A stretch of 64,000 bases of DNA from Cellulomonas fimi ATCC 484 (lineage in GTDB: Bacteria; Actinomycetota; Actinomycetes; Actinomycetales; Cellulomonadaceae). The translations under genes were made by a program, and so were the position numbers. Below, one piece after another: positions 1 through 64,000 of this stretch (the first letter of the stretch is position 1; every line of letters begins with the position of its first letter). Location: the NCBI RefSeq assembly GCF_000212695.1, contig NC_015514.1, forward strand, positions 3,720,001 through 3,784,000, read 5' to 3'. Below the pieces are notes generated by a model. It worked only from the letters and a program-made list of their open reading frames with translations, was not told where the DNA came from and did not search any database.

Positions 1-626
1 AAGATCCGCACGTGCCCGGCTCCGTCGATGCGCGCGGCCTCGTCGAGCTCGCGCGGCAGGTTCCGCATGAACTGCACCATGAGGAAGACGAAGAACGCCT
101 CGGCGGCGAGGAACTTGCCGACGAGCAGCGGGACGAAGGTGTCCACGAGCTCGAGCCGGGAGAACACGATGTACTGCGGGATGATGACGACGTGGAACGG
201 CAGCAGGAGCGTGCCGATCATGAGCGCGAAGAACGCGTTCCGCCCGGGGAAGTCGATCCGCGCGAACGCGTAGGCGGACACCGAGCAGGACAGCGTGATC
301 CCGACGACGGAGCCGATCGCGAGGATCAGCGAGTTGGTGAAGAACGTCCAGAACGAGACGCCGCCGATGCCGTCGAGCGCCTTGGCGAAGTTCGCGAAGG
401 TCGCCGCGTCGGGGATGAGGCTCACGTTGCCGACGATGTCGCTGCTCGGCTTGAACGACGACGAGAGCATCCACACGGCCGGGTAGAGGATCACGCCGAC
501 GATCGCGAGGACGATCGCGTGGAACCCGAGGCCCTTGAGGCGGTCGCGCGTGCGGTGCTGCTGGCGCAGGCGGGCGCTCTGCTCGGTGGAGACGGGACCG
601 CTGGGGGTCGCGGCGATCGTGGTCAC
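1..626 (-). CDS. Carbohydrate ABC transporter permease (MalG type), 3' end outside the window
   Basis: Inner-membrane subunit of a sugar importer of the CUT1 class. The visible part covers the N-terminus, several hydrophobic helices and the start of the EAA loop (ELDEAARIDGAGHVRI), which docks on the ATPase; the C-terminus lies before base 1. The start is GTG at 626, overlapping the stop of the upstream permease by four bases (GTGA), so the two are translationally coupled. Together with the binding protein at 1681-3000 it forms one importer. No ATPase gene is seen, which is usual for CUT1 systems that share MsiK. The substrate cannot be read from the sequence. Confidence 0.93.
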   Translation of the reverse strand, partial: MTTIAATPSGPVSTEQSARLRQQHRTRDRLKGLGFHAIVLAIVGVILYPAVWMLSSSFKPSSDIVGNVSLIPDAATFANFAKALDGIGGVSFWTFFTNSLILAIGSVVGITLSCSVSAYAFARIDFPGRNAFFALMIGTLLLPFHVVIIPQYIVFSRLELVDTFVPLLVGKFLAAEAFFVFLMVQFMRNLPRELDEAARIDGAGHVRI

Positions 627-1579
627 TTGCCCTCCCCGGAGTAGTGCACCCAGAACTTCGAGCTGCGGAAGAAGATGACGGTGATGACGCCGACGACCAC
701 GACGAGGACCCAGGCCATCGCGGAGGCGTAGCCCATGCGGAAGTCGACGAAGCCGCGCTGGTAGAGGTACAGCGTGTAGAAGAGCGTCGACCGGGCGGGG
801 CCGCCGGTGCCGTTCGAGATGATGAACGCGGACGCGAAGATCTGGAACGCGTGGATGGTCTCGAGCAGCAGGTTGAAGAAGATGACCGGCGAGAGCATCG
901 GCAGCGTGATGTTGCGGAACTTGCGCACCGGGCCGGCGCCGTCGACCGACGCGGCCTCGTAGAGCTCGTTCGGGATCTGCTTGAGGCCCGCGAGGAAGAT
1001 GACCATCGGCGCACCGAACTGCCAGACGGTCAGCAGCACGAGCATCGGCATCGTGCGGTTCGGGTCGCCGACCCAGCCGCCCGCGGGGGCGCCGAAGAGC
1101 TGCTGGATCTGGTCCACGATGCCGTCGTCGATGAACATCGCCTTCCAGACGATGGCGATCGAGACGGACGCGCCGACGAGGGACGGCATGTAGAACGACG
1201 ACCGGTAGAAGCCCTTGCCGCGCCGCCGGGTGTTGAGCAGCATCGCGACCGCGAGCGCCGCGATGAGCTTGATCGGCGTCCCGAACAGCACGTAGGTCGC
1301 GGTGACCTGCCACGCCTTGAGGTAGCTCGGGTCGGAGAACAGGAGCCGGAAGTTCTCGAGGCCGGTGAACTCGGGCGGCGCGAACAGGTTGTAGTTCGTG
1401 AACGCCAGGTAGAGCGACGCGAGCATCGGGCCGGCGGTCAGCAGGAAGAAGCCCAGCAGCCAGGGGGTGAGGAAGGCGTACCCGGCGCGGGTCTCGGCGG
1501 CCTTGCGGCGCTTGCGCGCGCTGCCGGGCGCCGGCGCGGGGGCGGCGGGAGGCGTGGTCACCTCGGCGGTGAGGGTCAC
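623..1579 (-). CDS. Carbohydrate ABC transporter permease (MalF/UgpA type)
   Basis: Integral membrane subunit of the same CUT1 importer, about 318 residues, with a basic cytoplasmic N-terminus (ARKRRKAAETR), six predicted helices starting at YAFLTPWLLGFF, and the EAA motif EAASVDGAGPVRKFRN. GTG at 1579 is chosen because it lies just before the conserved N-terminal helix and leaves 101 bases to the binding-protein gene. The same frame stays open far upstream through the binding-protein gene, but that part is antisense-like noise in a different frame from the true protein. The downstream permease starts inside its stop codon. Confidence 0.93.
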   Translation of the reverse strand: MTLTAEVTTPPAAPAPAPGSARKRRKAAETRAGYAFLTPWLLGFFLLTAGPMLASLYLAFTNYNLFAPPEFTGLENFRLLFSDPSYLKAWQVTATYVLFGTPIKLIAALAVAMLLNTRRRGKGFYRSSFYMPSLVGASVSIAIVWKAMFIDDGIVDQIQQLFGAPAGGWVGDPNRTMPMLVLLTVWQFGAPMVIFLAGLKQIPNELYEAASVDGAGPVRKFRNITLPMLSPVIFFNLLLETIHAFQIFASAFIISNGTGGPARSTLFYTLYLYQRGFVDFRMGYASAMAWVLVVVVGVITVIFFRSSKFWVHYSGEGK

Positions 1580-1638
1580 GGGTCGTTCCGTTCGTCGGTG
1601 AGCGGGTTCCGCTGGCGGTCCGGTGCGGCCGCCGGGTG

Positions 1639-1673
1639 GGCGCCCCGCCCGCGGGGTGGGCGGGCGGGGCGCC
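1639..1673 (-). terminator. Strong GC hairpin between binding-protein gene and permease genes
   Basis: A 14-bp perfect stem (1639-1652 with 1660-1673) and a 7-base loop lie just after the stop of the binding-protein gene and before the permease gene on the same strand. Hairpins in this position commonly protect or partly terminate the message so that binding protein is made in excess over permeases. There is no T-run, so partial termination or mRNA stabilisation are both possible. Confidence 0.7.
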
Positions 1674-1680
1674 GGTCGGC

Positions 1681-3000
1681 TCAGGAGGTCGCGAGCTCCG
1701 CCTCGGCGAACCACTGCGAGGCGAAGTCCTCCTCGGTGATCGTGCCGTAGGCGAGCTCCTCGCCGAGGGTCTTCCACTTGGCCTCGATGGTGCCGAAGCC
1801 CTTGACCGGGATCGGCGTCGACTCGGTCACCTGCTCGGCGACCTCCTCCTCGTACGCGATGACGCGGGCGTCGACGCTGCCCTCCTCGGTGGCGACGGCG
1901 GCGCGCTGCTCCTCGTCGGCCGGGACGCCCTTGGAGGTGCCGAAGATGGTGCCGACCTCGGGGTCCGTGAGGAGGAAGTTGATGAGGGTCGCGGCGGCCT
2001 CGGGGTGCTCGGTGTTCGCGCCGGCGGACAGCAGCATCGACGGCTTGAAGAACAGGTGCTTCTCGCCGGGCTCGACCGACGGGATCTGGGCGAGCTGGAT
2101 GTCCTGCGTGCCCGAGTCGGCGGTGTAGGCGGCGAGGAAGTTGTCCCAGCTCATCTCGGTGGCCGACTCGTTGACCGTGAAGCCGCCCTTGGGCAGCAGC
2201 GACGTGCCGCGGTCGATCGGGTAGACGAGCTTGTCGGCGCGCAGGTCGGCGGTGAGGCCGAGGAACTCGGTGATGTCGTCCTCGTCGAACCCGAACGTGC
2301 CGTCGTCCTCGAAGGGCGTGACGCCCTTCTGCAGCAGCCACTGGATGAAGAACCAGAAGGTGCCGGTGTAGTCGACGGCGCCGAACAGCTGGTAGCCGTC
2401 GGCGGTCGTCGTGCCGGAGGACGAGGCGTCGGCGATGAACTCGTTGTAGTCCTCCCACGTGTAGTCCGCGTCGTCCGGGAACTCGGCGCCGGTCGCGGTG
2501 ATGACGGCGGGGTTCTGGAACATCGCGAACGTGTTGGTGGAGGTGGGGATGCCGATGGTCTTGTCGTCGAGCACGCCGGCCTCGGTGAGCGTCTCGTCGT
2601 ACCCGGACAGGTCGATGGTGCCGTTGTCGACGTACTCGGCGAGGTCGAGCAGCTGGCCGTTCTGGTTGAACTCCCGCAGGTAGGACAGGTCGAACTGCAT
2701 GACGTCGGGGAGCTTGCGGCCCGCGGCCTCGGTCGAGCGCTGCGTCCAGTAGTCGGGGAACGCGGCGAAGCTCGTCTGCACCGTGATGTACGGGTACTTC
2801 TCCTGGAACAGGTCGAGCGCCTGCTGGTACCGGGCCGCGCGGTCGTCGTTGCCCCACCAGGTGAAGTTGATCGTCACCGGGTCGGTCGGGTTGGCGCTGG
2901 GGGCGGCGTCCTCGTCGTCGCCGGAGCCGGAGGCGCAGGCGGTGAGGGTGAGTGCGGTGACCGCGGCCAGCGCGGTGATCTTCCAGAACGGTCGCTTCAT
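1681..3000 (-). CDS. Extracellular sugar-binding lipoprotein of ABC importer
   Basis: Solute-binding protein of the CUT1 importer, 439 residues. It has a lipoprotein signal with lipobox LTAC near residue 21, a Gly/Ser/Asp-rich tether, then a type-1 periplasmic fold beginning PVTINFTWWGNDDRAARYQQ, as in family-1 sugar-binding proteins. ATG at 3000 follows a strong Shine-Dalgarno (AAGGAGG) at good spacing. It is the first gene of the operon with the two permeases. The acidic surface and the WWG motif suit an oligosaccharide ligand, but the identity of that sugar is not visible. Confidence 0.95.
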   Translation of the reverse strand: MKRPFWKITALAAVTALTLTACASGSGDDEDAAPSANPTDPVTINFTWWGNDDRAARYQQALDLFQEKYPYITVQTSFAAFPDYWTQRSTEAAGRKLPDVMQFDLSYLREFNQNGQLLDLAEYVDNGTIDLSGYDETLTEAGVLDDKTIGIPTSTNTFAMFQNPAVITATGAEFPDDADYTWEDYNEFIADASSSGTTTADGYQLFGAVDYTGTFWFFIQWLLQKGVTPFEDDGTFGFDEDDITEFLGLTADLRADKLVYPIDRGTSLLPKGGFTVNESATEMSWDNFLAAYTADSGTQDIQLAQIPSVEPGEKHLFFKPSMLLSAGANTEHPEAAATLINFLLTDPEVGTIFGTSKGVPADEEQRAAVATEEGSVDARVIAYEEEVAEQVTESTPIPVKGFGTIEAKWKTLGEELAYGTITEEDFASQWFAEAELATS

Positions 3001-3028
3001 CGTCAGGAGCCTCCTTGCTCGGATCTGT

Positions 3029-3095
3029 GAAAGCGCATTCCGGACGGTAGGTGAGCCCCGACGGCAGTGTCAACGGTTCACGATGAAACGTTACA
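3029..3095 (-). promoter_or_regulatory. Promoter and two LacI-type operators of the first sugar importer
   Basis: On the minus strand a perfect -35 TTGACA (3073-3068) and a -10 TACCGT (3049-3044) are separated by 18 bases. Imperfect palindromes flank them: GAAAGCGCATTC at 3029-3040, just past the -10, and TGAAACGTTACA at 3084-3095, just upstream of the -35. Both have the CG-centred dyad typical of LacI-family operators. The regulator gene is not beside this operon in the window. Bases 3096-3371 hold no gene that I can support. Confidence 0.7.
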
Positions 3096-3371
3096 AAGCC
3101 GTTGTGGTCCAGGCCACACCACCGGGGCTGCGCACCACGCTACGCGAGGCCCTGACCGCCCGCGCTCCCCGCCTGATGACCTCGACGGCGTCGCGGTGTA
3201 TCGTTTCAAGCGAGTCCTGGCGAGCGCTTACCGCGCCAGCCTGGGACACGCCCGCCGAGGCGCCGTAGCCTCGGTGCACCGCACCGCACCGCCGCGACGC
3301 CACCGCCGCCGCGCACCGCCGCACCACCGACCTCCGTGCAGCCCGACGACGCGCCACCCAGGAGCCCGCAG

Positions 3372-4583
3372 GTGACCGACCGCCAGATCCCGTCCTGGTC
3401 CGAGCTCAAGCCGCTGCTGCGGCCCAAGCCGATCGAGCTCGACCCGACGAGGCGCCGACTCGACGACGCCCTCACGATCACCGACCTGCGCCGCACCGCC
3501 CGGCGCCGCACGCCGCGCTCGGTGTTCGACTACACCGACGGCGCCGCCGAGGCCGAGATCAGCCTGCGCCGCGCCCGGTCCCTGTTCCGGAACATCGAGT
3601 TCCGCCCGTCGATCCTGCACGACGTCTCCGCGGTCGACACCACCACGCGGTTCCTCGGCAGGCCGTCCGCGCAGCCCTTCGGCTTCGCGCCGACCGGGTT
3701 CACGCGGATGATGCACCACGAGGGCGAACGGGCCGTCGTCCGCGTCGCCGAGCGCCGCGACATCCCCTACGCGCTGTCCACGATGGGCACCACGTCCATC
3801 GAGGACGTCGCCGCCGCCGCACCCGACGCGCGCAAGTGGTTCCAGCTCTACGTCTGGAAGGACCGCTCCGCGGGCGAGGACCTCATGGCCCGCGCCAAGG
3901 CCGCCGGGTACGAGGCGCTCATGCTCACCGTCGACGTGCCCGTCGCCGGTGCCCGGCTGCGCGACACCCGCAACGGCTTCGCGATCCCGCCCGCGCTCAC
4001 CGTCAAGACCGTCCTCGACGCCGCGACGCACCCGGCCTGGTGGCTCAACCTCCTCACGACCGAGCCCCTGAGGTTCGCGTCGCTGTCCACGTGGGACGGC
4101 ACCGTCGCCGAGCTGCTCGACAAGCTCTTCGACCCGACCATGACGATCGCCGACCTCGAGTGGCTGCGCGCCTCCTGGGACGGGCCGCTCATCATCAAGG
4201 GCATCCAGACGGTCGACGACGCACGTCGCGTCACCGACGCCGGGGCCGACGCGATCGTCCTGTCCAACCACGGCGGACGGCAGCTCGACCGCGCACCCGT
4301 GCCCGCGCGGCTCCTGCCCGACGTCGTCGAGGCGGTCGGCGACCGCACCGAGGTGTGGGTCGACACCGGCATCCTGTCCGGCGCCGACGTCGTCGCGGCC
4401 CTCGCGCTCGGCGCGCGCGCCACCCTCGTCGGCCGCGCCTACCTCTACGGGCTCATGGCCGGCGGGGAGCGCGGCGTCGACCGGGCCGCCGAGATCCTGT
4501 CCCGCGAGGTGCGGCGCACCATGGCGCTGCTCGGCGTCGCGTCGGTCGACCAGCTCGGCCCGCAGCACGTGCGCCTGCCCTGA
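3372..4583 (+). CDS. FMN-dependent alpha-hydroxy-acid dehydrogenase/oxidase (LldD-like)
   Basis: Oxidises a 2-hydroxy acid (lactate-like) to the 2-oxo acid through FMN in a TIM barrel; cytoplasmic or membrane-associated. Visible family signatures are [13 protein letters not shown] near the N-terminus, the FMN-binding segments PFGFAPTGF and [23 protein letters not shown], the lysine strand LIIKGI, and the active-site SNHGGRQLD, which carries the catalytic His and substrate-binding Arg. The length of 403 residues is normal for L-lactate dehydrogenase-type members. GTG at 3372 is preferred over GTG at 3336 because AGGAG sits about eight bases before it. No lactate permease is adjacent, so the substrate is open. 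Confidence 0.9.
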
Positions 4584-4704
4584 CGACCCGTCGCCCGCCG
4601 CGCCGGTGAGTCGCGTGCGCGTCCACCGTCCCGCGGCACCACGGCTCGCGTGACACCGCGGTCAGCCAGCACCGCTCCCCCGCCACCGAGGAAGGAGCGT
4701 CCTC

Positions 4705-6015
4705 ACGGGCACCGCCGACCATCCCGGCGGCCCTGCACCCGCACCGGGCTCGTCGGGCCGCCGCGACTCCGTCCTGCGTCTGCACAACTTCCGGCTCCTC
4801 GTCGGCGCCCAGCTGCTGGGTGGCACCGGCATGTGGATGGTCCGCATGTCGACCGACTGGCTCGTCCTCGAGCTCACCGGCAGCTCGGCGGCCGTCGGCG
4901 TGCTCGTCGCGCTGCAGTTCCTGCCGATGCTCGTCGTCGGGCCGTTCGGCGGCCTCCTCGCCGACCGCTACGACAAGCGCCGACTCGTCGAGTCCGCGCA
5001 GGTCGCCAACGCGGTGCTCGCCGCGGGCCTCGCCGTGCTCACGCTCACCGGGGCCGTCGCCGTGTGGCACCTGTACGTCGTCGCCGTCCTGCTCGGCGTC
5101 GTCGCGTCCGTCGACCAGCCGTCCCGCCAGGTTCTCGTCAGCGAGGTCGTCGGCGACCAGGCGCTGCAGCGCGCCGTCAGCACCATGAACGCGGTCGGTC
5201 AGGCCGGCGGGCTCCTCGGCCCCGCCGCCGCGGGGTTCGTCATCGCGCACTGGGGCGAGGGCTGGGCGTTCACCGTCAACGGCGTCGTGGCGCTGTGCGT
5301 CGTCGCGGTCGTCGCCTCGATGCGTGCGCGCGAGATGCAGCCCGCCCCGCGCGTGCCGCGTGCCCGCGGGCAGGTCCGCGAGGGCGTGCGGTACGTGCTC
5401 GACCGGCCGCGCCTCGCCTGGGTCATCGTGCTCGCCGGGCTCATGGGCGCACTCGGCATGAACGGCCCCGTCGTCCTCACCGCGTTCGCGCAGGACGTGT
5501 GGGGCACCGGCGCCGGCGGGTTCGGCCTCTACAACTCGGTGAGCGCGCTCGGGGCGCTCGCCGGCGTCGTCGTCGGAGCACGGTTCCTGCGCCTGCGCGC
5601 CCGGTCCGTCGTCGGGGCGTCCGCCCTGTTCGCCGTCGCCGAGGCCACCGCCGCACTGTCGCCCACGCACGGCGTCTTCCTCGTCATGCTCGCGCTCGTC
5701 GGGGCTGCGACGCTGCTCTTCCTCACGTCCGCCGCGACCCTCGTCCAGCTCACCGCGGGCCCGCGTGTCCGCGGGCGCGTGCTCGCGCTCTACAGCCCGC
5801 TGCTGCTCGGCGGGCACGCGCTGGGCGGGCTGCTGCAGGGGTGGCTCACCGAGCAGCTGGGTGTCCGCGCGGGCCTCGTCGTCACGGGCGCCCTCGCGCT
5901 CCTCGCCACCGCCCTGGTCGCCGTCGCGCTCGCCCAGGTCGGCCGCCTGCGCCCGGCCCTGCGCCGCCACCCCTGGCCGCTGACGATCGTCCCCCGCGCC
6001 CCCGACCCCACCTGA
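4705..6015 (+). CDS. MFS transporter, apparent ACG start
   Basis: Major facilitator protein of the drug/enterobactin exporter type, about 436 residues and 12 predicted helices. The first helix region reads FRLLVGAQLLGGTGMWMVRM, followed by the loop motif GGLLADRYDKRRL. The reading frame is open from base 4654, but no ATG, GTG or TTG lies between there and the in-frame ATG at 4831, which would cut off the first helix. An AAGGAG stands seven bases before an ACG codon at 4705, exactly where a start is expected. Either ACG is a non-canonical start or a C/T change (real or sequencing error) destroyed an ATG. Exported substrate unknown. Confidence 0.85.
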   Translation, partial: TGTADHPGGPAPAPGSSGRRDSVLRLHNFRLLVGAQLLGGTGMWMVRMSTDWLVLELTGSSAAVGVLVALQFLPMLVVGPFGGLLADRYDKRRLVESAQVANAVLAAGLAVLTLTGAVAVWHLYVVAVLLGVVASVDQPSRQVLVSEVVGDQALQRAVSTMNAVGQAGGLLGPAAAGFVIAHWGEGWAFTVNGVVALCVVAVVASMRAREMQPAPRVPRARGQVREGVRYVLDRPRLAWVIVLAGLMGALGMNGPVVLTAFAQDVWGTGAGGFGLYNSVSALGALAGVVVGARFLRLRARSVVGASALFAVAEATAALSPTHGVFLVMLALVGAATLLFLTSAATLVQLTAGPRVRGRVLALYSPLLLGGHALGGLLQGWLTEQLGVRAGLVVTGALALLATALVAVALAQVGRLRPALRRHPWPLTIVPRAPDPT

Positions 6016-6182
6016 CCCCCTGGCTGGAACCGACGAGGCCGGAGTCACGACGTCGGCGGGGCGGCCGGAGGGAGGAGAGGCAGCGGGGGTGGAAGGACGG
6101 GCGTGGACTCGGGGGGTGTGACGTCGGTGACGTCGCGAGGGCGGGTGGAATAGGACCGCAGGTGGGCGGTGCTGGGAGGGGC

Positions 6183-7106
6183 ATGCGTGCGATCACCTAC
6201 TCCCGCTACGGCGGCAGCGACGTCCTCGAGCTCACCGAGCAGCCCACCCCCAAGGTCGGGCCCGACACGGTCCTGGTCCGCGTGCGGGCCGCGTCGGTCA
6301 ACCCGGTCGACTGGAAGGTCCGCCAGGGGTACCTCGACCCGATCATGGACGTGCACTTCCCCGTGGTCCCGGGCTGGGACGTCGCGGGCGTCGTGGAGCG
6401 TGTCGGGCTCGACACGCCCGAGTACCAGGTCGGCGACGAGGTGTTCGGCTACGTGCGCACGGACTGGGTGCACGGCGGGACGTTCGCCGAGTACGTGTCC
6501 GCACCGGTCCGGACGCTCGCCCGCAAGCCCGCGACCCTGTCGTTCGAGGAGGCGGCGGCGGTCCCGCTGGCCGGGCTCACGGCGTACCAGTCGATCCGGC
6601 GCAGCGGCGTGACGGCCGGGCAGACGGTGCTCGTGCACGCGGCGGCCGGCGGGGTCGGCGGGTTCGCGGTGCAGGTCGCCCGCGCGCTCGGGGCACGCGT
6701 CATCGGGACGGCGTCGGAGTCGAACCACGCGTTCCTCCGCGACCTCGGAGCCGAGCCGGTGACGTACGGGGACGGGCTCGTCGAGCGCGTGCGCGCCCTC
6801 GCCCCCGAGGGCGTCGACGTGGTGCTCGACTACGGCAGCCCGGACGCGATCGCGACCGCCCCGTCGCTGCTGCGCGACGGCGGCACGATCGCGTCGATCG
6901 TGGACGCGAAGGCCCGCGACGAGCTGGGCGGCCACTACGTGTGGGTCCGCCCCGACCCCGCCGACCTGGCGGCGCTCGGCGCGCTGATCGACGAGGGCAA
7001 GGTCCGCGTCGAGGTCGCGCAGGTGTTCGACCTGGCCGACGCGGCCGCGGCCCACGACGCGAGCGCGTCGGGCCACGTCCGCGGCAAGGTCGTCGTGCGC
7101 GTCTGA
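6183..7106 (+). CDS. NADP-dependent quinone oxidoreductase-like MDR protein
   Basis: Medium-chain dehydrogenase/reductase of the zinc-free quinone reductase type, 307 residues. The N-terminal GroES-like fold carries VRVRAASVNPVDWKVRQG; the Rossmann nucleotide-binding motif is HAAAGGVGGFAVQVARALG. The catalytic and structural zinc cysteines of alcohol dehydrogenases are absent, supporting a zinc-independent reductase of quinones or enones using NADPH. ATG at 6183 follows GGGAGGG. The preceding 167 bases (6016-6182) hold no supported gene. A 16-bp terminator follows at 7151-7204, so this is probably a single-gene unit. Confidence 0.9.
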   Translation: MRAITYSRYGGSDVLELTEQPTPKVGPDTVLVRVRAASVNPVDWKVRQGYLDPIMDVHFPVVPGWDVAGVVERVGLDTPEYQVGDEVFGYVRTDWVHGGTFAEYVSAPVRTLARKPATLSFEEAAAVPLAGLTAYQSIRRSGVTAGQTVLVHAAAGGVGGFAVQVARALGARVIGTASESNHAFLRDLGAEPVTYGDGLVERVRALAPEGVDVVLDYGSPDAIATAPSLLRDGGTIASIVDAKARDELGGHYVWVRPDPADLAALGALIDEGKVRVEVAQVFDLADAAAAHDASASGHVRGKVVVRV

Positions 7107-7150
7107 CCCCACCGCCCCCGCACGCGCAGCCCCCGCCCCCCGCTGGGCGA

Positions 7151-7204
7151 GGCACGACGCCACGAGACCGCGACAAGCACGGGTCGGCCTCGTGGCGTCG
7201 TGCC
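7151..7204 (+). terminator. Terminator hairpin after the MDR gene
   Basis: A 16-bp perfect stem GGCACGACGCCACGAG (7151-7166) pairs with 7189-7204 around a 22-base loop, starting 45 bases after the MDR stop codon. No T-run follows, as is usual in this genome's hairpins. Confidence 0.65.
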
Positions 7205-7259
7205 GTCCTCGCCGCCGGTCGCCCGGCCGCCCGGCCGCAGGGGGTGCGAGGATGCCGGC

Positions 7260-7616
7260 ATGGCGCCCTACCCCGACGGTCCGACCCTGGCGAGCGACCC
7301 CGAGCTGGCCGAGCAGACCCAGCAGGCGATGCGCCGCGGGACCGAGACGCTGGTCCGCGAGCTCGCAGACCAGGGCGTGACCGGCACCTACCCGTTCGTC
7401 ACCTACTCCCTGTACCCCGTGGTGTTCCTGATCACGCAGAGCGATGCCGAGCGCGACCTGCTCGTCGCACAGGGACTGCCGCGGGACGTCGTGGTGCGGC
7501 ACATGACGCAGGCGGGAGTCCGGCCCGACCTGGCCCAGGCCTCCCGGGTCGGCGCCGAGTCGCAGGAGACCGTCGACCGCGACTGGGGCGGCAACTGGTA
7601 CCAGGCGATGCGCTGA
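7260..7616 (+). CDS. Small hypothetical protein
   Basis: I do not recognise this 118-residue acidic protein. It has no signal peptide or membrane helix and reads as a soluble, mostly helical protein (TQQAMRRGTETLVRELADQG, then a hydrophobic PVVFLITQ strand and an acidic C-terminus ending DWGGNWYQAMR). ATG at 7260 is preferred to the in-frame ATG at 7200 because GAGG lies upstream and the intervening residues are Pro/Arg-rich filler overlapping the previous terminator. It stands alone between terminators. Confidence 0.6.
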   Translation: MAPYPDGPTLASDPELAEQTQQAMRRGTETLVRELADQGVTGTYPFVTYSLYPVVFLITQSDAERDLLVAQGLPRDVVVRHMTQAGVRPDLAQASRVGAESQETVDRDWGGNWYQAMR

Positions 7617-7701
7617 CGCGACGCGCGCGAGCCGGCCTCGGCGGATCGGCGCGCGTGCGGATCGGGCGGGGGACGCGCGCGCCGGTCGGTCGGCGGACGC
7701 G

Positions 7702-7737
7702 CAGGAGGCTGCCCCGCGCGTGCGGGACAGCCTCCTG
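7702..7737 (-). terminator. Terminator of the GH64 gene
   Basis: CAGGAGGCTG (7702-7711) pairs perfectly with CAGCCTCCTG (7728-7737); the GC-rich loop can extend the stem. It lies 42 bases beyond the stop of the minus-strand glucanase gene and may also end the plus-strand small gene. Confidence 0.75.
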
Positions 7738-7779
7738 GTCGGGCCGGGCGACGCGCGTCGGCGCGTCAGCCGGCGAGGG

Positions 7780-9399
7780 TCAGCGCAGCGTCCACCGCTG
7801 CGCCCCCGTGCCGTTGCAGTCGTAGATCTGGACCTGCGTCCCCGCGGTCGACGACCCGCTCGGGATGTCGAGGCACCGGCCCGACTGCGGGTTGCGGTAG
7901 GCACCGCCCGTCTGCGGGACCCAGACCTGCGCCCCGGTGCTGTTGCAGTCCCACAGCTGCACCTTCGTGCCGTTCGCCGTGCCGCCGCCCGCGATGTCGA
8001 GGCACTTGCCCTGCACGCGCAGGGTGCTGCCCGCCTCGACGAACGACCACTGCTGCGCGACCGTGCCGTTGCAGCCCCAGATCTGGATCTTGTTGCCGTT
8101 GGTCGTGCCCCGGTTGTCGTTGTCCAGGCACATGCCGTTGGCGTTGACGAGCGCGCCGGCGGTCGCGCCGCCGCCGCCACCGCCGCCACCGCCGGTGCCG
8201 CCGCCCGTGAACGGGCTGAGGACCAGACCGGCGGAGCGCGGGTCGCCGTCGTGGACCAGCGACTCGAACGCGCCCACGTCGTCGAACGCGAACGCGTACG
8301 CCTTGCCGTCCGCCATGGCCGCGTGGATCGCCTTGGCGTACTGGTTGGTCGGGCTGCTGCGGTAGAACTCCGCGGCGTTCGTGCTGGGCTGAGTGTCGAC
8401 CGTGCCGAGGGTGCCGCGGTTGAGGGCCGCGCACAGGGTCCGGGCGATCGGCCCGACGACCTGGTCGTTCGGTGCGTGCAGGGCGCCGTCACAGCCCCAC
8501 ACGTCGGCGCTGCTCGGCTTGCTGAAGGACGCCACCTGCGCGCCGGAGGCGTTGGTGAAGCGCATGACGTCGCCGCTCGTGCGGCCGTAGTACCGCAGGC
8601 TCGGCTGGTCGGAGAACGGCGTCACCGTGAGCGTCCTGGTGGTGTACGCGTTCCACGCCGACGTGATGTACGGGTCGAGGTACGTGGTGCTGAGCAGGCC
8701 GGCCGCCGCCGCCTTGCCCGGCGCGAGGACCCGCAGCACCGTGCCGTCGGCGCGGGTGACGACGCTGCCGGACCAGCCGGGCTGCGCCTTGAGCGCGTCG
8801 ATCACCTGGTCCCGACCGTTGGCGACCACGTCGCCCGTGCGCCTCGTGACGCCGCTCGCGCCCGTGACGGTCACGGCGTGCGGGATCGCGAACATGTCGA
8901 CCTGCGAGCTGTTGAGCCACAGCCCGGAGTCGTTGTAGGTGAGCTCGCTCCAGTCGAAGAGCACGTCGTGGCTCGCGTCGCCGCCGGCCCAGGGCGCGGG
9001 CTGCACGAGCCCGTCGGGCGTGAGGAAGAACGGCAGCTTGGCGCCCATCGAGAAGTAGACGCGGCCCGAGAACCCGCGCGGGACGTTGATCGTCTTCGTG
9101 CCGCCGTTCGCCGGGCCGGCGATGGAGACGTCGGGGGCGGGCGACGGCGGGTTCGAGCCGGCGGGCCACGGCGTGAAGGTGCCGGCGGCGTTCACGTAGC
9201 CGAGGCGGCCCGTCGCGAGGTCGGTGCCCAGCACGTACAGGTGGACGGTGTCGCCGCGCCCGGTGCTGTTGGTGACCGTGACGGGCAGGACCGACGGGCC
9301 GACGGCCTGGGCCGCGGTGGTGCCGGTGAGGACGAGCGGGACGGCGAGGGCCGCTGCGGCGAGGATGCCGAGGAGCGCTCTGGGTGTGCCGATGCGCAT
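7780..9399 (-). CDS. Secreted GH64 endo-beta-1,3-glucanase with C-terminal ricin-B lectin (CBM13)
   Basis: Extracellular enzyme predicted to cut beta-1,3-glucans (laminarin, fungal wall glucan) into short oligosaccharides; GH64 members typically release laminaripentaose. The 539 residues comprise a Sec signal peptide (about 1-32, ending TAAQA), a thaumatin-like GH64 domain (about 35-390), a poly-Gly linker (about 395-412) and a beta-trefoil with three QxW motifs (QQWSF, QVWVP, QRWTL). Candidate catalytic acids are E152 in DWSELTY and D168 in SQVDMF, matching the family pattern. ATG at 9399 follows GGAAGG. It is monocistronic, with its own terminator at 7702-7737. Confidence 0.95.
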   Translation of the reverse strand: MRIGTPRALLGILAAAALAVPLVLTGTTAAQAVGPSVLPVTVTNSTGRGDTVHLYVLGTDLATGRLGYVNAAGTFTPWPAGSNPPSPAPDVSIAGPANGGTKTINVPRGFSGRVYFSMGAKLPFFLTPDGLVQPAPWAGGDASHDVLFDWSELTYNDSGLWLNSSQVDMFAIPHAVTVTGASGVTRRTGDVVANGRDQVIDALKAQPGWSGSVVTRADGTVLRVLAPGKAAAAGLLSTTYLDPYITSAWNAYTTRTLTVTPFSDQPSLRYYGRTSGDVMRFTNASGAQVASFSKPSSADVWGCDGALHAPNDQVVGPIARTLCAALNRGTLGTVDTQPSTNAAEFYRSSPTNQYAKAIHAAMADGKAYAFAFDDVGAFESLVHDGDPRSAGLVLSPFTGGGTGGGGGGGGGATAGALVNANGMCLDNDNRGTTNGNKIQIWGCNGTVAQQWSFVEAGSTLRVQGKCLDIAGGGTANGTKVQLWDCNSTGAQVWVPQTGGAYRNPQSGRCLDIPSGSSTAGTQVQIYDCNGTGAQRWTLR

Positions 9400-9855
9400 C
9401 TGTGAACCTTCCGGGGGTGGCCGGTGGGACGCCCGTCCGGTCCGTGGAGGCGGACCGGGAGGACGATGACACGTGTCACTCGGCCGACGCGGACCCCGGG
9501 CGGTTCCGGGATCGGTGCGGTGCGCGAGGGAGAGGCGGGACGGTCCCTGTCGCGACGCTCGCAGGGAGCGCCCGCGACCACGTGCCTCCGCGCCGGCGAC
9601 GGTCGCCGTGCGCGGTCTGGTGCGTCCCCGCGTCGACGGGCGGCGGTGCCCGACGACCACGGGTGGGGCGGTACGTGCCACGCCGCCGACGAGCCCGACC
9701 GGCACCCCCTTCGGTTACTGACAGACAAGTAAGCGGCGATGACGGCAGTCATCCTGGCGGTCACACGCGGGATCGGTCAAGGCAGGGCGATCCGCCCACG
9801 CGCCCGGCTCCGCACGCCTCGGGGGCCGCCGACGACCGCCGGGCGCGGTCGCGGG
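9400..9855. other. Non-coding stretch upstream of the GH64 gene, with two small palindromes
   Basis: No convincing gene is present. Near its distal side an AT-rich 18-base element TTACTGACAGACAAGTAA (9715-9732) has TTACT/AGTAA arms, and seven bases on lies ATGACGGCAGTCAT (9739-9752) with ATGAC/GTCAT arms. They stand out from the surrounding GC and could be an operator for the GH64 gene 315 bases away, or for the end of the neighbouring lipoprotein unit. Confidence 0.45.
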
Positions 9856-10785
9856 TCAGTCCGGCGGCCACCCGCACGACGCGCCGACCAGGTCGTACAC
9901 CGCCCCACGCAGCTCGTCCGACGACGGCACGTAGAACACCGCCTGATCGACCCCGTCCACGCGCGCGTGCACCCCGAAGAACGTCCCCCGCTTGTCCTCC
10001 GCGACCGCGTGCGGGTCGCACCGGCTCGGCACGGCCGGCAGCACCACGGTGGTCGGCCCGTCGAGCGCCGCCGTGTCGACCGCGACGGGCCAGTCGTTGC
10101 CCAGGTCCGCGGGGATCACCAGGTTCGTCCGGTCCACCTGCCACACCTCGACGCGCGGCCCGCCCGGGACCGGCTCGACGTGCAGCACCAGGCTCCCGAC
10201 GACCACGCCCTCCACCGTCGACCGGGGCAGCGCGTCGTCGAGCCGGAGCCGCGCCCCGGCCGCGACCGCGAGCGCCGCGCAGTCCTCCCCGTGGATCCGC
10301 GCGAGGTGCCCCTGCGGGTCCTCCGGCACGGCGACCACCGTCCCCGCACGCCCCCGCTCGTCGACCACGTCGAGCTCCACCTGCACCCGCCCACCGGAGC
10401 CCGCGGCCCCCGAGCCCGGCCCGCAGACGGGGTCGCCGAGTGCGACGGACAGGTCCCGGTCGACGCCCGCCCGCACCTCGCGCCCCTTCTCGCTGGTGGC
10501 GGGCCCGTCCACCGTCGGCGAGCGCACGGTGGCGCTGCGGACGGTGACGTCCTCCGTGCCCGTGTTCGCGACGCGCACCTGCACCACGCGCCGCCCCCAG
10601 TCGGCCCGCGACTGCCGGATCTCGACCGCGAGCGCCCCGGCGACGGACCCGGGCAGCGCCGCGGCGGACGCGCTCGACCCGACCGCGGACGGCGAGCCCA
10701 CGCCCGCGCGCGCGCCACCCCCGGCCGACGTGCACGCGGCCAGCACGAGCACCCCCGCGCCGACCGCACCCCGCATCCACCTCAC
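9856..10785 (-). CDS. Hypothetical secreted lipoprotein
   Basis: A 309-residue exported lipoprotein of unknown role. The signal peptide is short (MRGAVGAGVLVLAAC, lipobox LAAC) and a Gly/Ser/Ala tether follows. The body looks like beta-sandwich repeats (VQVRVANTGTEDVTVRSATV and similar strands), with conserved-looking Cys pairs including a C-terminal VGASCGWPPD. I prefer GTG at 10785 because GGAGG lies eight bases upstream; ATG at 10776 is the alternative. No partner genes. Confidence 0.75.
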   Translation of the reverse strand: MRWMRGAVGAGVLVLAACTSAGGGARAGVGSPSAVGSSASAAALPGSVAGALAVEIRQSRADWGRRVVQVRVANTGTEDVTVRSATVRSPTVDGPATSEKGREVRAGVDRDLSVALGDPVCGPGSGAAGSGGRVQVELDVVDERGRAGTVVAVPEDPQGHLARIHGEDCAALAVAAGARLRLDDALPRSTVEGVVVGSLVLHVEPVPGGPRVEVWQVDRTNLVIPADLGNDWPVAVDTAALDGPTTVVLPAVPSRCDPHAVAEDKRGTFFGVHARVDGVDQAVFYVPSSDELRGAVYDLVGASCGWPPD

Positions 10786-10870
10786 CCGGCGATCCTCCCC
10801 ACCCGACCCCCACGGCACCACCCCCCGATCTCGCCGCCCTCGCCCGCGTGACGGGGCGGGTCGGCTGGGG

Positions 10871-12019
10871 TCAGGTGGCGTGGGTCCAGGGGGCGCCCAG
10901 GGCCGTGAACGTGCGGGCCTCGGTGGCCACCCGCTCGCACCAGCCCTCGACGTCGGTCACGACGGGCCACGCGTCGGCGCCCTCACCACGCCACGTCACG
11001 TGCTCGGGTGCGACGGGGGCGGGGTCGGGCGCGGTGCGGACGGCCTCGAGGACGCGCATGAAGGCGCCCGTGTCGGCGACGTCGCAGCGCAGCGCGCCCC
11101 CGGAGCGGCGTGCGTCGAGGAGCTGCGCGAGCAGGTCGACGCGGGAGGTGCTGATCCGGCGGGTGCCGCGCGCCGAGCGCACCTCGACGGCGTCCTGCTC
11201 GTAGAACAGGGTGAGCGACCCGTGGGTGCCCTGGACGAGGACGCGGGCGGGGGTCCGCTCGGGTGCGCACAGGGTGAGCCCGGCGGCGACGCGCAGGCCG
11301 GAGCGGGTGCCGACGACGACGGCGGAGGTGTCGTCGGCCTCGATGGGGTGCGCGTGGAACAGGTCGACGTCGACGTCGGTGACGTCGTCGACGGTGCGCG
11401 CGCCGGCGACGAGCAGCGCGGTCGCGACGGCGTGCGCGAGGGGGTTGGTGACGACGCCGTCGACGACCTCGACGCCGTCGAGCGCGCGCCGCCCGGCCCA
11501 GGCCGCGCGCCGGTAGTAGGCGGCGGTCCGCACCCAGGTGCCGACGGCGCCGACGCCGACGACGTCACCGAGCTCGCCGGACGCGACGATCCGCACGACC
11601 TCGTCGACGGCGCCGGACCCGAACGTCTGGAACCCGACCTGGCACCGCCGCCCGGTCTCGGCGACGACGGCGAGCAGCGCGGCGTGCTCGGCGAGGGACG
11701 CGGCGGTCGGCTTCTCCAGGAGCACGTCGCACCCGGCGCGCAGCGCGGCGGAGGCGAGGGGCAGGTGCGTGGGGATGGGCGTGGACAGGACGACGACGTC
11801 GGGGCGCTGCACGGCGAGCAGCTCGTCGAGCGACCCGAACCAGGGTGTGCCGGGCGGCACGTCGGGAGCACCGTCGACGGGTCGCGGGTCGACGACCGCG
11901 GAGAGGAGCGCGCGCCGCTCGGACGCGAGCGCGGCGACGCGCCGCACGTGGCTCGCGCCGTGGCCGTGCACCCCGACGACGGCGACGCGCGCGAGGTCGA
12001 CGGCGGCGGGTGCGGTCAC
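10871..12019 (-). CDS. Gfo/Idh/MocA family NAD(P)-dependent oxidoreductase
   Basis: Sugar or inositol dehydrogenase-like enzyme, 382 residues. The N-terminal Rossmann fold reads VAVVGVHGHGASHVRRVAAL (an unusual His-containing variant of GxGxxG), followed by VVVLSTPIPTHLPLASAAL and the family EKP motif (CDVLLEKPTAAS). The C-terminal alpha/beta domain carries VDGVVTNPLAHAVATALL with the catalytic-type His. GTG at 12019 overlaps the stop of the LacI-DUF6807 gene (GTGA), so the two are one transcript. Enzymes of this family repeatedly travel with DUF6807 proteins and sugar importers, suggesting oxidation of the imported sugar. Confidence 0.9.
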   Translation of the reverse strand: MTAPAAVDLARVAVVGVHGHGASHVRRVAALASERRALLSAVVDPRPVDGAPDVPPGTPWFGSLDELLAVQRPDVVVLSTPIPTHLPLASAALRAGCDVLLEKPTAASLAEHAALLAVVAETGRRCQVGFQTFGSGAVDEVVRIVASGELGDVVGVGAVGTWVRTAAYYRRAAWAGRRALDGVEVVDGVVTNPLAHAVATALLVAGARTVDDVTDVDVDLFHAHPIEADDTSAVVVGTRSGLRVAAGLTLCAPERTPARVLVQGTHGSLTLFYEQDAVEVRSARGTRRISTSRVDLLAQLLDARRSGGALRCDVADTGAFMRVLEAVRTAPDPAPVAPEHVTWRGEGADAWPVVTDVEGWCERVATEARTFTALGAPWTHAT

Positions 12020-13983
12020 GCCCACACCTGCGCGGCGAGGTCGGCGGCCTCGTCGTCGGTGAGCGCCCGGTCGACGACGACGGCGGCGAGCCCGGCCCGC
12101 AGGACGTCCCCGGCGGCGACCTCGACGGGCGCGTCCCAGGCGAGCGCGGGCCCGGCGCCGACGTACTCGGCGACCCGCACGAACCAGGGCCGCACCTCGT
12201 CGGGCCCCTGCACGAGCAGGAGCGTCGTGGTCGCGGCCTCGCGGCGCTGCACGAACGCGAGCCACGGCGACCGGCTGCCGTGCACGGCCTCCTCGCCGAC
12301 GAGCCCCGCCCCGAGGACGGTCGTGACGTCGGCGGACGGCAGCCGCCAGAACAGCCCGCCGTACCCGGCGCCGGGGCGGCCGTTGACGGCGGGGCTCTCG
12401 ACCCGCAGGGGGCCGTGCTCGGCGCGCAGCTCGCTGGTCCAGCGCAGCGACCAGCCACGCTCGTCGGGCAGGGCCGCGGCGCGCAGCCGCCGGTCCTCGC
12501 GCAGCAGCGGGCGGTCACGCTCGTCGCGCCAGAGGACGTCGTCGACGAGCGTGGCGCCGTCGTCGTCGACGTGCACGCCGGTGGAGACCTGGCGGCCGTG
12601 GTTCGGCAGGAGGGTCGGGCCCTCGTCGCGCAGGAAGGTGCGGCCGCCCCAGTAGGAGGTGCCGTTGACGACGGGCACGGCGACGGACATGCCGTAGTGG
12701 TGCCGGTGGTCGGCGGGGCTGGTCTGGGTGAGCGCCGTGCCGGCGGCGGTGTGCACGGGGTGCAGGAACGGGCGGGGCGAGTGCACGGGCGGCAGGGTGT
12801 CGCCGGGCTCGTAGCGCGCGAGGGGCAGCGCGGCTGCGGGACGGGCGCCGGTGCGGACGGTGGCCGACAGGACGTGCGAGCGCCCGTCGGCGCTCCAGCG
12901 CGGCGCGGACTGCACGTGCGGCTCGCCCGGGCGGTCGGTGGCGGGCCGGGTGCTGCGGCGCAGCCGGACCGCGGGCGGCACGGGTCCGGTGCTGGCGCGG
13001 ACGGCGAGCAGCGGGCGGATGAGGGGCGGCGTCGGGTCGATGGCGTCGCCGGCGGCGGACCGCCGCAGGTGCTCCCACGCGAGCCGGCCGAGCTCGACCT
13101 GCGGGACGGTCGCGGTGGTGAGCGACGGGGTCGCGAACCGGGCGAGCTCGATGTCGTCGAAGCCGGTGATGGAGATGTCCCCGGGGACGGCGACGCCGAG
13201 CTCGTTGAGCCGTGCGAGCAGGCCGAACGCGACGAGGTCGTTGTAGGCGACGACGGCGGTCGCGCGCGAGGCGAGCACGTCCTGCGCGGCGGCGTACCCG
13301 GAGTCGACGGACGAGCCGGCGGGCATCTCGGACAGCCGCAGGTCCTCGCGGCGGGCGGCGGCGACGCGCAGCGCCTCGAGCCGGGCACCGTGCGACGCGC
13401 TCCCGGCGGGCCCGGCGAGGTAGAGCAGGTGCCGGTGCCCGAGCCGGGCGAGGTGGTCGACGATCTGCTCGATGCCGTCGGCGTAGTCGATGCCGAGCGT
13501 GGGCGTCACGCCGTCGGGCGCACGGTTGACGACGACGACGGGCTGGATCTCGGGGAGCAGCGCGCGCAGGGTCGTCTCGGGCATGCGCGGGGAGACGAGG
13601 ACGACGGCGTCGCACCGCAGCCGCGCGTCGAGCGCGATCTTCTCCTCGTCGGCGGTGTCCTCGGCGGTGTCGGCGACGAGGACCCGGTACCCGCTGTCGG
13701 CGGCCGCGGACGCGACCCCGCGCAGCACCTGCTGGAACATCGGGTTGGCGAGGTCGGGCACGACGACGGCGACCGTCTCGGTGCGCCCGAGCGAGAGGCT
13801 CCGCGCGACGTTGCTCGGCCGGTAGTGCAGCTGGTCGGCGACCTCCCGCACGCGCGTGGCGAGCTCGGCGTCGACGGTCGTGCGGCCGTTCATCACGCGC
13901 GACACGGTCGCGCGGGAGACGCCGGCGATGCGCGCGACCTCCGCGATGGTCGGCGCGCTGCGCGCCCACCCGTTCTGCGTCAC
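12016..13983 (-). CDS. LacI-family regulator fused to a DUF6807 (PmoA-like) domain
   Basis: A 655-residue two-part protein. Residues about 10-60 are a LacI helix-turn-helix with TIAEVARIAGVSRATVSRVM and the hinge helix NVARSLSLGR; about 65-340 form the periplasmic-binding-protein-like effector domain (VAVVVPDLANPMFQQVL, ending GFDDIELARFATPSLTT). After a short linker, about 372-655 match DUF6807, usually a free-standing protein, with HHYGMSVAVPVVNGTSYWGG and AGYGGLFWRLP. GTG at 13983 follows GGAGGG. It faces a sugar importer operon and probably represses it and itself through the GAAACCGG-type operators. The role of the fused domain is unknown. Confidence 0.9.
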   Translation of the reverse strand: MTQNGWARSAPTIAEVARIAGVSRATVSRVMNGRTTVDAELATRVREVADQLHYRPSNVARSLSLGRTETVAVVVPDLANPMFQQVLRGVASAAADSGYRVLVADTAEDTADEEKIALDARLRCDAVVLVSPRMPETTLRALLPEIQPVVVVNRAPDGVTPTLGIDYADGIEQIVDHLARLGHRHLLYLAGPAGSASHGARLEALRVAAARREDLRLSEMPAGSSVDSGYAAAQDVLASRATAVVAYNDLVAFGLLARLNELGVAVPGDISITGFDDIELARFATPSLTTATVPQVELGRLAWEHLRRSAAGDAIDPTPPLIRPLLAVRASTGPVPPAVRLRRSTRPATDRPGEPHVQSAPRWSADGRSHVLSATVRTGARPAAALPLARYEPGDTLPPVHSPRPFLHPVHTAAGTALTQTSPADHRHHYGMSVAVPVVNGTSYWGGRTFLRDEGPTLLPNHGRQVSTGVHVDDDGATLVDDVLWRDERDRPLLREDRRLRAAALPDERGWSLRWTSELRAEHGPLRVESPAVNGRPGAGYGGLFWRLPSADVTTVLGAGLVGEEAVHGSRSPWLAFVQRREAATTTLLLVQGPDEVRPWFVRVAEYVGAGPALAWDAPVEVAAGDVLRAGLAAVVVDRALTDDEAADLAAQVWA

Positions 13984-14086
13984 TGCAGCCCTCCAGCGGG
14001 TCGTGATCCTGGCGACCGGCGGATGCGGTGGCAGCTCGCACTGACCTCGGCGTCCGGTACGGTTCGTCGCCGAACATACACCACCA

Positions 14087-14146
14087 GAAACCGGTTCCCA
14101 ATGCCCTTGGCCGGTGCTACGGTACCGAGTCGGGAACCGGTTTCCC
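14087..14146 (+). promoter_or_regulatory. Two LacI operators and promoter in the divergent sugar regulon
   Basis: GAAACCGGTTCCC (14087-14099) and GGGAACCGGTTTCCC (14132-14146) are near-identical dyads in opposite orientation, 33 bases apart edge to edge. Between them, TTCCCA (14095-14100) and TACGGT (14118-14123), spaced 17 bases, could be the -35 and -10 for the importer operon starting at 14181; the second site covers the probable transcription start. They lie 104 bases from the LacI gene start, so both directions could be controlled. Confidence 0.8.
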
Positions 14147-14180
14147 GCGCAACGCCGATCGACAACGAGGTGATCGACGC

Positions 14181-15125
14181 ATGTCGGTAGTGAGTGAGTT
14201 CCGGCGGACGGCCGGACGACGACGCACCCCGGGCGCAGCCCGCACGGGGACCAGGCGAGGGGACGGCAAGGCCGCCGCGGTGTTCCTCGCGCCGTGGTTC
14301 CTCGGGCTCGGCCTCATCACGGTCGGGCCCATGCTCGCGTCGGCGTACCTGTCGTTCACCGACTACAGCCTGCTGCGCCCGCCGGAGTGGATCGGCCTGG
14401 ACAACTACACCCGGCTGTTCCAGGACACGCGGCTGCTCAACTCGCTCAAGGTGACGTTCACGTACGTGCTGACCGCGGTGCCGCTGCAGCTCGTCGTGGC
14501 CCTCGCGCTGGCGATGCTGCTCGACCGCGGCCTGCGCGGGCTCGCGTTCTACCGGTCGGTGTTCTACCTGCCGTCGCTGCTCGGCGGCTCGGTCGCCGTC
14601 GCGATCCTGTGGCGCCAGGTGTTCGGCGCCGAGGGCCTGGTGAACGCGTTCCTGGGGCTGTTCGGCATCGAGGGCAAGGGCTGGGTGTCCGACCCGGACA
14701 CCGCGCTGTGGACGCTCGTCGTCCTGCACGTCTGGACGTTCGGCGCCCCGATGATCATCTTCCTCGCCGGCCTGCGGCAGATCCCGGAGATGTACTACGA
14801 GGCCGCCGCGATCGACGGCGCGGGCAAGGTGCGGCAGTTCCGCAGCATCACCGTCCCGCTGCTCACGCCGATCATCTTCTTCAACCTCGTCCTGCAGGTC
14901 ATCGGCGCGTTCCAGAGCTTCACGCAGGCGTTCGTCGTCTCCGGCGGGACCGGCGGTCCGGCCGACTCGACGATGTTCTACACGCTCTACCTGTACCAGA
15001 AGGGCTTCACGGCCTTCCAGATGGGCTACGCGTCAGCGATGGCGTGGCTGCTCCTGCTCATCGTCGCCGCGATGACGGCCATCAACTTCCTCGCCTCCAA
15101 GTATTGGGTCTTCTACAGTGACTGA
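14181..15125 (+). CDS. Carbohydrate ABC transporter permease (MalF type)
   Basis: First gene of the LacI-controlled importer, 314 residues. Basic N-terminus (RRTAGRRRTPG), six predicted helices beginning VFLAPWFLGLGLITVGPMLA, and EAA loop EAAAIDGAGKVRQFRS. ATG at 14181 has GAGG nine bases before it; upstream in-frame codons cover the promoter and operators and are discarded. It overlaps the next permease by eight bases. It closely resembles the permease at 623-1579 (shared GGTGGPA and FYTLYLYQ segments), indicating two related sugar importers. Confidence 0.95.
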   Translation: MSVVSEFRRTAGRRRTPGAARTGTRRGDGKAAAVFLAPWFLGLGLITVGPMLASAYLSFTDYSLLRPPEWIGLDNYTRLFQDTRLLNSLKVTFTYVLTAVPLQLVVALALAMLLDRGLRGLAFYRSVFYLPSLLGGSVAVAILWRQVFGAEGLVNAFLGLFGIEGKGWVSDPDTALWTLVVLHVWTFGAPMIIFLAGLRQIPEMYYEAAAIDGAGKVRQFRSITVPLLTPIIFFNLVLQVIGAFQSFTQAFVVSGGTGGPADSTMFYTLYLYQKGFTAFQMGYASAMAWLLLLIVAAMTAINFLASKYWVFYSD

Positions 15126-16053
15126 CCTCCAGATGCGCCCCGACCCCGCGGCCGGCGTGCACGCCAGCCGGGCAGACGCGCGGCACGGCAAGCCCACGCC
15201 CGTCGAGCACCACCGCTCCCCCTGGCCCGCGCGCTGGCGCGCGTTCGTCAAGCACGTCGGCCTGATCACGCTCGCGCTGATCATGCTGTACCCGCTGGTG
15301 TGGCTCCTGGTGAGCTCCCTCAAGCCGAGCGAGCTGATCTTCCGCGACGTCTCGATCATCCCGACGGAGATCGACACCACGAACTACACCGCGGGCTGGA
15401 CGGCGCTGCAGTACCCGTTCAGCCGGTACCTCATGAACTCCGCGCTCATCGTGCTGGGCTCGCTGGTCGGCAACCTCGTGAGCTGCTCGATGGCGGCCTA
15501 CGCGTTCGCGCGGCTCGAGTTCCGCGGCCGGCAGCTGTGGTTCGCGATCATGCTCATGTCGATCATGCTGCCGATCCACGTGATCATCGTCCCGCAGTAC
15601 GTGCTGTTCTCCCGGCTGGACTGGATCAACACGTTCCTGCCGCTGATCGTGCCGAAGCTGCTGGCCACGGACGCGTTCTTCATCTTCCTCATGGTCCAGT
15701 TCTTCCGCGGGATCCCCAAGGAGCTGGACGAGGCCGCCCGCCTGGACGGCTGCGGGCACGGGCGCATCTACCTGCGGATCATGCTGCCGCTGTCGATGCC
15801 GGCCCTCGCGACGACCGCGATCTTCACGTTCATCTGGACGTGGAACGACTTCTTCAGCCAGCTCATCTTCCTCACGCGGCCCGACATGTACACGGCACCC
15901 GTCGCGCTGCGGACCTTCATCGACTCCACGGGCCAGAGCTCGTGGGGACCGATGTTCGCGATGTCGATCGTCTCCCTCCTGCCCGTCTTCCTCGCCTTCC
16001 TCTTCGGCCAGAAGTACCTGGTCAAGGGCATCGCGACGACGGGCATCAAGTAG
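15118..16053 (+). CDS. Carbohydrate ABC transporter permease (MalG type)
   Basis: Second membrane subunit, 311 residues, with six helices from VGLITLALIMLYPLVWLL and the EAA loop EAARLDGCGHGRIYLRI that contacts the ATPase. GTG at 15118 lies inside the end of the preceding gene (8-base overlap), so expression is coupled. The partner binding protein starts 64 bases downstream. No ATPase gene is found, so a shared MsiK-type ATPase is likely. Confidence 0.95.
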   Translation: MTDLQMRPDPAAGVHASRADARHGKPTPVEHHRSPWPARWRAFVKHVGLITLALIMLYPLVWLLVSSLKPSELIFRDVSIIPTEIDTTNYTAGWTALQYPFSRYLMNSALIVLGSLVGNLVSCSMAAYAFARLEFRGRQLWFAIMLMSIMLPIHVIIVPQYVLFSRLDWINTFLPLIVPKLLATDAFFIFLMVQFFRGIPKELDEAARLDGCGHGRIYLRIMLPLSMPALATTAIFTFIWTWNDFFSQLIFLTRPDMYTAPVALRTFIDSTGQSSWGPMFAMSIVSLLPVFLAFLFGQKYLVKGIATTGIK

Positions 16054-16116
16054 CACCCGGGCTCGTTCCCGGCCGCAGTGACCAGCACACCGACGTCCTC
16101 GTCACGAAGGAGAACC

Positions 16117-17448
16117 ATGCGCCACCGTCCCGCCCTGCGCGGCCGGACCGCCGTCCTGCGGTCCGCCGCCCTGCTCGCCGTGGGGGCCCTCGCCCTGACC
16201 GCCTGCGCCGGATCCGGCGAGCCCGCCGCCGAGGCCACCAGCTCGGGCCCGCCCGAGCCCGTCGAGATCCGCTTCTCCTGGTGGGGCTCGGACTCGCGGC
16301 ACGAGCTCACCCAGCAGGTCCTCGACGAGTTCACCAAGAAGTACCCCCACATCACGGTGGTCCCGGACTACACGGACTGGAACTCGTACTTCGACAAGCT
16401 GGGCACGTCCGTGGCCGGCGGTGACGCGCCCGACGTCATCACGCAGGAGGAGCGCTTCCTGTCGGACTACGCCTCGCGCGGCGTGCTCGCGGACCTCAAC
16501 GAGCTGGGCCTGGACACGTCGAAGATCGACGACAACGTGCTGCAGTCCGGCACGATCGACGACGCGCTCTACGGCGTCGCGACCGGCGTCAACGCGTACG
16601 CGATCGTCGCGGACCCGGAGGCGTTCGCCGCGGCGGGCGTCGAGATGCCGGACGACACGACGTGGACGTGGGAGGACTACGTCGACATCGCCAACGAGAT
16701 CTCGACGAAGACCGGCAAGGCGGTCTACGGGACGCAGGACTACGGCTTCAACGAGCCGGGCTTCTCGATCTTCGCCCGCCAGCGCGGCGAGTCCCTCTAC
16801 ACGGACGAGGCCGAGGTCGGCTACAAGGACAAGACGCTCGCCGAGTGGTGGCAGTACTCGCTCGACCTGCAGGCCGGCGGCGGCACGCCCGACGCCGCGC
16901 TGACGGTCGAGACCGACGCGGGCGGCCCGGAGCAGTCGCTCGTCGGCACCAACAAGGGCGCGATGGCGTGGTTCTGGACCAACCAGCTCAGCGCGATCAC
17001 CAAGGCGTCGGGCCGCACGCTGCAGCTCCTGCGCGTCCCGGGCGAGTCGGAGGAGGACCGCACCGGCATGTACTTCAAGCCGGCGATGTTCTACTCCGTC
17101 TCGGCCGCCTCGGAGCACCCGGAGGAGTCGAAGCTCCTCGTCGACTTCCTGCTCAACGACCCGGCCGCCGGCGAGATCCTGCTGTCGGACCGCGGCCTGC
17201 CGGCCAACACCGACGTCCGCGCCGCGGTGCAGGACAAGTTCAACGACACCGACAAGCAGGCGGCCGAGTTCCTCGCGGACCTCGAGGACGAGATCGTCGA
17301 CGGGCCCGTCGTGCCGCCCGTCGGCGCGGGCGAGGTCGCGGGCATCATCCGGCGCATCAACGAGGAGGTCCTGTTCGGGCGCCTGACGCCGGAGGCCGCC
17401 GCCGAGCAGTTCACCGCCGAGGTCAAGCTGGCGATCGGCCAGTCCTGA
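16117..17448 (+). CDS. Sugar-binding lipoprotein of the LacI-controlled ABC importer
   Basis: Solute-binding component, 443 residues. Arg-rich n-region, hydrophobic core and lipobox LTAC, an Ala/Glu/Ser tether, then VEIRFSWWGSDSRHELTQQV, typical of family-1 sugar-binding proteins. ATG at 16117 follows GAAGGAG. Unlike the first importer in the window, the binding protein is last in the operon; a strong terminator follows at 17479-17519. Confidence 0.95.
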   Translation: MRHRPALRGRTAVLRSAALLAVGALALTACAGSGEPAAEATSSGPPEPVEIRFSWWGSDSRHELTQQVLDEFTKKYPHITVVPDYTDWNSYFDKLGTSVAGGDAPDVITQEERFLSDYASRGVLADLNELGLDTSKIDDNVLQSGTIDDALYGVATGVNAYAIVADPEAFAAAGVEMPDDTTWTWEDYVDIANEISTKTGKAVYGTQDYGFNEPGFSIFARQRGESLYTDEAEVGYKDKTLAEWWQYSLDLQAGGGTPDAALTVETDAGGPEQSLVGTNKGAMAWFWTNQLSAITKASGRTLQLLRVPGESEEDRTGMYFKPAMFYSVSAASEHPEESKLLVDFLLNDPAAGEILLSDRGLPANTDVRAAVQDKFNDTDKQAAEFLADLEDEIVDGPVVPPVGAGEVAGIIRRINEEVLFGRLTPEAAAEQFTAEVKLAIGQS

Positions 17449-17478
17449 CCCGCGCGGGACGGCCCGACCGTCCCTGAC

Positions 17479-17519
17479 CGCCGACGGGCGGCCCGCCGCG
17501 TGCGGGTCGCCCGTCGGCG
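17479..17519 (+). terminator. Terminator of the LacI-controlled importer operon
   Basis: An 18-base arm (17479-17496) pairs with 17502-17519, with one G-U wobble, around a 5-base loop, 31 bases after the binding-protein stop. Bases 17520-17673 hold no other supported feature. Confidence 0.8.
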
Positions 17520-17673
17520 TCTGCGCGTCCCCCGGCGAACCGCTCGACGGCCCGGCCGGGCACGCCCCCGGTATCTGCTCGCTCGGGCGCGGACTCCTGG
17601 ACGGTGCGAGGCTCGACCCTGGCAGGCTGGGCAGCCGCCCGCCCCGCGCCACCCGGACGAAGGACAGCCGCCG

Positions 17674-18981
17674 ATGCCGAACCGGATCCCCCCGCCCCGG
17701 CTCCCGGGATCGACGGGCGTGCCGGGCCCGTGGGACGCGCCGGTCCCGCCGCGCTCGGACGGGACGCGGTCGTGGCGGACGGTCGACCTCGACCCGGCGG
17801 TGCACGGGTTCGCGTTCCCCAACGCGTTCGTCGACGAGCACCTGACCCTGCCGAACGGCGCGACGATCACGACGCGCGGCCGGTGCGGCGGCATGTCGTA
17901 CGCGACGCTCGACTACTTCCTCTCCGGCCGGCCCGTCCCGCGCTGGTCCGCGGCGCTCTACGCCCCGGGCCGCGTGCCTCCCGACGACCACTGGCTCGCC
18001 CGCTACCTGCAGGAGCGGCAGGTGCAGTCGTTCATGACGGGCTCCGCCGCGAAGTTCCTCACGTGGACGCTGCACTCGGACGACGAGACGTGGGTGTTCA
18101 AGGGCGTGAGCCGCTGGACGAAGGAGGAGGAGGTCCCGCGGGTCGTGGCCGCCGTCGACGCCGGACGTCCGGTGGTGCTGGGGCTCGTCGTCGCGCGCTC
18201 GCTGGGCAAGGTCGGCCAGAACCACCAGGTCGTCGCGTACGGGTACGACCTCGACCGGGCCTCGGGCCGCACGGTGCTGCGCGTGTACGACCCGAACACG
18301 CCGGGCCGCGAGGTCCAGCTCGTCTCGGACGGCGACCACAAGGACTGGACCGCGACGAACGGCGCCCGCTGGCGCGGGTTCTTCGTGCAGGACTACACGC
18401 CCAAGCCGCCGCGCGTGCTGACCCGGACGGCACCCGCCCCGGACCTGCAGGTCCGCACGGGCGACGTCATGAAGCTGTCCCACGTCTGGACGGGCCGCAC
18501 GCTGCACTCGCACGCGCTCGCGTACACGCACGACGGGACGTCCGGTCAGCAGCAGGTGACGGCGTTCGACGGGTCCGACGACAACGACCTGTGGCGGCTC
18601 GAGGGCCCGCACGGGACCGCCGCGGGCGAGGGTGACGGCCGGGCGCTGCGGGACGGCGACGTGGTGCGGCTGCGGCACGTCTCCACGGGGCGCCGGCTGC
18701 ACAGCCACCACGGCTTCCCGTCGCCCGTGTCGGGGCAGCAGGAGGTCACGGCGTTCGGCGGGGACGACGCGGGGGACGCGAACGACGACTGGCGGGTCGA
18801 GTCCGACGGCGGCGGGAGGTGGCGCGCGGGAGGCCGGGTCCGGCTCGTGCACGTCGCGACCGGGGTCGCGCTGCACTCGCACCGGGCCGCGCACCAGCAG
18901 CACACGGCCGGCCAGCAGGAGGTCACGGGCTACGACGGCCGGGACGACAACGACTGGTGGTCGGTGCTCGAGGTCCGTTGA
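17674..18981 (+). CDS. Papain/C39-like cysteine peptidase-fold protein with MIR repeats
   Basis: A 435-residue protein I recognise only by parts. The N-terminal half (about 60-240) has a plausible papain-like triad: C71 in RGRCGGMSYATLDYF, H184 in GQNHQVVAYGYD and D206/N208 in VYDPNTP. The C-terminal half (about 260-435) contains three MIR-like beta-trefoil repeats, each with LHSH followed by GQQ(Q/E)VT and a D-rich W/DDW segment. MIR domains are mainly eukaryotic (protein O-mannosyltransferases, IP3 receptors). No signal peptide is seen, only a Pro-rich N-terminus. AAGGA lies ten bases before ATG at 17674. Activity is unproven; it could be a peptidase, an amidase/acyltransferase or a pseudo-enzyme. 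Confidence 0.8.
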   Translation: MPNRIPPPRLPGSTGVPGPWDAPVPPRSDGTRSWRTVDLDPAVHGFAFPNAFVDEHLTLPNGATITTRGRCGGMSYATLDYFLSGRPVPRWSAALYAPGRVPPDDHWLARYLQERQVQSFMTGSAAKFLTWTLHSDDETWVFKGVSRWTKEEEVPRVVAAVDAGRPVVLGLVVARSLGKVGQNHQVVAYGYDLDRASGRTVLRVYDPNTPGREVQLVSDGDHKDWTATNGARWRGFFVQDYTPKPPRVLTRTAPAPDLQVRTGDVMKLSHVWTGRTLHSHALAYTHDGTSGQQQVTAFDGSDDNDLWRLEGPHGTAAGEGDGRALRDGDVVRLRHVSTGRRLHSHHGFPSPVSGQQEVTAFGGDDAGDANDDWRVESDGGGRWRAGGRVRLVHVATGVALHSHRAAHQQHTAGQQEVTGYDGRDDNDWWSVLEVR

Positions 18982-19038
18982 CGCGGTCGCGTCGGCGGCA
19001 CCCTTCACCCCTGTTCCGAGGCGGTGACCGCCGCCAGA

Positions 19039-19071
19039 CCCAAATCCCGACCAATCGTCTCGGGATTTGGG
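19039..19071 (+). terminator. Perfect 12-bp hairpin before the sulfonate operon
   Basis: CCCAAATCCCGA (19039-19050) pairs with TCGGGATTTGGG (19060-19071) around a 9-base loop, 57 bases after the MIR gene. It can serve as that gene's terminator. Its AT-rich arms are unlike the other GC-only terminators here, so it could instead be an operator for the downstream sulfur operon. Confidence 0.65.
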
Positions 19072-19113
19072 AGGCCTCTTCTCACGCCTCGGCACGCCTG
19101 GCAGGGTCGTCCC

Positions 19114-19197
19114 ATGCCCGCACGCCGAGTCCTCGACGCCGCAGCGCCGCTGCACGCCGTCGTCGACGCGTGTCGGGCGTGTCGCGCCTGTCGCTGA
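19114..19197 (+). CDS. Cysteine-rich leader peptide of the sulfonate operon
   Basis: A 27-residue open frame, MPARRVLDAAAP... ending VDACRACRACR, with CAGGG eight bases before its ATG. All three cysteines are encoded by TGT, while TGC prevails in neighbouring genes. It ends 313 bases before the sulfonate-binding protein gene. Short Cys-codon leaders upstream of sulfur-acquisition genes are a known actinobacterial class: ribosome stalling when charged tRNA-Cys is scarce is thought to raise expression of downstream genes. Function here is inferred from position and composition. Confidence 0.7.
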   Translation: MPARRVLDAAAPLHAVVDACRACRACR

Positions 19198-19510
19198 GCG
19201 TCGACCCCGCCGTCGCCGCCCACCGTCGGGCCAGCGGCGCCCCCGCGCCGCGACCGTGACGCTCCCGGCCCTGCGTGCCGCGACCGTCACCGCCCTCGTC
19301 GGGCCCCTCTCCCCCGCGTCCGTGTCCGCGCACTCCTGACCTGGCACCACCGTCGGCGCCCCCGCGCGCCCGGCGTCGCACCACGGCCGCCACCCGGCCG
19401 GCCTCGCGCCGGCGACGCGGCGGCCGCGCACCGCTGCCGTCCGACCACGCACCCCGCGCCCTGCCGGGCCGTCCCGGGGTCGATCCGTCCTGCCATCGAG
19501 AGGACCACCC
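19198..19510 (+). promoter_or_regulatory. Leader region between Cys leader peptide and ssuA-like gene
   Basis: Non-coding, GC-rich and pyrimidine-rich. It contains an imperfect direct repeat (GCCGCGACCGTgACG / GCCGCGACCGTcACC, near 19246-19290). No classic terminator with a T-run is visible, so if this is an attenuator, Rho-dependent or translation-coupled control is more likely than intrinsic termination. A GAGAGGA ribosome-binding site precedes the next gene. Confidence 0.4.
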
Positions 19511-20671
19511 ATGTCCCGCACCGCCCGCACCTCCCGGCACCTCGCACGGCCGGCGCGCCCCGTCGCGCGCCGCACCGGCAGCCCGCCACGCACGCCGCGC
19601 CCCACGCGGGTCGCCGTCGCCGCGCTCGCGGTCCTCGCGCTCGCCGGCCTGGCCGCCTGCTCGCAGGCGAACGCCGAGGCCGGGCACGGCGCCGCGAGCG
19701 CACCGACCGGTGCGCTGCCGACCGCGGTCCCGGCCGGCACGACGCTCGTCGTCGGCGACCCCACCACGCAGAAGGCCGTCGAGATCGCAGGCGACGACCT
19801 CGACAGCGACCTGGGCTTCGAGATCGAGTGGGCGAACGTGTCCGGCGGTCCCGCGACGACGGAGGCGTTCCGCGCGGGGTCCCTCGACGTGGGCGCCGTC
19901 GCCGACATCCCGCCCATCCACGCCACGTGGACGGGCCTCGACGTGCAGATCGTGGCCGCCGCCTACCGGGAGGACTGGCAGGAGAACCCGATCTACTCGT
20001 TCGGCGTCGCGCCCGGCGTCGACGGCGTCGACGAGCTCGAGGACCTCCGCGGGCTGCGGGTCGCGTACAGCCCGGGCCAGGCGCAGGGCGCGATCGTGCT
20101 GCGCGCGCTGGAGGAGGCCGGGCTCACGCAGGACGACGTGACGCTCGTCGAGCTGCCGAGCACGGGTGACGTGTACCCGACCGCGCTCGCCGCCAAGGAG
20201 GTCGACGTCGCGCCGCTCGGCGGGATCCAGGTGGCCCGCTACCTCGACGCGTACGGGTCCGACGGCGCGCACGTCGTCGCGCACGGCCTGCGGGACGACC
20301 CGAGCACCCTGTACGTGCCGAGCGAGGTGCTCGCCGACCCGGCGAAGGCGGCCGCGCTGCGCGCCTACGTCGAGCTGTGGGCCGCCGCGAAGCTGTGGGT
20401 GCACGACCACCCGGAGGAGTGGAAGCAGGGGTACTACGTCGAGGACCAGGGCCTGAGCGCGGCGGACGCGGACTACCTGGTCGCGCACGCCGGCGTCCCG
20501 GACCTGCCGGAGGACTGGACCGAGCCGATCGCCCGCCACCAGGAGACGATCGACCTGCTCGCGCAGGCCACGGGCAACGACGTGCTCGACGCCGCCGACC
20601 TGTGGGACGAGCGGTTCGCCGCCGTCGTCGCCGAGGGCGCCGCGGCCTACCGGGCGGGGGCGGGCGGCTGA
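19511..20671 (+). CDS. ssuA: Sulfonate-type ABC transporter substrate-binding lipoprotein
   Basis: Periplasmic-type binding protein of the NMT1/SsuA class, 386 residues. A long Arg/Pro-rich n-region precedes the hydrophobic core and the lipobox LAAC (about residue 55). The fold carries LVVGDPTTQKAVEIA, TEAFRAGSLDVGAVADIPPI and LRVAYSPGQAQGAIVLRALEEAGL, typical of aliphatic sulfonate, taurine or related ligands. It overlaps the permease start (TGATG). With the Cys-codon leader and a flavin monooxygenase downstream, uptake of an organosulfur compound for cysteine supply is the best reading. Confidence 0.9.
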   Translation: MSRTARTSRHLARPARPVARRTGSPPRTPRPTRVAVAALAVLALAGLAACSQANAEAGHGAASAPTGALPTAVPAGTTLVVGDPTTQKAVEIAGDDLDSDLGFEIEWANVSGGPATTEAFRAGSLDVGAVADIPPIHATWTGLDVQIVAAAYREDWQENPIYSFGVAPGVDGVDELEDLRGLRVAYSPGQAQGAIVLRALEEAGLTQDDVTLVELPSTGDVYPTALAAKEVDVAPLGGIQVARYLDAYGSDGAHVVAHGLRDDPSTLYVPSEVLADPAKAAALRAYVELWAAAKLWVHDHPEEWKQGYYVEDQGLSAADADYLVAHAGVPDLPEDWTEPIARHQETIDLLAQATGNDVLDAADLWDERFAAVVAEGAAAYRAGAGG

Positions 20672-21525
20672 TGTCGACGCTCGCCGCACCCCGCGCACTC
20701 ACGGCCCCTCGCGCCGGCGGCCGGACCCGACCCGCCGTCCGACGCCGCACCCGGCGCCTCGGCCCCGGCCGGCCCGTGCCGGGCGGCGCCGCCGTCGGGC
20801 TGCTCGCGCTCCTGGCCGCCTGGTCGGTCGGCAGCGCCGTCGGGCTCGTCGACCCGCGCACGCTGTCCGCACCGTGGACCGTCGTCACGACCGCACGCGA
20901 CCTGCTGGCCGACGGCCGTCTGCAGGAGAACCTCGCGGTGTCCGCCGGGCGCGCGTCCGCCGGTCTCGCGCTCGGGATCGTCGCGGGCACGCTCCTCGCG
21001 CTGCTCTCGGGGCTGTCCCGGTGGGGTGAGGCGCTCGTCGACGGCCCCGTGCAGGTCAAGAGGGCGATCCCCAGCCTCGCCCTGCTGCCCCTGCTGATCC
21101 TCTGGCTCGGCATCGGGGAGACGATGAAGGTCGTCACGATCCTGCTCGGCGTCCTCGTGCCCGTGTACATCCACACGCACAACGGCCTGCGGACCATCGA
21201 CGCGCGCTACGTCGAGCTCGCGGAGACCATCGGGCTGTCGCGGTGGCAGTTCGTCCGCCGCGTCGTCCTGCCGGGCGCACTTCCCGGGTTCCTGCTGGGG
21301 CTGCGGTTCGCCGTCACCGGCGCCTGGTTGTCCCTGGTGGTGGTCGAGCAGATCAACGGCACGGCCGGCATCGGCTACATGATGGAGCTCGCACGCACCT
21401 ACGGGCAGACGGACGTCATCGTCGTCGGCCTCGTGCTGTACGGGTTGCTCGGGTTCGGCTCGGACGCGCTCGTCCGCCTCGTGCAGAGGAGGGCGCTCGC
21501 ATGGCGACGCACGCTCGCGGACTGA
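20671..21525 (+). CDS. ssuC: Sulfonate-type ABC transporter permease
   Basis: A 284-residue BPD-type permease with six predicted helices starting GGAAVGLLALLAAWSVGSAVG and the EAA-like loop ELAETIGLSRWQFVRRVVLPGALPG, characteristic of SsuC/TauC. Starts in the TGATG overlap with the binding-protein gene at 20671. The ATPase gene begins inside its last 25 bases, so all three subunits are tightly coupled. Confidence 0.93.
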   Translation: MSTLAAPRALTAPRAGGRTRPAVRRRTRRLGPGRPVPGGAAVGLLALLAAWSVGSAVGLVDPRTLSAPWTVVTTARDLLADGRLQENLAVSAGRASAGLALGIVAGTLLALLSGLSRWGEALVDGPVQVKRAIPSLALLPLLILWLGIGETMKVVTILLGVLVPVYIHTHNGLRTIDARYVELAETIGLSRWQFVRRVVLPGALPGFLLGLRFAVTGAWLSLVVVEQINGTAGIGYMMELARTYGQTDVIVVGLVLYGLLGFGSDALVRLVQRRALAWRRTLAD

Positions 21526-22496
21526 CCACCTCCGTGCCCGACCGGACCGACGAGCGGGTGCCCGCGAGGTCCGCCGTCCCGCCGCCCGTGCACGGCGTGC
21601 TCGCCGACGAGCGGACGACCACGTCCGACGGGTCCGTCGTGGTGCGCGACCTGGTCCGCTCCTACGGCCTGGCCGAGGGTGACGGGCGCGTGCTGCGCGA
21701 CCTCGACCTGACCATCGCGCCGGGCGAGCTCGTCGCGATCCTCGGCCGCTCCGGCTCGGGGAAGTCGACGCTGCTGCGCGCGCTCGCCGGGCTCGACCAC
21801 GACGTGCACGGCACCGGCACGGTCGCGGTCCCCGAGCGGGTGTCCGTCGTCTTCCAGGACTCGCGGCTGCTGCCGTGGGCCCGTGTGCTCGACAACGTGA
21901 CGCTCGGGCTGCGCGGCGGGGACGCGCGGGCTCTCGGGCGCGAGCGGCTCGCCGAGGTCGGCCTCGCGGGCCGCGAGCGCGCGTGGCCCACCGAGCTGTC
22001 GGGCGGCGAGCAGCAGCGCGTCTCCCTGGCCCGCTCGCTCGTCCGGGAGCCGCAGCTGCTGCTCGCCGACGAGCCGTTCGGGGCGCTCGACGCCCTCACC
22101 CGCATCCGTATGCACGACCTGCTGCGCGACCTGTGCGCGCGGCACCGGCCCGCGGTCCTGCTCGTCACGCACGACGTCGACGAGGCGATCGTGCTCGCGG
22201 AGCGGGTCGTCGTGCTCGACCACGGCCGGATCGCGCTCGACGTCCCGGTCGCGCTGGACGGCCCGCGGGACCCCGCCGACCCGCGGTTCGCCGACCTGCG
22301 CGCCCGCCTGCTCGACGCGCTCGGCGTGCCCGCTGCGGCGCGCCCCGCGACGGGAGCCGACGCCCCCGGCCCGACCGGTCACCTCGACCGGACCGCCTCC
22401 GACGACCGCACCGACGTCCACGAGCGCACCGACACGCACGACCGCGCCGACCTCTCCGACCGCAGCGACTCCCACGACACGAGGAGCACCCGATGA
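21501..22496 (+). CDS. ssuB: Sulfonate-type ABC transporter ATPase with Asp/His/Arg-rich tail
   Basis: Drives the importer by ATP hydrolysis; 331 residues. Walker A GRSGSGKST (about 82-90), Q-loop VVFQDSRLLPW, signature LSGGEQQRVSLARSL, Walker B LLLADEPFGALDAL and H-loop LLVTHDVDEA are all intact. The protein is longer than usual SsuB (about 250): it has a 45-residue N-terminal extension, and its last 35 residues form a low-complexity DRxD/HDR tail (22381-22496). ATG at 21501 follows GAGGAGG within the permease gene. It overlaps the monooxygenase start by ATGA. Confidence 0.93.
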   Translation: MATHARGLTTSVPDRTDERVPARSAVPPPVHGVLADERTTTSDGSVVVRDLVRSYGLAEGDGRVLRDLDLTIAPGELVAILGRSGSGKSTLLRALAGLDHDVHGTGTVAVPERVSVVFQDSRLLPWARVLDNVTLGLRGGDARALGRERLAEVGLAGRERAWPTELSGGEQQRVSLARSLVREPQLLLADEPFGALDALTRIRMHDLLRDLCARHRPAVLLVTHDVDEAIVLAERVVVLDHGRIALDVPVALDGPRDPADPRFADLRARLLDALGVPAAARPATGADAPGPTGHLDRTASDDRTDVHERTDTHDRADLSDRSDSHDTRSTR

Positions 22497-23887
22497 CCAC
22501 GCACACCCCGCCCACCCGCGCGCGCGGCGAGCACCGCCCGGGCCGCCTGCACCTCAACGCGTTCCTCATGAGCACGGGCCACCACGAGGCGTCGTGGCGG
22601 CTCCCCGAGAGCGACCCGTCGTACGTCTCGACGAACATCGCCTACCTGCAGCGCCTCGCGCAGACCGCGGAGCGCGGGAAGCTCGACTCGATCTTCTTCG
22701 CCGACGGCCCCGCGCTGCACCGGGACATCGGCCGCCGCCCGGCGGGGACGCTCGAGCCGACCGTCGTGCTCGCGGCCATCGCGGCGGTCACCGAGCGGAT
22801 CGGCCTCATCGCGACGGCGTCGACGACCTACAACGACCCGTACAACCTGGCGCGGCGGTTCGCGTCGGTGGACCACATCAGCGGCGGGCGCGCGGGGTGG
22901 AACGTGGTGACGACCGCGTTCGTCGAGGCGGCCCGCAACTTCGGGCTCGACGAGCAGCCCGCCCATCACGCCCGGTACGAGCGCGCGGCGGAGTTCCTCG
23001 AGGTCGCGCTCAAGCTGTGGGACTCGTGGGAGGACGACGCGGAGGTGGGCGACAAGGCCGCCGGCGTGTGGGGCGACTCGTCGCGCGTGCACCCCATCGG
23101 GCACGTCGGCGAGCACTTCTCGGTCGCCGGGGCGCTGACGACGCCGCGCTCGCCGCAGGCGTACCCGCTGCTCGTGCAGGCCGGGTCGTCGGAAGACGGC
23201 AAGGACCTGGCCGCCCGCTACGCGGAGGCAGTGTTCACGGCGCAGCAGACGCTGGACGACGCGCAGCGGTTCTACGCCGACCTCAAGCGCCGGGCCGTCG
23301 AGTGGGGTCGTGACCCCGCGACGATCCTCGTCCTGCCGGGCATCGTGCCGGTGCTCGGCGCGACCGCCGCCGAGGCCCGCGAGAAGGAGGACGAGCTCGA
23401 CCGGCTCATCGCGCCCGAGTACGCACGCCGCCAGCTCGCCGCGACCCTGCGCGTCGACCCCGACGACCTGCCGCTCGACCGCGAGCTCCCCGCCGACCTG
23501 CCGTCGGAGGACGAGATCGAGGGCGCGAAGAGCCGGTACACGCTCATCGTCGACCTGGCCCGCCGGGAGCGGCTGACCGTGCGTCAGCTCATCGGGCGGC
23601 TGGGCGGCGGCCGCGGGCACCGCACGTTCTCCGGCACGCCCGAGCAGGTCGCCGACACGCTGCAGGACTGGTACGACCAGGGCGCCGCCGACGGCTTCAA
23701 CGTCATGCCCGCCGTCCTGCCGTCGGGCCTGGAGGAGTTCGTGGACCAGGTGGTCCCGATCCTCGTCGAGCGCGGGCTGTTCCGGTCCGAGTACGAGGGC
23801 ACGACCCTGCGCGACCACTACGGCCTGCCCCGGCCCACCAACCCCCACACGGCGGCGCGCCTCGCGGCCGCGGAGGTCACCCGTTGA
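22493..23887 (+). CDS. Flavin-dependent monooxygenase of the NtaA/SnaA/DszA family
   Basis: LLM-class oxygenase using reduced FMN from a separate reductase, 464 residues. Family signs are RLHLNAFLMSTGHHEASWR, ERGKLDSIFFADGP, TYNDPYNLARRFASVDHISGGRAGWN and QAGSSEDGKDLAARYAEAVFTA. Members desulfonate or oxidise organosulfur compounds, or degrade aminopolycarboxylates such as nitrilotriacetate. In this operon, oxidative release of sulfite from an imported sulfonate or sulfone is most likely. ATG at 22493 overlaps the ATPase stop. No flavin reductase gene is adjacent, so it must be supplied from elsewhere. Confidence 0.92.
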   Translation: MTTHTPPTRARGEHRPGRLHLNAFLMSTGHHEASWRLPESDPSYVSTNIAYLQRLAQTAERGKLDSIFFADGPALHRDIGRRPAGTLEPTVVLAAIAAVTERIGLIATASTTYNDPYNLARRFASVDHISGGRAGWNVVTTAFVEAARNFGLDEQPAHHARYERAAEFLEVALKLWDSWEDDAEVGDKAAGVWGDSSRVHPIGHVGEHFSVAGALTTPRSPQAYPLLVQAGSSEDGKDLAARYAEAVFTAQQTLDDAQRFYADLKRRAVEWGRDPATILVLPGIVPVLGATAAEAREKEDELDRLIAPEYARRQLAATLRVDPDDLPLDRELPADLPSEDEIEGAKSRYTLIVDLARRERLTVRQLIGRLGGGRGHRTFSGTPEQVADTLQDWYDQGAADGFNVMPAVLPSGLEEFVDQVVPILVERGLFRSEYEGTTLRDHYGLPRPTNPHTAARLAAAEVTR

Positions 23888-24258
23888 CCCCGCAGCTGCA
23901 GCGGGGAACCCCCGGCGTGGGCGACGAGCCACACGGCGCGGTCCGACGAGACGTCGACGGCGGCGCCGATCTCGCGACGGTCCCATCGGGTGACGCGGAG
24001 CCGGCGTGCTCGACGCGCCCGGTCGAAGCCAGCGACGACGTCGATGCGTCGGTCATACGTGCGCCACTGCGCGATCTCCCCCACCAGCTGCGGTGGGAGG
24101 ACGTCCAGGAACGCCGTCGCGCAGCCGCCGGCCGGGAGCCCGACCGTGTCGAACACGAGCCCGTCGCGCAGCTCTGCACAGCGCTCGAGGTGCACCACCC
24201 CGATCCTCAGCCGAACCGCCGCGTGGGCGGGCCCGACCTCGCTGCCGAGGATGCGCAC
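23818..24258 (-). CDS. Hypothetical protein, possibly truncated at both ends
   Basis: I do not recognise it. A GTG-started frame of 146 codons with alternating hydrophobic strands (RLRIGVVHLERCAEL, VFDTVGLPAGGCATAFLDVL, VDVSSDRAVWLVAHAG). Coding-like residues continue upstream of GTG (VVLDTFVDVATADARGRW) as far as an in-frame TGA near 24345, and the last 23 residues are antisense to the monooxygenase gene (70-base convergent overlap). Codon use is less GC3-biased (TAT, TGT, GCA, CGA, CAA) than its neighbours. This fits a decaying or recently acquired gene; a real short gene is the alternative. Confidence 0.4.
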   Translation of the reverse strand: MRILGSEVGPAHAAVRLRIGVVHLERCAELRDGLVFDTVGLPAGGCATAFLDVLPPQLVGEIAQWRTYDRRIDVVAGFDRARRARRLRVTRWDRREIGAAVDVSSDRAVWLVAHAGGSPLQLRGQRVTSAAARRAAVWGLVGRGRP

Positions 24259-24549
24259 GTCCGGCCAGCGTCCGCGGGCGTCAGCGGTCGCGACGTCGAC
24301 GAACGTGTCGAGGACGACGGCCGTGTCGATCGGCGCTCCTCACTCGGGGGTCGGCTGCTGGCCGCAGCATGACACCGACACGCCCTCCCGAGCGCGTAGG
24401 ACGCGCGCGTCGCGCGGTGTGCGGCGCGCTGCGGTGGGCCGACCAGGGCGTGACGTTCACCCGAACAGTGAGAAATCGCCCAGATCGGGAGAGTGCGGGG
24501 TCGGGTTCATGGTGGGATGGGCGCGCACACCCCACGACTGAGGAGCACC

Positions 24550-24834
24550 ATGTCCGACCCCCAGTACCCGCCGCCCGCTGCGCCCGCGCCCTACGAGCCG
24601 GCCCCTGCGAAGGCGTCGAACGTCCTGTCGATCATCTCGTTCCCGCTCGCGGCGATCGCACTGCTCTTCGTGCCGATCCTGTTCGGCGGCGCGGCGATCG
24701 TCCTCGCGAGCATCGCGAAGTTCAAGAAGCACGAGCCGCTCGGCAACATCGCGTTCATCATCTCGATCGTCGCGACGGTGCTCGGCTTCATCATCGGCGC
24801 GATCGTCGGCGCGATGATGGTCGCGAACGCCTGA
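24550..24834 (+). CDS. Small DUF4190-like membrane protein
   Basis: A 94-residue protein: a Pro/Ala-rich cytoplasmic N-terminus (PQYPPPAAPAPYEPAPAKA), then two hydrophobic helices (VLSIISFPLAAIALLFVPILF and NIAFIISIVATVLGFIIGAIV) separated by a glycine-rich turn and a lysine patch FKKHEPLG. This is the DUF4190 pattern common in actinobacteria; function unknown. ATG at 24550 has AGGAG seven bases before it; the upstream in-frame GTG-started extension (24493) is discarded. Bases 24259-24549 hold no other gene I can support. Confidence 0.8.
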   Translation: MSDPQYPPPAAPAPYEPAPAKASNVLSIISFPLAAIALLFVPILFGGAAIVLASIAKFKKHEPLGNIAFIISIVATVLGFIIGAIVGAMMVANA

Positions 24835-24860
24835 CGACGGTCTCGTCGCGGTAGACGCAC

Positions 24861-24897
24861 GACGGCCCCGGTCCTCCTCACGAGGACCGGGGCCGTC
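24861..24897. terminator. Bidirectional terminator
   Basis: GACGGCCCCGGTCCTC (24861-24876) pairs perfectly with 24882-24897 around a 5-base loop CTCAC, between convergent genes (stops at 24834 and 24907). It resembles the clpC terminator at 32317-32364. Confidence 0.9.
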
Positions 24898-24906
24898 GTC
24901 GTCCCG

Positions 24907-25698
24907 TCAGCGCGCGAGCCACCCGCCGTCGACCGGCAGCACGGCGCCGTGCACGTACTCCGCGGCAGGCGAGCACAGGAAGACGACGGCACCCGCCACG
25001 TCGGCGGGCGTCGCCCAGCGGTGCGCGGGGATCCGGCCGAGGATCTCGTCGGAGCGCGAACGGTCGGCCCGCAGGTCGTCGGTGTTCGCGGTCGCCACGT
25101 AGCCGGGCGCGACGGCGTTGACGTGCACGCCCGACGACGCCCACTCGTTCGCGAGCGCGCGCGTCAGGCCGGCGAGCGCCGACTTGGACGCGGTGTAGCC
25201 GGGCACGGTGATGCCGCCCTGGAAGCTCAGCATCGACGCGACGTTGACGATCGACCCGGACCCGCGCGCGACCATCGTCCGGCCGACCTCCCGGGAGAGC
25301 ACGAACGCGGCGCGCAGGTTGACGTCGAGCACGTGGTCGAAGTCGGCGTCGGTGTGCGACACGGCGGGTGTGCGGCGGATGGTGCCGCCGTTGTTGACGA
25401 GGATGTCGACGTCCCGGCCGGCGAGGTCGGCGGCGAGCGCGGCGACCGCGGCCCGGTCGGCGAGGTCGGCCCGCAGCGGCGTGAACGTCCGGCCGGCGGC
25501 CTCGACGGCGGTGCGCACGTCGCTCGCGCCGGACGGCAGGGAGTGGCTGACGCCGACGACGTCCGCACCGGACCAGGCGAGCGCCTCGGCGACGGCGAGC
25601 CCGATGCCGCGGCTGGCACCGGTGACGACAGCGAGCCGGCCGGTCAGCCCGAACAGGCGGGCCGTGTACTCGGCCGAGGTGCTGGGGGCGGTCGTCAT
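24907..25698 (-). CDS. kduD: 2-dehydro-3-deoxy-D-gluconate 5-dehydrogenase-like SDR
   Basis: Short-chain dehydrogenase, 263 residues, predicted to reduce 2,5-diketo-3-deoxygluconate to 2-keto-3-deoxygluconate with NADH in pectin/uronate breakdown. Motifs: TGASRGIG (cofactor binding), NNGG, catalytic Ser in NVASMLSF and YTASK with the catalytic Tyr and Lys, then APGYVATANTDDLRAD as in KduD. ATG at 25698 follows GGAGGAG. It is the last gene of the operon that contains kduI, whose product it would consume; this assigns the role more firmly than the fold alone. Confidence 0.88.
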   Translation of the reverse strand: MTTAPSTSAEYTARLFGLTGRLAVVTGASRGIGLAVAEALAWSGADVVGVSHSLPSGASDVRTAVEAAGRTFTPLRADLADRAAVAALAADLAGRDVDILVNNGGTIRRTPAVSHTDADFDHVLDVNLRAAFVLSREVGRTMVARGSGSIVNVASMLSFQGGITVPGYTASKSALAGLTRALANEWASSGVHVNAVAPGYVATANTDDLRADRSRSDEILGRIPAHRWATPADVAGAVVFLCSPAAEYVHGAVLPVDGGWLAR

Positions 25699-25738
25699 GG
25701 GCTGCTCTCCTCCGGTGCGCCGTGGGCGACCGGTCCGG

Positions 25739-26575
25739 TCAGCCCGTGTGACCGAGGGCCGCGGAGATCCGTCGTGCGGCCTCGATGGCCAGGGGGGCCA
25801 TCGCCTCGATCTGGTCGATGCTGTGCTCGAGCGTCAGCGTCGAGATGCTGATCCCGTAGCTGACGGTGTGGGTGGTGTCGTAGATGGGGGCCGCGACGCA
25901 CGCGACGCCCGGGACGTTCTCCTCGCGGTCGAGCGCGTACCCGAGCCGCCGGATCTCGGCGACCTCGGCCTGGAGCTCCTCCAGCGTCGTGATGGTGTTC
26001 GCCGTCCGGCGCGGCAGCCCGACCCGCTCGACGAACCGCTCGAGGCCCTGGTCGGTGAAGCCGCTGAGGACGACCTTCCCGATCCCCGAGGTGTGCAGGG
26101 GGATCGCGAGGCCGACCCGGGACGGCATGAGGTACGGCTTGTCGGAGTCGGCGCGGATCAGGTAGACGATCTCGTCGCCGTTCTTGACCCCGACGTGGAC
26201 GGTGCAGTGCGTCCTCTCGACGAGCTCGTCGACGAACGGCTGGACGATCGCGGTGATGTCGATGCGGGCCATCGCCCGCCCGGCGAGCGACAGGATCTTC
26301 GGGCCGGGCAGGTAGGTCCCGTCGGCCGCGAGGACCACGAACTGGCGGTTGATGAGCGTCGCGAGGATCCGGTGGGTGGTGGCCTTCGCGAGACCCGTCG
26401 CCTCGACGACGTCCGTGAACCGGCCGTGCGCCATGGCCGCCTCCAGCACGAGCAGCGTCTTCTCGCTCGCACCCGGCGCGGTGTCCGGCCGCGGGCCGAG
26501 CCGGACGGGCTGGTCGGGCTGGTCGGGCTCGTCGCCCGCTCGCGTGCGGGGTGCTGGCGTCGAGCCGGAGACCAT
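25739..26575 (-). CDS. IclR-family transcriptional regulator (KdgR-like)
   Basis: DNA-binding regulator, 278 residues. Winged helix at about 38-95 (EKTLLVLEAAMAHGRFTDVVEATGLAKATTHRIL), then the IclR effector domain with IPLHTSGIGKVVLSGF and a Cys-containing ligand pocket NVPGVACVAAPIYD. The N-terminus has an imperfect QPDQP-type repeat. It sits inside the operon between kduI and kduD, so it is probably autoregulated and senses a uronate metabolite. Its likely operator is the palindrome at 30657-30671. Confidence 0.92.
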   Translation of the reverse strand: MVSGSTPAPRTRAGDEPDQPDQPVRLGPRPDTAPGASEKTLLVLEAAMAHGRFTDVVEATGLAKATTHRILATLINRQFVVLAADGTYLPGPKILSLAGRAMARIDITAIVQPFVDELVERTHCTVHVGVKNGDEIVYLIRADSDKPYLMPSRVGLAIPLHTSGIGKVVLSGFTDQGLERFVERVGLPRRTANTITTLEELQAEVAEIRRLGYALDREENVPGVACVAAPIYDTTHTVSYGISISTLTLEHSIDQIEAMAPLAIEAARRISAALGHTG

Positions 26576-26602
26576 GTCCGTCCACCTGTCGTCCTGGGCG
26601 CG

Positions 26603-27442
26603 TCAGCGCATGTCGGTGATGGGATGCCCATCCATATCGTCGAACGACTGATTCTCGCCTGCCATGGCCCACACGAAGCCGTAGCTCGCGGTGCCGACCC
26701 CCGAGTGGACGGACCAGCTCGGGGCGATGACGGCCTCGTGGTTCGCGACGAGCAGGTGCCGGGTCTCGGTCGGCTCGCCGAGCAGGTGGACGACGCGGGC
26801 GTCGTCGGGGACGTCGACGTACAGGTAGACCTCCGTCCGCCGGTCGTGCGTGTGCGCGGGCATGGTGTTCCACATCGAGCCGGGGTGCAGCCGGGTCACG
26901 CCCATGACGACCTGGCAGGACCGCACGCCGTCCTCGTGGATGTACTGCGTGAGCGTGCGGCGGTTCGAGGTGAGGGCGTCGCCCAGCTCGCGGACGGTGC
27001 CGCCACCGGGCTCGACGAGCGTCGTCGGGAACGCGGTGTGGGCCGGTGCCGAGAACAGGTAGAACCGGGCCGGGCCGTCCGCTCCGCCGGCGCCGGTGGA
27101 CGCGAGGACGACGTCGCGCGCGCCGCGCCCCACGTAGAGGCACGCCCCCCGGTCGACGTGGTGGACGGCCCCGTCGACGGTGACCGTGCCTGGTCCGCCG
27201 ACGTTGACGATCCCCGCCTCGCGGTGGTCGAAGAAGTGCTCGGACCGGATCTCGGGGAACGTCGGGAGCGTCACGGGCGCGCTCGCGGGGACGACGCCGA
27301 CGAGCACGACGCGGTCGTGGTGCGTGTAGACCGCGCGGGCCTCGTCGTCGGCGAACAGGTCCTGCACGAGGAACCGCCGGCGCAGCTCGTCGGTGTCCAT
27401 GCCGGGCACGTGCTCGGGGCTGGTGGCGTACCGCAGGTCCAT
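26603..27442 (-). CDS. kduI: 5-dehydro-4-deoxy-D-glucuronate isomerase
   Basis: Cupin-fold zinc isomerase, 279 residues, converting 4-deoxy-L-threo-5-hexosulose uronate (from unsaturated uronates) to 2,5-diketo-3-deoxygluconate. Family marks: MDLRYATSPEHVPGMDTDELRRRF at the N-terminus, ARFYLFSAPAHTAFPT and the metal-binding cluster MPAHTHDRRTEVYLY followed by SWSVHSGVG. Length and ends match the family. ATG at 27442 follows GGAAGG. Product flows to KduD, encoded in the same operon. Confidence 0.95.
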   Translation of the reverse strand: MDLRYATSPEHVPGMDTDELRRRFLVQDLFADDEARAVYTHHDRVVLVGVVPASAPVTLPTFPEIRSEHFFDHREAGIVNVGGPGTVTVDGAVHHVDRGACLYVGRGARDVVLASTGAGGADGPARFYLFSAPAHTAFPTTLVEPGGGTVRELGDALTSNRRTLTQYIHEDGVRSCQVVMGVTRLHPGSMWNTMPAHTHDRRTEVYLYVDVPDDARVVHLLGEPTETRHLLVANHEAVIAPSWSVHSGVGTASYGFVWAMAGENQSFDDMDGHPITDMR

Positions 27443-27494
27443 CGGGTGCCTTCCGTCGTGGGGTCGTGTGTCGGGGTTCGGGTCGACGTACGGG

Positions 27495-28802
27495 TCAGAG
27501 CAGGCCGAGCAGCCCCGGCAGCCAGAGGGACAGCTGCGGGACGAACACGACCAGGAAGAGGACCGCCACGAGGGCGAGGAAGAACGGCATGAGGTGCCGG
27601 ATGACGGGCTCGATGCGCACGCCTGCGACCTGGGCGCCGACGAACAGCACGGGCGCCGACGGTGGCGAGATGATCGCGATGCAGAGGTTGAAGGTCAGCA
27701 TGATCCCGAAGTGCACGGGGTCGATGCCGTACTGCAGCGCGATGGGCAGGAAGATCGGCGTGAAGATCAGCACGGCGGGCGTGGCGTCGAGCGGGATCCC
27801 GATGACCAGCAGGACGAGCATCATGACGAGCAGCACGACGACCTTCTGGTCGGTCCACCCGAACAGGCTCTCGGCGATGAGCTGCGGCATGCGCGTGAAG
27901 CTCATGACGAACGACATGATCGACGAGACGCCGATGAGGAAGATGACGACCGAGCTCGTGCGGGCCGCGGCGTACAGGATCCGCGGCAGGTCCTTGACGG
28001 TGATCGCCCGGTAGAGGAACGCGAGCACGAGCGAGGCGACGACCGCGACCGCGGACCCCTCGGTGGCGGTGAAGAACCCGCCGACGATCCCGCCGATGAC
28101 GACGACGACGAGCGCGAGCGACGGCAGCGCCTCGACGAACACGATCCCGATCTCGCGCAGGTTCCACCGGACCGGCACCTTGAGCTCGGGGTGGCGGCGG
28201 GCGTACCACGCGACGACGAGCATGCACGCGACACCCCACAGGACGCCCGGCACGTACCCCGCGAGGAACAGGGCCCCGACGGACGCGCTGCCGCTCGCCA
28301 TCGCGTAGATGATCATGAGGTTGCTCGGCGGGATGAGCATGCCGCTGGGAGCCGACGCGACGTTCGTGGCGGCGGTGAACGCCTTGTCGTACCCGTCGCG
28401 CGCCTGCATCGGCGACATCGTGGTGCCGACCGCGGCGGCCGCGGCGATCGCCGATCCGCTGATGGCGCCGAACAGCATGTTCGCCAGCACGTTGGTCTGC
28501 GCGAGCGGCGCAGGGGTGCGGCCGACGAGCACCTTCGCGAGGTTGATGAGACGCGTCGCGATGCCGCCGTTGTTCATGATGCCGCCGGCGAGGATGAAGA
28601 ACGGGATCGCGAGCAGCGCGAACGAGTTGACGCCGTTGAACATCCGCTGCGCGGAGGTCGCGGCACCGTCCTCGAGGCCCATGACGAGCACGAGCGAGAC
28701 GGCCGACGGCAGGCCGATGCTGATGCTGACCGGCGCACCGATCGCCATCAGCACGGCCATGCCGCCGAACAGCACGGCGGTGACGAGCGCGACGTCCCTC
28801 AC
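27495..28802 (-). CDS. dctM: TRAP transporter large permease (DctM)
   Basis: A 435-residue, about 12-helix membrane subunit that couples Na+ flow to uptake of an organic acid. Recognisable segments: LLAIPFFILAGGIMNNGGIATRL, IAAAAAVGTTMSPMQARDGYDK, SAPSGMLIPPSNLMIIYAM and FTATEGSAVAVVASL. GTG at 28802 overlaps the DctQ stop by four bases; the longer open frame upstream is the DctQ gene in another frame. The kduI gene follows 52 bases on, so the substrate is probably a uronate or unsaturated uronide. Confidence 0.95.
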   Translation of the reverse strand: MRDVALVTAVLFGGMAVLMAIGAPVSISIGLPSAVSLVLVMGLEDGAATSAQRMFNGVNSFALLAIPFFILAGGIMNNGGIATRLINLAKVLVGRTPAPLAQTNVLANMLFGAISGSAIAAAAAVGTTMSPMQARDGYDKAFTAATNVASAPSGMLIPPSNLMIIYAMASGSASVGALFLAGYVPGVLWGVACMLVVAWYARRHPELKVPVRWNLREIGIVFVEALPSLALVVVVIGGIVGGFFTATEGSAVAVVASLVLAFLYRAITVKDLPRILYAAARTSSVVIFLIGVSSIMSFVMSFTRMPQLIAESLFGWTDQKVVVLLVMMLVLLVIGIPLDATPAVLIFTPIFLPIALQYGIDPVHFGIMLTFNLCIAIISPPSAPVLFVGAQVAGVRIEPVIRHLMPFFLALVAVLFLVVFVPQLSLWLPGLLGLL

Positions 28803-29437
28803 AGCTCGACCCCTTCCTCGGGTGCGGTGTGCTCGACGCCCGCGTACCGGCGCGAGAGCGTGCCGGCCAGGTGGTAGAGCAGGTAGAACGCGAACAGCAC
28901 GCCCGCGACCGGGACCGCGAGGTACAGGACGCCGGCAGAGACGGGCAGCACGGGGTTGGCCTGGTCCCACGTCTGGTGCGCGTTGGTCCAGCCGCCCCAG
29001 ACCATGACGACACCGGCGAACGTCAGGGTCGCGAGGTAGGCGACGACCTCGAGCACCCGCTGCGCGGCCAGCGGCGCCTTGAGCACGAAGTAGTCGATCG
29101 CGACGTCCGCCTTCTCCCCGGTCGCGATCGACACCCCGATGAGGCTGACCCAGACGAACACGTACCGGGCGGCCTCCTCCGACCAGACGCTGGGCGCGTC
29201 GAGCACGAGGCGGGTGAACACCTGCCACGTCACGAGGAGGACGAGCAGTGCGAACAGGGTCACGCAGACCGTGCGGAGCACCGCGTCGAGGCCCGCCTTG
29301 AACCGGATGAGCAGCGCGTGCTCGGCGTGCACGGGCGGGACACCGGCCTGGTCGTCGGTGCGGTCGTCGGCATGGTCGGGGCCACCCGCCCGGTCGGGGT
29401 CGTCCGGCGGCTGCGGGGGTCCTGGAGGGGATGTCAT
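28799..29437 (-). CDS. dctQ: TRAP transporter small permease (DctQ)
   Basis: Small membrane subunit, 212 residues, four helices (for example VCVTLFALLVLLVTWQVFTRL and YLAVPVAGVLFAFYLLYHL) with the DctQ motif SVWSEEAARYVFVWVSLIG. A 40-residue Pro/Asp/His-rich cytoplasmic N-terminus is longer than usual. ATG at 29437; stop overlaps the DctM GTG start. Confidence 0.93.
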   Translation of the reverse strand: MTSPPGPPQPPDDPDRAGGPDHADDRTDDQAGVPPVHAEHALLIRFKAGLDAVLRTVCVTLFALLVLLVTWQVFTRLVLDAPSVWSEEAARYVFVWVSLIGVSIATGEKADVAIDYFVLKAPLAAQRVLEVVAYLATLTFAGVVMVWGGWTNAHQTWDQANPVLPVSAGVLYLAVPVAGVLFAFYLLYHLAGTLSRRYAGVEHTAPEEGVEL

Positions 29438-29476
29438 CGACGGGCCTCTCGGTACGCGGGGCGGCGGTCGACGCCG

Positions 29477-30520
29477 TCACTCGGCGGCGGCGCGGACCTT
29501 CTCGTGGATCTCCCGGATGAGGTCGTTGTCGAGCCTCGACTCGGTGAGCGGCCGGATGACCTCGGCGAACGCGTCCTCGTCGACCTCGTTGAACGTCGCC
29601 CCCGCCTCGGTCGCCATCTCCTTGGCCACCTCGATCTCCGTCTTCCAGAGCTCGCCCTCCTCCTCGACGGCTGCCGCGAGCTCCTCCTCGAAGATCGCCC
29701 GCACGTCGTCCGGCAGCCCCTCCATGACGGCCGGGTTGGTGATGAGGTAGTCGGGCAGCATGAGGTGGCGCGTGTAGCTGAAGTACGGCGCGACCTCGGC
29801 GTGCTTGACGTTCGCGTAGGTGAGCTCGTTGTTCTCGGCCGCGTCGATGACGCCGGACTGGAGCGCGCCGTACACCTCGCCCATGCCCATGGGCGTCCCG
29901 GTGCCCCCCATCAGCCGGATCATCTCGATGTTCGTGTCGGACTCGATGACGCGGACCTTCATGCCCTCGAGGTCGGCCGGCGTCTCGATGGGCTTCTCGG
30001 CGTTGTACATCGACCGGACGCCGCCGTGGAACGACGCGAGGACGTGCAGGCCCTGGTCGTCGAGCGAGGAGTACAGCTCGGACACGATCTCGGGGTCGTT
30101 CGTCGTCTTGCGCTGGTGGTCCTGCGAGTCGAACGTGAAGGGCAGGTTGAAGACCACGAAGTCGGGGTTGAAGTTCTCCAGGAGCGGGCTCGCGACGACC
30201 GAGAACTCGACGGCCCCCGACTGCACGAGCTCGATGGTCTCCTTCTGCGCCCCGAGCGTCTCGTTCGGGTAGATCTCCAGGTCGTACGCGCCGTCGGTGC
30301 GCTCCTTGATGCGGTCGCCCATCGCGTCGAGCGCGCGGAACTGCGGGTGGTTGGGCTGCTGGTTGAACGCGACCTTGAAGACGGTCGCGGCCTCGCCGCC
30401 GGATGCGCCGGTGCTGCCACCACCGGCAGCGGAGTCGGTGCCGCCGCTGCTGCAGGCCGTGAGGCCCAGCGCGGCGGCGACGGTGAGCGCGGTGACGGAA
30501 ACGACGGTGTTTCGCCTCAT
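29477..30520 (-). CDS. dctP: TRAP transporter substrate-binding lipoprotein (DctP/TeaA type)
   Basis: Binds the acid substrate outside the membrane and delivers it to DctQM; 347 residues. Lipobox LTAC, Gly/Ser tether, then VFKVAFNQQPNHPQFRALDA and the DctP signature with the carboxylate-binding Arg in LEGMKVRVIESDTN and YGALQSGVIDAAENNEL. ATG at 30520 follows GAGGAG. First gene of the operon and therefore the one directly under the palindromic operator upstream. Confidence 0.95.
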   Translation of the reverse strand: MRRNTVVSVTALTVAAALGLTACSSGGTDSAAGGGSTGASGGEAATVFKVAFNQQPNHPQFRALDAMGDRIKERTDGAYDLEIYPNETLGAQKETIELVQSGAVEFSVVASPLLENFNPDFVVFNLPFTFDSQDHQRKTTNDPEIVSELYSSLDDQGLHVLASFHGGVRSMYNAEKPIETPADLEGMKVRVIESDTNIEMIRLMGGTGTPMGMGEVYGALQSGVIDAAENNELTYANVKHAEVAPYFSYTRHLMLPDYLITNPAVMEGLPDDVRAIFEEELAAAVEEEGELWKTEIEVAKEMATEAGATFNEVDEDAFAEVIRPLTESRLDNDLIREIHEKVRAAAE

Positions 30521-30656
30521 GGGTGCTCCTCGGTGCGGCCCACGCAGGGCGTGGGCGTGCGGGCGCTCAGGAGCGAGCGCGGGGATGGTCCGGGGTGCCA
30601 GGCGGTGCGGCCCGGCGAGTGCTTGCGGGAGTCAGGACGACGGTGTCAGACTTTCG

Positions 30657-30671
30657 TGGAACTCAGTTCCA
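30657..30671. promoter_or_regulatory. Palindromic IclR-type operator between dctP and the DUF4862 gene
   Basis: TGGAACTCAGTTCCA is a perfect dyad apart from its central base, in an AT-richer patch between divergent genes starting at 30520 and 30798. A second half-site-like GGAACGGAAC follows at about 30678. TGGAAY-N3-RTTCCA-type dyads are typical of IclR-family sites, and an IclR gene lies in the operon. The rest of 30521-30797 shows no gene. Confidence 0.75.
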
Positions 30672-30797
30672 TGTAGCGGAACGGAACGGTAACGCAGCGT
30701 CGCAGACCGGTCAACACCCCGTCTTCCGGACGGGTCGGACCTTCCGCGTCGCCGGTGAGACCACCGCCGAGCCCATCGACGCGACCCCGGAGGACGC

Positions 30798-31757
30798 ATG
30801 CCGACGCCCGACCTGTACGTCTCCGCGTACATCACCGCCCCCACCGAGCCCGCGGCCGAGGACGCGTTCTTCGACGCCGTCGGCGAGCTCGACCTCGCGG
30901 GCCTGGAGTTCGCGCTCCAGCCCGAGGGGCACCGCACGCTCGACCCCGCGTGGATCGACGCGCACGTCCCCGCGGACAGCGACCTCGTCGTCACGCTCGT
31001 CCCGGCCATGACCGTGCGCCGCGCCGACGAGCCCGGCTACGGCCTGGCGTCGCACGAGCCCGAGCATCGTGCGCTCGCCCTCGGCGACGTCGCCCGGGCG
31101 CGCGACCTGGCGCGCACGCTCGCCGACCGGCACGGCCGCCGGCGCGTCGCCGCGATCGAGGTGCACACCTCCCCCGGCCCGCTGCGCGGCGCGCCCGACG
31201 CGTTCGCGCGGTCCCTTGAGGAGATCCTCGGCTGGGACCTGGCCGGGGCCGAGCTCCTCGTCGAGCACTGCGACGCGCACGTGCCGGGACAGGCGCCCGC
31301 CAAGGGGTTCCTCGGCCTCGACGAGGAGCTCGCCGTCGTCCGGTCGTTCGGGCTCCCCCCGGACCGGCTCGGCATGGTCGTCAACTGGGGGCGCTCCGCG
31401 ATCGAGGGCCGCGACACCACCACGCCCGTCGCGCACACGCGCACCGTCGCCGACGAGGGCCTGCTCCGCCTCCTCGTCCTGTCAGGCGCGACCGACGCCG
31501 ACACCGCGTGGGGCCCGGCCTGGGGCGACATGCACATCCCGCCCCGCGGCGAGGACCCCGCCCTGGCCGCCTCCTCGGCGTCGCTCCTCGGCCCGTCCGA
31601 GATCGCCGCGACCCTCGCCGCCGCCGGCGACGTCCCGCGGATCGGCCTCAAGTGGGCCGCCCGTCCGCACGACGCCGGCGTCGCGGCCCGCGTGGCTCTC
31701 ATGCGGGCGACCGTCGAGCAGGTTGCGGCTGCCTGCGCGACGACCCCGGCCCGCTGA
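30798..31757 (+). CDS. DUF4862 family protein
   Basis: A 319-residue soluble protein of a family without assigned function, found in actinobacteria beside sugar-acid catabolic genes. The pattern suggests a TIM barrel like xylose isomerase-type enzymes: DLYVSAYITAPTEPAAED at the start, AAIEVHTSPGPLRGAPDAF, ELLVEHCDAHVPGQAPAKGFL (His and Asp in a metal-site-like position), GMVVNWGRSAIEGRDT and GLKWAARP. ATG at 30798 follows GGAGGA. It is divergent from the TRAP/kdu operon across a shared palindrome, so it is probably a co-regulated enzyme of uronate metabolism. Confidence 0.85.
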   Translation: MPTPDLYVSAYITAPTEPAAEDAFFDAVGELDLAGLEFALQPEGHRTLDPAWIDAHVPADSDLVVTLVPAMTVRRADEPGYGLASHEPEHRALALGDVARARDLARTLADRHGRRRVAAIEVHTSPGPLRGAPDAFARSLEEILGWDLAGAELLVEHCDAHVPGQAPAKGFLGLDEELAVVRSFGLPPDRLGMVVNWGRSAIEGRDTTTPVAHTRTVADEGLLRLLVLSGATDADTAWGPAWGDMHIPPRGEDPALAASSASLLGPSEIAATLAAAGDVPRIGLKWAARPHDAGVAARVALMRATVEQVAAACATTPAR

Positions 31758-31832
31758 CCGCTGCCGTCGGGCGCGTGGCTGTGCTCCCCCGCGGCGCGAC
31801 GATCCCGATCGGCTGCACCGTGCCGCTCCTCG

Positions 31833-31871
31833 ACGTCCGGACCGGTCGCGTTGCGCGACCGGTCCGGACGT
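31833..31871 (+). terminator. Very strong 18-bp terminator hairpin
   Basis: ACGTCCGGACCGGTCGCG (31833-31850) pairs perfectly with 31854-31871 around a 3-base TTG loop, 76 bases after the DUF4862 stop. It can also act for the convergent small gene at 31960-32187. The rest of 31758-31959 is featureless. Confidence 0.85.
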
Positions 31872-31959
31872 CACGTGCGGCTCACCCGCCCGACGCCTGC
31901 GACCACCCCTCACGCGATGCGGGAGGCCGACGACCGCAGGCGTCAAGGCGGTCCGCCGA

Positions 31960-32187
31960 TCAGGGCTGCCAGTACCGCAGGTAGTACAGCCCCTGCGACT
32001 GCGGCCACCCGCTGCGGACGCACTGGGCGCCGGCGTCGTGGACCGTCAGCAGCTGCCGGCACCTCGTGAGCGAGTACGGCCCGAGGTACATGTACCCCGC
32101 CGCGGACGCGGACGGCGCCACCGTCACGCCCAGCGTGCCGATCACACCGGACATCACGAGTGCAGCAGCCAGCTTGCGTAGCCTCAT
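31960..32187 (-). CDS. Very small secreted two-cysteine protein
   Basis: 75 codons: a clear Sec signal peptide (MRLRKLAAALVMSGVIGTL, cleavage after SASA at about residue 30) leaves a mature peptide of about 45 residues, AGYMYLGPYSL..., with two cysteines (TRCRQLL and AQCVRSG) likely to form a disulfide, and many Tyr/Trp near the C-terminus (LYYLRYWQP). ATG at 32187 follows AGGAGG. Family not recognised; small secreted proteins of this plan occur in streptomycetes. It stands alone between two terminators. Confidence 0.75.
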   Translation of the reverse strand: MRLRKLAAALVMSGVIGTLGVTVAPSASAAGYMYLGPYSLTRCRQLLTVHDAGAQCVRSGWPQSQGLYYLRYWQP

Positions 32188-32316
32188 TGTCGAGAGCCTC
32201 CTGGTTCGCACGCGCCCGGATCTCGGACGCGCCGGACGAACCATACGCACACGTTCCCGACAATCCGTGCACGGACGTCACCTGGTCGGCGGACGCCCCG
32301 GCGCCCTGGTCCGCGC

Positions 32317-32364
32317 ACGACGAAGGCCCCGGTCCTCGTCACGAGGAACCAGGGCCTTCGTCGT
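32317..32364 (-). terminator. Terminator of clpC
   Basis: A stem of more than 20 bp (32317-32339 with 32341-32364), with one wobble and one bulge, carries the sequence GAAGGCCC / GGGCCTTC at its base and TCACGAGGA at the tip, 13 bases after the clpC stop. Bases 32188-32316 hold no gene. Confidence 0.9.
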
Positions 32365-32377
32365 CAGGCGGTGGGCG

Positions 32378-34960
32378 TCAGGCGCCCAGCGGCTGGGTGC
32401 CCGTGCCGCCGTCGCCGGCGCCGGACACCGGCGGTGCCGCCGGGACGTCCGTGCCGGAGCCCGGCGTGCCGACGCTCGCGCCGACCGCGACGGGCTCCTT
32501 GCGCATGCCCTTGGCGATGCCGCGGAAGATGAACTCCCCGAGGAGCCCCTCGCCCTCGGCGTCGACCACCACGAGCTGGCCGGCCTTGAGCTCGCCGAAC
32601 AGGATCTTCTCGGACAGCGTGTCCTCGATGTCCCGCTGGATCGCGCGGCGCAGCGGCCGGGCGCCCAGGACCGGGTCGTAGCCCTTCTCCGACAGCAGCT
32701 TCTTCGCGGCGGGCGTGAGCTCGATGCCCATGTCCTTGTCGCGCAGACGCTTGTCGAGCTTCGCGACCATCAGGTCGACGATCGCGAAGATCTCCGGCTG
32801 CGAGAGCTGCGGGAACACGACCACGTCGTCCACGCGGTTGAGGAACTCGGGACGGAAGTGCGTCTTGAGCTCGTCGTTGACCTTGGCCTTCATCCGCTCG
32901 TAGGACGTCGACAGGTCGCCACCGGCCTGGAAACCGGTCTGCAGGCCCTTGGCGATGTCCCGCGTGCCGAGGTTGGTGGTCATGATGATGACGGTGTTCT
33001 TGAAGTCGACCACCCGGCCCTGCGAGTCGGTCAGGCGACCGTCCTCGAGGATCTGCAGCAGCGAGTTGAAGATGTCCGCGTGCGCCTTCTCGACCTCGTC
33101 GAACAGCACGACGGAGAACGGACGACGACGCACCTTCTCGGTGAGCTGACCGCCCTCGTCGTACCCGACGTACCCGGGGGGCGAGCCGAACAGCCGCGAG
33201 ACGGTGTGCTTCTCCGAGAACTCGGACATGTCGAGCTGGATCAGCGCGTCCTCGTCACCGAACAGGAACTCCGCGAGCGCCTTGGCGAGCTCCGTCTTCC
33301 CGACGCCCGTGGGGCCGGCGAAGATGAACGACCCACCGGGACGCTTCGGGTCCTTGAGCCCGGCACGCGTGCGGCGGATGGCCTGGGACAGCGCCTTGAT
33401 GGCGGCGTCCTGGCCGACGACCCGCTTGTGCAGCTCGTCCTCCATGCGCAGCAGGCGGCTGGACTCCTCCTCGGTGAGCTTGAACACCGGGATGCCCGTG
33501 GCGTTCGCCAGCACCTCGGCGATGAGCTCCTCGTCGACCTCCGCGACGGCGTCGAGGTCGCCGGACTTCCAGGCCTTCTCCTTCTCCTGGCGCTTGAGGC
33601 CGAGCTGCTTCTCGGCGTCGCGCAGGCGGGCGGCCTTCTCGAAGTCCTGCTCGTCGATCGCCGACTCCTTGTCGCGGCGCGTCTCGGCGATCTGCTCGTC
33701 GAGCTCGCGCAGCTCCGGCGGGGCCGTCATGCGACGGATGCGCAGGCGCGCGCCCGCCTCGTCGACGAGGTCGATCGCCTTGTCCGGCAGGTACCGGTCG
33801 TTGACGTACCGGTCGGCCAGCGTGGCGGCGGCGACGAGCGCGGCGTCCGTGATGGAGACGCGGTGGTGCGCCTCGTAGCGGTCGCGCAGGCCCTTGAGGA
33901 TCTCGATCGCGTGCTGCAGGTTCGGCTCGGCGACCTGGATCGGCTGGAAGCGGCGCTCCAGGGCCGGGTCCTTCTCGACGTACTTGCGGTACTCGTCGAG
34001 CGTCGTCGCGCCGATGGTCTGCAGCTCGCCGCGGGCGAGCATCGGCTTGAGGATCGACGCGGCGTCGATCGCGCCCTCGGCGGCACCCGCACCCACGAGG
34101 GTGTGGATCTCGTCGATGAACAGGATGATGTCGCCGCGCGTGCGGATCTCCTTGAGGACCTTCTTCAAGCGCTCCTCGAAGTCACCGCGGTAGCGGGAGC
34201 CGGCCACGAGCGCACCCAGGTCCAGCGTGTAGAGCTGCTTGTCCTTGAGCGTCTCGGGCACGTCCCCGCGGACGATGTCCTGCGCGAGCCCCTCGACGAC
34301 GGCCGTCTTGCCGACGCCGGGCTCGCCGATGAGGACGGGGTTGTTCTTGGTGCGGCGGGACAGCACCTGCATGACCCGCTCGATCTCCTTCTCGCGCCCG
34401 ATGACCGGGTCGAGCTTGCCGTCACGCGCCGCCTGCGTGAGGTTGCGACCGAACTGGTCGAGCACGGCCGAGCCCGAGGGCTGGCCCTCCTGCGGGCCGC
34501 CGGCCGCGACCGGCTCCTTGCCCTGGTAGCCCGACACCAGCTGGATGACCTGCTGGCGGACGCGGTTGAGGTCGGCGCCCAGCTTGTTGAGCACCTGGGC
34601 GGCGACGCCCTCACCCTCGCGGATGAGGCCGAGCAGGATGTGCTCGGTGCCGATGTAGTTGTGGCCGAGCTGGAGCGCCTCGCGCAGGGACAGCTCGAGC
34701 ACCTTCTTGGCGCGCGGCGTGAAGGGGATGTGACCCGACGGCGCCTGCTGGCCCTCGCCGATGATCTCCTGCACCTGGGCCCGGACGGCCTCCAGGGAGA
34801 TGCCGAGCGACTCCAGGGCCTTGGCCGCGACACCCTCACCCTCGTGGATGAGTCCCAGGAGGATGTGCTCGGTGCCGATGTAGTTGTGGTTCAGCATCCG
34901 CGCCTCTTCCTGGGCGAGGACGACGACGCGGCGGGCTCGGTCCGTGAATCTCTCGAACAT
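32378..34960 (-). CDS. clpC: AAA+ protease unfoldase ClpC
   Basis: Hexameric ATPase that unfolds proteins for ClpP; about 860 residues. Two Clp-N repeats ([20 protein letters not shown] and a second copy near 80), AAA module 1 with Walker A GEPGVGKT and Walker [11 protein letters not shown], a UVR/M-domain ([17 protein letters not shown]), AAA module 2 with GPTGVGKT and [10 protein letters not shown], and the ClpP-contact loop region followed by a Gly/Pro-rich C-terminus. I take ATG at 34960 (AGGAG five bases upstream) over GTG at 34966, which sits on the ribosome-binding site. Essential in many actinobacteria. Confidence 0.98.
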
Positions 34961-35071
34961 GTGCACTCCTCACGAGCGACGTGCTCGCCGGGTACCCGGG
35001 GCGGCGGCCGATGGGCGACGACGAGCGGCGTTGTTCGATGCTAACCGTGGGGTACTGCCCTCACTGCCCGT

Positions 35072-35085
35072 GTTCGCCGCAGGCG
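35072..35085. promoter_or_regulatory. ClgR-like operator upstream of clpC
   Basis: GTTCGCCGCAGGCG fits GTTCGC-N5-GCG, the consensus described for the activator ClgR at clp and lon promoters of actinobacteria. It lies 112 bases before the clpC start; TAGCAT on the minus strand near 35036-35041 is a possible -10. No clgR gene is in the window. Confidence 0.5.
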
Positions 35086-35131
35086 TGATCGGCTCCCCCG
35101 GGCCGCCGCGCGGCTGCGCGCCTGCGCGCCG

Positions 35132-36217
35132 TCAGGACCGTCCCGCGCATACGACGCCCGTGCACTGCGGCTCGGTGCCGTTGCCGTACGCGACGTTGCC
35201 GCCGAGGTCGGTCGCGAGCGGCGCGTAGATGCCGTACCCGGTGCTGCGGACCGCGACCGTGCCCTGCAGCGTCGCCGGGAACGTCGTGTAGACGGCGTCG
35301 CCGTTGCGGTCGAACCGGTTGTCGACGAGCGTCAGGACGGGTTCGGCGAAGTACCCGCGCTCGTGGTCGTCGGAGTGCACCGCGAGGCGGTTGCGGACGA
35401 ACACGTTGCCCTCGAGGTGCATCGGCACGAGCGCCTCGACCGCGACGTCGTTGTCCGCGAACCGGTTGCGCAGCACCTGGTCGGGGGTCCCCGACCACTC
35501 CGAGGACAGCACGACCCGGTTGCGCGTGAACACGTTGTCCTCGATCCGTGCACCGCCCGAGCCGTACCCGTAGACGGCCCGGTCGCTGCCCGTCACGGTC
35601 GAGCGCGCGAGCGTCAGCGCGCACTCCCCGCAGTCCAGCGCGAACACGTCGTCCGTGAACCGCGACCCGGTGACCGTGAGCCGGCCCTGCGACACGCTCG
35701 CGCCGACCTGGTTGCCGACGAACACCGAGTCGGCGACGTCCACCGTCCCGTAGAAGCCGCTGACGGCCGTGCCGTTGCCGACGAACCGCGAGCGCCGCAC
35801 GTCGAGCGTCGCACCGAGCTCGACGCCCAGCCCGGTCCCCGTGTCCCGCACGACGAGCCGGTCGACGACGAGCGGGGCGGTCGTCGGCTCGTCCTCGACG
35901 GCCCGCCGGACCCCCGCGTCCCAGCCGCGGACCGTGCCGTTGCGGAGCGTCGTGGGCGCGGTCGGGTCGGTCACGACCGCGACGCCCGTGCCCGGTCCGA
36001 CGAGGCTGTGCCCGCCGAGGTCGAGGGACGCCCCCGCCGCGAGCGTCAGCCCGGGCGACGTGGTGCAGTGCAGCGAGCGGGTGAGCCGCACGTCGCCCGT
36101 CAGGACGTCGCCGCACGCGACGCCCGGCGGCCGGGCGGCGGCCGCGACAGCCTGACCGGTGGTCACGACGACGGCCAGCGCGAGCGCTGCGGCTGCGGTC
36201 CTCCAGGTGCGTCGCAC
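35132..36217 (-). CDS. Secreted right-handed parallel beta-helix protein
   Basis: 361 residues with a signal peptide (MRRTWRTAAAALALAVVVTT, cleavage after AAA at about 30) and a body of short beta-helix coils: LDLGGHSLVGPGTGVAV, LVVDRLVVRDTGTGLGV, SRFVGNGTAVSGFYG, NVFTRNRVVLSSEW and NRFADNDVAVEAL. The coils carry the N-x-F/V pattern of NosD/pectate-lyase-like repeats. No catalytic Asp/Arg set of a known lyase is obvious, so a polysaccharide-binding or surface role is as likely as an enzyme. GTG at 36217 follows GAGGGGGA. Cysteines at both ends (VACGDVL, CTGVVCAG) may clamp the helix. Confidence 0.85.
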   Translation of the reverse strand: MRRTWRTAAAALALAVVVTTGQAVAAAARPPGVACGDVLTGDVRLTRSLHCTTSPGLTLAAGASLDLGGHSLVGPGTGVAVVTDPTAPTTLRNGTVRGWDAGVRRAVEDEPTTAPLVVDRLVVRDTGTGLGVELGATLDVRRSRFVGNGTAVSGFYGTVDVADSVFVGNQVGASVSQGRLTVTGSRFTDDVFALDCGECALTLARSTVTGSDRAVYGYGSGGARIEDNVFTRNRVVLSSEWSGTPDQVLRNRFADNDVAVEALVPMHLEGNVFVRNRLAVHSDDHERGYFAEPVLTLVDNRFDRNGDAVYTTFPATLQGTVAVRSTGYGIYAPLATDLGGNVAYGNGTEPQCTGVVCAGRS

Positions 36218-36396
36218 GGGCGTCCCCCTCGTCCGGCGGCCCGCGGCGGGCCGCTCGGCGACCACGGTCCTCGCCGGTGGCGCCCCGCAGCAGGTCCGGC
36301 GGGGCGCCCGATCGGGAGGCCCGACCCGCCCGGACGGGCACGCGGCCCCGGGGGTGCGACGGTCGCGGTCGGCGCGCGCCGGGAGACCGGGTGCCG

Positions 36397-37638
36397 TCAG
36401 GGTGCCGAGGTGAACAGCACCCCGGTCGCGTCGCGCACGGTGGCGCGCGGCACGTCGGTCACGTCGAGCTCGACGAGCTCGACGAGCAGCTCGTTGCCGT
36501 CCGCGCGCGCCGCGTAGACGTAGCGCGTGTTGGTGAGCTCGACCGCCTCGGTCGTGGCGCGCACGAGCCACGGGTGGCGTCGGCGCAGCCCGACCAGCGC
36601 CTGGTGCACCTCCTGCATCCACGCGCCGTCGGGCGGCAGCGCGTCGGGCGTCGCCGGGTAGGCCGGCCGGACCGCGTCGTCGCCGCCGACCCGCTCCTCC
36701 TTGACGCCCGTCGCCGCGCGCTCGTCGCCGTAGTAGACGCACGGGACGCCGCCGACGGTCATCAGGACGACGAGGGCGAGCACCGCGCGCTGCGGGCCGA
36801 CGCGCGACGCGACGCGCGTGACGTCGTGGTTGCCGACGAACGTGGTCGGCACGAACGTGCGCAGGAAGTCGGCGTGCCGCTGCAGCGCCCAGTCGAGCTC
36901 GAAGAAGTTGCCGTCGAGCAGGCTGCTCCAGATCGCCTTCCACAGCTCGTACTGGGTGACCGAGTCGAGGCCGGACTCCGCGACGATCCCGGCGTAGTCG
37001 CCGTGGATGACCTCGCCGACGAACCACGCGTCGGGGTGGGCGGCGCGCACGCGCGGCAGCACGCGGGCCCAGAACGCGGGCGGCACGGCGTAGGCCGCGT
37101 CGAGGCGCCAGCCGTCCGCGCCGCGGTCGAGCCACGCGGTCATGACGTCGGCGACGTGGTCCGCGACGGCGGGCTCGTCGTGGTTCAGGGCGACGAGCGA
37201 GGAGTGCCCCTCGAAGTCGGCGAGCCGCGGCGCGGCCGGGTCCGACCAGTCGATCCGGAAGTACCGCGCGTACGGGCCGTCGGGGCCGTCCGCGAGCGCC
37301 TGCCGGACCCACGGGTGCCCGCGCCCGACGTGGTGGAACACGCCGTCGAGCACCACGCGGACCCCCCGCTCGCGGCACGCGGCGAGCAGCGCGTCGAGGT
37401 CGTCCTCGGTGCCGAGCCGCGGGTCGACGCGCAGCAGGTCGACGGTGTCGTACCCGTGCGTCTCGGAGGCGGACACCGGTCCGAGCAGGAGGCCGTTGAG
37501 CCCGAGGCCGAGCACGTGGTCGAGCCACGCCTCGACGTGCCGCAGCCGGGGTGCGGCGTCGTGCGCCTCGCGGACCGGGGCTCCGGTGAAGCCCAGGGGG
37601 TACACGTGCCAGAACATGCAGGTCTCGGCCCAGGTCAC
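36397..37638 (-). CDS. GH13 alpha-amylase family enzyme, cytoplasmic
   Basis: A 413-residue alpha-glucan-active enzyme without signal peptide. The four GH13 regions are visible: VRVVLDGVFHHVG (I), DGWRLDAAYAV with the nucleophile Asp (II), WFVGEVIHG with the acid/base Glu (III) and FVGNHDVTR with the transition-state Asp (IV). The C-terminal beta domain is short. Start at GTG 37638 gives VTWAETCMFWHVYPLGF, the usual beginning of the barrel. Specificity (oligo-1,6-glucosidase, maltogenic or trehalose-related) cannot be told. Bases 36218-36396 hold no feature I can support. The divergent HAD gene begins 69 bases away. Confidence 0.9.
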   Translation of the reverse strand: MTWAETCMFWHVYPLGFTGAPVREAHDAAPRLRHVEAWLDHVLGLGLNGLLLGPVSASETHGYDTVDLLRVDPRLGTEDDLDALLAACRERGVRVVLDGVFHHVGRGHPWVRQALADGPDGPYARYFRIDWSDPAAPRLADFEGHSSLVALNHDEPAVADHVADVMTAWLDRGADGWRLDAAYAVPPAFWARVLPRVRAAHPDAWFVGEVIHGDYAGIVAESGLDSVTQYELWKAIWSSLLDGNFFELDWALQRHADFLRTFVPTTFVGNHDVTRVASRVGPQRAVLALVVLMTVGGVPCVYYGDERAATGVKEERVGGDDAVRPAYPATPDALPPDGAWMQEVHQALVGLRRRHPWLVRATTEAVELTNTRYVYAARADGNELLVELVELDVTDVPRATVRDATGVLFTSAP

Positions 37639-37707
37639 CCCGGCACCGTAGCCCGGGACGGCCGGTCGGCGGCGGGGAGCGCACCAGGCGGCTGCGAGGA
37701 TGACCCG

Positions 37708-38559
37708 GTGAGCCACGTCCCGCCCGTGCTGGAACCGCCCGTGCTGCCCGAGGTCCCCGACGTCCGGCTCGTCGCGCTCGACCTGGACGGCTCGCTGCTC
37801 GACGACGACAAGCGGATCCACCCGACGTTCTGGCCGCTGCTCGACGAGCTCCTCGCTCGCGGCGTGACGGTCTGCCCGGCGAGCGGGCGGCAGTACGCGA
37901 CGCTGCGCGCGCAGCTCGGCCGCGACGACCTCGTCTACGTCGCCGAGAACGGCGCCTACGTGGTGCGCGACGGTGCCGAGCTGAGCGCGGACACCCTCGC
38001 GCGGGCGGTCGCGCACGACGCGGTCGACGTCGTGCGCGCCGAGGCGGCGGCCGGCCTGGACGTCGGCACGGTGCTGTGCGGCAAGCGCTCCGCGTACGTC
38101 GAGCGCACCGATGCGGCGTTCCTCGCGCAGTGCGAGCCGTACTACGCGCTGCTGGAGGTCGTCGACGACCTGCGGGCGGTCGACGACGACGTGCTCAAGG
38201 TCGCCGTGTACGACTTCGGACCCGCGGAGCAGGGAGCCGGGCCCGCGCTGTCGGAGCTGCGCCGGGAGGCCCGCGTCGTCGTCTCCGGCGAGCACTGGGT
38301 GGACGTCATGAGCCGCACGGTGGACAAGGGCGCGGCGCTGCGGGCCGTGCAGGACGCGCTCGGCGTCACGCGCGAGCAGACGATGGCGTTCGGCGACTAC
38401 TTCAACGACCTCGGCATGCTCGACGCCGCGGCCTGGTCGTTCGCGATGGACAACGCGCACCCGCAGGTGCGCGCGCACGCGCGGTTCGTCGCACCGTCGA
38501 ACAACGCCAACGGCGTCGTCCGCACGATCGTCGCCGCGCTCGGCCTGCCCCAGCCGTGA
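37708..38559 (+). CDS. Cof-type HAD-superfamily phosphatase
   Basis: Cytoplasmic sugar-phosphate phosphatase of class IIB, 283 residues. Motif I LVALDLDGSLLDDDK with nucleophile Asp, motif II CPASGRQ, motif III Lys in VDKGAALRAVQDALG and motif IV MAFGDYFNDLGMLD; the cap domain lies between. GTG at 37708 is about nine bases after GAGGA. Divergent from the GH13 gene. The stop lies 15 bases from the convergent desaturase stop. Confidence 0.93.
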   Translation: MSHVPPVLEPPVLPEVPDVRLVALDLDGSLLDDDKRIHPTFWPLLDELLARGVTVCPASGRQYATLRAQLGRDDLVYVAENGAYVVRDGAELSADTLARAVAHDAVDVVRAEAAAGLDVGTVLCGKRSAYVERTDAAFLAQCEPYYALLEVVDDLRAVDDDVLKVAVYDFGPAEQGAGPALSELRREARVVVSGEHWVDVMSRTVDKGAALRAVQDALGVTREQTMAFGDYFNDLGMLDAAAWSFAMDNAHPQVRAHARFVAPSNNANGVVRTIVAALGLPQP

Positions 38560-38574
38560 CCTGCCGCGTCCGCG

Positions 38575-39672
38575 TCAGCGGTACTGCGCGACGAGCGGGC
38601 ACTGGAACGGGTCACGCGCAGCGAGCCCGACGCCGTTGAGGTACCGCACGACGATGCCCCAGGAACGCCCCAGCGTCGTCTCCGTGTAGGGGATGCCGTG
38701 CGCGGCGCAGTAGTCGCGCACGATCGGCTGGAGCCGCACGAGGTTGGGGCTCGGCATGCTCGGGAACAGGTGGTGCTCGATCTGGTAGTTGAGCCCGCCC
38801 ATCGCGAGGTCCGTGAGGCGGCCGCCCCGCACGTTGCGGCTCGCGGCCACCTGACGGCGCAGGAAGTCGATCCGGGCGTCGGGCGGGACGAGCGGCATGC
38901 CCTTGTGGTTGGGCGCGAACACCGCCCCCATGTAGAGGCCGAACAGGCCGAGCTGCACGCCGAGGAACGCGACGGCCATGCCGAACGGCAGCAGCCAGAA
39001 CACGAGCGCGAGGTAGCCGCCGATCCGCAGGGTCACGAACGCGATCTCCCACGGGCGGCGCTTCACCTCACCGCGGCCGAAGATCGTCTTCACGCCCGAG
39101 ACGTGCAGGTTGACGCCCTCGAGCAGCAGCAACGGGAAGAACAGCCACCCCTGGCGCTGGGTGAGCCAGCCCGTGAGGCCCGTGCGCGGCCGGGTCAGGT
39201 CCTGGGTGTGGAAGACGATGACGTCGGTCTCGATGTCGGGGTCGGCACCCACCTGGTTCGGCTTGGCGTGGTGCCGTGAGTGCTTGTGCTGCCACCAGCC
39301 GTAGCTCATGCCGGCGTACAGGTTGGCGATGACCAGGCTCGCCCAGTCGTTCCACCGCCCCGACGCGAAGATCTGCCGGTGCGCGGCGTCGTGGCCGAGG
39401 AACATGACCTGCCCGAGCAGGAGCGCGAGCAGCGCCGCGACGGCGAGCTGCCACCACGACGGCCCGACGACGACGAACGCGTAGACCGTGCCGCCGAGCA
39501 GCGCGGTCAGGACGAGGAACCGCGTCCAGTAGTAGGCGTGCCGGCGGCGCAGGAGCCCGGACTCCTGCACCGCGCGGCTCAGCGCCATGAACTCGCTCGT
39601 CTGCCGCGTGCGCGGCGAGGCGGGCCGTGCGGCCGCGGTGGGGACCGCCCCGGACGGCGGCACGGTGGTCAT
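38575..39672 (-). CDS. Membrane fatty acid desaturase
   Basis: Di-iron acyl desaturase, 365 residues, placing a double bond in lipid-bound or CoA-bound acyl chains. Three histidine boxes coordinate iron: HDAAH, HSRHH and QIEHH, the last form being typical of front-end/DesA3-like enzymes. Two hydrophobic hairpins surround them. ATG at 39672 starts six bases before the stop of the upstream small gene on the same strand, suggesting one transcript with 39678-40127 and the LapA gene. No adjacent ferredoxin or reductase gene. Confidence 0.94.
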   Translation of the reverse strand: MTTVPPSGAVPTAAARPASPRTRQTSEFMALSRAVQESGLLRRRHAYYWTRFLVLTALLGGTVYAFVVVGPSWWQLAVAALLALLLGQVMFLGHDAAHRQIFASGRWNDWASLVIANLYAGMSYGWWQHKHSRHHAKPNQVGADPDIETDVIVFHTQDLTRPRTGLTGWLTQRQGWLFFPLLLLEGVNLHVSGVKTIFGRGEVKRRPWEIAFVTLRIGGYLALVFWLLPFGMAVAFLGVQLGLFGLYMGAVFAPNHKGMPLVPPDARIDFLRRQVAASRNVRGGRLTDLAMGGLNYQIEHHLFPSMPSPNLVRLQPIVRDYCAAHGIPYTETTLGRSWGIVVRYLNGVGLAARDPFQCPLVAQYR

Positions 39673-39677
39673 GACCG

Positions 39678-40127
39678 CTACTCGAACCGGACCGCGGCCG
39701 CAGCGGCGGCGACCGCCGCCTCGCGGTCGTGCTCGACGGCGTCGCGCGCAGCCGCGTCGGCGATCCGGCGGCCCCGCTCGGCCGACAGGTCGTGCCCGAT
39801 GTCGCGCAGCGCGCCGGCGAGGGCGGTGGCCAGGCCGTCGCGCAGCTCGTCGAGCGAGGTGTCACCGATGAGGAGCCGACGGTCGGACACCGTGAGCGTG
39901 AGGTCGCCGCTCGCGTGCTCGTGCAGAGAGCGCGCGGTCGCGGGGTCCTCGATGCGTGCCCGCTCCGCCGCACTGACCTGCCGGCAGAAGACGGCGGGCA
40001 CCGTGTAGCGGGCCGGGGCGGCGGGGGTGCCGAGCTCGACCGGGAGTCCCTGGGTGAGGACGGAGACGAGGTGGAGCTCCTCCGTGGCGTGGGGGGCCGG
40101 GCTGTGGGCCGTGCCGATGGTGGTCAC
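39678..40127 (-). CDS. Conserved hypothetical protein upstream of the desaturase
   Basis: 149 residues, soluble, no signal peptide. A first half with short strands (HLVSVLTQGLPVELG, RYTVPAVFCRQVSAAE) and a second helical, Ala/Glu/Arg-rich half (TSLDELRDGLATALAGAL). Not recognised. GTG at 40127 follows the stop of the LapA gene by three bases and ends five bases before the desaturase start, so it belongs to that operon and may assist lipid modification. Confidence 0.7.
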   Translation of the reverse strand: MTTIGTAHSPAPHATEELHLVSVLTQGLPVELGTPAAPARYTVPAVFCRQVSAAERARIEDPATARSLHEHASGDLTLTVSDRRLLIGDTSLDELRDGLATALAGALRDIGHDLSAERGRRIADAAARDAVEHDREAAVAAAAAAVRFE

Positions 40128-40130
40128 GGC

Positions 40131-40556
40131 TCAGCGCTCGAACCGGGGCTGGGCGGGACGGTTGCCGGTCGGGGGCTGCCAGCGCGGCCGGACCATAGCG
40201 GGCTCCGTGCGGTCGGACTTGAGCCGACGACGCAGCTGCGCGATCCGCAGGCCACCGAGCGTCAGGACGACGATGCCGACGCCCAGACCGGCGATGAGCA
40301 GGACGAGCGCGAGCGGTGCGGCGCCGCTCATGCCGAGGAAGGCGACCTCGACGGGCGCCGTGTTCTGCAGCATGAAGATCACGAGCATGACCAGCACGAG
40401 CACGCCCACGCACGCGCCGACCCAGGCGGCGCTCGTCCGGGTGCGGGCGGGGGTGGTGGCGTTCTGGCGTGGGGTGCCGCTGCTGCGCGGGGCCTCGGCG
40501 CGGTGCGCGCGGTCCGGGGCTGCGTCTGGGGGGGTGGGGGTGCTTCGGACGGGCAT
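40131..40556 (-). CDS. LapA-domain (DUF1049) membrane protein
   Basis: 141 residues: a 40-residue Pro/Arg/Thr-rich cytoplasmic head, helix VGACVGVLVLVMLVIFMLQN, the LapA hallmark QNTAPVEVAFLG, a second helix LALVLLIAGLGVGIVVLTL and the basic tail RIAQLRRRLK. Function of actinobacterial members is unknown. ATG at 40556 follows GAGGAGG. First gene of the desaturase operon. Confidence 0.85.
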   Translation of the reverse strand: MPVRSTPTPPDAAPDRAHRAEAPRSSGTPRQNATTPARTRTSAAWVGACVGVLVLVMLVIFMLQNTAPVEVAFLGMSGAAPLALVLLIAGLGVGIVVLTLGGLRIAQLRRRLKSDRTEPAMVRPRWQPPTGNRPAQPRFER

Positions 40557-40744
40557 GATGCCCTCCTCGACCGTGCCGGGTGGCGAGCCGCCGAAGCGAG
40601 GACCCTTCGTCCCGGAACTACCCCGAGTCTACGCCCCCGAGGCTCGGGCGGCCGGTCGGCGGGCCCCGGCGGGGCAGGCTGGGCGGGGGCTGGGTGGACG
40701 CGGCCCCCACGCGCGTGTCGGACGCCGGTCCTAGCGTGGCGGGC

Positions 40745-41149
40745 ATGGACACGATCACGTACCCCACGCCCGGCGGGCTCGTCGTGAGTCCCGCGTTCAG
40801 CCACGTCGCCGTCGTCCCGCCCGGCGCGACCACGATCCTCGTCGGCGGCCAGAACGCCGTCGACGCGGCCGGCACGCTCGTGGGCGGCGACGACGTCGCC
40901 GCCCAGGTCACGAAGGTCATGGAGAACGTCGTGGCCGCCCTCGCGGCGGCCGGAGCGGGCGTCGCGGACCTCGTGTCCGTGACCGTCCTGCTCGTCGACG
41001 GCGTGGACCTCGCCGCCGCGTACGGCGCGGCCGCCCCCGCGCTCGCCCGCGAGGGAGCACCGCCGCTCGTCACGGCGGCCCGGGTGGCGGGCCTGGGCGT
41101 CCCGGGCGCGCTCGTCGAGGTGTCCGCGGTCGCCGCCGTCGTGCGCTGA
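40745..41149 (+). CDS. RidA family enamine/imine deaminase-like protein
   Basis: 134 residues with the trimeric RidA/YjgF/UK114 fold: SPAFSHVAVVPPGATTILVGGQN near the N-terminus, QVTKVMENVVAALAAAGAGVADLVSVTVLLV in the middle and the end VPGALVEVSAVAAV. The canonical catalytic Arg of RidA is expected before the final strand; here that stretch reads TAARVAGLGVPGALVEV, so an Arg is present. Upstream Shine-Dalgarno is weak. Stands alone. Confidence 0.88.
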   Translation: MDTITYPTPGGLVVSPAFSHVAVVPPGATTILVGGQNAVDAAGTLVGGDDVAAQVTKVMENVVAALAAAGAGVADLVSVTVLLVDGVDLAAAYGAAAPALAREGAPPLVTAARVAGLGVPGALVEVSAVAAVVR

Positions 41150-41254
41150 GGACCGGCGCGCGCGAGGACGTCCGCACCGGGTGCATCCGTCCGGCCCTCC
41201 CGGCCGGAAGGAGGGGTGTCAGTCAGCAGCAGCACCCCCACCCAGGAGGTCACC

Positions 41255-42118
41255 ATGCGCGCTCGTCCCCTCGCCGGCACCGCTGCCGGCATGCTCGCCC
41301 TCGCCGCCGTCGCCGCCGGCGCCGCACCCGCCTCCGCGGCGGACCCCGCCCAGCTCTCCGTCCTGCACGGCGTCCCGGGGCTCACCGTGGACGTGTGGGT
41401 CAACGGCGAGCGCACGCTCGACGACTTCACCCCGGGCACGCTCGCGGGCCCGCTCGAGCTGCCCGCCGGCACGTACAGCGTCGCGATCACGGCCGCCGAC
41501 GCCGCCGACGCGAGCACCCCGGCGATCGGCCCCGTCGACCTGCCGCTCGAGGCCGGCCGCAACTACACCGCGGCGGCGCACCTCGACGCGTCGGGGAACC
41601 CGACCGCGACGCTGTTCACGAACGACACCTCGGCCACGGCCGCCGGCGAGGGCCGCCTCACGGTCCGGCACATCGCCGCCGCCCCAGCCGTGGACGTGCT
41701 CGCGGGCGGGACGGCCGTCGTCAGCGGCCTGACCAACCCGAAGGAGGCCGTGCTCGACCTGCCGGCCGGCACGGTCTCGGCGAGCGTCGTCGCCGCGGGC
41801 ACCACGACGCCCGCGCTCCTCGGCCCGGCCGACGTCCCCGTCGCGGAGGGCACGAACACCATCGTGTACGCGTGGGGCAGCGCCACGGCGTCCCCCGCGA
41901 CGCTCGCGCTCGCGACGCAGACCGTGACGGGCCTGCACTCGTCGCCGTCCGGGGTGGACGCCGGTGAGCTCGGCCTCGTCTCCGAGCCCGGCACCAACCC
42001 GTGGCTGCTCACCGTCGGGGCGCTCGGCCTGGTCGGCGCTCTCGCGCTGGCCGTCGCCCGCGGCCGTGCCGTCGTCCCCGCCTCCGCGCGGGCGACGCGC
42101 CCGGACGAGGACCGCTGA
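41255..42118 (+). CDS. Surface protein with DUF4397 repeats
   Basis: 287 residues: signal peptide ([18 protein letters not shown], cleavage after ASA), two DUF4397-type beta domains ([20 protein letters not shown] and [21 protein letters not shown]), and a C-terminal helix [20 protein letters not shown] followed by a basic tail. The C-terminus has the shape of a sorting signal but no LPxTG is visible. AGGAGG precedes ATG at 41255. It starts a run with a sortase, sigma factor and anti-sigma factor. Confidence 0.9.
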
Positions 42119-42129
42119 ACGGGCACGAC

Positions 42130-42918
42130 GTGCTCGGTCCCGTCCGCACCGTGCCCCGGGTCACGACCACCGCAGTGACCCGGGGCACGACCCACAGCCG
42201 GGGCGCCTCCTGCAGCGCGGGGCGCCCCGGCGCGGGGGCCCGCCGGCGGCCGTGGCGGACGACCGGCGCGGCCCTCGCCGTGCTGGCCGTCCTGGTCGCC
42301 GGGGCGTGCTCGCCCGGCAACGGCGCCGACGCCGCACCCACGGCGTCGTCACGACCCGGCACCCCGGCACCGCGACCGACGCCGAGCACGACCCCGCCCC
42401 CCGCGACCGTCCCCGAGGTCCCCGTGCGCGACGCCTCGCTCGCCGCGCTCGAGGCCCCCGACGCACCGCCCGCACCCGTGCGGGTCACCGTCCCGTCGGT
42501 CGGCGTGGACCTGCCCGTCGAGCCCGTGGGCGTCGACGCCGACGGCACGATGGCGCTCCCCGCCTCCGCCGACGTCGCGGGCTGGTACCAGTTCGGCCCC
42601 GCACCAGCGTCGCCTGCCGGCAGCACCCTCGTCGCGGCGCACGTCGACGCCCGCAGCACCGGCGTCGGCCCGTTCTCCCGGCTGCGCGACGTCGCGGTCG
42701 GCGCCCAGGTCGACGTCGTGCAGGCCGACGGCACCACCACGGCGTACCGCGTGCTCGACGTCGTCCGGATCGCGAAGGAGGAGGCTCCCGTGGACACCTG
42801 GTTCGACCGGGACGGACCCCGCCGCCTCGTCCTGGTGACCTGCGGCGGTGCGTTCCGGCGCGACGTGGGGCACTATGCCGACAACGTCGTCGTCACCGCC
42901 GAACCGATCGGTGGCTGA
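42130..42918 (+). CDS. Class F sortase
   Basis: Cysteine transpeptidase with predicted catalytic His in [10 protein letters not shown], Cys in [11 protein letters not shown] (TLxTC-type motif) and Arg in [11 protein letters not shown]. The N-terminus has a basic stretch and hydrophobic [10 protein letters not shown], which could be a lipobox, then a long Pro/Thr linker. The start is uncertain: GTG at 42130 is chosen because it directly follows the DUF4397 stop; the next in-frame GTGs are a few codons on. The likely substrate is the preceding surface protein or another exported protein. Confidence 0.88.
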
Positions 42919-42977
42919 CCGTGCCGGTGCAGGCGGACCTGCGACGGCCGCGGCGGACGGGCAGTGAGGAGCCGATC

Positions 42978-43628
42978 GTGACCGCACCCGGGCAGCCGCC
43001 CGCGGACCCGTCGCGCCGTCCCCCGCCCGCTCCCGCCCAGCCGCCCGTCCCCACGCTGCACCGCGACCGCGACGGCGACGACGTGGACGCCCTCGGCGCC
43101 GCGTTCGCGGCGGGTGACGAGCGGGCCGTCGGGGAGGCGTACCGGCGCTGGTCGGCCCTCGTCCACACGGTCGCGCTGCGCTCGCTGGGCAGCTCGACCG
43201 ACGCCGAGGACGTCACGCAGCAGGTGTTCGTCGAGGCGTGGCGCGGGCGGCACCGGTTCGACCCCACGCGCGCCCGGCTGCCTGCGTGGCTGCTGGGCAT
43301 CACGCGGCACGCGGTCGCCGACGCGCACGAGCGCCGCGCACGCGACCGGCGGCTCGCCGACGCGGCGGCCCCCGCGGCGATGACGGAGGAGAAGGCCGGC
43401 GCGCCGCGCGTCGACGAGCGCGTGGTGGACCGTGTGCTCGTCGCGGACGAGCTGGACCGCCTCGGCGACCCGCAGCGCACGATCCTGCGGCTCGCCTTCT
43501 ACGACGACCTCACGCACGACCAGATCGCGACGAGACTGGACCTGCCGCTCGGCACGGTGAAGAGCCACGTGCGGCGCAGCCTCGCGCGCCTGCGGACCCG
43601 ATGGGAGGTGGACGGTGCCGTTCGATGA
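42978..43628 (+). CDS. ECF RNA polymerase sigma factor (SigK-like)
   Basis: 216 residues. Region 2: [39 protein letters not shown]; region 4: [45 protein letters not shown]. The N-terminus is Pro-rich. GTG at 42978 follows GAGGAG. It overlaps the anti-sigma gene by 14 bases, the usual arrangement of a sigma factor with its inhibitor. Confidence 0.93.
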
Positions 43629-44445
43629 GACGCACGTGGACGACGACGTGCTCGCCCTCCTCGCCCTCGGGGAGGACGCCGCGACGGACGACGAGCGCCA
43701 CCACGTCGAGACCTGCGCACGGTGCGCCGACGAGCTGGCCGGCCTGCGCGACGTCGCAGGGCTGGCGCGCGACGCGCGCGACGACGTGCCGCTGGTCGCA
43801 CCGCCCGCGCACGTGTGGGAGCGGGTGGCGGCCGAGCTCGGGCTCGGGGCGCAGGCAGCGCAGGCCGCGGGCGTGCCGGCCGGGTCCGTGGTCACGGCCG
43901 AGCCCCCGCGCGTCACGACGCTGCCGCCGGCGCCGGCTCCGGCGACTCCCCCCTCGTCGGGCGGCGGTGACGCGGGCGGTGACGTCGTGCCGCTCGGGCC
44001 GCGCCGCCGCACCCGCGGACCGTGGACCTGGGTGGCCGCCGCGGCGGCGGTCGGTGTGGTCGTCGGCGGCGTCGGCACGTGGGCCGCGACGGGGGACGCC
44101 GTGACGACGGACGTCGTCGCGTCGGCGACCCTCGACGCGCTGCCCGGCTGGGACGCGTCGGGGACGGCCACGGTCGAGGTCGACGCGGACGGCACGCGCG
44201 TGCTGGTCGTCGACGTCGAGGGGCCGGTCGACGGCGACTCGGGCTTCCGCGAGGTGTGGCTGCTCAAGCCGGACGTCTCCGGTCTGGTGAGCCTCGGGAC
44301 GCTCGCGGGAGCGTCGGGCCGGTTCGACCTGCCGCCGGGGCTGGACCTGGACGAGTTCTCGGTCGTCGACGTCTCCGAGGAGCCGTTCGACGGCGACCCC
44401 GCGCACTCCGGCGACTCGATCGTCCGCGGCCCGCTCAGCGCCTGA
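43615..44445 (+). CDS. RskA-type transmembrane anti-sigma factor
   Basis: 276 residues: an N-terminal zinc-binding anti-sigma domain with HHVETCARC (HxxxCxxC), a Pro-rich linker, a single helix [20 protein letters not shown] and an extracytoplasmic RskA domain ([42 protein letters not shown]). It holds the sigma factor until an outside signal triggers proteolysis. GTG at 43615 follows GGGAGG. Confidence 0.93.
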
Positions 44446-44513
44446 GGCGCCCGCGGGGCCCGGGCCGGGTCGGGGCGTTGTGCCTGGCCGGGGCCTGCGA
44501 CAGGATCCTGCGC

Positions 44514-45593
44514 ATGACCGACCCGCTCGCCGCCCTGCGTTCCGCGATCGACCGGGTCCCGGGGTACCTCGACGCCGCGACGTGCGGCCTGCCTCCCCGC
44601 GCGACGGCGGACGCGATGCGCGCGGGGATCGACGCGTGGCAGGCGGGCCGGATCGACATGGCGGCGTACGACGAGGCGGTCGCCCGCTCGCGCGCCGCGT
44701 ACGCGCGGGTCGTCGGCGTGGACGTGGCCGACGTCGCGGTGGGCGCGCAGGCGTCGAGCCTGGTCGGCCTCGTGGCGGCGGCGGTGCCCGACGGCGGCGA
44801 GGTCGTCGTCGTCGAGGGGGACTTCGCGTCGGTCGTGTTCCCGTTCGTCGCGCACGCGGACCGGGGCGTGACCGTCCGCCACGTGCCGCTGGAGGCCCTC
44901 GCGTCGCAGGTCCGGCCGGGCACGGCGGTCGTCGCGTTCTCGCTCGTGCAGTCCCGTGACGGGCGCGTCGCGGACGCCGACGCGGTGGTCGCCGCGGCCC
45001 GCGCCGCGGGGGCCCTGACGCTGTGCGACGTCACGCAGGCCGCGGGCTGGTACCCGGTCGACGCCGGGCGCTTCGACGTCACCGTCGGGGCTGCCTACAA
45101 GTGGCTCGCCGGGCCGCGCGGCGCCGCGTTCCTCACGGCCGGCCCCGCGGCCCGCGAGCGCCTGCGGCCGCTGCACGCCGGGTGGTACGCGGGTGCGGAG
45201 GTGTGGCGCTCGATCTACGGCCCGACGATGCGGCTCGCCGACGACGCGCGCCGGTTCGACGTCTCCCCCGCGTGGCTCGTGTGGCTCGGCACGGCCCCCG
45301 CGGTCGAGGCGTTCGCCGGGGTCGACCCCCGGCTGGTGCACGACCACGACGTGGCGCTCGCGGACGCGTTCCGCGCGGGTGTCGGCCTGCCGCCCGGCGG
45401 CAGCGCGATCGTGTCCCTGCCCGACGACGAGGCCGGGACCCTGCGGGCGGCGCTGACGTCGGCGGGGTGCCGCGTCGCGGGACGGGGCGGCGGGGTGCGG
45501 CTCGCGTTCCACGTGTGGAACGACGACGAGGACGTGGAGCGCGCGGCGCGCGCCGTGCGGGAAGCACGGGGCGCGGCAGGGGCGAGGGCGTGA
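44514..45593 (+). CDS. Aminotransferase class V-fold PLP enzyme
   Basis: 359 residues of the cysteine desulfurase/isopenicillin-N-epimerase superfamily. The PLP-binding Lys is in GAAYKWLAGPRGAAFL, the pyridine-N Asp in ALTLCDVTQAAGWYPV, and the substrate loop near YLDAATCGLPPRAT. A catalytic Cys of desulfurases is not obvious in the expected loop, so an epimerase, lyase or aminotransferase role is more likely. ATG at 44514. The stop overlaps the next gene's GTG start (GTGA), implying a shared pathway with the hydrolase. Confidence 0.85.
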   Translation: MTDPLAALRSAIDRVPGYLDAATCGLPPRATADAMRAGIDAWQAGRIDMAAYDEAVARSRAAYARVVGVDVADVAVGAQASSLVGLVAAAVPDGGEVVVVEGDFASVVFPFVAHADRGVTVRHVPLEALASQVRPGTAVVAFSLVQSRDGRVADADAVVAAARAAGALTLCDVTQAAGWYPVDAGRFDVTVGAAYKWLAGPRGAAFLTAGPAARERLRPLHAGWYAGAEVWRSIYGPTMRLADDARRFDVSPAWLVWLGTAPAVEAFAGVDPRLVHDHDVALADAFRAGVGLPPGGSAIVSLPDDEAGTLRAALTSAGCRVAGRGGGVRLAFHVWNDDEDVERAARAVREARGAAGARA

Positions 45594-46255
45594 GCGCCGG
45601 GGGCGCGACCGCCGACGGGGGCGGGCCGGCGGCGACGCCCGTGGCGGAGGTCCTGGGCGTCGACCCCGCCGCGCGTCCGCGGGACGTCGCCGGGGTGGTG
45701 CTGACGCCCGGCGCCAGCGCAGGACGCGACCACCGCACGCTCGTCGCGCTGGAGGCGGCGCTCGCCCCGCTGCCCGTGCTGCGGCTCGACTTCCCCAACC
45801 AGTCCCGCGGGAGCCGCGCGCCGGAGCGCCCCGAGGCCGCGGTGCCGCACCTGCGTGAGCACGCGACGGCGTTCGCGGCGGAGCTCGGCACGACGACGGA
45901 CCGTCTCGTGCTCGGCGGCCGGTCGTTCGGGGGTCGCATGTCGTCGCTGGTCGCCTCCGAGGGGATGCCGCTGGCCGGGCTGGTGCTGCTGTCGTACCCG
46001 CTGCACCCTCCGGGCCGGCCCGACGACCTGCGCGTCGCGCACCTGCCGGACGTGACGGTGCCGGTGCTCGCCGTCTCGGGGCTGCGCGACCCGTTCGGTG
46101 CCCCGGACGAGCTCCGCACGCACCTCGCGGGCGTCGCCGGGCCGCTCACGCTCGCGTTCGTGCCCGGCGACCACTCGCCGACGGACGACGTCGCCGTCGC
46201 CACGGTCGTGCGCGCGTGGCTGCTCGGCGACGCCCCCGGGGACCGCGCCTCCTGA
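45590..46255 (+). CDS. Alpha/beta hydrolase (KANL3/Tex30-like)
   Basis: 221 residues. The order of motifs fits: VVLTPGASAGRDHRTLVALEAAL, LRLDFPNQSRGSRAPERP, nucleophile elbow LVLGGRSFGGRMSSLVA (Ser), AVSGLRDPFGAPDEL (acid) and FVPGDHSP (His). Members include small dienelactone-hydrolase-like esterases. Translationally coupled to the PLP enzyme upstream. Confidence 0.85.
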   Translation: MSAGGATADGGGPAATPVAEVLGVDPAARPRDVAGVVLTPGASAGRDHRTLVALEAALAPLPVLRLDFPNQSRGSRAPERPEAAVPHLREHATAFAAELGTTTDRLVLGGRSFGGRMSSLVASEGMPLAGLVLLSYPLHPPGRPDDLRVAHLPDVTVPVLAVSGLRDPFGAPDELRTHLAGVAGPLTLAFVPGDHSPTDDVAVATVVRAWLLGDAPGDRAS

Positions 46256-46326
46256 CCGGCGCGTCCCGACGCGCGCCTCGACCCGGCGCGTTCCTGAGCC
46301 GACCCTGAGAGACCTCCCTCGACACG

Positions 46327-46363
46327 TCGGGGCACCCCGACCCACGATTCCGGGGTATCCCCG
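46327..46363. promoter_or_regulatory. Two short palindromes upstream of the MMPL gene
   Basis: TCGGGGCACCCCGA (46327-46340) and CGGGGTATCCCCG (46351-46363) are neighbouring dyads with the same CGGGG/CCCCG arms, ten bases apart, in the otherwise featureless 46256-46470 gap. A further inverted repeat built on CGAGTCTCGTCC / GGACGAGTCG lies near 46388-46411. They may form operators or a 5' leader structure for the transporter. Confidence 0.5.
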
Positions 46364-46470
46364 ATGTCCCGGTTCGCCCCTTCTGCACGAGTCTCGTCCG
46401 TAGGACGAGTCGCAGGGCGGACCGTGCTCCGACCCCGCACCGGTCGTCCCGTCGAGCCCGAGGAACCGTC

Positions 46471-48585
46471 ATGGCCCGTGTTGCCGGGTGGATCACCCAC
46501 CGCTACGTGAAGTACGTCGTCATCGCGCTGTGGCTCGTCGTCACGGCGCTGCTCGCGCCGCTCGCGGGCAAGCTCACGAGCGCGCAGGAGAACGACGCGG
46601 AGAGCTGGCTGCCCCGCGGTGCGGAGTCGACGGAGGTGATCGCGGCGGCCCGGGCGTTCGTGCCGGAGAACGTGGTCCCCGCGGTCGTGGTGTACGAGCG
46701 CACGGGCGGGCTGACGCCCGGCGACCTGGAGACGGTCGCCGCGGACGTCGCCGCGTTCGGCGCGCTCGGGACCGTCGCGGGCGAGGTCGTCGGCCCGGTG
46801 CCGTCCGCCGACGGCGAGGCGGTGCAGGTCGTCGTCCCGCTCGACGCGGGCTCGGACGGCTGGGACGCGCTCGCCCCGGCCGTCGAGGACCTGCGCGCGA
46901 CCGCCGAGGAGGGCGCCGACGGGCTCGGGACCTGGGTGACCGGGCCGGCGGGGCAGGCGGCGGACTCGGCCGCGGCGTTCGAGGGCATCGACTCGACGCT
47001 GCTGTACGCGGCGGCGGGCGTGGTCGTCGTGATGCTGCTGCTCACCTACCGCAGCCCGGTCCTGTGGCTGCTGCCGGTGGTGTCGGCGGGCGTCGCGCTC
47101 ACCGTGTCGCAGGCCGTCGTCTACGTGCTGGCCGACCGGCTCGACCTCACCGTGAACGCGCAGAGCGCGGGCATCCTCACGGTCCTCGTGTTCGGGGCCG
47201 GGACGGACTACGCGCTGCTGCTCGTCGCCCGCTACCGCGAGGAGCTGCGCAAGCACGGCGACCGGCACGCGGCGATGGCCGTCGCGCTGCACCGCGCGAG
47301 CCCCGCGATCGTGGCGTCGGCCGCGACGGTCGCCGCGGGGATGCTCGTGCTGCTGCTCGCGACGATGAGCTCGACCGCCGGGCTCGGGCCCGTCGCCGCC
47401 GTCGGCATCGGCGTCGCGCTGCTCGTCATGCTCACGCTCCTGCCGGCGCTGCTCGTCACCGTCGGGCGGTGGGTGTTCTGGCCGCGGGTGCCGCACCTGG
47501 GTGACGACGAGCCGACCGCGCACGGGTTCTGGGCGCGGGTCGGCGCGCAGGTCGCCCGGCACCCGCGCCGCACGTGGGTCGCGACGGCCGCCGTGCTCGT
47601 CGTGGCCGGCCTGGGGTGGACGCAGCTCGACGCGACCGGCCTGAGCAGCGAGGACTCGTCCCGGACGACGCAGCCGTCCATCGAGGGCGAGAAAGTCCTG
47701 GCCGCGCACTTCGACGGCGGCGCGGGCACGCCCGTCGTCGTCGTCGCGGACGCGGACGCGGCGACGGCCGTGCGCGACGCGTTCGCCGCGGTCGAGGGCA
47801 TCGACGCGGGCACCGTCACCGAGCCCGTGGTGCTCGACGGGACGGCCTACCTCGAGGGCACGCTCGAGGCCGCCCCGGACAGCGCGCAGGCCGAGGCGAC
47901 GGTCGACCGCGTGCGGGACGCCGTGCACGCGGTGCCGGGGGCGGACGCGCTCGTCGGCGGCGTGACGGCCACGTCGGTGGACGTGCAGCGCGCGTCGGCG
48001 GACGACAACGTGCTGCTCATCCCGATCATCCTGCTCGTCGTCCTGCTGGTGCTCGTGCTGCTGCTGCGGGCGCTCGTCGCACCGCTGGTCCTCATGGGCA
48101 CGGTCGTGCTGAGCTTCGGGGCGGCCGTCGGGATCAGCGCGATCGTGTTCCGGTACGCGTTCGGGTTCGAGGGCGCCGACGCGTCGTTCCCGCTGTACAC
48201 GTTCGTGTTCCTCGTGGCGCTGGGGATCGACTACAACATCTTCCTCATGACGCGCGTCCGGGAGGAGGCGGTCCGCCAGGGGCACCGGCGCGGCTCGCTC
48301 GTCGGGCTCGCGGCGACGGGCGGCGTCATCACGTCGGCGGGGCTCGTGCTCGCCGGCACGTTCGCGGCGCTCGGCACGCTGCCCGTGGTGTCGTTCGCCG
48401 AGATCGGCTTCGCGGTCGCGCTCGGGGTGCTGCTGGACACGCTCGTCGTGCGGTCGATCCTCGTCACCGCGCTCAACCTCGACGTCGGCCCGCGCATGTG
48501 GTGGCCGAGCGCGCTCGCCCGCCGTCCCGAGCCGACCGAGGCACCTGCGGACAGCACCAGCCCGGAGCCCGTCGCCGCACGCTGA
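46471..48585 (+). CDS. MMPL/RND-family membrane transporter
   Basis: 704 residues, about 12 helices in two repeats. After MARVAGWITHRYVKYVVIALWLVV an extracytoplasmic loop (about 35-175) leads to helices LLYAAAGVVVVMLLLTYRSP and the proton-relay segment LVFGAGTDYALLLVARYREE; the second half repeats this as VFLVALGIDYNIFLMTRVREEA. It probably exports lipids or toxic compounds using proton flow. ATG at 46471 follows CGAGGAACCGTC. Confidence 0.93.
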   Translation: MARVAGWITHRYVKYVVIALWLVVTALLAPLAGKLTSAQENDAESWLPRGAESTEVIAAARAFVPENVVPAVVVYERTGGLTPGDLETVAADVAAFGALGTVAGEVVGPVPSADGEAVQVVVPLDAGSDGWDALAPAVEDLRATAEEGADGLGTWVTGPAGQAADSAAAFEGIDSTLLYAAAGVVVVMLLLTYRSPVLWLLPVVSAGVALTVSQAVVYVLADRLDLTVNAQSAGILTVLVFGAGTDYALLLVARYREELRKHGDRHAAMAVALHRASPAIVASAATVAAGMLVLLLATMSSTAGLGPVAAVGIGVALLVMLTLLPALLVTVGRWVFWPRVPHLGDDEPTAHGFWARVGAQVARHPRRTWVATAAVLVVAGLGWTQLDATGLSSEDSSRTTQPSIEGEKVLAAHFDGGAGTPVVVVADADAATAVRDAFAAVEGIDAGTVTEPVVLDGTAYLEGTLEAAPDSAQAEATVDRVRDAVHAVPGADALVGGVTATSVDVQRASADDNVLLIPIILLVVLLVLVLLLRALVAPLVLMGTVVLSFGAAVGISAIVFRYAFGFEGADASFPLYTFVFLVALGIDYNIFLMTRVREEAVRQGHRRGSLVGLAATGGVITSAGLVLAGTFAALGTLPVVSFAEIGFAVALGVLLDTLVVRSILVTALNLDVGPRMWWPSALARRPEPTEAPADSTSPEPVAAR

Positions 48586-48621
48586 CGCAACCCCGCGCGC
48601 TCGCCGGGGGTGCGTGATGTC

Positions 48622-49494
48622 ATGGCCACCATGCAGACACGCACCCTCGGTGACGTCCAGGTCGGCGCGATCGGGCTCGGCGGCATGCCGATGTCGATCG
48701 AGGGCCGGCCCGACCGGGACCGCTCGATCGCGACGATCCACGCCGCGCTCGACCTCGGCGTCACGCTCGTCGACACCGCCGACGCCTACCACCTGCACGC
48801 CGACGAGGTGGGCCACAACGAGGAGCTCATCGCCGAGGCGCTGCGCACGTGGGGCGGCGACTCCTCCGACGTGCTCGTCGCGACCAAGGGCGGGCACCTG
48901 CGACCCGGCGACGGCACGTGGACCGTCGACGGCTCGCCCGCGCACCTGCGGGCCGCGGTCGACGACTCGCTGCGCCGCCTGGGCGTCGAGGCGATCGGCC
49001 TCTACCAGTTCCACCGGCCCGACCCCTCGGTCCCGTACGCGGACTCCGTCGGCGTGCTGGGCGAGCTGCTCGACGCGGGCAAGATCCGGCTCGCGGGCGT
49101 CTCGAACGCGAACCCGGACCAGATCCGCCAGGCCGTGCAGGTCCTCGACGGCCGCCTCGCCTCCGTGCAGAACCAGTACTCCCCCGCATTCCGCTCGTCG
49201 CAGCCCGAGCTCGACCTGTGCGCCGAGCTCGGCATCGCGTTCCTGCCGTGGAGCCCGCTCGGCGGCATCGCGCGCGCCGGGGACCTGGGGTCGCGGTTCG
49301 GCGCCTTCGAGCGCGTGGCGGCGGGGCACGGCGTGAGCCCGCAGCAGGTCGCGCTCGCGTGGGAGCTCGCGCAGGCCCAGGTCGTCATCCCGATCCCCGG
49401 CGCGTCCCGCCCCGAGACCATCACCGACTCGGTCCGCGCGGCGGAGCTGCTGCTCGGCCCGGAGGAGATCGCGCTGCTCGACGCGACGTCCTGA
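48622..49494 (+). CDS. Aldo/keto reductase
   Basis: 290 residues, NADPH-dependent carbonyl reductase barrel. The catalytic tetrad is visible as Asp and Tyr in LVDTADAYHLHADEVGHNE, Lys in VLVATKGGH and His in YQFHRPDP; nucleotide contacts include IPIPGASRPETI. Starts at 48610 (GTG), 48622 and 48631 (ATG) are all possible; 48622 is a compromise, since the conserved part begins at MQTRTLGDVQV. Monocistronic. Confidence 0.92.
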   Translation: MATMQTRTLGDVQVGAIGLGGMPMSIEGRPDRDRSIATIHAALDLGVTLVDTADAYHLHADEVGHNEELIAEALRTWGGDSSDVLVATKGGHLRPGDGTWTVDGSPAHLRAAVDDSLRRLGVEAIGLYQFHRPDPSVPYADSVGVLGELLDAGKIRLAGVSNANPDQIRQAVQVLDGRLASVQNQYSPAFRSSQPELDLCAELGIAFLPWSPLGGIARAGDLGSRFGAFERVAAGHGVSPQQVALAWELAQAQVVIPIPGASRPETITDSVRAAELLLGPEEIALLDATS

Positions 49495-49596
49495 CGCAGC
49501 CCGCCGCCCGCCCCCCGGGACGGGCGACGGGTCCCTCGGGGTCACCCGTACGGTGGACGGACCGAGCACCACCGGCCGACCCCGAGGAGCCCTCGC

Positions 49597-50823
49597 ATGC
49601 TCTCGTCCACGTCCCGTCCGGTCGTCGAGGCCACCCTCCCGGTGGTCGCCGAGCACATCGGGCAGATCGCGCAGCGCTTCTACGAGCACATGTTCGGCGC
49701 GCGGCCGGACCTGCTCGACGGGCTGTTCAACCGCGGCAACCAGGCCGAGGGGACGCAGCAGGTCGCGCTCGCGGGGTCGGTCGCGGCGTTCGCGTCGGCT
49801 CTCGTGCAGAACCCCGAGCAGCTGCCCGAGCAGCTCCTCGCGCGCGTGGCGCACAAGCACGCGTCGCTCGGCCTGCGCCCCGACCAGTACGCCGTGGTGC
49901 ACGAGCACCTGTTCTGGGCGATCGGCGACGTGCTCGGCGACGCGGTGACGCCCGAGGTCGCGGCCGCGTGGGACGAGGTCTACTGGCTCATGGCCTACGC
50001 GCTCATCCACCTGGAGCGCGGCCTGTACAGCGCCCGCGGCGTGCGGCCCGAGACGGTCTACCGGACCTGGGAGGTCGTCGAGAAGGTCCCCGAGACGGCC
50101 GACGTGGTCTCGTTCGTCGTGCGGCGCACGGACCGCCGCTCGGTGCGCACGTCCCTGCCCGGCCAGTACGTGAGCGTCCTGGTGCCGATGCCCGACGGCG
50201 TGCGCCAGCCGCGGCAGTACAGCCTGACGCGTGCCGACGACGGCGAGCACCGTGCGTTCGCGGTCAAGCGCGTGCGCGGCGGCGACCGCCCCGACGGCGA
50301 GGTGTCGAACCTGCTGTGCGACACCGTCGAGGTCGGCGACACCCTCACGCTCTCGGTCCCGTTCGGCGACGTGGTCCTCGACGAGGGCGGCGCGCCCGTC
50401 GTGTTCGTCTCCGCCGGGATCGGCGTCACGCCCATGGCGGGGATGCTGTCGCACCTCGTCGCGGCGGGGTCCGACCTGCAGGTCGTCGTGCTGCATGCGG
50501 ACGTCGACGAGGACGCGTTCGCGCTGCGCCGCCAGGTCGTCGCCGACGCGGCCTCCCTGGGCGCGCAGGTGCACGTCTGGTACGAGCGCGGCACCGACAG
50601 CGCCCTGCCCGTCGCCGGGGTGCACGCCGGGCTGCTCGACGTCGACGCGGTCGACCTGCCCGACGGCGCCGCCTACTACCTGTGCGGTCCGCTGCCGTTC
50701 CTCAAGGGCGTGCGCGGCGCGCTGCTCGACCGCGGCGTGCCGGCGCGCGCGATCCAGTACGAGGTGTTCGGCCCGGACCTGTGGCAGGCGGACCTGGCCG
50801 CGACGCCGTCGCCGGGGGTCTGA
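49597..50823 (+). CDS. hmp: Flavohemoglobin (nitric oxide dioxygenase)
   Basis: 408 residues: an N-terminal globin (about 1-140) with proximal heme His H88 in ARVAHKHASLGL and distal-side YEHMFGARPDLLDGLFN, an FAD domain with RQYSL, and an NAD domain with FVSAGIGVTPMAGML and YYLCGPLPFLKGVRGAL. It converts NO and O2 to nitrate with NADPH. ATG at 49597 lies about nine bases after GAGGAG. No NsrR-like site is evident in the 102-base gap before it. Confidence 0.96.
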   Translation: MLSSTSRPVVEATLPVVAEHIGQIAQRFYEHMFGARPDLLDGLFNRGNQAEGTQQVALAGSVAAFASALVQNPEQLPEQLLARVAHKHASLGLRPDQYAVVHEHLFWAIGDVLGDAVTPEVAAAWDEVYWLMAYALIHLERGLYSARGVRPETVYRTWEVVEKVPETADVVSFVVRRTDRRSVRTSLPGQYVSVLVPMPDGVRQPRQYSLTRADDGEHRAFAVKRVRGGDRPDGEVSNLLCDTVEVGDTLTLSVPFGDVVLDEGGAPVVFVSAGIGVTPMAGMLSHLVAAGSDLQVVVLHADVDEDAFALRRQVVADAASLGAQVHVWYERGTDSALPVAGVHAGLLDVDAVDLPDGAAYYLCGPLPFLKGVRGALLDRGVPARAIQYEVFGPDLWQADLAATPSPGV

Positions 50824-50832
50824 CGCCGGCGG

Positions 50833-51393
50833 TCAGCGGTGGGGTGCCGCGAGCGCCCGCTCGAACGCGTCGAGCAGCGGGGCCGAGAAGAGCACGAAGC
50901 GTACGAGCCGGATGCCGCTGGGGTGGGTGTGCCCGTCCTCGTCGGCGGGCTCCGACCCGACGGCCCACGCGCGGACGCTGCGGACGGCGATCTCGGCGAC
51001 GTCCTCGCCCGCCCACCCGTAGGCGCCCGCGCTGATCGCGGGGAACGCGATGCTCGACGCGCCGACCTCGACCGCACGCTCGAGCGACCGCGTGAAGCAC
51101 GACGCGAGGTCGGCGCGCTCGCGCTGCCCGCGGTTCCAGTTCGGGCCGACCGTGTGCACGACCCACCGGGCGGGCAGGTCGAACCCGGGTGTGACGACGG
51201 CGTCGCCCACGGGGAGCCCGTCGGGGAGCTCGGTCCGGCGCAGGCGCCGGCACGCCTCCAGGAGTCGCGGCCCGGCGGCGGCGTGGATCGCACCGTCGAC
51301 GCCCCCGCCGCCGAGCAGCGTGGAGTTGGCGGCGTTGACGACGGCGTCGACGTCCTGCGTGGTGATGTCGCCGCGGGCGGCCTCGATCTGCAT
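50833..51393 (-). CDS. Macro-domain protein (O-acetyl-ADP-ribose deacetylase type)
   Basis: 186 residues. Binds ADP-ribose: QIEAARGDITTQDVDAVVNAANSTLLGGGGVDGAIHAAAG gives the binding Asp and the NAAN/GGGGVD loops of the MacroD/YmdB type, followed by VVHTVGPNW and SIAFPAISAGAYGW. Such proteins remove ADP-ribose from proteins or cleave O-acetyl-ADP-ribose. ATG at 51393. Convergent with hmp, only ten bases between stops, with no terminator. Confidence 0.93.
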   Translation of the reverse strand: MQIEAARGDITTQDVDAVVNAANSTLLGGGGVDGAIHAAAGPRLLEACRRLRRTELPDGLPVGDAVVTPGFDLPARWVVHTVGPNWNRGQRERADLASCFTRSLERAVEVGASSIAFPAISAGAYGWAGEDVAEIAVRSVRAWAVGSEPADEDGHTHPSGIRLVRFVLFSAPLLDAFERALAAPHR

Positions 51394-51484
51394 GCCACCA
51401 TCCTGGGCCACGCGCGGCGGTCGCCCACCCGCGCTGGGTCGCGCGCCCGCTGCGGGTCTAGCGTGCGGAGCAGGCGGTGGTGCC

Positions 51485-52054
51485 ATGACGACGAGGACGA
51501 CGCGGACCACCACGAGCGAGCCGGCGTTCTCCCGGGGCGCGCTCGAGGCCCGGCACGCGCTCGGGTGGGCGGTCGGCGTGCTGCTGGTCCTGGCGGTCGG
51601 CGCGGTGGCGTGGCGGATGCTGGGCGCGCGCGCGTCGGGGCAGCTCGGGGTCCTCGCGGTCGCGGCGCTGTGCGCGGGCGGGCTGCTGCTGATCGCGGTC
51701 GGGTGCGGGACGGTCACGTCGGAGTACGTGCGGGTGACCACGACGGAGACCACCGAGACCGACGTGCCGGCGGAGGTCCCCCGCGCCGGCGCGCCGGCGG
51801 CGGCCGCCCAGGCGCTCGTGCCGCAGCTCGCGACCGGCATGGCCCGGCTCTCCCCCGCCCGGTCGCTCGTGCTGGCCGGCGTGACGCTGCTGCTCGTCGC
51901 GGGGGCCGGTGCCGGTCTCGGGTACACGCTCGACCAGGTGGCCGGCACGGGCCGCTCGACCCCGTCCCCGGCACCGTCGGGCGTGCCGTCGACGCCCGCT
52001 CCGCCGTCCGCACCGGGCGGGGACGCGTCGCCCGATACCGGACCCACGCCGTGA
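51485..52054 (+). CDS. Hypothetical membrane protein
   Basis: 189 residues, Thr-rich N-terminus (MTTRTTRTTTSEP), helices ALGWAVGVLLVLAVGAVAW, LGVLAVAALCAGGLLLIAVG and SLVLAGVTLLLVAGAGAGLG, and a Pro/Ser/Thr-rich extracytoplasmic tail. Family not recognised. No strong Shine-Dalgarno; 91 bases from the divergent macro-domain gene. Confidence 0.7.
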   Translation: MTTRTTRTTTSEPAFSRGALEARHALGWAVGVLLVLAVGAVAWRMLGARASGQLGVLAVAALCAGGLLLIAVGCGTVTSEYVRVTTTETTETDVPAEVPRAGAPAAAAQALVPQLATGMARLSPARSLVLAGVTLLLVAGAGAGLGYTLDQVAGTGRSTPSPAPSGVPSTPAPPSAPGGDASPDTGPTP

Positions 52055-52079
52055 GGCGGCAGCCCGACCTGGCGCAATA

Positions 52080-52095
52080 CCTACCGCTCGGTTAG
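52080..52095. promoter_or_regulatory. TetR operator upstream of the tetR-like gene
   Basis: CCTACCGCTCGGTTAG, a dyad of the form CCTACC-N3-CGGTWRG (W = A or T, R = A or G), lies 31 bases before the regulator start. The same motif occurs upstream of the GH3 gene at 55240-55255, so this is very probably the binding site of the intervening TetR protein. Confidence 0.8.
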
Positions 52096-52125
52096 TTTTC
52101 GTCGGCTCTGTGCAATCCTGGGGCC

Positions 52126-52743
52126 ATGGCGACCCAGGTCAACGACGCCCGCACCGGCTACGCCAAGGGCCGGGCCACCCGCGAGGAGATCCTGGACGCC
52201 GCCATGCGGCTGTTCGGCGAGGTGGGCTACACCTCCGCGTCGCTGCGCGAGGTCGCCTCCCGCGTGGGCATCACGCACCCCGGTCTGCTGCACCACTTCC
52301 GCAACAAGGTCGCCCTGCTCGAGGCGGTGCTCGAGCGCCGGGACGAGATCGACGAGGCCGCCGTCCGCGCCGACCTCGACCGCGGCGTCGACTACTTCGA
52401 CGCGCTCGTCCTGCTCGTCGAGCGGAACGCGCAGCGCCCCGCCATCGTGGAGCTGTTCGCGACCCTGTCCGCCGAGGCCACCTCCCCCGCGCACCCTGCC
52501 CACGCCTACTTCCAGCGCCGGTACGCCGCCGTGATCGCCAACGCGACCGCCGAGCTCGAGCGGCACCGCGCCACCGGACGGCTGCGGCCCGGCGTCGACC
52601 CCGCGACGGGCGCACGGCTCATCACCGCGATCATGGACGGCCTGCAGGTCCAGTGGCTCCTCGAGGCCGACCAGCCCGACCGCCGCGTCGACATGGCCGC
52701 CGCGCTGCGGGTCGCCTACGACGCGTTCTTCGCCCCCGTGTGA
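52126..52743 (+). CDS. TetR-family repressor of the beta-glucosidase gene
   Basis: 205 residues. N-terminal helix-turn-helix TREEILDAAMRLFGEVGYTSASLREVASRVGITHPGLLHHFRNK; C-terminal all-helical ligand domain of the TetR_C class (AIVELFATLSAEATSPAHPAHAYF). ATG at 52126. It is convergent with the GH3 gene, and both share an operator, predicting autoregulation and control of beta-glucosidase by a glucoside-derived ligand. Confidence 0.92.
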   Translation: MATQVNDARTGYAKGRATREEILDAAMRLFGEVGYTSASLREVASRVGITHPGLLHHFRNKVALLEAVLERRDEIDEAAVRADLDRGVDYFDALVLLVERNAQRPAIVELFATLSAEATSPAHPAHAYFQRRYAAVIANATAELERHRATGRLRPGVDPATGARLITAIMDGLQVQWLLEADQPDRRVDMAAALRVAYDAFFAPV

Positions 52744-52891
52744 CCCGGCGGGAGCGCTCCCGCACGCGCATCCGGGGTACGACGGCCGTGCGTCGCCGCT
52801 CCGGACGCCGCACGGGTCGCACCGGCCCGCCGGCCACACGGGTCGGCACCGGGCGGCCCGGCACACGAGTCGCACCGCGCTCCCGGACGCA

Positions 52892-52931
52892 CGACCGCCC
52901 GGCACCCCTGCGGACGGGTGCCGGGCGGTCG
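52892..52931. terminator. Bidirectional terminator between tetR-like gene and GH3 gene
   Basis: CGACCGCCCGGCACCC (52892-52907) pairs perfectly over 16 bp with 52916-52931 around an 8-base loop, eight bases from the GH3 stop. Bases 52744-52891 hold nothing else. Confidence 0.9.
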
Positions 52932-52938
52932 ACCGGGA

Positions 52939-55200
52939 TCAGGCGCGGGCCTTCTCCACGAGCGCGTCGAGGTCCTCCACGGTCAGCGGCGCGAGCCCGA
53001 AGCTCGCGAACACGCGCGCGGGAGTCTGCGCGAGCATCGCGGCCGTGGCCTCGTCCAGCTGCGGCACGTCGTCGCCCCCGAGGACCTCCGACAGGAGCGG
53101 CCCACCGACGGGGTGGGCCAGCCACTCCTCGATCGTCGACCACGCGGTCAACTCGCCCCACAGGGGCTCCCCGACGACCTCGACGGTGGCCGTGCCGCGC
53201 ACGTCGCGCGACGACGCACCGACCTCGACCACGAACGTCCCGCCCTCGACGGCCCACCGACGCAGGCCGGGGTGCCAGTACGCGAGGTCGCGAGCGGTGA
53301 GCGTGAACGCCACGGTCCGCTGCTCGCCGGGCTCCAGCGCGACCTTGGCGAACGCCTTGAGCTCGTGCGCGGGGCGCAGCACCGACGCCTCGGGGTCGCG
53401 GACGTAGACCTGCACGACCTCCGCACCGGGACGCCCGCCGGTGTTGGCCACGGTCGCGCGGACGTCGACGCGCACGTCGGCACCCTCGCCCGTCACCTCG
53501 GCCGTGACGTCGCCGTACCGGAACGTCGTGTACGTCAGCCCGTGGCCGAAGGGGTACGCGACGTCGACGCCGCGCGTGTCGTACCAGCGGTACCCGACGA
53601 GCACGCCCTCGCCGTAGCGGACGTGGCCCGCCTCGCCCGGGAAGCTCCCGAACGCGGGGGTGTCCTCCAGCCGGTGCGGGACGGTCTCCGCGAGCCGGCC
53701 CGACGGTGCGACCGAGCCGAGCAGCAGGTCCGCGACGGCCGCGCCGCCCGCCTGCCCGCCCAGCCACGTCTCCAGCACCGCCGCCGCACGGTCGCGCCAC
53801 GGCAGCGACACGGCCGAGCCGTTCGCCAGCACGACGACGACGCGCGGGTTGACGTCGGCGACCGCGTCGAGCAGCGCCACCTGGTTGTCGGGCAGGCCGA
53901 GGCGGGGGCGGTCGTAGCCCTCGGACTCGTCCGGCCCGGGCAGGCCGAGGAAGACGACGACCGTGCCCGCCGCGCGGGCCGCCTCCACCGCGGCCGCGCG
54001 CAGCGCGTCGTCGTCCCCCGTCGGCCCGCCCGAGATCGTGAAGCCGGGCTCGAACGGCACGTCGAGACCCGTCGCGGACCGCAGCGCGCCGAGCGCGTCG
54101 TCGAGCCGCGTGGGGTTGACCTGCGACGAGCCGGCACCCTGGTAGCGCGGGGTGCGGGCGAACTCGCCGACGACGAGCAGGCCCTCGGCCCCGGCGAGCG
54201 GCAGCAGCGGCGCACCGTCGACGGCGTCGTTCTTGAGCAGCACGGCACCGGCCGCCGCGGCCTCGCGGGCGAGGGCGTGGTGCGCGTCGACGTCGAACGC
54301 GTCGGCGCCCGTCACGGCCGGCAGCGCGCGCCGGACGAGGTGCAGGACCCGGCGCACGGCGGCGTCGAGGACGGCCTCGTCGAGACGTCCGGCGCGCACC
54401 GCGTCGACGACCTCCTGGTCGGGGCGCGGGCCGGCGGCGGGCATCTGCAGGTCGAGACCCGCGGCCAGCGACGCGACGCGGTCGTGCACCGCACCCCAGT
54501 CGCTGACGACGAGGCCCTCGAAGCCCCACTCGTCGCGCAGCACCTCGGTGAGCAGCCAGTGGTGCTCGGACGCGTAGGTGCCGTTGATCTTGTTGTACGC
54601 GCACATGACGGTCCACGGCTGGGCCTTCGTCACGACCCGCTCGAACGCCGGCAGGTAGATCTCGCGCAGCGTGCGCTCGTCGACGTCGGCGGACACGCGC
54701 ATGCGGTCCGTCTCCTGGTTGTTGGCCGCGAAGTGCTTGAGCGACGTGCCGACGCCCTGGCTCTGGATGCCGGCGACGAGCGCGGCACCGAGGTCGCCGG
54801 CGACGACCGGGTCCTCGGACACGTACTCGAAGTTGCGGCCGCACAGCGGGGTGCGCTTGATGTTGACGCCCGGGCCGAGCAGCACGGCGACGTCGTTGGC
54901 GCGCGTCTCGCGGCCGAGCGCCTCGCCGACGCGGCGGACCAGGTCGACGTCCCACGTCGAGCCGAGCGCGGCGGCGGTCGGGAAGCACGTCGCGGGGACG
55001 GAGCTGCCGAGACCGAGGTGGTCGGCGTCCTGCGCCTGCTTGCGCAGGCCGTGGGGCCCGTCGGTGACCATGACGGGCGGCACGTCGAGGCGTTCGACGC
55101 CCGTGGTGTGCCAGAAGTCGGAGCCCGACGTGAGCGACGCCTTCTCCTCCAGCGACAGCGCGGACAGGACGCGTTCGACGTCGAACGGCGCGTGCGGCAT
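52939..55200 (-). CDS. GH3 beta-glucosidase
   Basis: Cytoplasmic exo-glycosidase, 753 residues, releasing glucose from beta-linked disaccharides or glucosides. GH3 N-domain (about 1-290) with VTDGPHGLRKQ, GRNFEYVSEDP, LKHFAANNQETDR and the nucleophile Asp in GLVVSDWGAVHD; GH3 C-domain (about 310-520) with VVVFLGLPGPDESEGYDRP; fibronectin III-like C-terminus (VANTGGRPGAEVVQVYV). No signal peptide. ATG at 55200 follows GAGGAGGTGCC. Repression by the convergent TetR is inferred from the shared operator. Confidence 0.96.
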   Translation of the reverse strand: MPHAPFDVERVLSALSLEEKASLTSGSDFWHTTGVERLDVPPVMVTDGPHGLRKQAQDADHLGLGSSVPATCFPTAAALGSTWDVDLVRRVGEALGRETRANDVAVLLGPGVNIKRTPLCGRNFEYVSEDPVVAGDLGAALVAGIQSQGVGTSLKHFAANNQETDRMRVSADVDERTLREIYLPAFERVVTKAQPWTVMCAYNKINGTYASEHHWLLTEVLRDEWGFEGLVVSDWGAVHDRVASLAAGLDLQMPAAGPRPDQEVVDAVRAGRLDEAVLDAAVRRVLHLVRRALPAVTGADAFDVDAHHALAREAAAAGAVLLKNDAVDGAPLLPLAGAEGLLVVGEFARTPRYQGAGSSQVNPTRLDDALGALRSATGLDVPFEPGFTISGGPTGDDDALRAAAVEAARAAGTVVVFLGLPGPDESEGYDRPRLGLPDNQVALLDAVADVNPRVVVVLANGSAVSLPWRDRAAAVLETWLGGQAGGAAVADLLLGSVAPSGRLAETVPHRLEDTPAFGSFPGEAGHVRYGEGVLVGYRWYDTRGVDVAYPFGHGLTYTTFRYGDVTAEVTGEGADVRVDVRATVANTGGRPGAEVVQVYVRDPEASVLRPAHELKAFAKVALEPGEQRTVAFTLTARDLAYWHPGLRRWAVEGGTFVVEVGASSRDVRGTATVEVVGEPLWGELTAWSTIEEWLAHPVGGPLLSEVLGGDDVPQLDEATAAMLAQTPARVFASFGLAPLTVEDLDALVEKARA

Positions 55201-55239
55201 GGCACCTCCTCGTGCGTGCGGATCACCCTTCGCGAAAAA

Positions 55240-55255
55240 CCTACCATGCGGTAGG
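55240..55255. promoter_or_regulatory. TetR operator upstream of the GH3 gene
   Basis: CCTACCATGCGGTAGG is a near-perfect dyad, 40 bases before the GH3 start, matching the site at 52080-52095. The flanking AAAAA run and TAGGTT on the minus strand suggest that it overlaps the promoter. Confidence 0.8.
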
Positions 55256-55305
55256 GATCCGGCCGCGCCGCGCGGCCACCGACCGCGGGCCGACGGGCAC
55301 GACGA

Positions 55306-55336
55306 AGGCCCCTCGGTCGCTTACACCGAGGGGCCT
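55306..55336. repeat. Hairpin repeat, copy 1
   Basis: AGGCCCCTCGG / CCGAGGGGCCT arms (55306-55316 and 55326-55336) with loop TCGCTTACA. A near-identical copy lies 550 bases downstream. Neither follows a recognised gene end directly, so they look like a dispersed hairpin element rather than ordinary terminators. Confidence 0.75.
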
Positions 55337-55385
55337 GCGTGGAGGGTACCGATGCGGACGCCCGGACGGGTGAACGCCGCGCGGC

Positions 55386-55668
55386 CTGTCCACAAATTCT
55401 GTCCACAGGGGTGTGCACGGAGCGCGTCGTGCCTGCACATCCTGTGGACGAACCTGTGCGCGGACCGGTGGACGAAAGTCGGTCCGCACAGACCCTTGCG
55501 ACCCGCCGACGGGCAGGACTAGAACTTCACCAACGAGCTCGACAGCATCGGAACCGCAGGTGAGAGGCCCTTTCGAGGGCGAACAACCTGCGCCCGGAGC
55601 TGACGGGCGCGGGCCGACCGGAGAACGGGCAGCCATCTCGACGAGGCATCTCGCCGACCTGTGGACGA
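55386..55668. other. Cluster of DnaA-box-like sequences in a 730-base non-coding stretch
   Basis: Four sites match the actinobacterial DnaA box TTGTCCACA at 8 of 9 bases: CTGTCCACA at 55386-55394 and 55399-55407, and TCGTCCACA on the minus strand at 55443-55451 and 55660-55668. The first three lie within 66 bases. No supported gene exists between 55256 and 55984. This is not the replication origin (no dnaA, dnaN or rpmH nearby). Confidence 0.4.
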
Positions 55669-55855
55669 CGACGCAGGGGCCGCAACGGACCGGAAGGTCA
55701 GGACGCAGTCCTCCCCGTCCCCGGTGGAGCCGACGGCGCCGGATCCCTCCCGAGGGCGCCGGACCGCAGGACACTCCGGGCGGCGAGGCGGAGCCGCACC
55801 GTCGCAGCGGGGTCCCCGCCGGTCCTCCGGCGGACCGGGACCTGCGGTCCACCGG

Positions 55856-55890
55856 GAAGGCCCCTCGGACGCTTACTCCGAGGGGCCTTC
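55856..55890. repeat. Hairpin repeat, copy 2
   Basis: GAAGGCCCCTCGG / CCGAGGGGCCTTC arms (55856-55868 and 55878-55890), perfect over 13 bp, loop ACGCTTACT. Shares arms and the CGCTTAC loop core with copy 1 at 55306-55336. Confidence 0.75.
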
Positions 55891-55929
55891 TCCGTGCTCG
55901 GACCTCCTCGGGACCGACCCCCTCGCAGC

Positions 55930-55977
55930 GCGCAGCCGGCACGGCGCGCAGTCGGCACGGCGGGCAGCCGGCACGGC
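55930..55977. repeat. 16-bp tandem repeat, three copies
   Basis: Three consecutive units close to GCGCAGCCGGCACGGC (55930-55945, 55946-55961, 55962-55977) differ at one to three positions, ending seven bases before the stop of the dtd gene on the minus strand. Possibly a copy-number-variable tract. Confidence 0.8.
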
Positions 55978-55984
55978 GGGCGTG

Positions 55985-56419
55985 TCAGGCGGGAGCCGAC
56001 TCCAGGACGATCGTCACCGGGCCGTCGTTCACGAGCTCGACCGCCATGTCCGCACCGAACACCCCGGTGGCGACCTCGAGCCCCCGGTCCCGCAGCGCCG
56101 CGACGACCGCGTCCACGAGCGGCTCCGCGACCGGGCCCGGCGCCGCGGCGTTCCACGTCGGCCGCCGTCCCTTGCGGGTGTCGGCGTAGAGCGTGAACTG
56201 GCTGACGACCAGCACGGGCGCCCCGACGTCGACGGCGCTGCGCTCGTCGCGCAGGATCCGCAGCTCCGCGATCTTGCGGGACACGAGCTCGACCTGCGCG
56301 GGCCCGTCGCCGGGCGTCACGCCCACCAGCGCCACGAGCCCGGGACGGTCGATCGCGCCCACCACGACGCCGTCGACGGTCACCGACGCGCGCGTCACGC
56401 GCTGCACGACGGCCCTCAC
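55985..56419 (-). CDS. dtd: D-aminoacyl-tRNA deacylase
   Basis: 144 residues, frees tRNA from D-amino acids. [20 protein letters not shown] at the N-terminus, the active-site [15 protein letters not shown] and the GP motif [12 protein letters not shown] are diagnostic. GTG at 56419 gives the standard length. It lies 40 bases downstream of the asparaginase gene on the same strand. Confidence 0.97.
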
Positions 56420-56459
56420 GCGGCACCCGCCCGCGGCCGGGAGGCCGCCACGACGCCCC

Positions 56460-57437
56460 TCATGCCGCCTGCGCCCACGGCCCGAAGGCCGGCACGACCG
56501 CCCCCACGGGCTCGCCGTGCCCCAGCACGGGCGTGACGCCGAGAGGACGCACCACGTCGGCGTCGGCACCCGCGACCGCGAGCGCCGCCGCGAGCACCGC
56601 CGCCCGTGGGCGCGCCGACCCGTCGAGCACCTTGAGGGCCACGGCCGACCCGTCGGGCAGCGCGGCACCGTAGACCCCGTCGGCGCCGTCCTTGGCCACG
56701 AGCCCCGTCACGCCCGCACCGAACGCCGTCGCGTCGCGCCCCGTTCCGGCCACGTGCCACGGGTGCGAGCGCATCGCGGCGCCGACCCGGGCGGCCGGGC
56801 CGTCGGTGGCCGCAGCCACGTGCGCGAACGCGCGCGCGAGCCCGACGAGCGTCGTCGAGAAGAGCGGCGCCCCGCACCCGTCGACGGTCGTGTGCGCCAC
56901 GTCGACACCCGTCAGCTCGGCGACGGTGTCACGCACGGCACGCTGCAGCGGGTGCGCCGGGTCGAGGTAGTCGTCGGTCGACCAGCCGCGCGCCGCGCAC
57001 GTCGCGAGCATCCCCGCGTGCTTGCCGGAGCAGTTCTGCGTGAGCGACGCGCGCTCGCGCCCCTCGGCGCGCCAGCGCCACGCGGCGTCGGGGTCGAGCG
57101 GCCAGTCGGGCGTGTTGCGCAGGTCCGCCTCGCTGAGGCCCGCGCCGGTCAGGAGGCGGCGCACGACGTCGAGGTGCGCGTCCTCGCCGTTGTGGCTCGC
57201 GCACACGAGCGCCAGCCGCTCCCCGTCGACGTCGAGACCTGCGCGCAGCATCGCGACCGCCTGCACGGGCTTGAGGGAGGACCGGGCCCACACGGTGACG
57301 TCGGGGTCGCCGAGCGCGTGCCGCACCGAGCCGTCGGGCGCGAGCACGACGACGTGACCGAGGTGCACCGACTCGACGAGCGCGCCCCGCACGACGCGCG
57401 CCAGCGGCACCGCACCGGTCGCGACGTCGGGCGTCAC
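56460..57437 (-). CDS. Asparaginase II-family protein
   Basis: 325 residues of the thermolabile/Rhizobium-type asparaginase II family (hydrolysis of L-asparagine to aspartate and ammonia). Diagnostic stretches: [50 protein letters not shown] and [18 protein letters not shown] at 57437 overlaps the DUF2516 stop (GTGA). No signal peptide, so it is cytoplasmic. Confidence 0.93.
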
Positions 57438-57769
57438 CAGCCGCCCGGCGACGACGGGCCGCGGGGGCCGCGCCGGCGCGAGTAGGGCGCCACGGCCGGG
57501 CGCACGTCGACGAGGTAGACGATCGCGCCGACCGCCGCGAGCAGCCCGAGGAAGGACAGGAAGCCGAGCCCGAGGGGCGGCGGGATCGCCATGAACGCGA
57601 CCGCCGTGCCCACGCCGAGGATCGCGCCCCAGAAGTTCTTGGTCCGCTTGCCCGCGGACGGGAACGCGGCCGCCGGGCGGCGCAGCAGGTCGACCAGCGC
57701 CCAGACGCTCAGCGCGAAGATGGCGAGGTAGAAGGCGAGGAACAGGTAGACCTGCAGGGTGGCGACCAC
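57434..57769 (-). CDS. DUF2516 family membrane protein
   Basis: 111 residues with three helices: VYLFLAFYLAIFALSVWALVD, NFWGAILGVGTAVAFMAI and GFLSFLGLLAAVGAIVYLVDVRP, then a basic Arg/Pro tail. Actinobacterial family of unknown role. GTG at 57769. Coupled to the asparaginase gene. Confidence 0.88.
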   Translation of the reverse strand: MVATLQVYLFLAFYLAIFALSVWALVDLLRRPAAAFPSAGKRTKNFWGAILGVGTAVAFMAIPPPLGLGFLSFLGLLAAVGAIVYLVDVRPAVAPYSRRRGPRGPSSPGGW

Positions 57770-57805
57770 GGGTCGAGCCTACGAGAGGTCCCGCGTCGAG
57801 GGCGG

Positions 57806-58933
57806 TCAGATCTCAGGCAGGACGGCCCGCGCGTCGCGCGGCGTGACACCCGCGGTCTCCAGCAGGTCGACGACGAGCGACCGGTGCAGCAGCACGAGGC
57901 TCTGCACCTGCCAGTCGTCGACGGCGAGCGCGAACGGGTCGAGCGAGCCCGCCACCGCGAGAAGCTGCTCGCGCGCACGCTCGGGGTCGTGGCCGGTGCC
58001 GACCGCCGCGGCGAGCTCGTCGACGGCCGCCGCGGTCGCCTCGACCTGGACGCCGAGGCCGGTCGCGTCGTGCAGCACGTCCGCCTGGACCACCGCGAGC
58101 GCACGACGGGCGAGGACCCGCGCGTTGCGCATCGCACGGTCGGCGAGGACCGCCGAGCCCACGAGCGCCGCGAGCTCGTCGGCGAACCGGCGGGCGGCCG
58201 GGGAGACGCGGGCGAGGTCGCGCGCGCTCGCGGACTGCTCGGACCACTCGTCGAGGGCCGGCTGCGAGGCGCGGCCCCGCACGAGCGCGTCCTCGACCGC
58301 CCCGACGGACCGGTCCGTCAGGCCGCGCGCGAGCCCGTGCAGGACGCCCGCGAGCTCGTCGAGCGCCGCCTGGCCGAGCGCGCGCGGGTGCCGTCGGGGG
58401 TCGCTCGGGGTCAGCAGCGCCACGGCGAGGGCGACCGCACCGCCGAGCGCCGCGTCGACCCAGCGCCCGAACGGTCCACCCGCGGCGGCGGGGAGGCTGA
58501 CGATGACGATCGCCTGCACGCCGGCCTGCGTCGTGAGCATGCCGCCGCGGTCGAGGAAGCGGGCGAGCACCGCCGACACGAACAGCACGAGCCCGACCTG
58601 CAGCGCGCCCTGCCCGATGACGACGGCGACGACCTCGCCGAGGGCCACGCCGATCGCGACGCCGACCGCGAGCTCGGCGACGCGCCGCACCGAGCGGTCC
58701 ATCGTGAAGCCGAGCGCGATCCAGGCGCTGACCGGCGCGAAGAACGGGTACGGGTGACCGAACCAGAAGTGCGCGATCGCGAACGCCACGGCTCCCGCGA
58801 CCGCCGCCTGCAGGATCGGGAACCACCCGGCGGCGACCCGCGCCCGTCCTTGCCGCACGCGCGCCCGCACGAGGAGCGGCAGGTCCCGGCGGCTCGGCCG
58901 GCGACCTGCGTCCGCCTCCGCGGCGGCACTCAC
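57806..58933 (-). CDS. FUSC-family membrane protein
   Basis: 375 residues. N-terminal half: about six helices (ILQAAVAGAVAFAIAHFWFG, APVSAWIALGFTMDRSVRR, the FUSC-like core), similar to aromatic-acid exporters; C-terminal half: a helical cytoplasmic domain rich in Ala/Arg/Asp. Probably exports aromatic or amphipathic acids. GTG at 58933. Confidence 0.88.
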   Translation of the reverse strand: MSAAAEADAGRRPSRRDLPLLVRARVRQGRARVAAGWFPILQAAVAGAVAFAIAHFWFGHPYPFFAPVSAWIALGFTMDRSVRRVAELAVGVAIGVALGEVVAVVIGQGALQVGLVLFVSAVLARFLDRGGMLTTQAGVQAIVIVSLPAAAGGPFGRWVDAALGGAVALAVALLTPSDPRRHPRALGQAALDELAGVLHGLARGLTDRSVGAVEDALVRGRASQPALDEWSEQSASARDLARVSPAARRFADELAALVGSAVLADRAMRNARVLARRALAVVQADVLHDATGLGVQVEATAAAVDELAAAVGTGHDPERAREQLLAVAGSLDPFALAVDDWQVQSLVLLHRSLVVDLLETAGVTPRDARAVLPEI

Positions 58934-58944
58934 GTCGCGCTCAT

Positions 58945-58967
58945 CGGGCGCTCACGTCGAGCGCCCG
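58945..58967 (-). terminator. Terminator hairpin after ygfZ
   Basis: CGGGCGCTC (58945-58953) pairs with GAGCGCCCG (58959-58967) around a 5-base loop, nine bases past the ygfZ stop on the minus strand and upstream of the FUSC gene. Confidence 0.7.
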
Positions 58968-58975
58968 GCGCGCGC

Positions 58976-60175
58976 TCACAGGCTGACGTGGTGGCCGAGC
59001 CCGCGGCTCACCGGACCGCGCGCGGCCGGCCGGTCGACCGAGACGCCCTCGCCCGGCACGACCTCCTCCTGCCCGGCTGCGACGACACCGCCCTCGCAGT
59101 CGACGACCAGCGGCGCGTCGACCGGGACGGACCTCTTGACCACGGCCAGCGCGACGGGACCCAGCTCGTGGTGCCGCGCGACCGTCGTCACGTGGCCCAC
59201 GGCACGGCCCGGCTCGGGCGACCCGGCGTCGCCCACGACGTCGTGCACCGCGGCACCCGCCTCGGGCAGCAGGTGTCCGGACCCGTCGAGGTGCAGCAGC
59301 ACGACCCGTCGCGGCGGGCGGCCCAGGTTGTGCACGCGCGCGACCGTCTCCTGGCCGCGGTAGCAGCCCTTGTGCAGGTGCACGGCGGTGCGCAGCCAGT
59401 CGAGCTCGTGCGGGATGGTGCGGTGGTCGACCTCGCGTGCGGCGCGCGGGCGCAGCGCCTCGACGCGGACCGCCTCGGCGGCCCACGTGCCGACGAGCGG
59501 CCAGCCGGCCGCCTCGCGGGCACGCACCTCGTCGACGAGCCGGTCCCGCGGGACCAGCACGAGCCGCCACGCGCGGTCGGCACCGGGGTGCTCGTCGTCG
59601 GGGGCGCCGTACCGGGTGCCGCCCGGCGCGGTGGCCGGCCAGGGGTCCCGCCAGGTGACGGGCTCGTCCGGCGTGCCCTCCGCGTCGACGGGCTCGCCGA
59701 TCGCCGCCCACTCGTCGGTCGCGTCCGTGATCTCCACGCGCAGCATGAACTTCATGCGGTCGAGCCACGCGGCGAGCGCCACGGGCGTCTCCGTGAGCAG
59801 CCACGTCGCCTCGCCGTCGTCGACGACCCCGGCCGCGTGCTCGACGTGCCCCTGCGGCGACAGCACGAGCAGCTCGGTGGACGTGCGCGGCGGCAGCGTC
59901 GCGAGGTCCTGCGACGTGATCGAGTGCAACCACGTCAGCCGGTCCGGGCCGGCGACGCGCACGACGCCGAGCTGCGACTGGTCGACGACCGCTCCGCCGC
60001 GGGTCAGCGCGCGCTGCTCGGCGGTCGGGTCGCCGTAGTGCCACGCGACCCCGGCGTCGGGACCGGAGCCGGCGACGGCACCGCGCCGCTGCAGCAGCGG
60101 GCTCGTGTGCCGCACGGGCTCGCCGTGCGGGGTCGGCGCCGTGGCGTCCGGAGCGGGGTCCTGCGGTGCCGGCAC
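58976..60175 (-). CDS. ygfZ: Folate-binding protein YgfZ
   Basis: About 399 residues; GcvT-like folate-binding fold that helps Fe-S cluster assembly or repair. The signature K-G-C-Y-x-G-Q-E is intact (HLHKGCYRGQETVARVHNLG). Other matches: RLTWLHSITSQDLATL and TELLVLSPQGHVEHAAGV. GTG at 60175; the stop of the upstream nitrobindin-like gene is four bases before it, so the two are co-transcribed. Confidence 0.94.
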   Translation of the reverse strand: MPAPQDPAPDATAPTPHGEPVRHTSPLLQRRGAVAGSGPDAGVAWHYGDPTAEQRALTRGGAVVDQSQLGVVRVAGPDRLTWLHSITSQDLATLPPRTSTELLVLSPQGHVEHAAGVVDDGEATWLLTETPVALAAWLDRMKFMLRVEITDATDEWAAIGEPVDAEGTPDEPVTWRDPWPATAPGGTRYGAPDDEHPGADRAWRLVLVPRDRLVDEVRAREAAGWPLVGTWAAEAVRVEALRPRAAREVDHRTIPHELDWLRTAVHLHKGCYRGQETVARVHNLGRPPRRVVLLHLDGSGHLLPEAGAAVHDVVGDAGSPEPGRAVGHVTTVARHHELGPVALAVVKRSVPVDAPLVVDCEGGVVAAGQEEVVPGEGVSVDRPAARGPVSRGLGHHVSL

Positions 60176-60179
60176 GGTC

Positions 60180-60815
60180 TCAGCCCTCGCTCGACGCGTC
60201 GTCGGCGCCCTCGGCCGGCGCGTCCGTGACGTCGTCGGCGGGGCCCTGCGGCGCGTCGTCGGCGCGGACCAGGCGGGCGGAGGCGTACGACTGCATCGGC
60301 TGGCCGAACGCCGCCATGTCGTGCGCCCACATGAGGTCGCCCTGCACGAGGCCGTAGAGCCGCTTGCCCGAGCTGACGTCGGCGCCCGACGCGGTGTGCG
60401 CGATCAGGTCGCTCGCGAGGTCGATGCGGCCCTTGCCGACGACTCCCAGGTACACCGCGACGTGTCCCGACGGGTCGGCGAGGAACAGCTCGACGGGGTG
60501 CTGGTCCGCGTCGATGCCCTCGGGCCGCTCCGGGGGAACGCGCCAGTAGCCGGACTCCGTGGACCACACCGGGCCGGGCGCGTCGGCGGCGCCCCCGTCG
60601 TCGAGCGCCGCGGCGTCGTCCGGGGCGACGACGAGCCGGATCGTCGACGTGTAGGACAGGTAGGGACCGCCGTCGTGGTCGAAGACGACCTCCTGCGTGA
60701 AGGCGGTCTCCTCGATCCCCGGGTAGCCCACGACCCCCTCGCCGCGCCAGCGGCCGACGAGCCACGCGAGCGGGTACACCTCGGGTGCCAGCCCTTCGGG
60801 CAGGACGAACGCCAT
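60180..60815 (-). CDS. Nitrobindin/FABP-like heme-binding protein
   Basis: 211 residues with the ten-stranded beta-barrel of the THAP4/nitrobindin family: GRWRGEGVVGYPGIEE (GxWxGxG), FDHDGGPYLSYTST, SGYWRVPPE, and a candidate proximal heme His near the end of the barrel (GDLMWAHDMAAFG). An acidic Ala/Asp tail follows. It may bind heme and NO. Co-transcribed with ygfZ and preceded by the 35-residue membrane peptide. Confidence 0.88.
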   Translation of the reverse strand: MAFVLPEGLAPEVYPLAWLVGRWRGEGVVGYPGIEETAFTQEVVFDHDGGPYLSYTSTIRLVVAPDDAAALDDGGAADAPGPVWSTESGYWRVPPERPEGIDADQHPVELFLADPSGHVAVYLGVVGKGRIDLASDLIAHTASGADVSSGKRLYGLVQGDLMWAHDMAAFGQPMQSYASARLVRADDAPQGPADDVTDAPAEGADDASSEG

Positions 60816-60833
60816 CTCAGACCTCTCGACGGA

Positions 60834-60941
60834 TCAGCGCTGGCCCTTGAAGAGCTTCCAGACGACGAGCCCGGCGACCCACGCGATCGCCAGGGTCGCC
60901 GCGACGAGCAGGCCGATGAAGACTCCCTCGAGCGCAGTCAT
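60834..60941 (-). CDS. 35-residue single-helix membrane protein
   Basis: Unrecognised short protein: MTALEGVF, one hydrophobic segment (IGLLVAATLAIAWVAGLVVW), then the basic end KLFKGQR. ATG at 60941, stop 18 bases before the nitrobindin-like gene. AGGA lies ten bases upstream, and TAGGAT could be a -10 seven bases before the start, fitting a very short leader. Composition and lack of any overlap support a real gene. Confidence 0.7.
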   Translation of the reverse strand: MTALEGVFIGLLVAATLAIAWVAGLVVWKLFKGQR

Positions 60942-60981
60942 GCACCGAATCCTAACGACGCCGCACCCCTACGCTGTTCCG

Positions 60982-61353
60982 GTGAGCAACGGCATCCGCC
61001 CCCTCGTGATCAAGACCACCTCGGGCCTGGACCGGCCGGAGGCCGCGAACCAGGCGTTCACGGTCGCCGCGGCGGCCGTCGCCGCCGGGGCCGTGGTGAG
61101 CCTGTGGCTCACGGGCGAGTCCGCGTGGTTCGGCCTTCCCGGGCGTGCCGCCGAGCTGGACCTCCCGCACGCGACCCCGTTGTCCGACCTCCTCGACGTC
61201 GTCCTCGAGGGCGGCACGGTGACCGTCTGCACCCAGTGCGCGGTCCGCCGGGGCATCGGGCCGGACGACCTCCTGCCCGGGGTCCGCATCGCGGGCGCGG
61301 CAGTCTTCGTCGAGGAGACCCTGCGCCCCACGGCCCAGGCCCTCGTCTACTGA
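60982..61353 (+). CDS. DsrE family protein
   Basis: 123 residues of the DsrE/DsrF-like fold: RPLVIKTTSGLDRPEAANQAFTVAAAAVAAG, LWLTGESAWFGLPG, and a cysteine pair in VTVCTQCAVRRGIGPDDL at the position of the family's active Cys; ends GAAVFVEETLRPTAQALVY. Likely sulfur-relay or redox role. GTG at 60982 lies six bases after a -10-like TACGCT, suggesting a leaderless transcript; divergent from the 35-residue gene with only 40 bases between. Confidence 0.87.
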   Translation: MSNGIRPLVIKTTSGLDRPEAANQAFTVAAAAVAAGAVVSLWLTGESAWFGLPGRAAELDLPHATPLSDLLDVVLEGGTVTVCTQCAVRRGIGPDDLLPGVRIAGAAVFVEETLRPTAQALVY

Positions 61354-61391
61354 CCCCTCTCCCGCCCCTGCCGCCTCCCCACCACGGCGCC

Positions 61392-61457
61392 GAGCTCGTC
61401 AGCTCCGGTCGAGTTCGTCAGCTGCAACTGACGACCTCGTCCGGGAGTGACGAGCTC
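61392..61457. terminator. Long imperfect hairpin between convergent genes
   Basis: Arms of about 30 bases (61392-61421 and 61428-61457), matching at roughly 26 positions and anchored by GAGCTCGTCA/TGACGAGCTC and CGTCAG/CTGACG, close on a 6-base loop CTGCAA. A bidirectional terminator is the simplest explanation. Confidence 0.75.
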
Positions 61458-61498
61458 GACGTGGGCCGTGGGGGACGGGGAGCGGGCGGACGGGTGGG

Positions 61499-61999
61499 TC
61501 AGGGGCGGGTGCGCAGGCGCAGGGCGAGCAGGTAGAGCTCGCAGCCGAGGCACAGGCCGAACGCCGCGTTGAGGAACGCCGCGACGAGGGCGACCGCGGC
61601 GGCGACCGGGACGGCCGCCGCGACACCGAGCGCACCCAGCAGCACGCCGACGCCCGTCACCAGCAGGCCGACGAGCTGCGCGAACCGCGGCGGACGGGGG
61701 TCCTCCCGCTCCCGCACCGGCCCGAGCCGCGGCGCGACGACCCGGCGGAACAGCCCGGCCTGCCACGTCCCGGGCACGCCGCGCGCGACGCCGAGCGCGA
61801 AGCTCGCGGCGACGACGGCGAGCAGCGCCAGCGCGACACCCGGCAGGTCGCCGAGCAGCAGGACGGCGACGAGAAGCACGGCGCTCACGCCGGCCCCGAA
61901 CCGCGGGCCGCGGACGTCGATCCCGCCGTCTCCGGGTGCGGGGACCGGGTCAGGCGTGGTCTGCCGGGTCGTGGGGGTCGGGGCGGTGACGTTGTTCAT
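61499..61999 (-). CDS. DUF4395 family membrane protein
   Basis: 166 residues: short Pro/Thr-rich head, then four helices with the family marks DVRGPRFGAGVSAVLL, PPRFAQLVGLLVTGVGVLLG and the cysteine end NAAFGLCLGCELY. Often encoded beside thioredoxin-like proteins and rhodanese, as here. GAGAGG precedes ATG at 61999. Function unknown, probably redox-linked. Confidence 0.9.
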   Translation of the reverse strand: MNNVTAPTPTTRQTTPDPVPAPGDGGIDVRGPRFGAGVSAVLLVAVLLLGDLPGVALALLAVVAASFALGVARGVPGTWQAGLFRRVVAPRLGPVREREDPRPPRFAQLVGLLVTGVGVLLGALGVAAAVPVAAAVALVAAFLNAAFGLCLGCELYLLALRLRTRP

Positions 62000-62161
62000 G
62001 GCAGGTCCTCTCAGGACGGGCCTCGGTGCGGGGCCGCGATCCGGTGCACGGGGAGATCCGGACCGCCCACGGACGCACGGGCGACCCGGCGGAGCGGGCG
62101 CGGGGCCGGGGTCGCAGGCGCGTCGGGCGGTCGGCCGGACGGGCCGCGCGCCGACGGGCCG

Positions 62162-62650
62162 TCAGCGCGGGGCGACCCCGTCGCGACAGGAGTCGAGCGC
62201 GGCCAGCGCCTGGCGGCGGTCCGTCGCACCGGACATCCGGCCGACGACCGCTCCGCTCGCGTCGAGGAGCAGGACGGTGGGCGTGCGCATCACGTGGAAG
62301 CGTCGCACGAGGTCGAGGTGCTCGGCGACGTCGAGGTCGACGTGCGAGACGCCGTCGTGCTCGGCCGCGACCGCCGCGAGCACGGCACGGGTCCGCCGGC
62401 AGGGGGTGCACACCTCGGAGGAGAGCTGCAGGAACGTGGCGCGCGCACCGAGCGGCCCACCGAGCTCGTGCGCGCCCACCCGGTCGTCCCGCGCGTCCGC
62501 GTCGGAGGCGCCCCCCGGGCCGGTCGACGCCTCGGCCGCCGCCAGCACGGCGGGAGCGACGGCTGTGAACCGACCCTCGCGCGACCGCCACACCAGCCCT
62601 ACGACGACGGCGACGGCGAGCACGCCGAGGACGAGCGCGACGCGGTCCAC
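62162..62650 (-). CDS. Membrane-anchored thioredoxin-like protein
   Basis: 162 residues: N-terminal helix VALVLGVLAVAVVVGLVW, then a thioredoxin fold with active site CTPCRR and the cis-Pro loop MRTPTVLLLDASG. Predicted to face outside and exchange disulfides. GTG at 62650 directly follows the stop of the upstream membrane-protein gene. Upstream of DUF4395 in the same orientation (162-base gap without other features). Confidence 0.9.
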   Translation of the reverse strand: MDRVALVLGVLAVAVVVGLVWRSREGRFTAVAPAVLAAAEASTGPGGASDADARDDRVGAHELGGPLGARATFLQLSSEVCTPCRRTRAVLAAVAAEHDGVSHVDLDVAEHLDLVRRFHVMRTPTVLLLDASGAVVGRMSGATDRRQALAALDSCRDGVAPR

Positions 62651-62651
62651 G

Positions 62652-63386
62652 TCAGCCGACCAGGACGCGGCCGACGACGTAGACGAGCAGGCCCGTGACG
62701 GTGACCGGCAGGGCGGCGAGGGCGAGCGACGGGAGCCTGCGCTCGAGCGCGGCCATGCGGTCGAACAGCGCGTGCAGGGCCGAGACGAGCACGCCCACGG
62801 CGACACCGAGGAGCCCGCCGGCGACGGGGTCGAGCGGGTCGAGCAGGAGCCCGACGAGCGCACCGGCGGCGGCGGACGACAGGGTCGTGACGACCACGCC
62901 GAGCCACGCGGGCAGGTGCACGGCGACCACGACCGAGCCGACCGCGAGCGCGAGCGCGCCGGTGACCACGAGCGCCTCGCCGCCGGTGCCGCGCGAGGTG
63001 GCGACCCACCCGGTCGACGCGACCGCGACGAGCGTCCCGGCGACCGTGCCGGACACCGACTCGACGAGCCGCACCCGCCCGTCGCGGCGCAGCAGCTCGT
63101 TGACGAACGCGAGCACGACGGCGCCCGCGAACACGACCGGCAGGCCCTGCAGGTAGGGCTGCGTCTCGGCGAACGTGACGACCGCGACGGACCCGACGCC
63201 GCCGAGGGCGACGACGGCCGACGACCCCGGCCCGAACGGCAGCCCCGCGAGCGCGGGCCAGCCCGCGGCGAGGACCAGCACGAGCGCGGCGCACACCGCG
63301 GCGAGCGGGAGCGGGCCGAGGAACCCGGCGACCGCGACGACAGCGGCGAGGACGGCCGTGAGGACCGCGCGTGTGGCGAGCTGCAT
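62652..63386 (-). CDS. Hypothetical multi-helix membrane protein
   Basis: 244 residues with about seven predicted helices (VLTAVLAAVVAVAGFLGPLPL, AVCAALVLVLAAGWPAL, LGVVVTTLSSAAAGALVGLLL) and one charged loop NELLRRDGRVRLVE. Family not recognised. No Shine-Dalgarno is evident before ATG at 63386. Its stop is followed immediately by the thioredoxin-like gene. Bases 63387-63610 hold no supported gene. Confidence 0.75.
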   Translation of the reverse strand: MQLATRAVLTAVLAAVVAVAGFLGPLPLAAVCAALVLVLAAGWPALAGLPFGPGSSAVVALGGVGSVAVVTFAETQPYLQGLPVVFAGAVVLAFVNELLRRDGRVRLVESVSGTVAGTLVAVASTGWVATSRGTGGEALVVTGALALAVGSVVVAVHLPAWLGVVVTTLSSAAAGALVGLLLDPLDPVAGGLLGVAVGVLVSALHALFDRMAALERRLPSLALAALPVTVTGLLVYVVGRVLVG

Positions 63387-63610
63387 GCGGCCGCTACCGC
63401 CCCGTCGTCCGGGACGTCGCGACGCAGGCCGGCGACGCCGTCAGGGGCGTCGTGGGCAGCGTCGACGGGCACGTCGGCGAGGGCTCGGGGCGGATCGGCA
63501 CGGCATGGATTGTCGCAGACGACCGCCGTCCACCCGGTCGTCTCCGGGCACGGGCCGCCCGGCGGGCGCGGTACGGTGTGCAGCACTCGCACGCGGGGAG
63601 GAGGTTCCAC

Positions 63611-64000
63611 GTGGCAGATCTGCTGCTGCTCACTCCCGCGTCCGGGGGCTCCGCACAGGTGCTCCCGGCGCTCGGTCTGTTGTCGCACCGGGTCCGGGTG
63701 CTCCCCGTCGAACCGTCGGCCCTGGTGGACGCCCCGGACGCGGACATCGTCGTGCTCGACGCCCGCCGTGACCTGGTGACGGCTCGCACGACCTGCCGCC
63801 TGCTGCGCGCGACGGGCCTGACGGTGCCGCTCGTGCTCGTGCTGACCGAGGGCGGCCTGACGGTCGTCACGGCGGAGTGGGGCGCGGACGACATCATCCT
63901 GGAGTCCGCGAACCCGGCCGAGGTCGAGACGCGCTTCCGGCTCGTGATGGAGCGGGCCGCGACGGCCGGCTACGACGACGCCCCGCAGGAGATCTCGTCG
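63611..64000 (+). CDS. glnR: Nitrogen-response regulator GlnR (5' part)
   Basis: OmpR-type regulator; 130 codons are present, the rest lies beyond the window. The N-terminus MADLLLLTPASGGSAQVLPALGLLSHRVRV, then ADIVVLDARRDLVTARTTCRLLRATGLTVPLVLVLTEGGLTVVTAEWGADDIIL, matches actinobacterial GlnR, an orphan regulator lacking the full phosphorylation pocket. It controls ammonium uptake and assimilation. GTG at 63611 follows GAGGAGG. Confidence 0.93.
   Translation, partial: MADLLLLTPASGGSAQVLPALGLLSHRVRVLPVEPSALVDAPDADIVVLDARRDLVTARTTCRLLRATGLTVPLVLVLTEGGLTVVTAEWGADDIILESANPAEVETRFRLVMERAATAGYDDAPQEISS

Follow-up and report, generated by a model that had tools for sequence, protein, structure and literature searches.

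Sequence analysis points to a conserved, UGU-coded cysteine leader peptide ahead of an SsuABC-like operon in Cellulomonas

The short open reading frame at positions 19114..19197 of the forward strand of the window (the whole 64,000-nucleotide stretch of the Cellulomonas fimi ATCC 484 genome analyzed here) has the marks of a genuine, conserved cysteine leader peptide belonging to the known class of actinobacterial cysteine leaders. It lies upstream of, and on the same strand as, genes with an inferred role in sulfur supply, and its conservation together with its odd codon choice suggests that it acts as a built-in cysteine gauge. Taken as a whole, the explanation that we favor is a cysteine-responsive leader peptide with a leaderless start that controls the operon by Rho-dependent attenuation, to which we assign a probability of about 0.6. 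Regarding its parts, sensing of charged Cys-tRNA by the leader is very likely, and Rho as the readout is a matter of even odds. The argument is built on the reading frame, its conservation, its codon bias, the spacing of a -10-like hexamer, the composition of the downstream spacer and the recurrence of such leaders before other cysteine operons, all of which are shown by the sequence data. The type of switch itself is known; the novelty lies in the operon, in the genus and most of all in the pattern of TGT codons.

A cysteine-ending frame in front of an SsuABC-like operon

The frame comprises 27 codons, encodes the peptide MPARRVLDAAAPLHAVVDACRACRACR and ends in CRACRACR at a stop codon at 19195 (here and below, peptide ends are given up to the stop). 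Its three cysteine codons (19171-19173, 19180-19182 and 19189-19191), for which we assume a regulatory role, are all TGT, adjacent ones being separated by two codons, and 313 nt separate the end of the leader from the start codon of the ssuA-like gene (ATG at 19511). On the frame, its three TGT codons and this distance, the first-pass annotation, which had proposed a cysteine-sensing leader peptide at this place, had read the sequence correctly. A frame that ends in cysteines is by itself unremarkable in the window, since ten ORFs (eight on the forward and two on the reverse strand) encode three or more cysteines within their last 10 codons, where 0.7 such ORFs are expected per shuffle; the other nine are probably wrong-frame readings of coding DNA. 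Among the ten, the leader is the only one in which all Cys codons are TGT, and no all-TGT Cys-ending ORF arose in 40 dinucleotide shuffles of the window. Searching the 27-residue peptide against the NCBIfam profiles returned no family at E-values up to 10, and no Rfam family matched anywhere in the window at gathering score. The gene directly 5' of the leader (17671-18981) encodes a MIR-domain protein (PF02815), and a similar C-terminus is seen by eye upstream of the leader at L010, L015 and L017.

Downstream of the leader and likewise on the forward strand follow genes for an SsuA-like substrate-binding lipoprotein (19511..20671; PF09084 and PF12974 above cut-off), an SsuC-like ABC permease (20668..21525; PF00528 above cut-off), an SsuB-like ABC ATPase (21519..22496, exact start uncertain; PF00005 above cut-off) and an FMN monooxygenase of the NtaA/DmoA family (22493..23887). 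A Shine-Dalgarno sequence of the SsuA-like gene, GAGAGGA, can be read at 19498..19504 of the same strand. The earlier description of the operon as SsuABC plus an NtaA-type monooxygenase stands for the monooxygenase, which reaches 553.5 bits with TIGR03860 (cut-off 279.7), but the three Ssu-like proteins remain below the cut-offs of the sulfonate models: the SsuA-like protein scores 72.7 bits with TIGR01728 (cut-off 163.5), and the best NCBIfam matches of the SsuC-like and SsuB-like proteins are NF008470 at 206.9 bits (cut-off 347) and NF008420 at 238.5 bits (cut-off 395). A sulfonate substrate is therefore putative, and we infer a role in sulfur supply. At the corresponding Cellulomonas loci (L001-L017) a short inverted repeat surrounds the Shine-Dalgarno sequence in ssuA ribosome-binding sites (for example GUCCU...AGGAC, UGCC...GGCA, CCCU...AGGG) and recurs, as judged by eye, with changed pairs between groups. 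The SsuA match at L002 (Cellulomonas terrae) contains one in-frame TGA, which may be no gene break because the match starts upstream of the likely ATG.

Conservation within the genus and occurrence beyond it

An SsuA ortholog is encoded in 17 of 81 genomes of the genus Cellulomonas. All 15 other loci with readable upstream DNA (L014, one of the 16 relatives, has only 111 nt upstream and is omitted from the leader counts) possess, in front of ssuA, a short ORF whose cysteines cluster toward the stop, ending for example in ...RACRSCPATSCR, ...SCRACPACR, ...GACQPCR or ...SCRPCA. The Cys codons, whose retention in relatives with the same operon had been singled out beforehand as one of two decisive points, are thus kept at every readable Cellulomonas locus, and these conserved Cys-ending leaders, together with two further ones in the same genome (see below), support the earlier reading of the frame as a leader that may sense cysteine. 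That it is a chance ORF without function could be argued from the abundance of short ORFs in DNA of 74% GC and from the nine other window ORFs that pass the same cysteine threshold; as this is contradicted both by the conservation in 15 of 15 readable relatives and by the absence of the all-TGT form from the shuffles, we regard it as hardly credible.

We compared ten close pairs of Cellulomonas loci, which partly overlap and share species and hence are not independent. Over the final 11 codons and the stop, identity within these pairs amounts to 89-100%. In each pair pS of the leader is below pS of ssuA, and pN of the leader is about equal to its pS overall (ratio 1.03). Preservation of the end codons combined with a pN close to pS argues for a function at the level of codons rather than for a folded protein.

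A broader survey covered 80 named loci, ten of them from Cellulomonas and overlapping the genus set; 79 have enough upstream DNA, 74 carry relatives of all three of SsuC, SsuB and the monooxygenase, and the listing of upstream leaders took 72, omitting eight Cellulomonas loci. Requiring two or more Cys among the last 8 codons and taking the reverse strand as a control, we found such frames at 9 of 9 Cellulomonas loci (none in reverse), at 19 of 58 loci of other Actinobacteria (4 in reverse, 3.2 expected in shuffles) and at none of 12 proteobacterial loci (3 in reverse). A requirement of three or more Cys among the last 15 codons gave forward and reverse counts of 6 and 0 for the 9 Cellulomonas loci, 15 and 3 for the 58 loci of other Actinobacteria and 1 and 0 for the 12 of Proteobacteria. 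The frames of other genera end for instance in ...ACRPTPCR (Cellulosimicrobium), ...CRPCRRCRR (Isoptericola), ...CCPPCLQN (Arthrobacter) or ...RGCCRCWTTARGCC (Catellatospora). Because 39 of the 58 other actinobacterial loci lack a leader by the 8-codon criterion, the leader does not necessarily accompany the operon; diverged putative Cys leaders are present in several other actinobacterial genera and are far from universal before this operon.

Cellulomonas leaders favor UGU where the genes use UGC

Twelve genes of the window (4465 codons) encode cysteine by 12 TGC codons and no TGT. The exclusive use of TGT that had been noted for the window leader holds, and it extends to the stop-proximal Cys codon of two further, unrelated leader families of the genus, those preceding cysK and the sulfite reductase gene (sir). 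This codon is TGT in 14 of 16 ssuA leaders, 22 of 22 cysK leaders and 23 of 23 sir leaders (59 of 61 in total), and in the genes that follow TGT accounts for 0 of 155 Cys codons in sir and 0 of 16 in SsuA, the cysK genes contributing no Cys codon to this count. Moving away from the stop, the last two Cys codons are both TGT in all 22 cysK leaders, and the second-nearest Cys codon is TGC in all 23 sir leaders. When all Cys codons are counted, TGT and TGC occur 41 and 6 times in the 16 ssuA leaders, 60 and 17 times in the cysK leaders and 66 and 90 times in the sir leaders, the counts for the latter two families reaching about 30 codons before the stop. Among the remaining pyrimidine-ending codons of the 16 ssuA leaders, T is the third base in 16 of 227. 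Of 15 ssuA leaders from outside Cellulomonas, 12 have TGC as their last Cys codon, which identifies the TGT pattern as a feature of this genus.

These counts make it conceivable, at slightly less than even odds, that Cellulomonas employs UGU as a dedicated sensor codon. Bacteria usually have one tRNA-Cys that reads both UGU and UGC. If the same is true here, the choice of UGU does not stem from selective charging of isoacceptors and would have to come from slower decoding of NNU codons or reflect a role of the U that is not yet known. Codon bias in attenuator leaders has been ascribed to selective isoacceptor charging (PMC1183508), and NNC codons are described as being decoded faster than NNU codons, most clearly when one G-wobble tRNA reads both, with Cys among the cases cited (PMC4046918). 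None of the literature matches listed reports a preference for UGU in leaders. A stop-proximal codon that the following genes avoid offers a clean natural test of decoding speed against isoacceptor charging.

The leader start resembles that of a leaderless mRNA

The first-pass annotation had credited the frame with a plausible ribosome-binding site, a point that does not survive: no Shine-Dalgarno sequence of the AGGA or GAGG type lies 4-17 nt before the ATG. The G-rich stretch that had been taken for it, CAGGGT (19102..19107, forward strand, 6 nt before the ATG), is probably better read as a -10 hexamer. A hexamer xAxxxT occupies the corresponding position in all of 22 leaders compared (15 from Cellulomonas and 7 from other genera, with leaders and start codons chosen by hand and related species not independent of each other). 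Its end lies 6, 7 or 8 nt ahead of the start codon, at exactly 7 nt in 13 leaders, compared with a mean of 1.5 and a maximum of 7 of 22 at control offsets. None of the 22 is preceded by a Shine-Dalgarno sequence by the patterns used. The set was drawn from 31 hand-chosen leaders by leaving out the near-duplicates L012, L034 and L086 and six leaders of the Arthrobacter type, which form a separate group and instead carry AGGAGG in 6 of 6 cases. Given the hexamer at 6-8 nt throughout, the mRNA of the window leader is probably leaderless. As CAGGGT is a weak match and a scan with the sigma-70 consensus found no promoter, the -10 reading rests on position and conservation. A candidate -35 hexamer, TTCTCA (19079..19084, forward strand, assigned by eye), is located 17 nt before the -10, and TTGTCA occupies the same place at L002, L003, L007, L016 and L017. 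Probably leaderless leaders in Cellulomonas and Shine-Dalgarno-led ones in Arthrobacter thus provide a natural side-by-side comparison in front of the same operon.

Upstream of the predicted promoter, and consequently outside the predicted mRNA, lies a perfect 12-bp inverted repeat, CCCAAATCCCGA-N9-TCGGGATTTGGG (19039..19071), which is partly kept at L010 and L015 and could be operator-like or serve as the terminator of the upstream MIR-domain gene. It is overlapped by the element TCTCGGGATTTGGGAG at 19058-19073. The pattern TCTCAnnATnnGGA matches three times in the genome and not once in a reversed-pattern control; the sites precede the sulfite reductase leader and a rhodanese-like gene, the third (L127) being in an apparently unrelated place, and at 22 of 25 sulfite reductase loci across the genus a looser form occurs at some point within the 600 nt upstream. 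These elements raise the alternative that a DNA-binding sulfur regulator, bound to a TCTC(A/G)-type element and the inverted repeat, exerts the main control and the leader only fine-tunes. This would account for the genomic sites and for the related element and repeat upstream of the window promoter, but it leaves the conserved Cys codons and the TGT bias unexplained, the window element departs from the pattern and one genome hit looks unrelated, and we therefore judge it improbable as the main control; such a regulator may act at the upstream element in addition to the leader. In the same genome, near 2678067 (L126), an element TCTCACGATGCGGA precedes the rhodanese-like gene without an obvious Cys leader, which hints at an operator of a sulfur regulon.

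Two further leader families precede cysteine-pathway genes

Two more cysteine-rich leaders were found in the genome of C. fimi. One ORF, ending in MCCCCPRTD, precedes a sulfite reductase gene that has two genes of the PAPS-reductase family behind it; the other, MSVLHRTVAPVACACVAPCCRCL, precedes cysK and has a GGAGG Shine-Dalgarno sequence. For each gene we examined 30 loci of the genus, from 78 matches for cysK and 55 for sir. Of these, a motif located 24 for cysK and 25 for sir. The cysK leader is present in 22 of the 24, with less than 300 nt of upstream DNA at each of the two misses, and the sir leader in 23 of 25, the misses being L159, with 193 nt upstream, and L177, with full upstream DNA. 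In one high-GC genus, three sulfur or cysteine operons would thus each begin with a cysteine leader.

The sir leaders (L119:3084-3170 and L158-L187) have a conserved two-cluster layout (e.g. ...CRCSC...MCCCCPRTD) and start with GTG or ATG, preceded at a distance of about 6 nt by a CAnCCT-like -10; at the sir loci checked by eye, a TCTC(A/G)-type element lies about 56 nt upstream of the leader start. The cysK leaders (L113, reverse strand 1210-1281, and L128-L157) are conserved, Shine-Dalgarno-led and end in CC(R/P)C(L/R). Searching the genome for CxxCR followed by a stop gave six hits including the window leader, the other five offering no credible leader, and an ORF ending in PCSGCC (L122) in front of another substrate-binding gene was rejected, as its GTG start lies inside apparent coding DNA.

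The C-rich spacer and the route of the readout

The region between leader and operon (19198..19510, forward strand) is rich in C and poor in G (0.51 and 0.31) and is a candidate Rho-loading region. Its C/G ratio is 1.66 in the window and 1.66-2.55 in 16 of 16 Cellulomonas loci, some of these spacers being shortened by automatic start calls, and is lower, 1.20-2.00, at ten loci of other genera. The automatic ssuA starts used for these values differ from those of the pairing tests at L002, L003, L004, L007 and L015, and five of the 31 chosen leaders (L034, L035, L036, L037 and L039) have no spacer value. The C-over-G skew of the best 150-nt stretch of the window spacer is attained by 0.4% of 150-nt windows over both strands; for comparison with intergenic DNA there are 22 values from a rough gene caller. 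As C-rich RNA is not specific for Rho, the composition is suggestive. Heavy predicted pairing of the spacer (-148.9 kcal/mol, no better than shuffles, z 0.21) does not speak for Rho, which prefers open RNA. The longer stretch 19030-19520, which folds more stably than its shuffles (z -2.46), takes in the inverted repeat that precedes the predicted transcript.

The first-pass annotation had found no intrinsic terminator and had concluded that the mechanism would differ from classical attenuation. We agree: a scan of 18950-19560 detected no terminator-like site, in what is a weak test since 0.0 sites are expected in shuffles, and the intrinsic terminator with U run that would follow the leader in a classical terminator/antiterminator attenuator was not found. 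As readouts it had suggested either altered translation downstream or altered access of Rho, and these two fared differently in our analysis.

In translational attenuation the leader would sequester the ssuA ribosome-binding site by base pairing until stalling of a ribosome at the Cys codons releases it. The closest tested precedent, in Mycobacterium smegmatis, is described as being of this kind (PMC13236596, PMC9031893), and in an RNAalifold fold of eight loci part of the Cys region does pair with the start of ssuA. Covariation over that structure as a whole is unfavorable, though (term +1.27), and none of the eight pairs between the two regions is changed on both sides. The duplex of leader tail and ssuA start belongs to the weaker 30% of scanned positions in 14 of 14 loci, with a best relative rank of 87 of 123 (L016 and L017, missed by the start pattern, were excluded here and are present in the ribosome-mask folding). 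Having the ribosome at the first Cys codon rather than at the stop shifts the cost of opening the ssuA Shine-Dalgarno sequence by only -0.29 kcal/mol on average and lowers it in 8 of 16 loci. Neither the duplex scan nor the ribosome-mask folding thus supports pairing as a Shine-Dalgarno switch, and the leader is 103-313 nt away from ssuA. We consider this readout unlikely, though it is the strongest of the alternatives to Rho-dependent attenuation, the proposed readout that the C-rich spacer does fit.

The lack of a terminator, the lack of support for pairing and the C-rich spacer make Rho-dependent attenuation relieved by stalling the best fit. In this mechanism, transcription would start at, or a base or two from, the ATG at 19114, and the leader would be translated from a leaderless mRNA. 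With plentiful charged Cys-tRNA, ribosomes would pass the three UGU codons and be released at the stop at 19195, exposing the C-rich, G-poor spacer, on which Rho would load and end transcription before ssuA. With cysteine in short supply, the ribosome would wait on the UGU codons next to the stop. As the last of them is one codon before the stop, the beginning of the spacer would then be shielded by the ribosome, letting RNA polymerase proceed into the sulfur-scavenging genes.

Relation to known leader peptides

In the Rho-dependent leader tnaC, a ribosome stalled near the stop is proposed to block Rho on C-rich RNA. A similar course is proposed for CruR, in which a ribosome stalled near the leader stop would block Rho on C-rich RNA (PMC9426467). 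Both stall by arrest of the nascent chain, in contrast to the window leader, which on the proposed reading would stall by shortage of charged tRNA. CruR also provides a precedent, with Rho-dependent termination (PMC9426467), for a different sensor, namely that the nascent Cys-rich peptide responds to metal or redox state in the manner of the CruR CXXC motif instead of to tRNA charging. The Cys-x-x-Cys spacing of the window peptide would suit such a role, but the spacing and flanks of the Cys residues differ widely across species and genera, the synonymous choice of TGT is irrelevant to peptide chemistry and the other two leader families sit before cysteine-pathway genes, which leaves metal or redox sensing very improbable compared with sensing of Cys-tRNA.

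The class of cysteine leaders was predicted in 2005 (PMC1262725), showed up in ribosome profiling in 2015 (PMC4633059) and, in M. smegmatis, is described by citing papers as tested in 2020 (PMC13236596, PMC9031893). With this class the window leader shares the Cys cluster at the stop, the position before an operon of presumed sulfur supply and the absence of a detectable intrinsic terminator. The mycobacterial polycysteine leaderless short ORFs (Canestrari et al. 2020; PMC4633059) resemble it in being leaderless, as is predicted here, in their stop-near Cys codons and in preceding sulfur or cysteine genes, and the nirA/MSMEG_4527 uORF (Shell et al. 2015, PMC4633059) seems to correspond to the sulfite reductase leader of Cellulomonas. 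They differ in that their Cys codons are contiguous (PMC9031893), a defining trait that the window leader lacks, whereas those of the Cellulomonas ssuA leader are spaced and nearly all TGT; the latter, moreover, precedes an ABC transporter and FMN monooxygenase, with a spacer of 103-313 nt. The candidate cys leaders of Mycobacterium, P. acnes and B. longum described by Seliverstov et al. 2005 (PMC1262725) likewise have Cys codons, in runs, near the stop and no conserved terminator hairpin, and Rho-dependent termination was suggested for them, a prediction that the authors call rather weak. These leaders precede cys operons and cbs, and the parts of that article covered mention neither a sulfonate-type operon nor Cellulomonas. 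In Rhodobacterales, uORFC-8-2 before cysS (PMC8632094) is also a short uORF with conserved Cys codons ahead of a cysteine-related gene; unlike the window leader, it has tandem Cys, predominantly UGC, and an intrinsic terminator.

Among the literature matches listed, none reports a cysteine leader from Cellulomonas or one preceding a sulfonate-type operon, and the present case would extend cysteine leader peptides to an organosulfur-scavenging operon. In Streptomyces lividans, the leaderless 'methionine' leader metL, MSTTSDRTPATEATTTPGARCMCRRMCAF, which precedes metNIQ (PMC8079986), closes with three Cys and looks no less like a cysteine leader than like a methionine leader.
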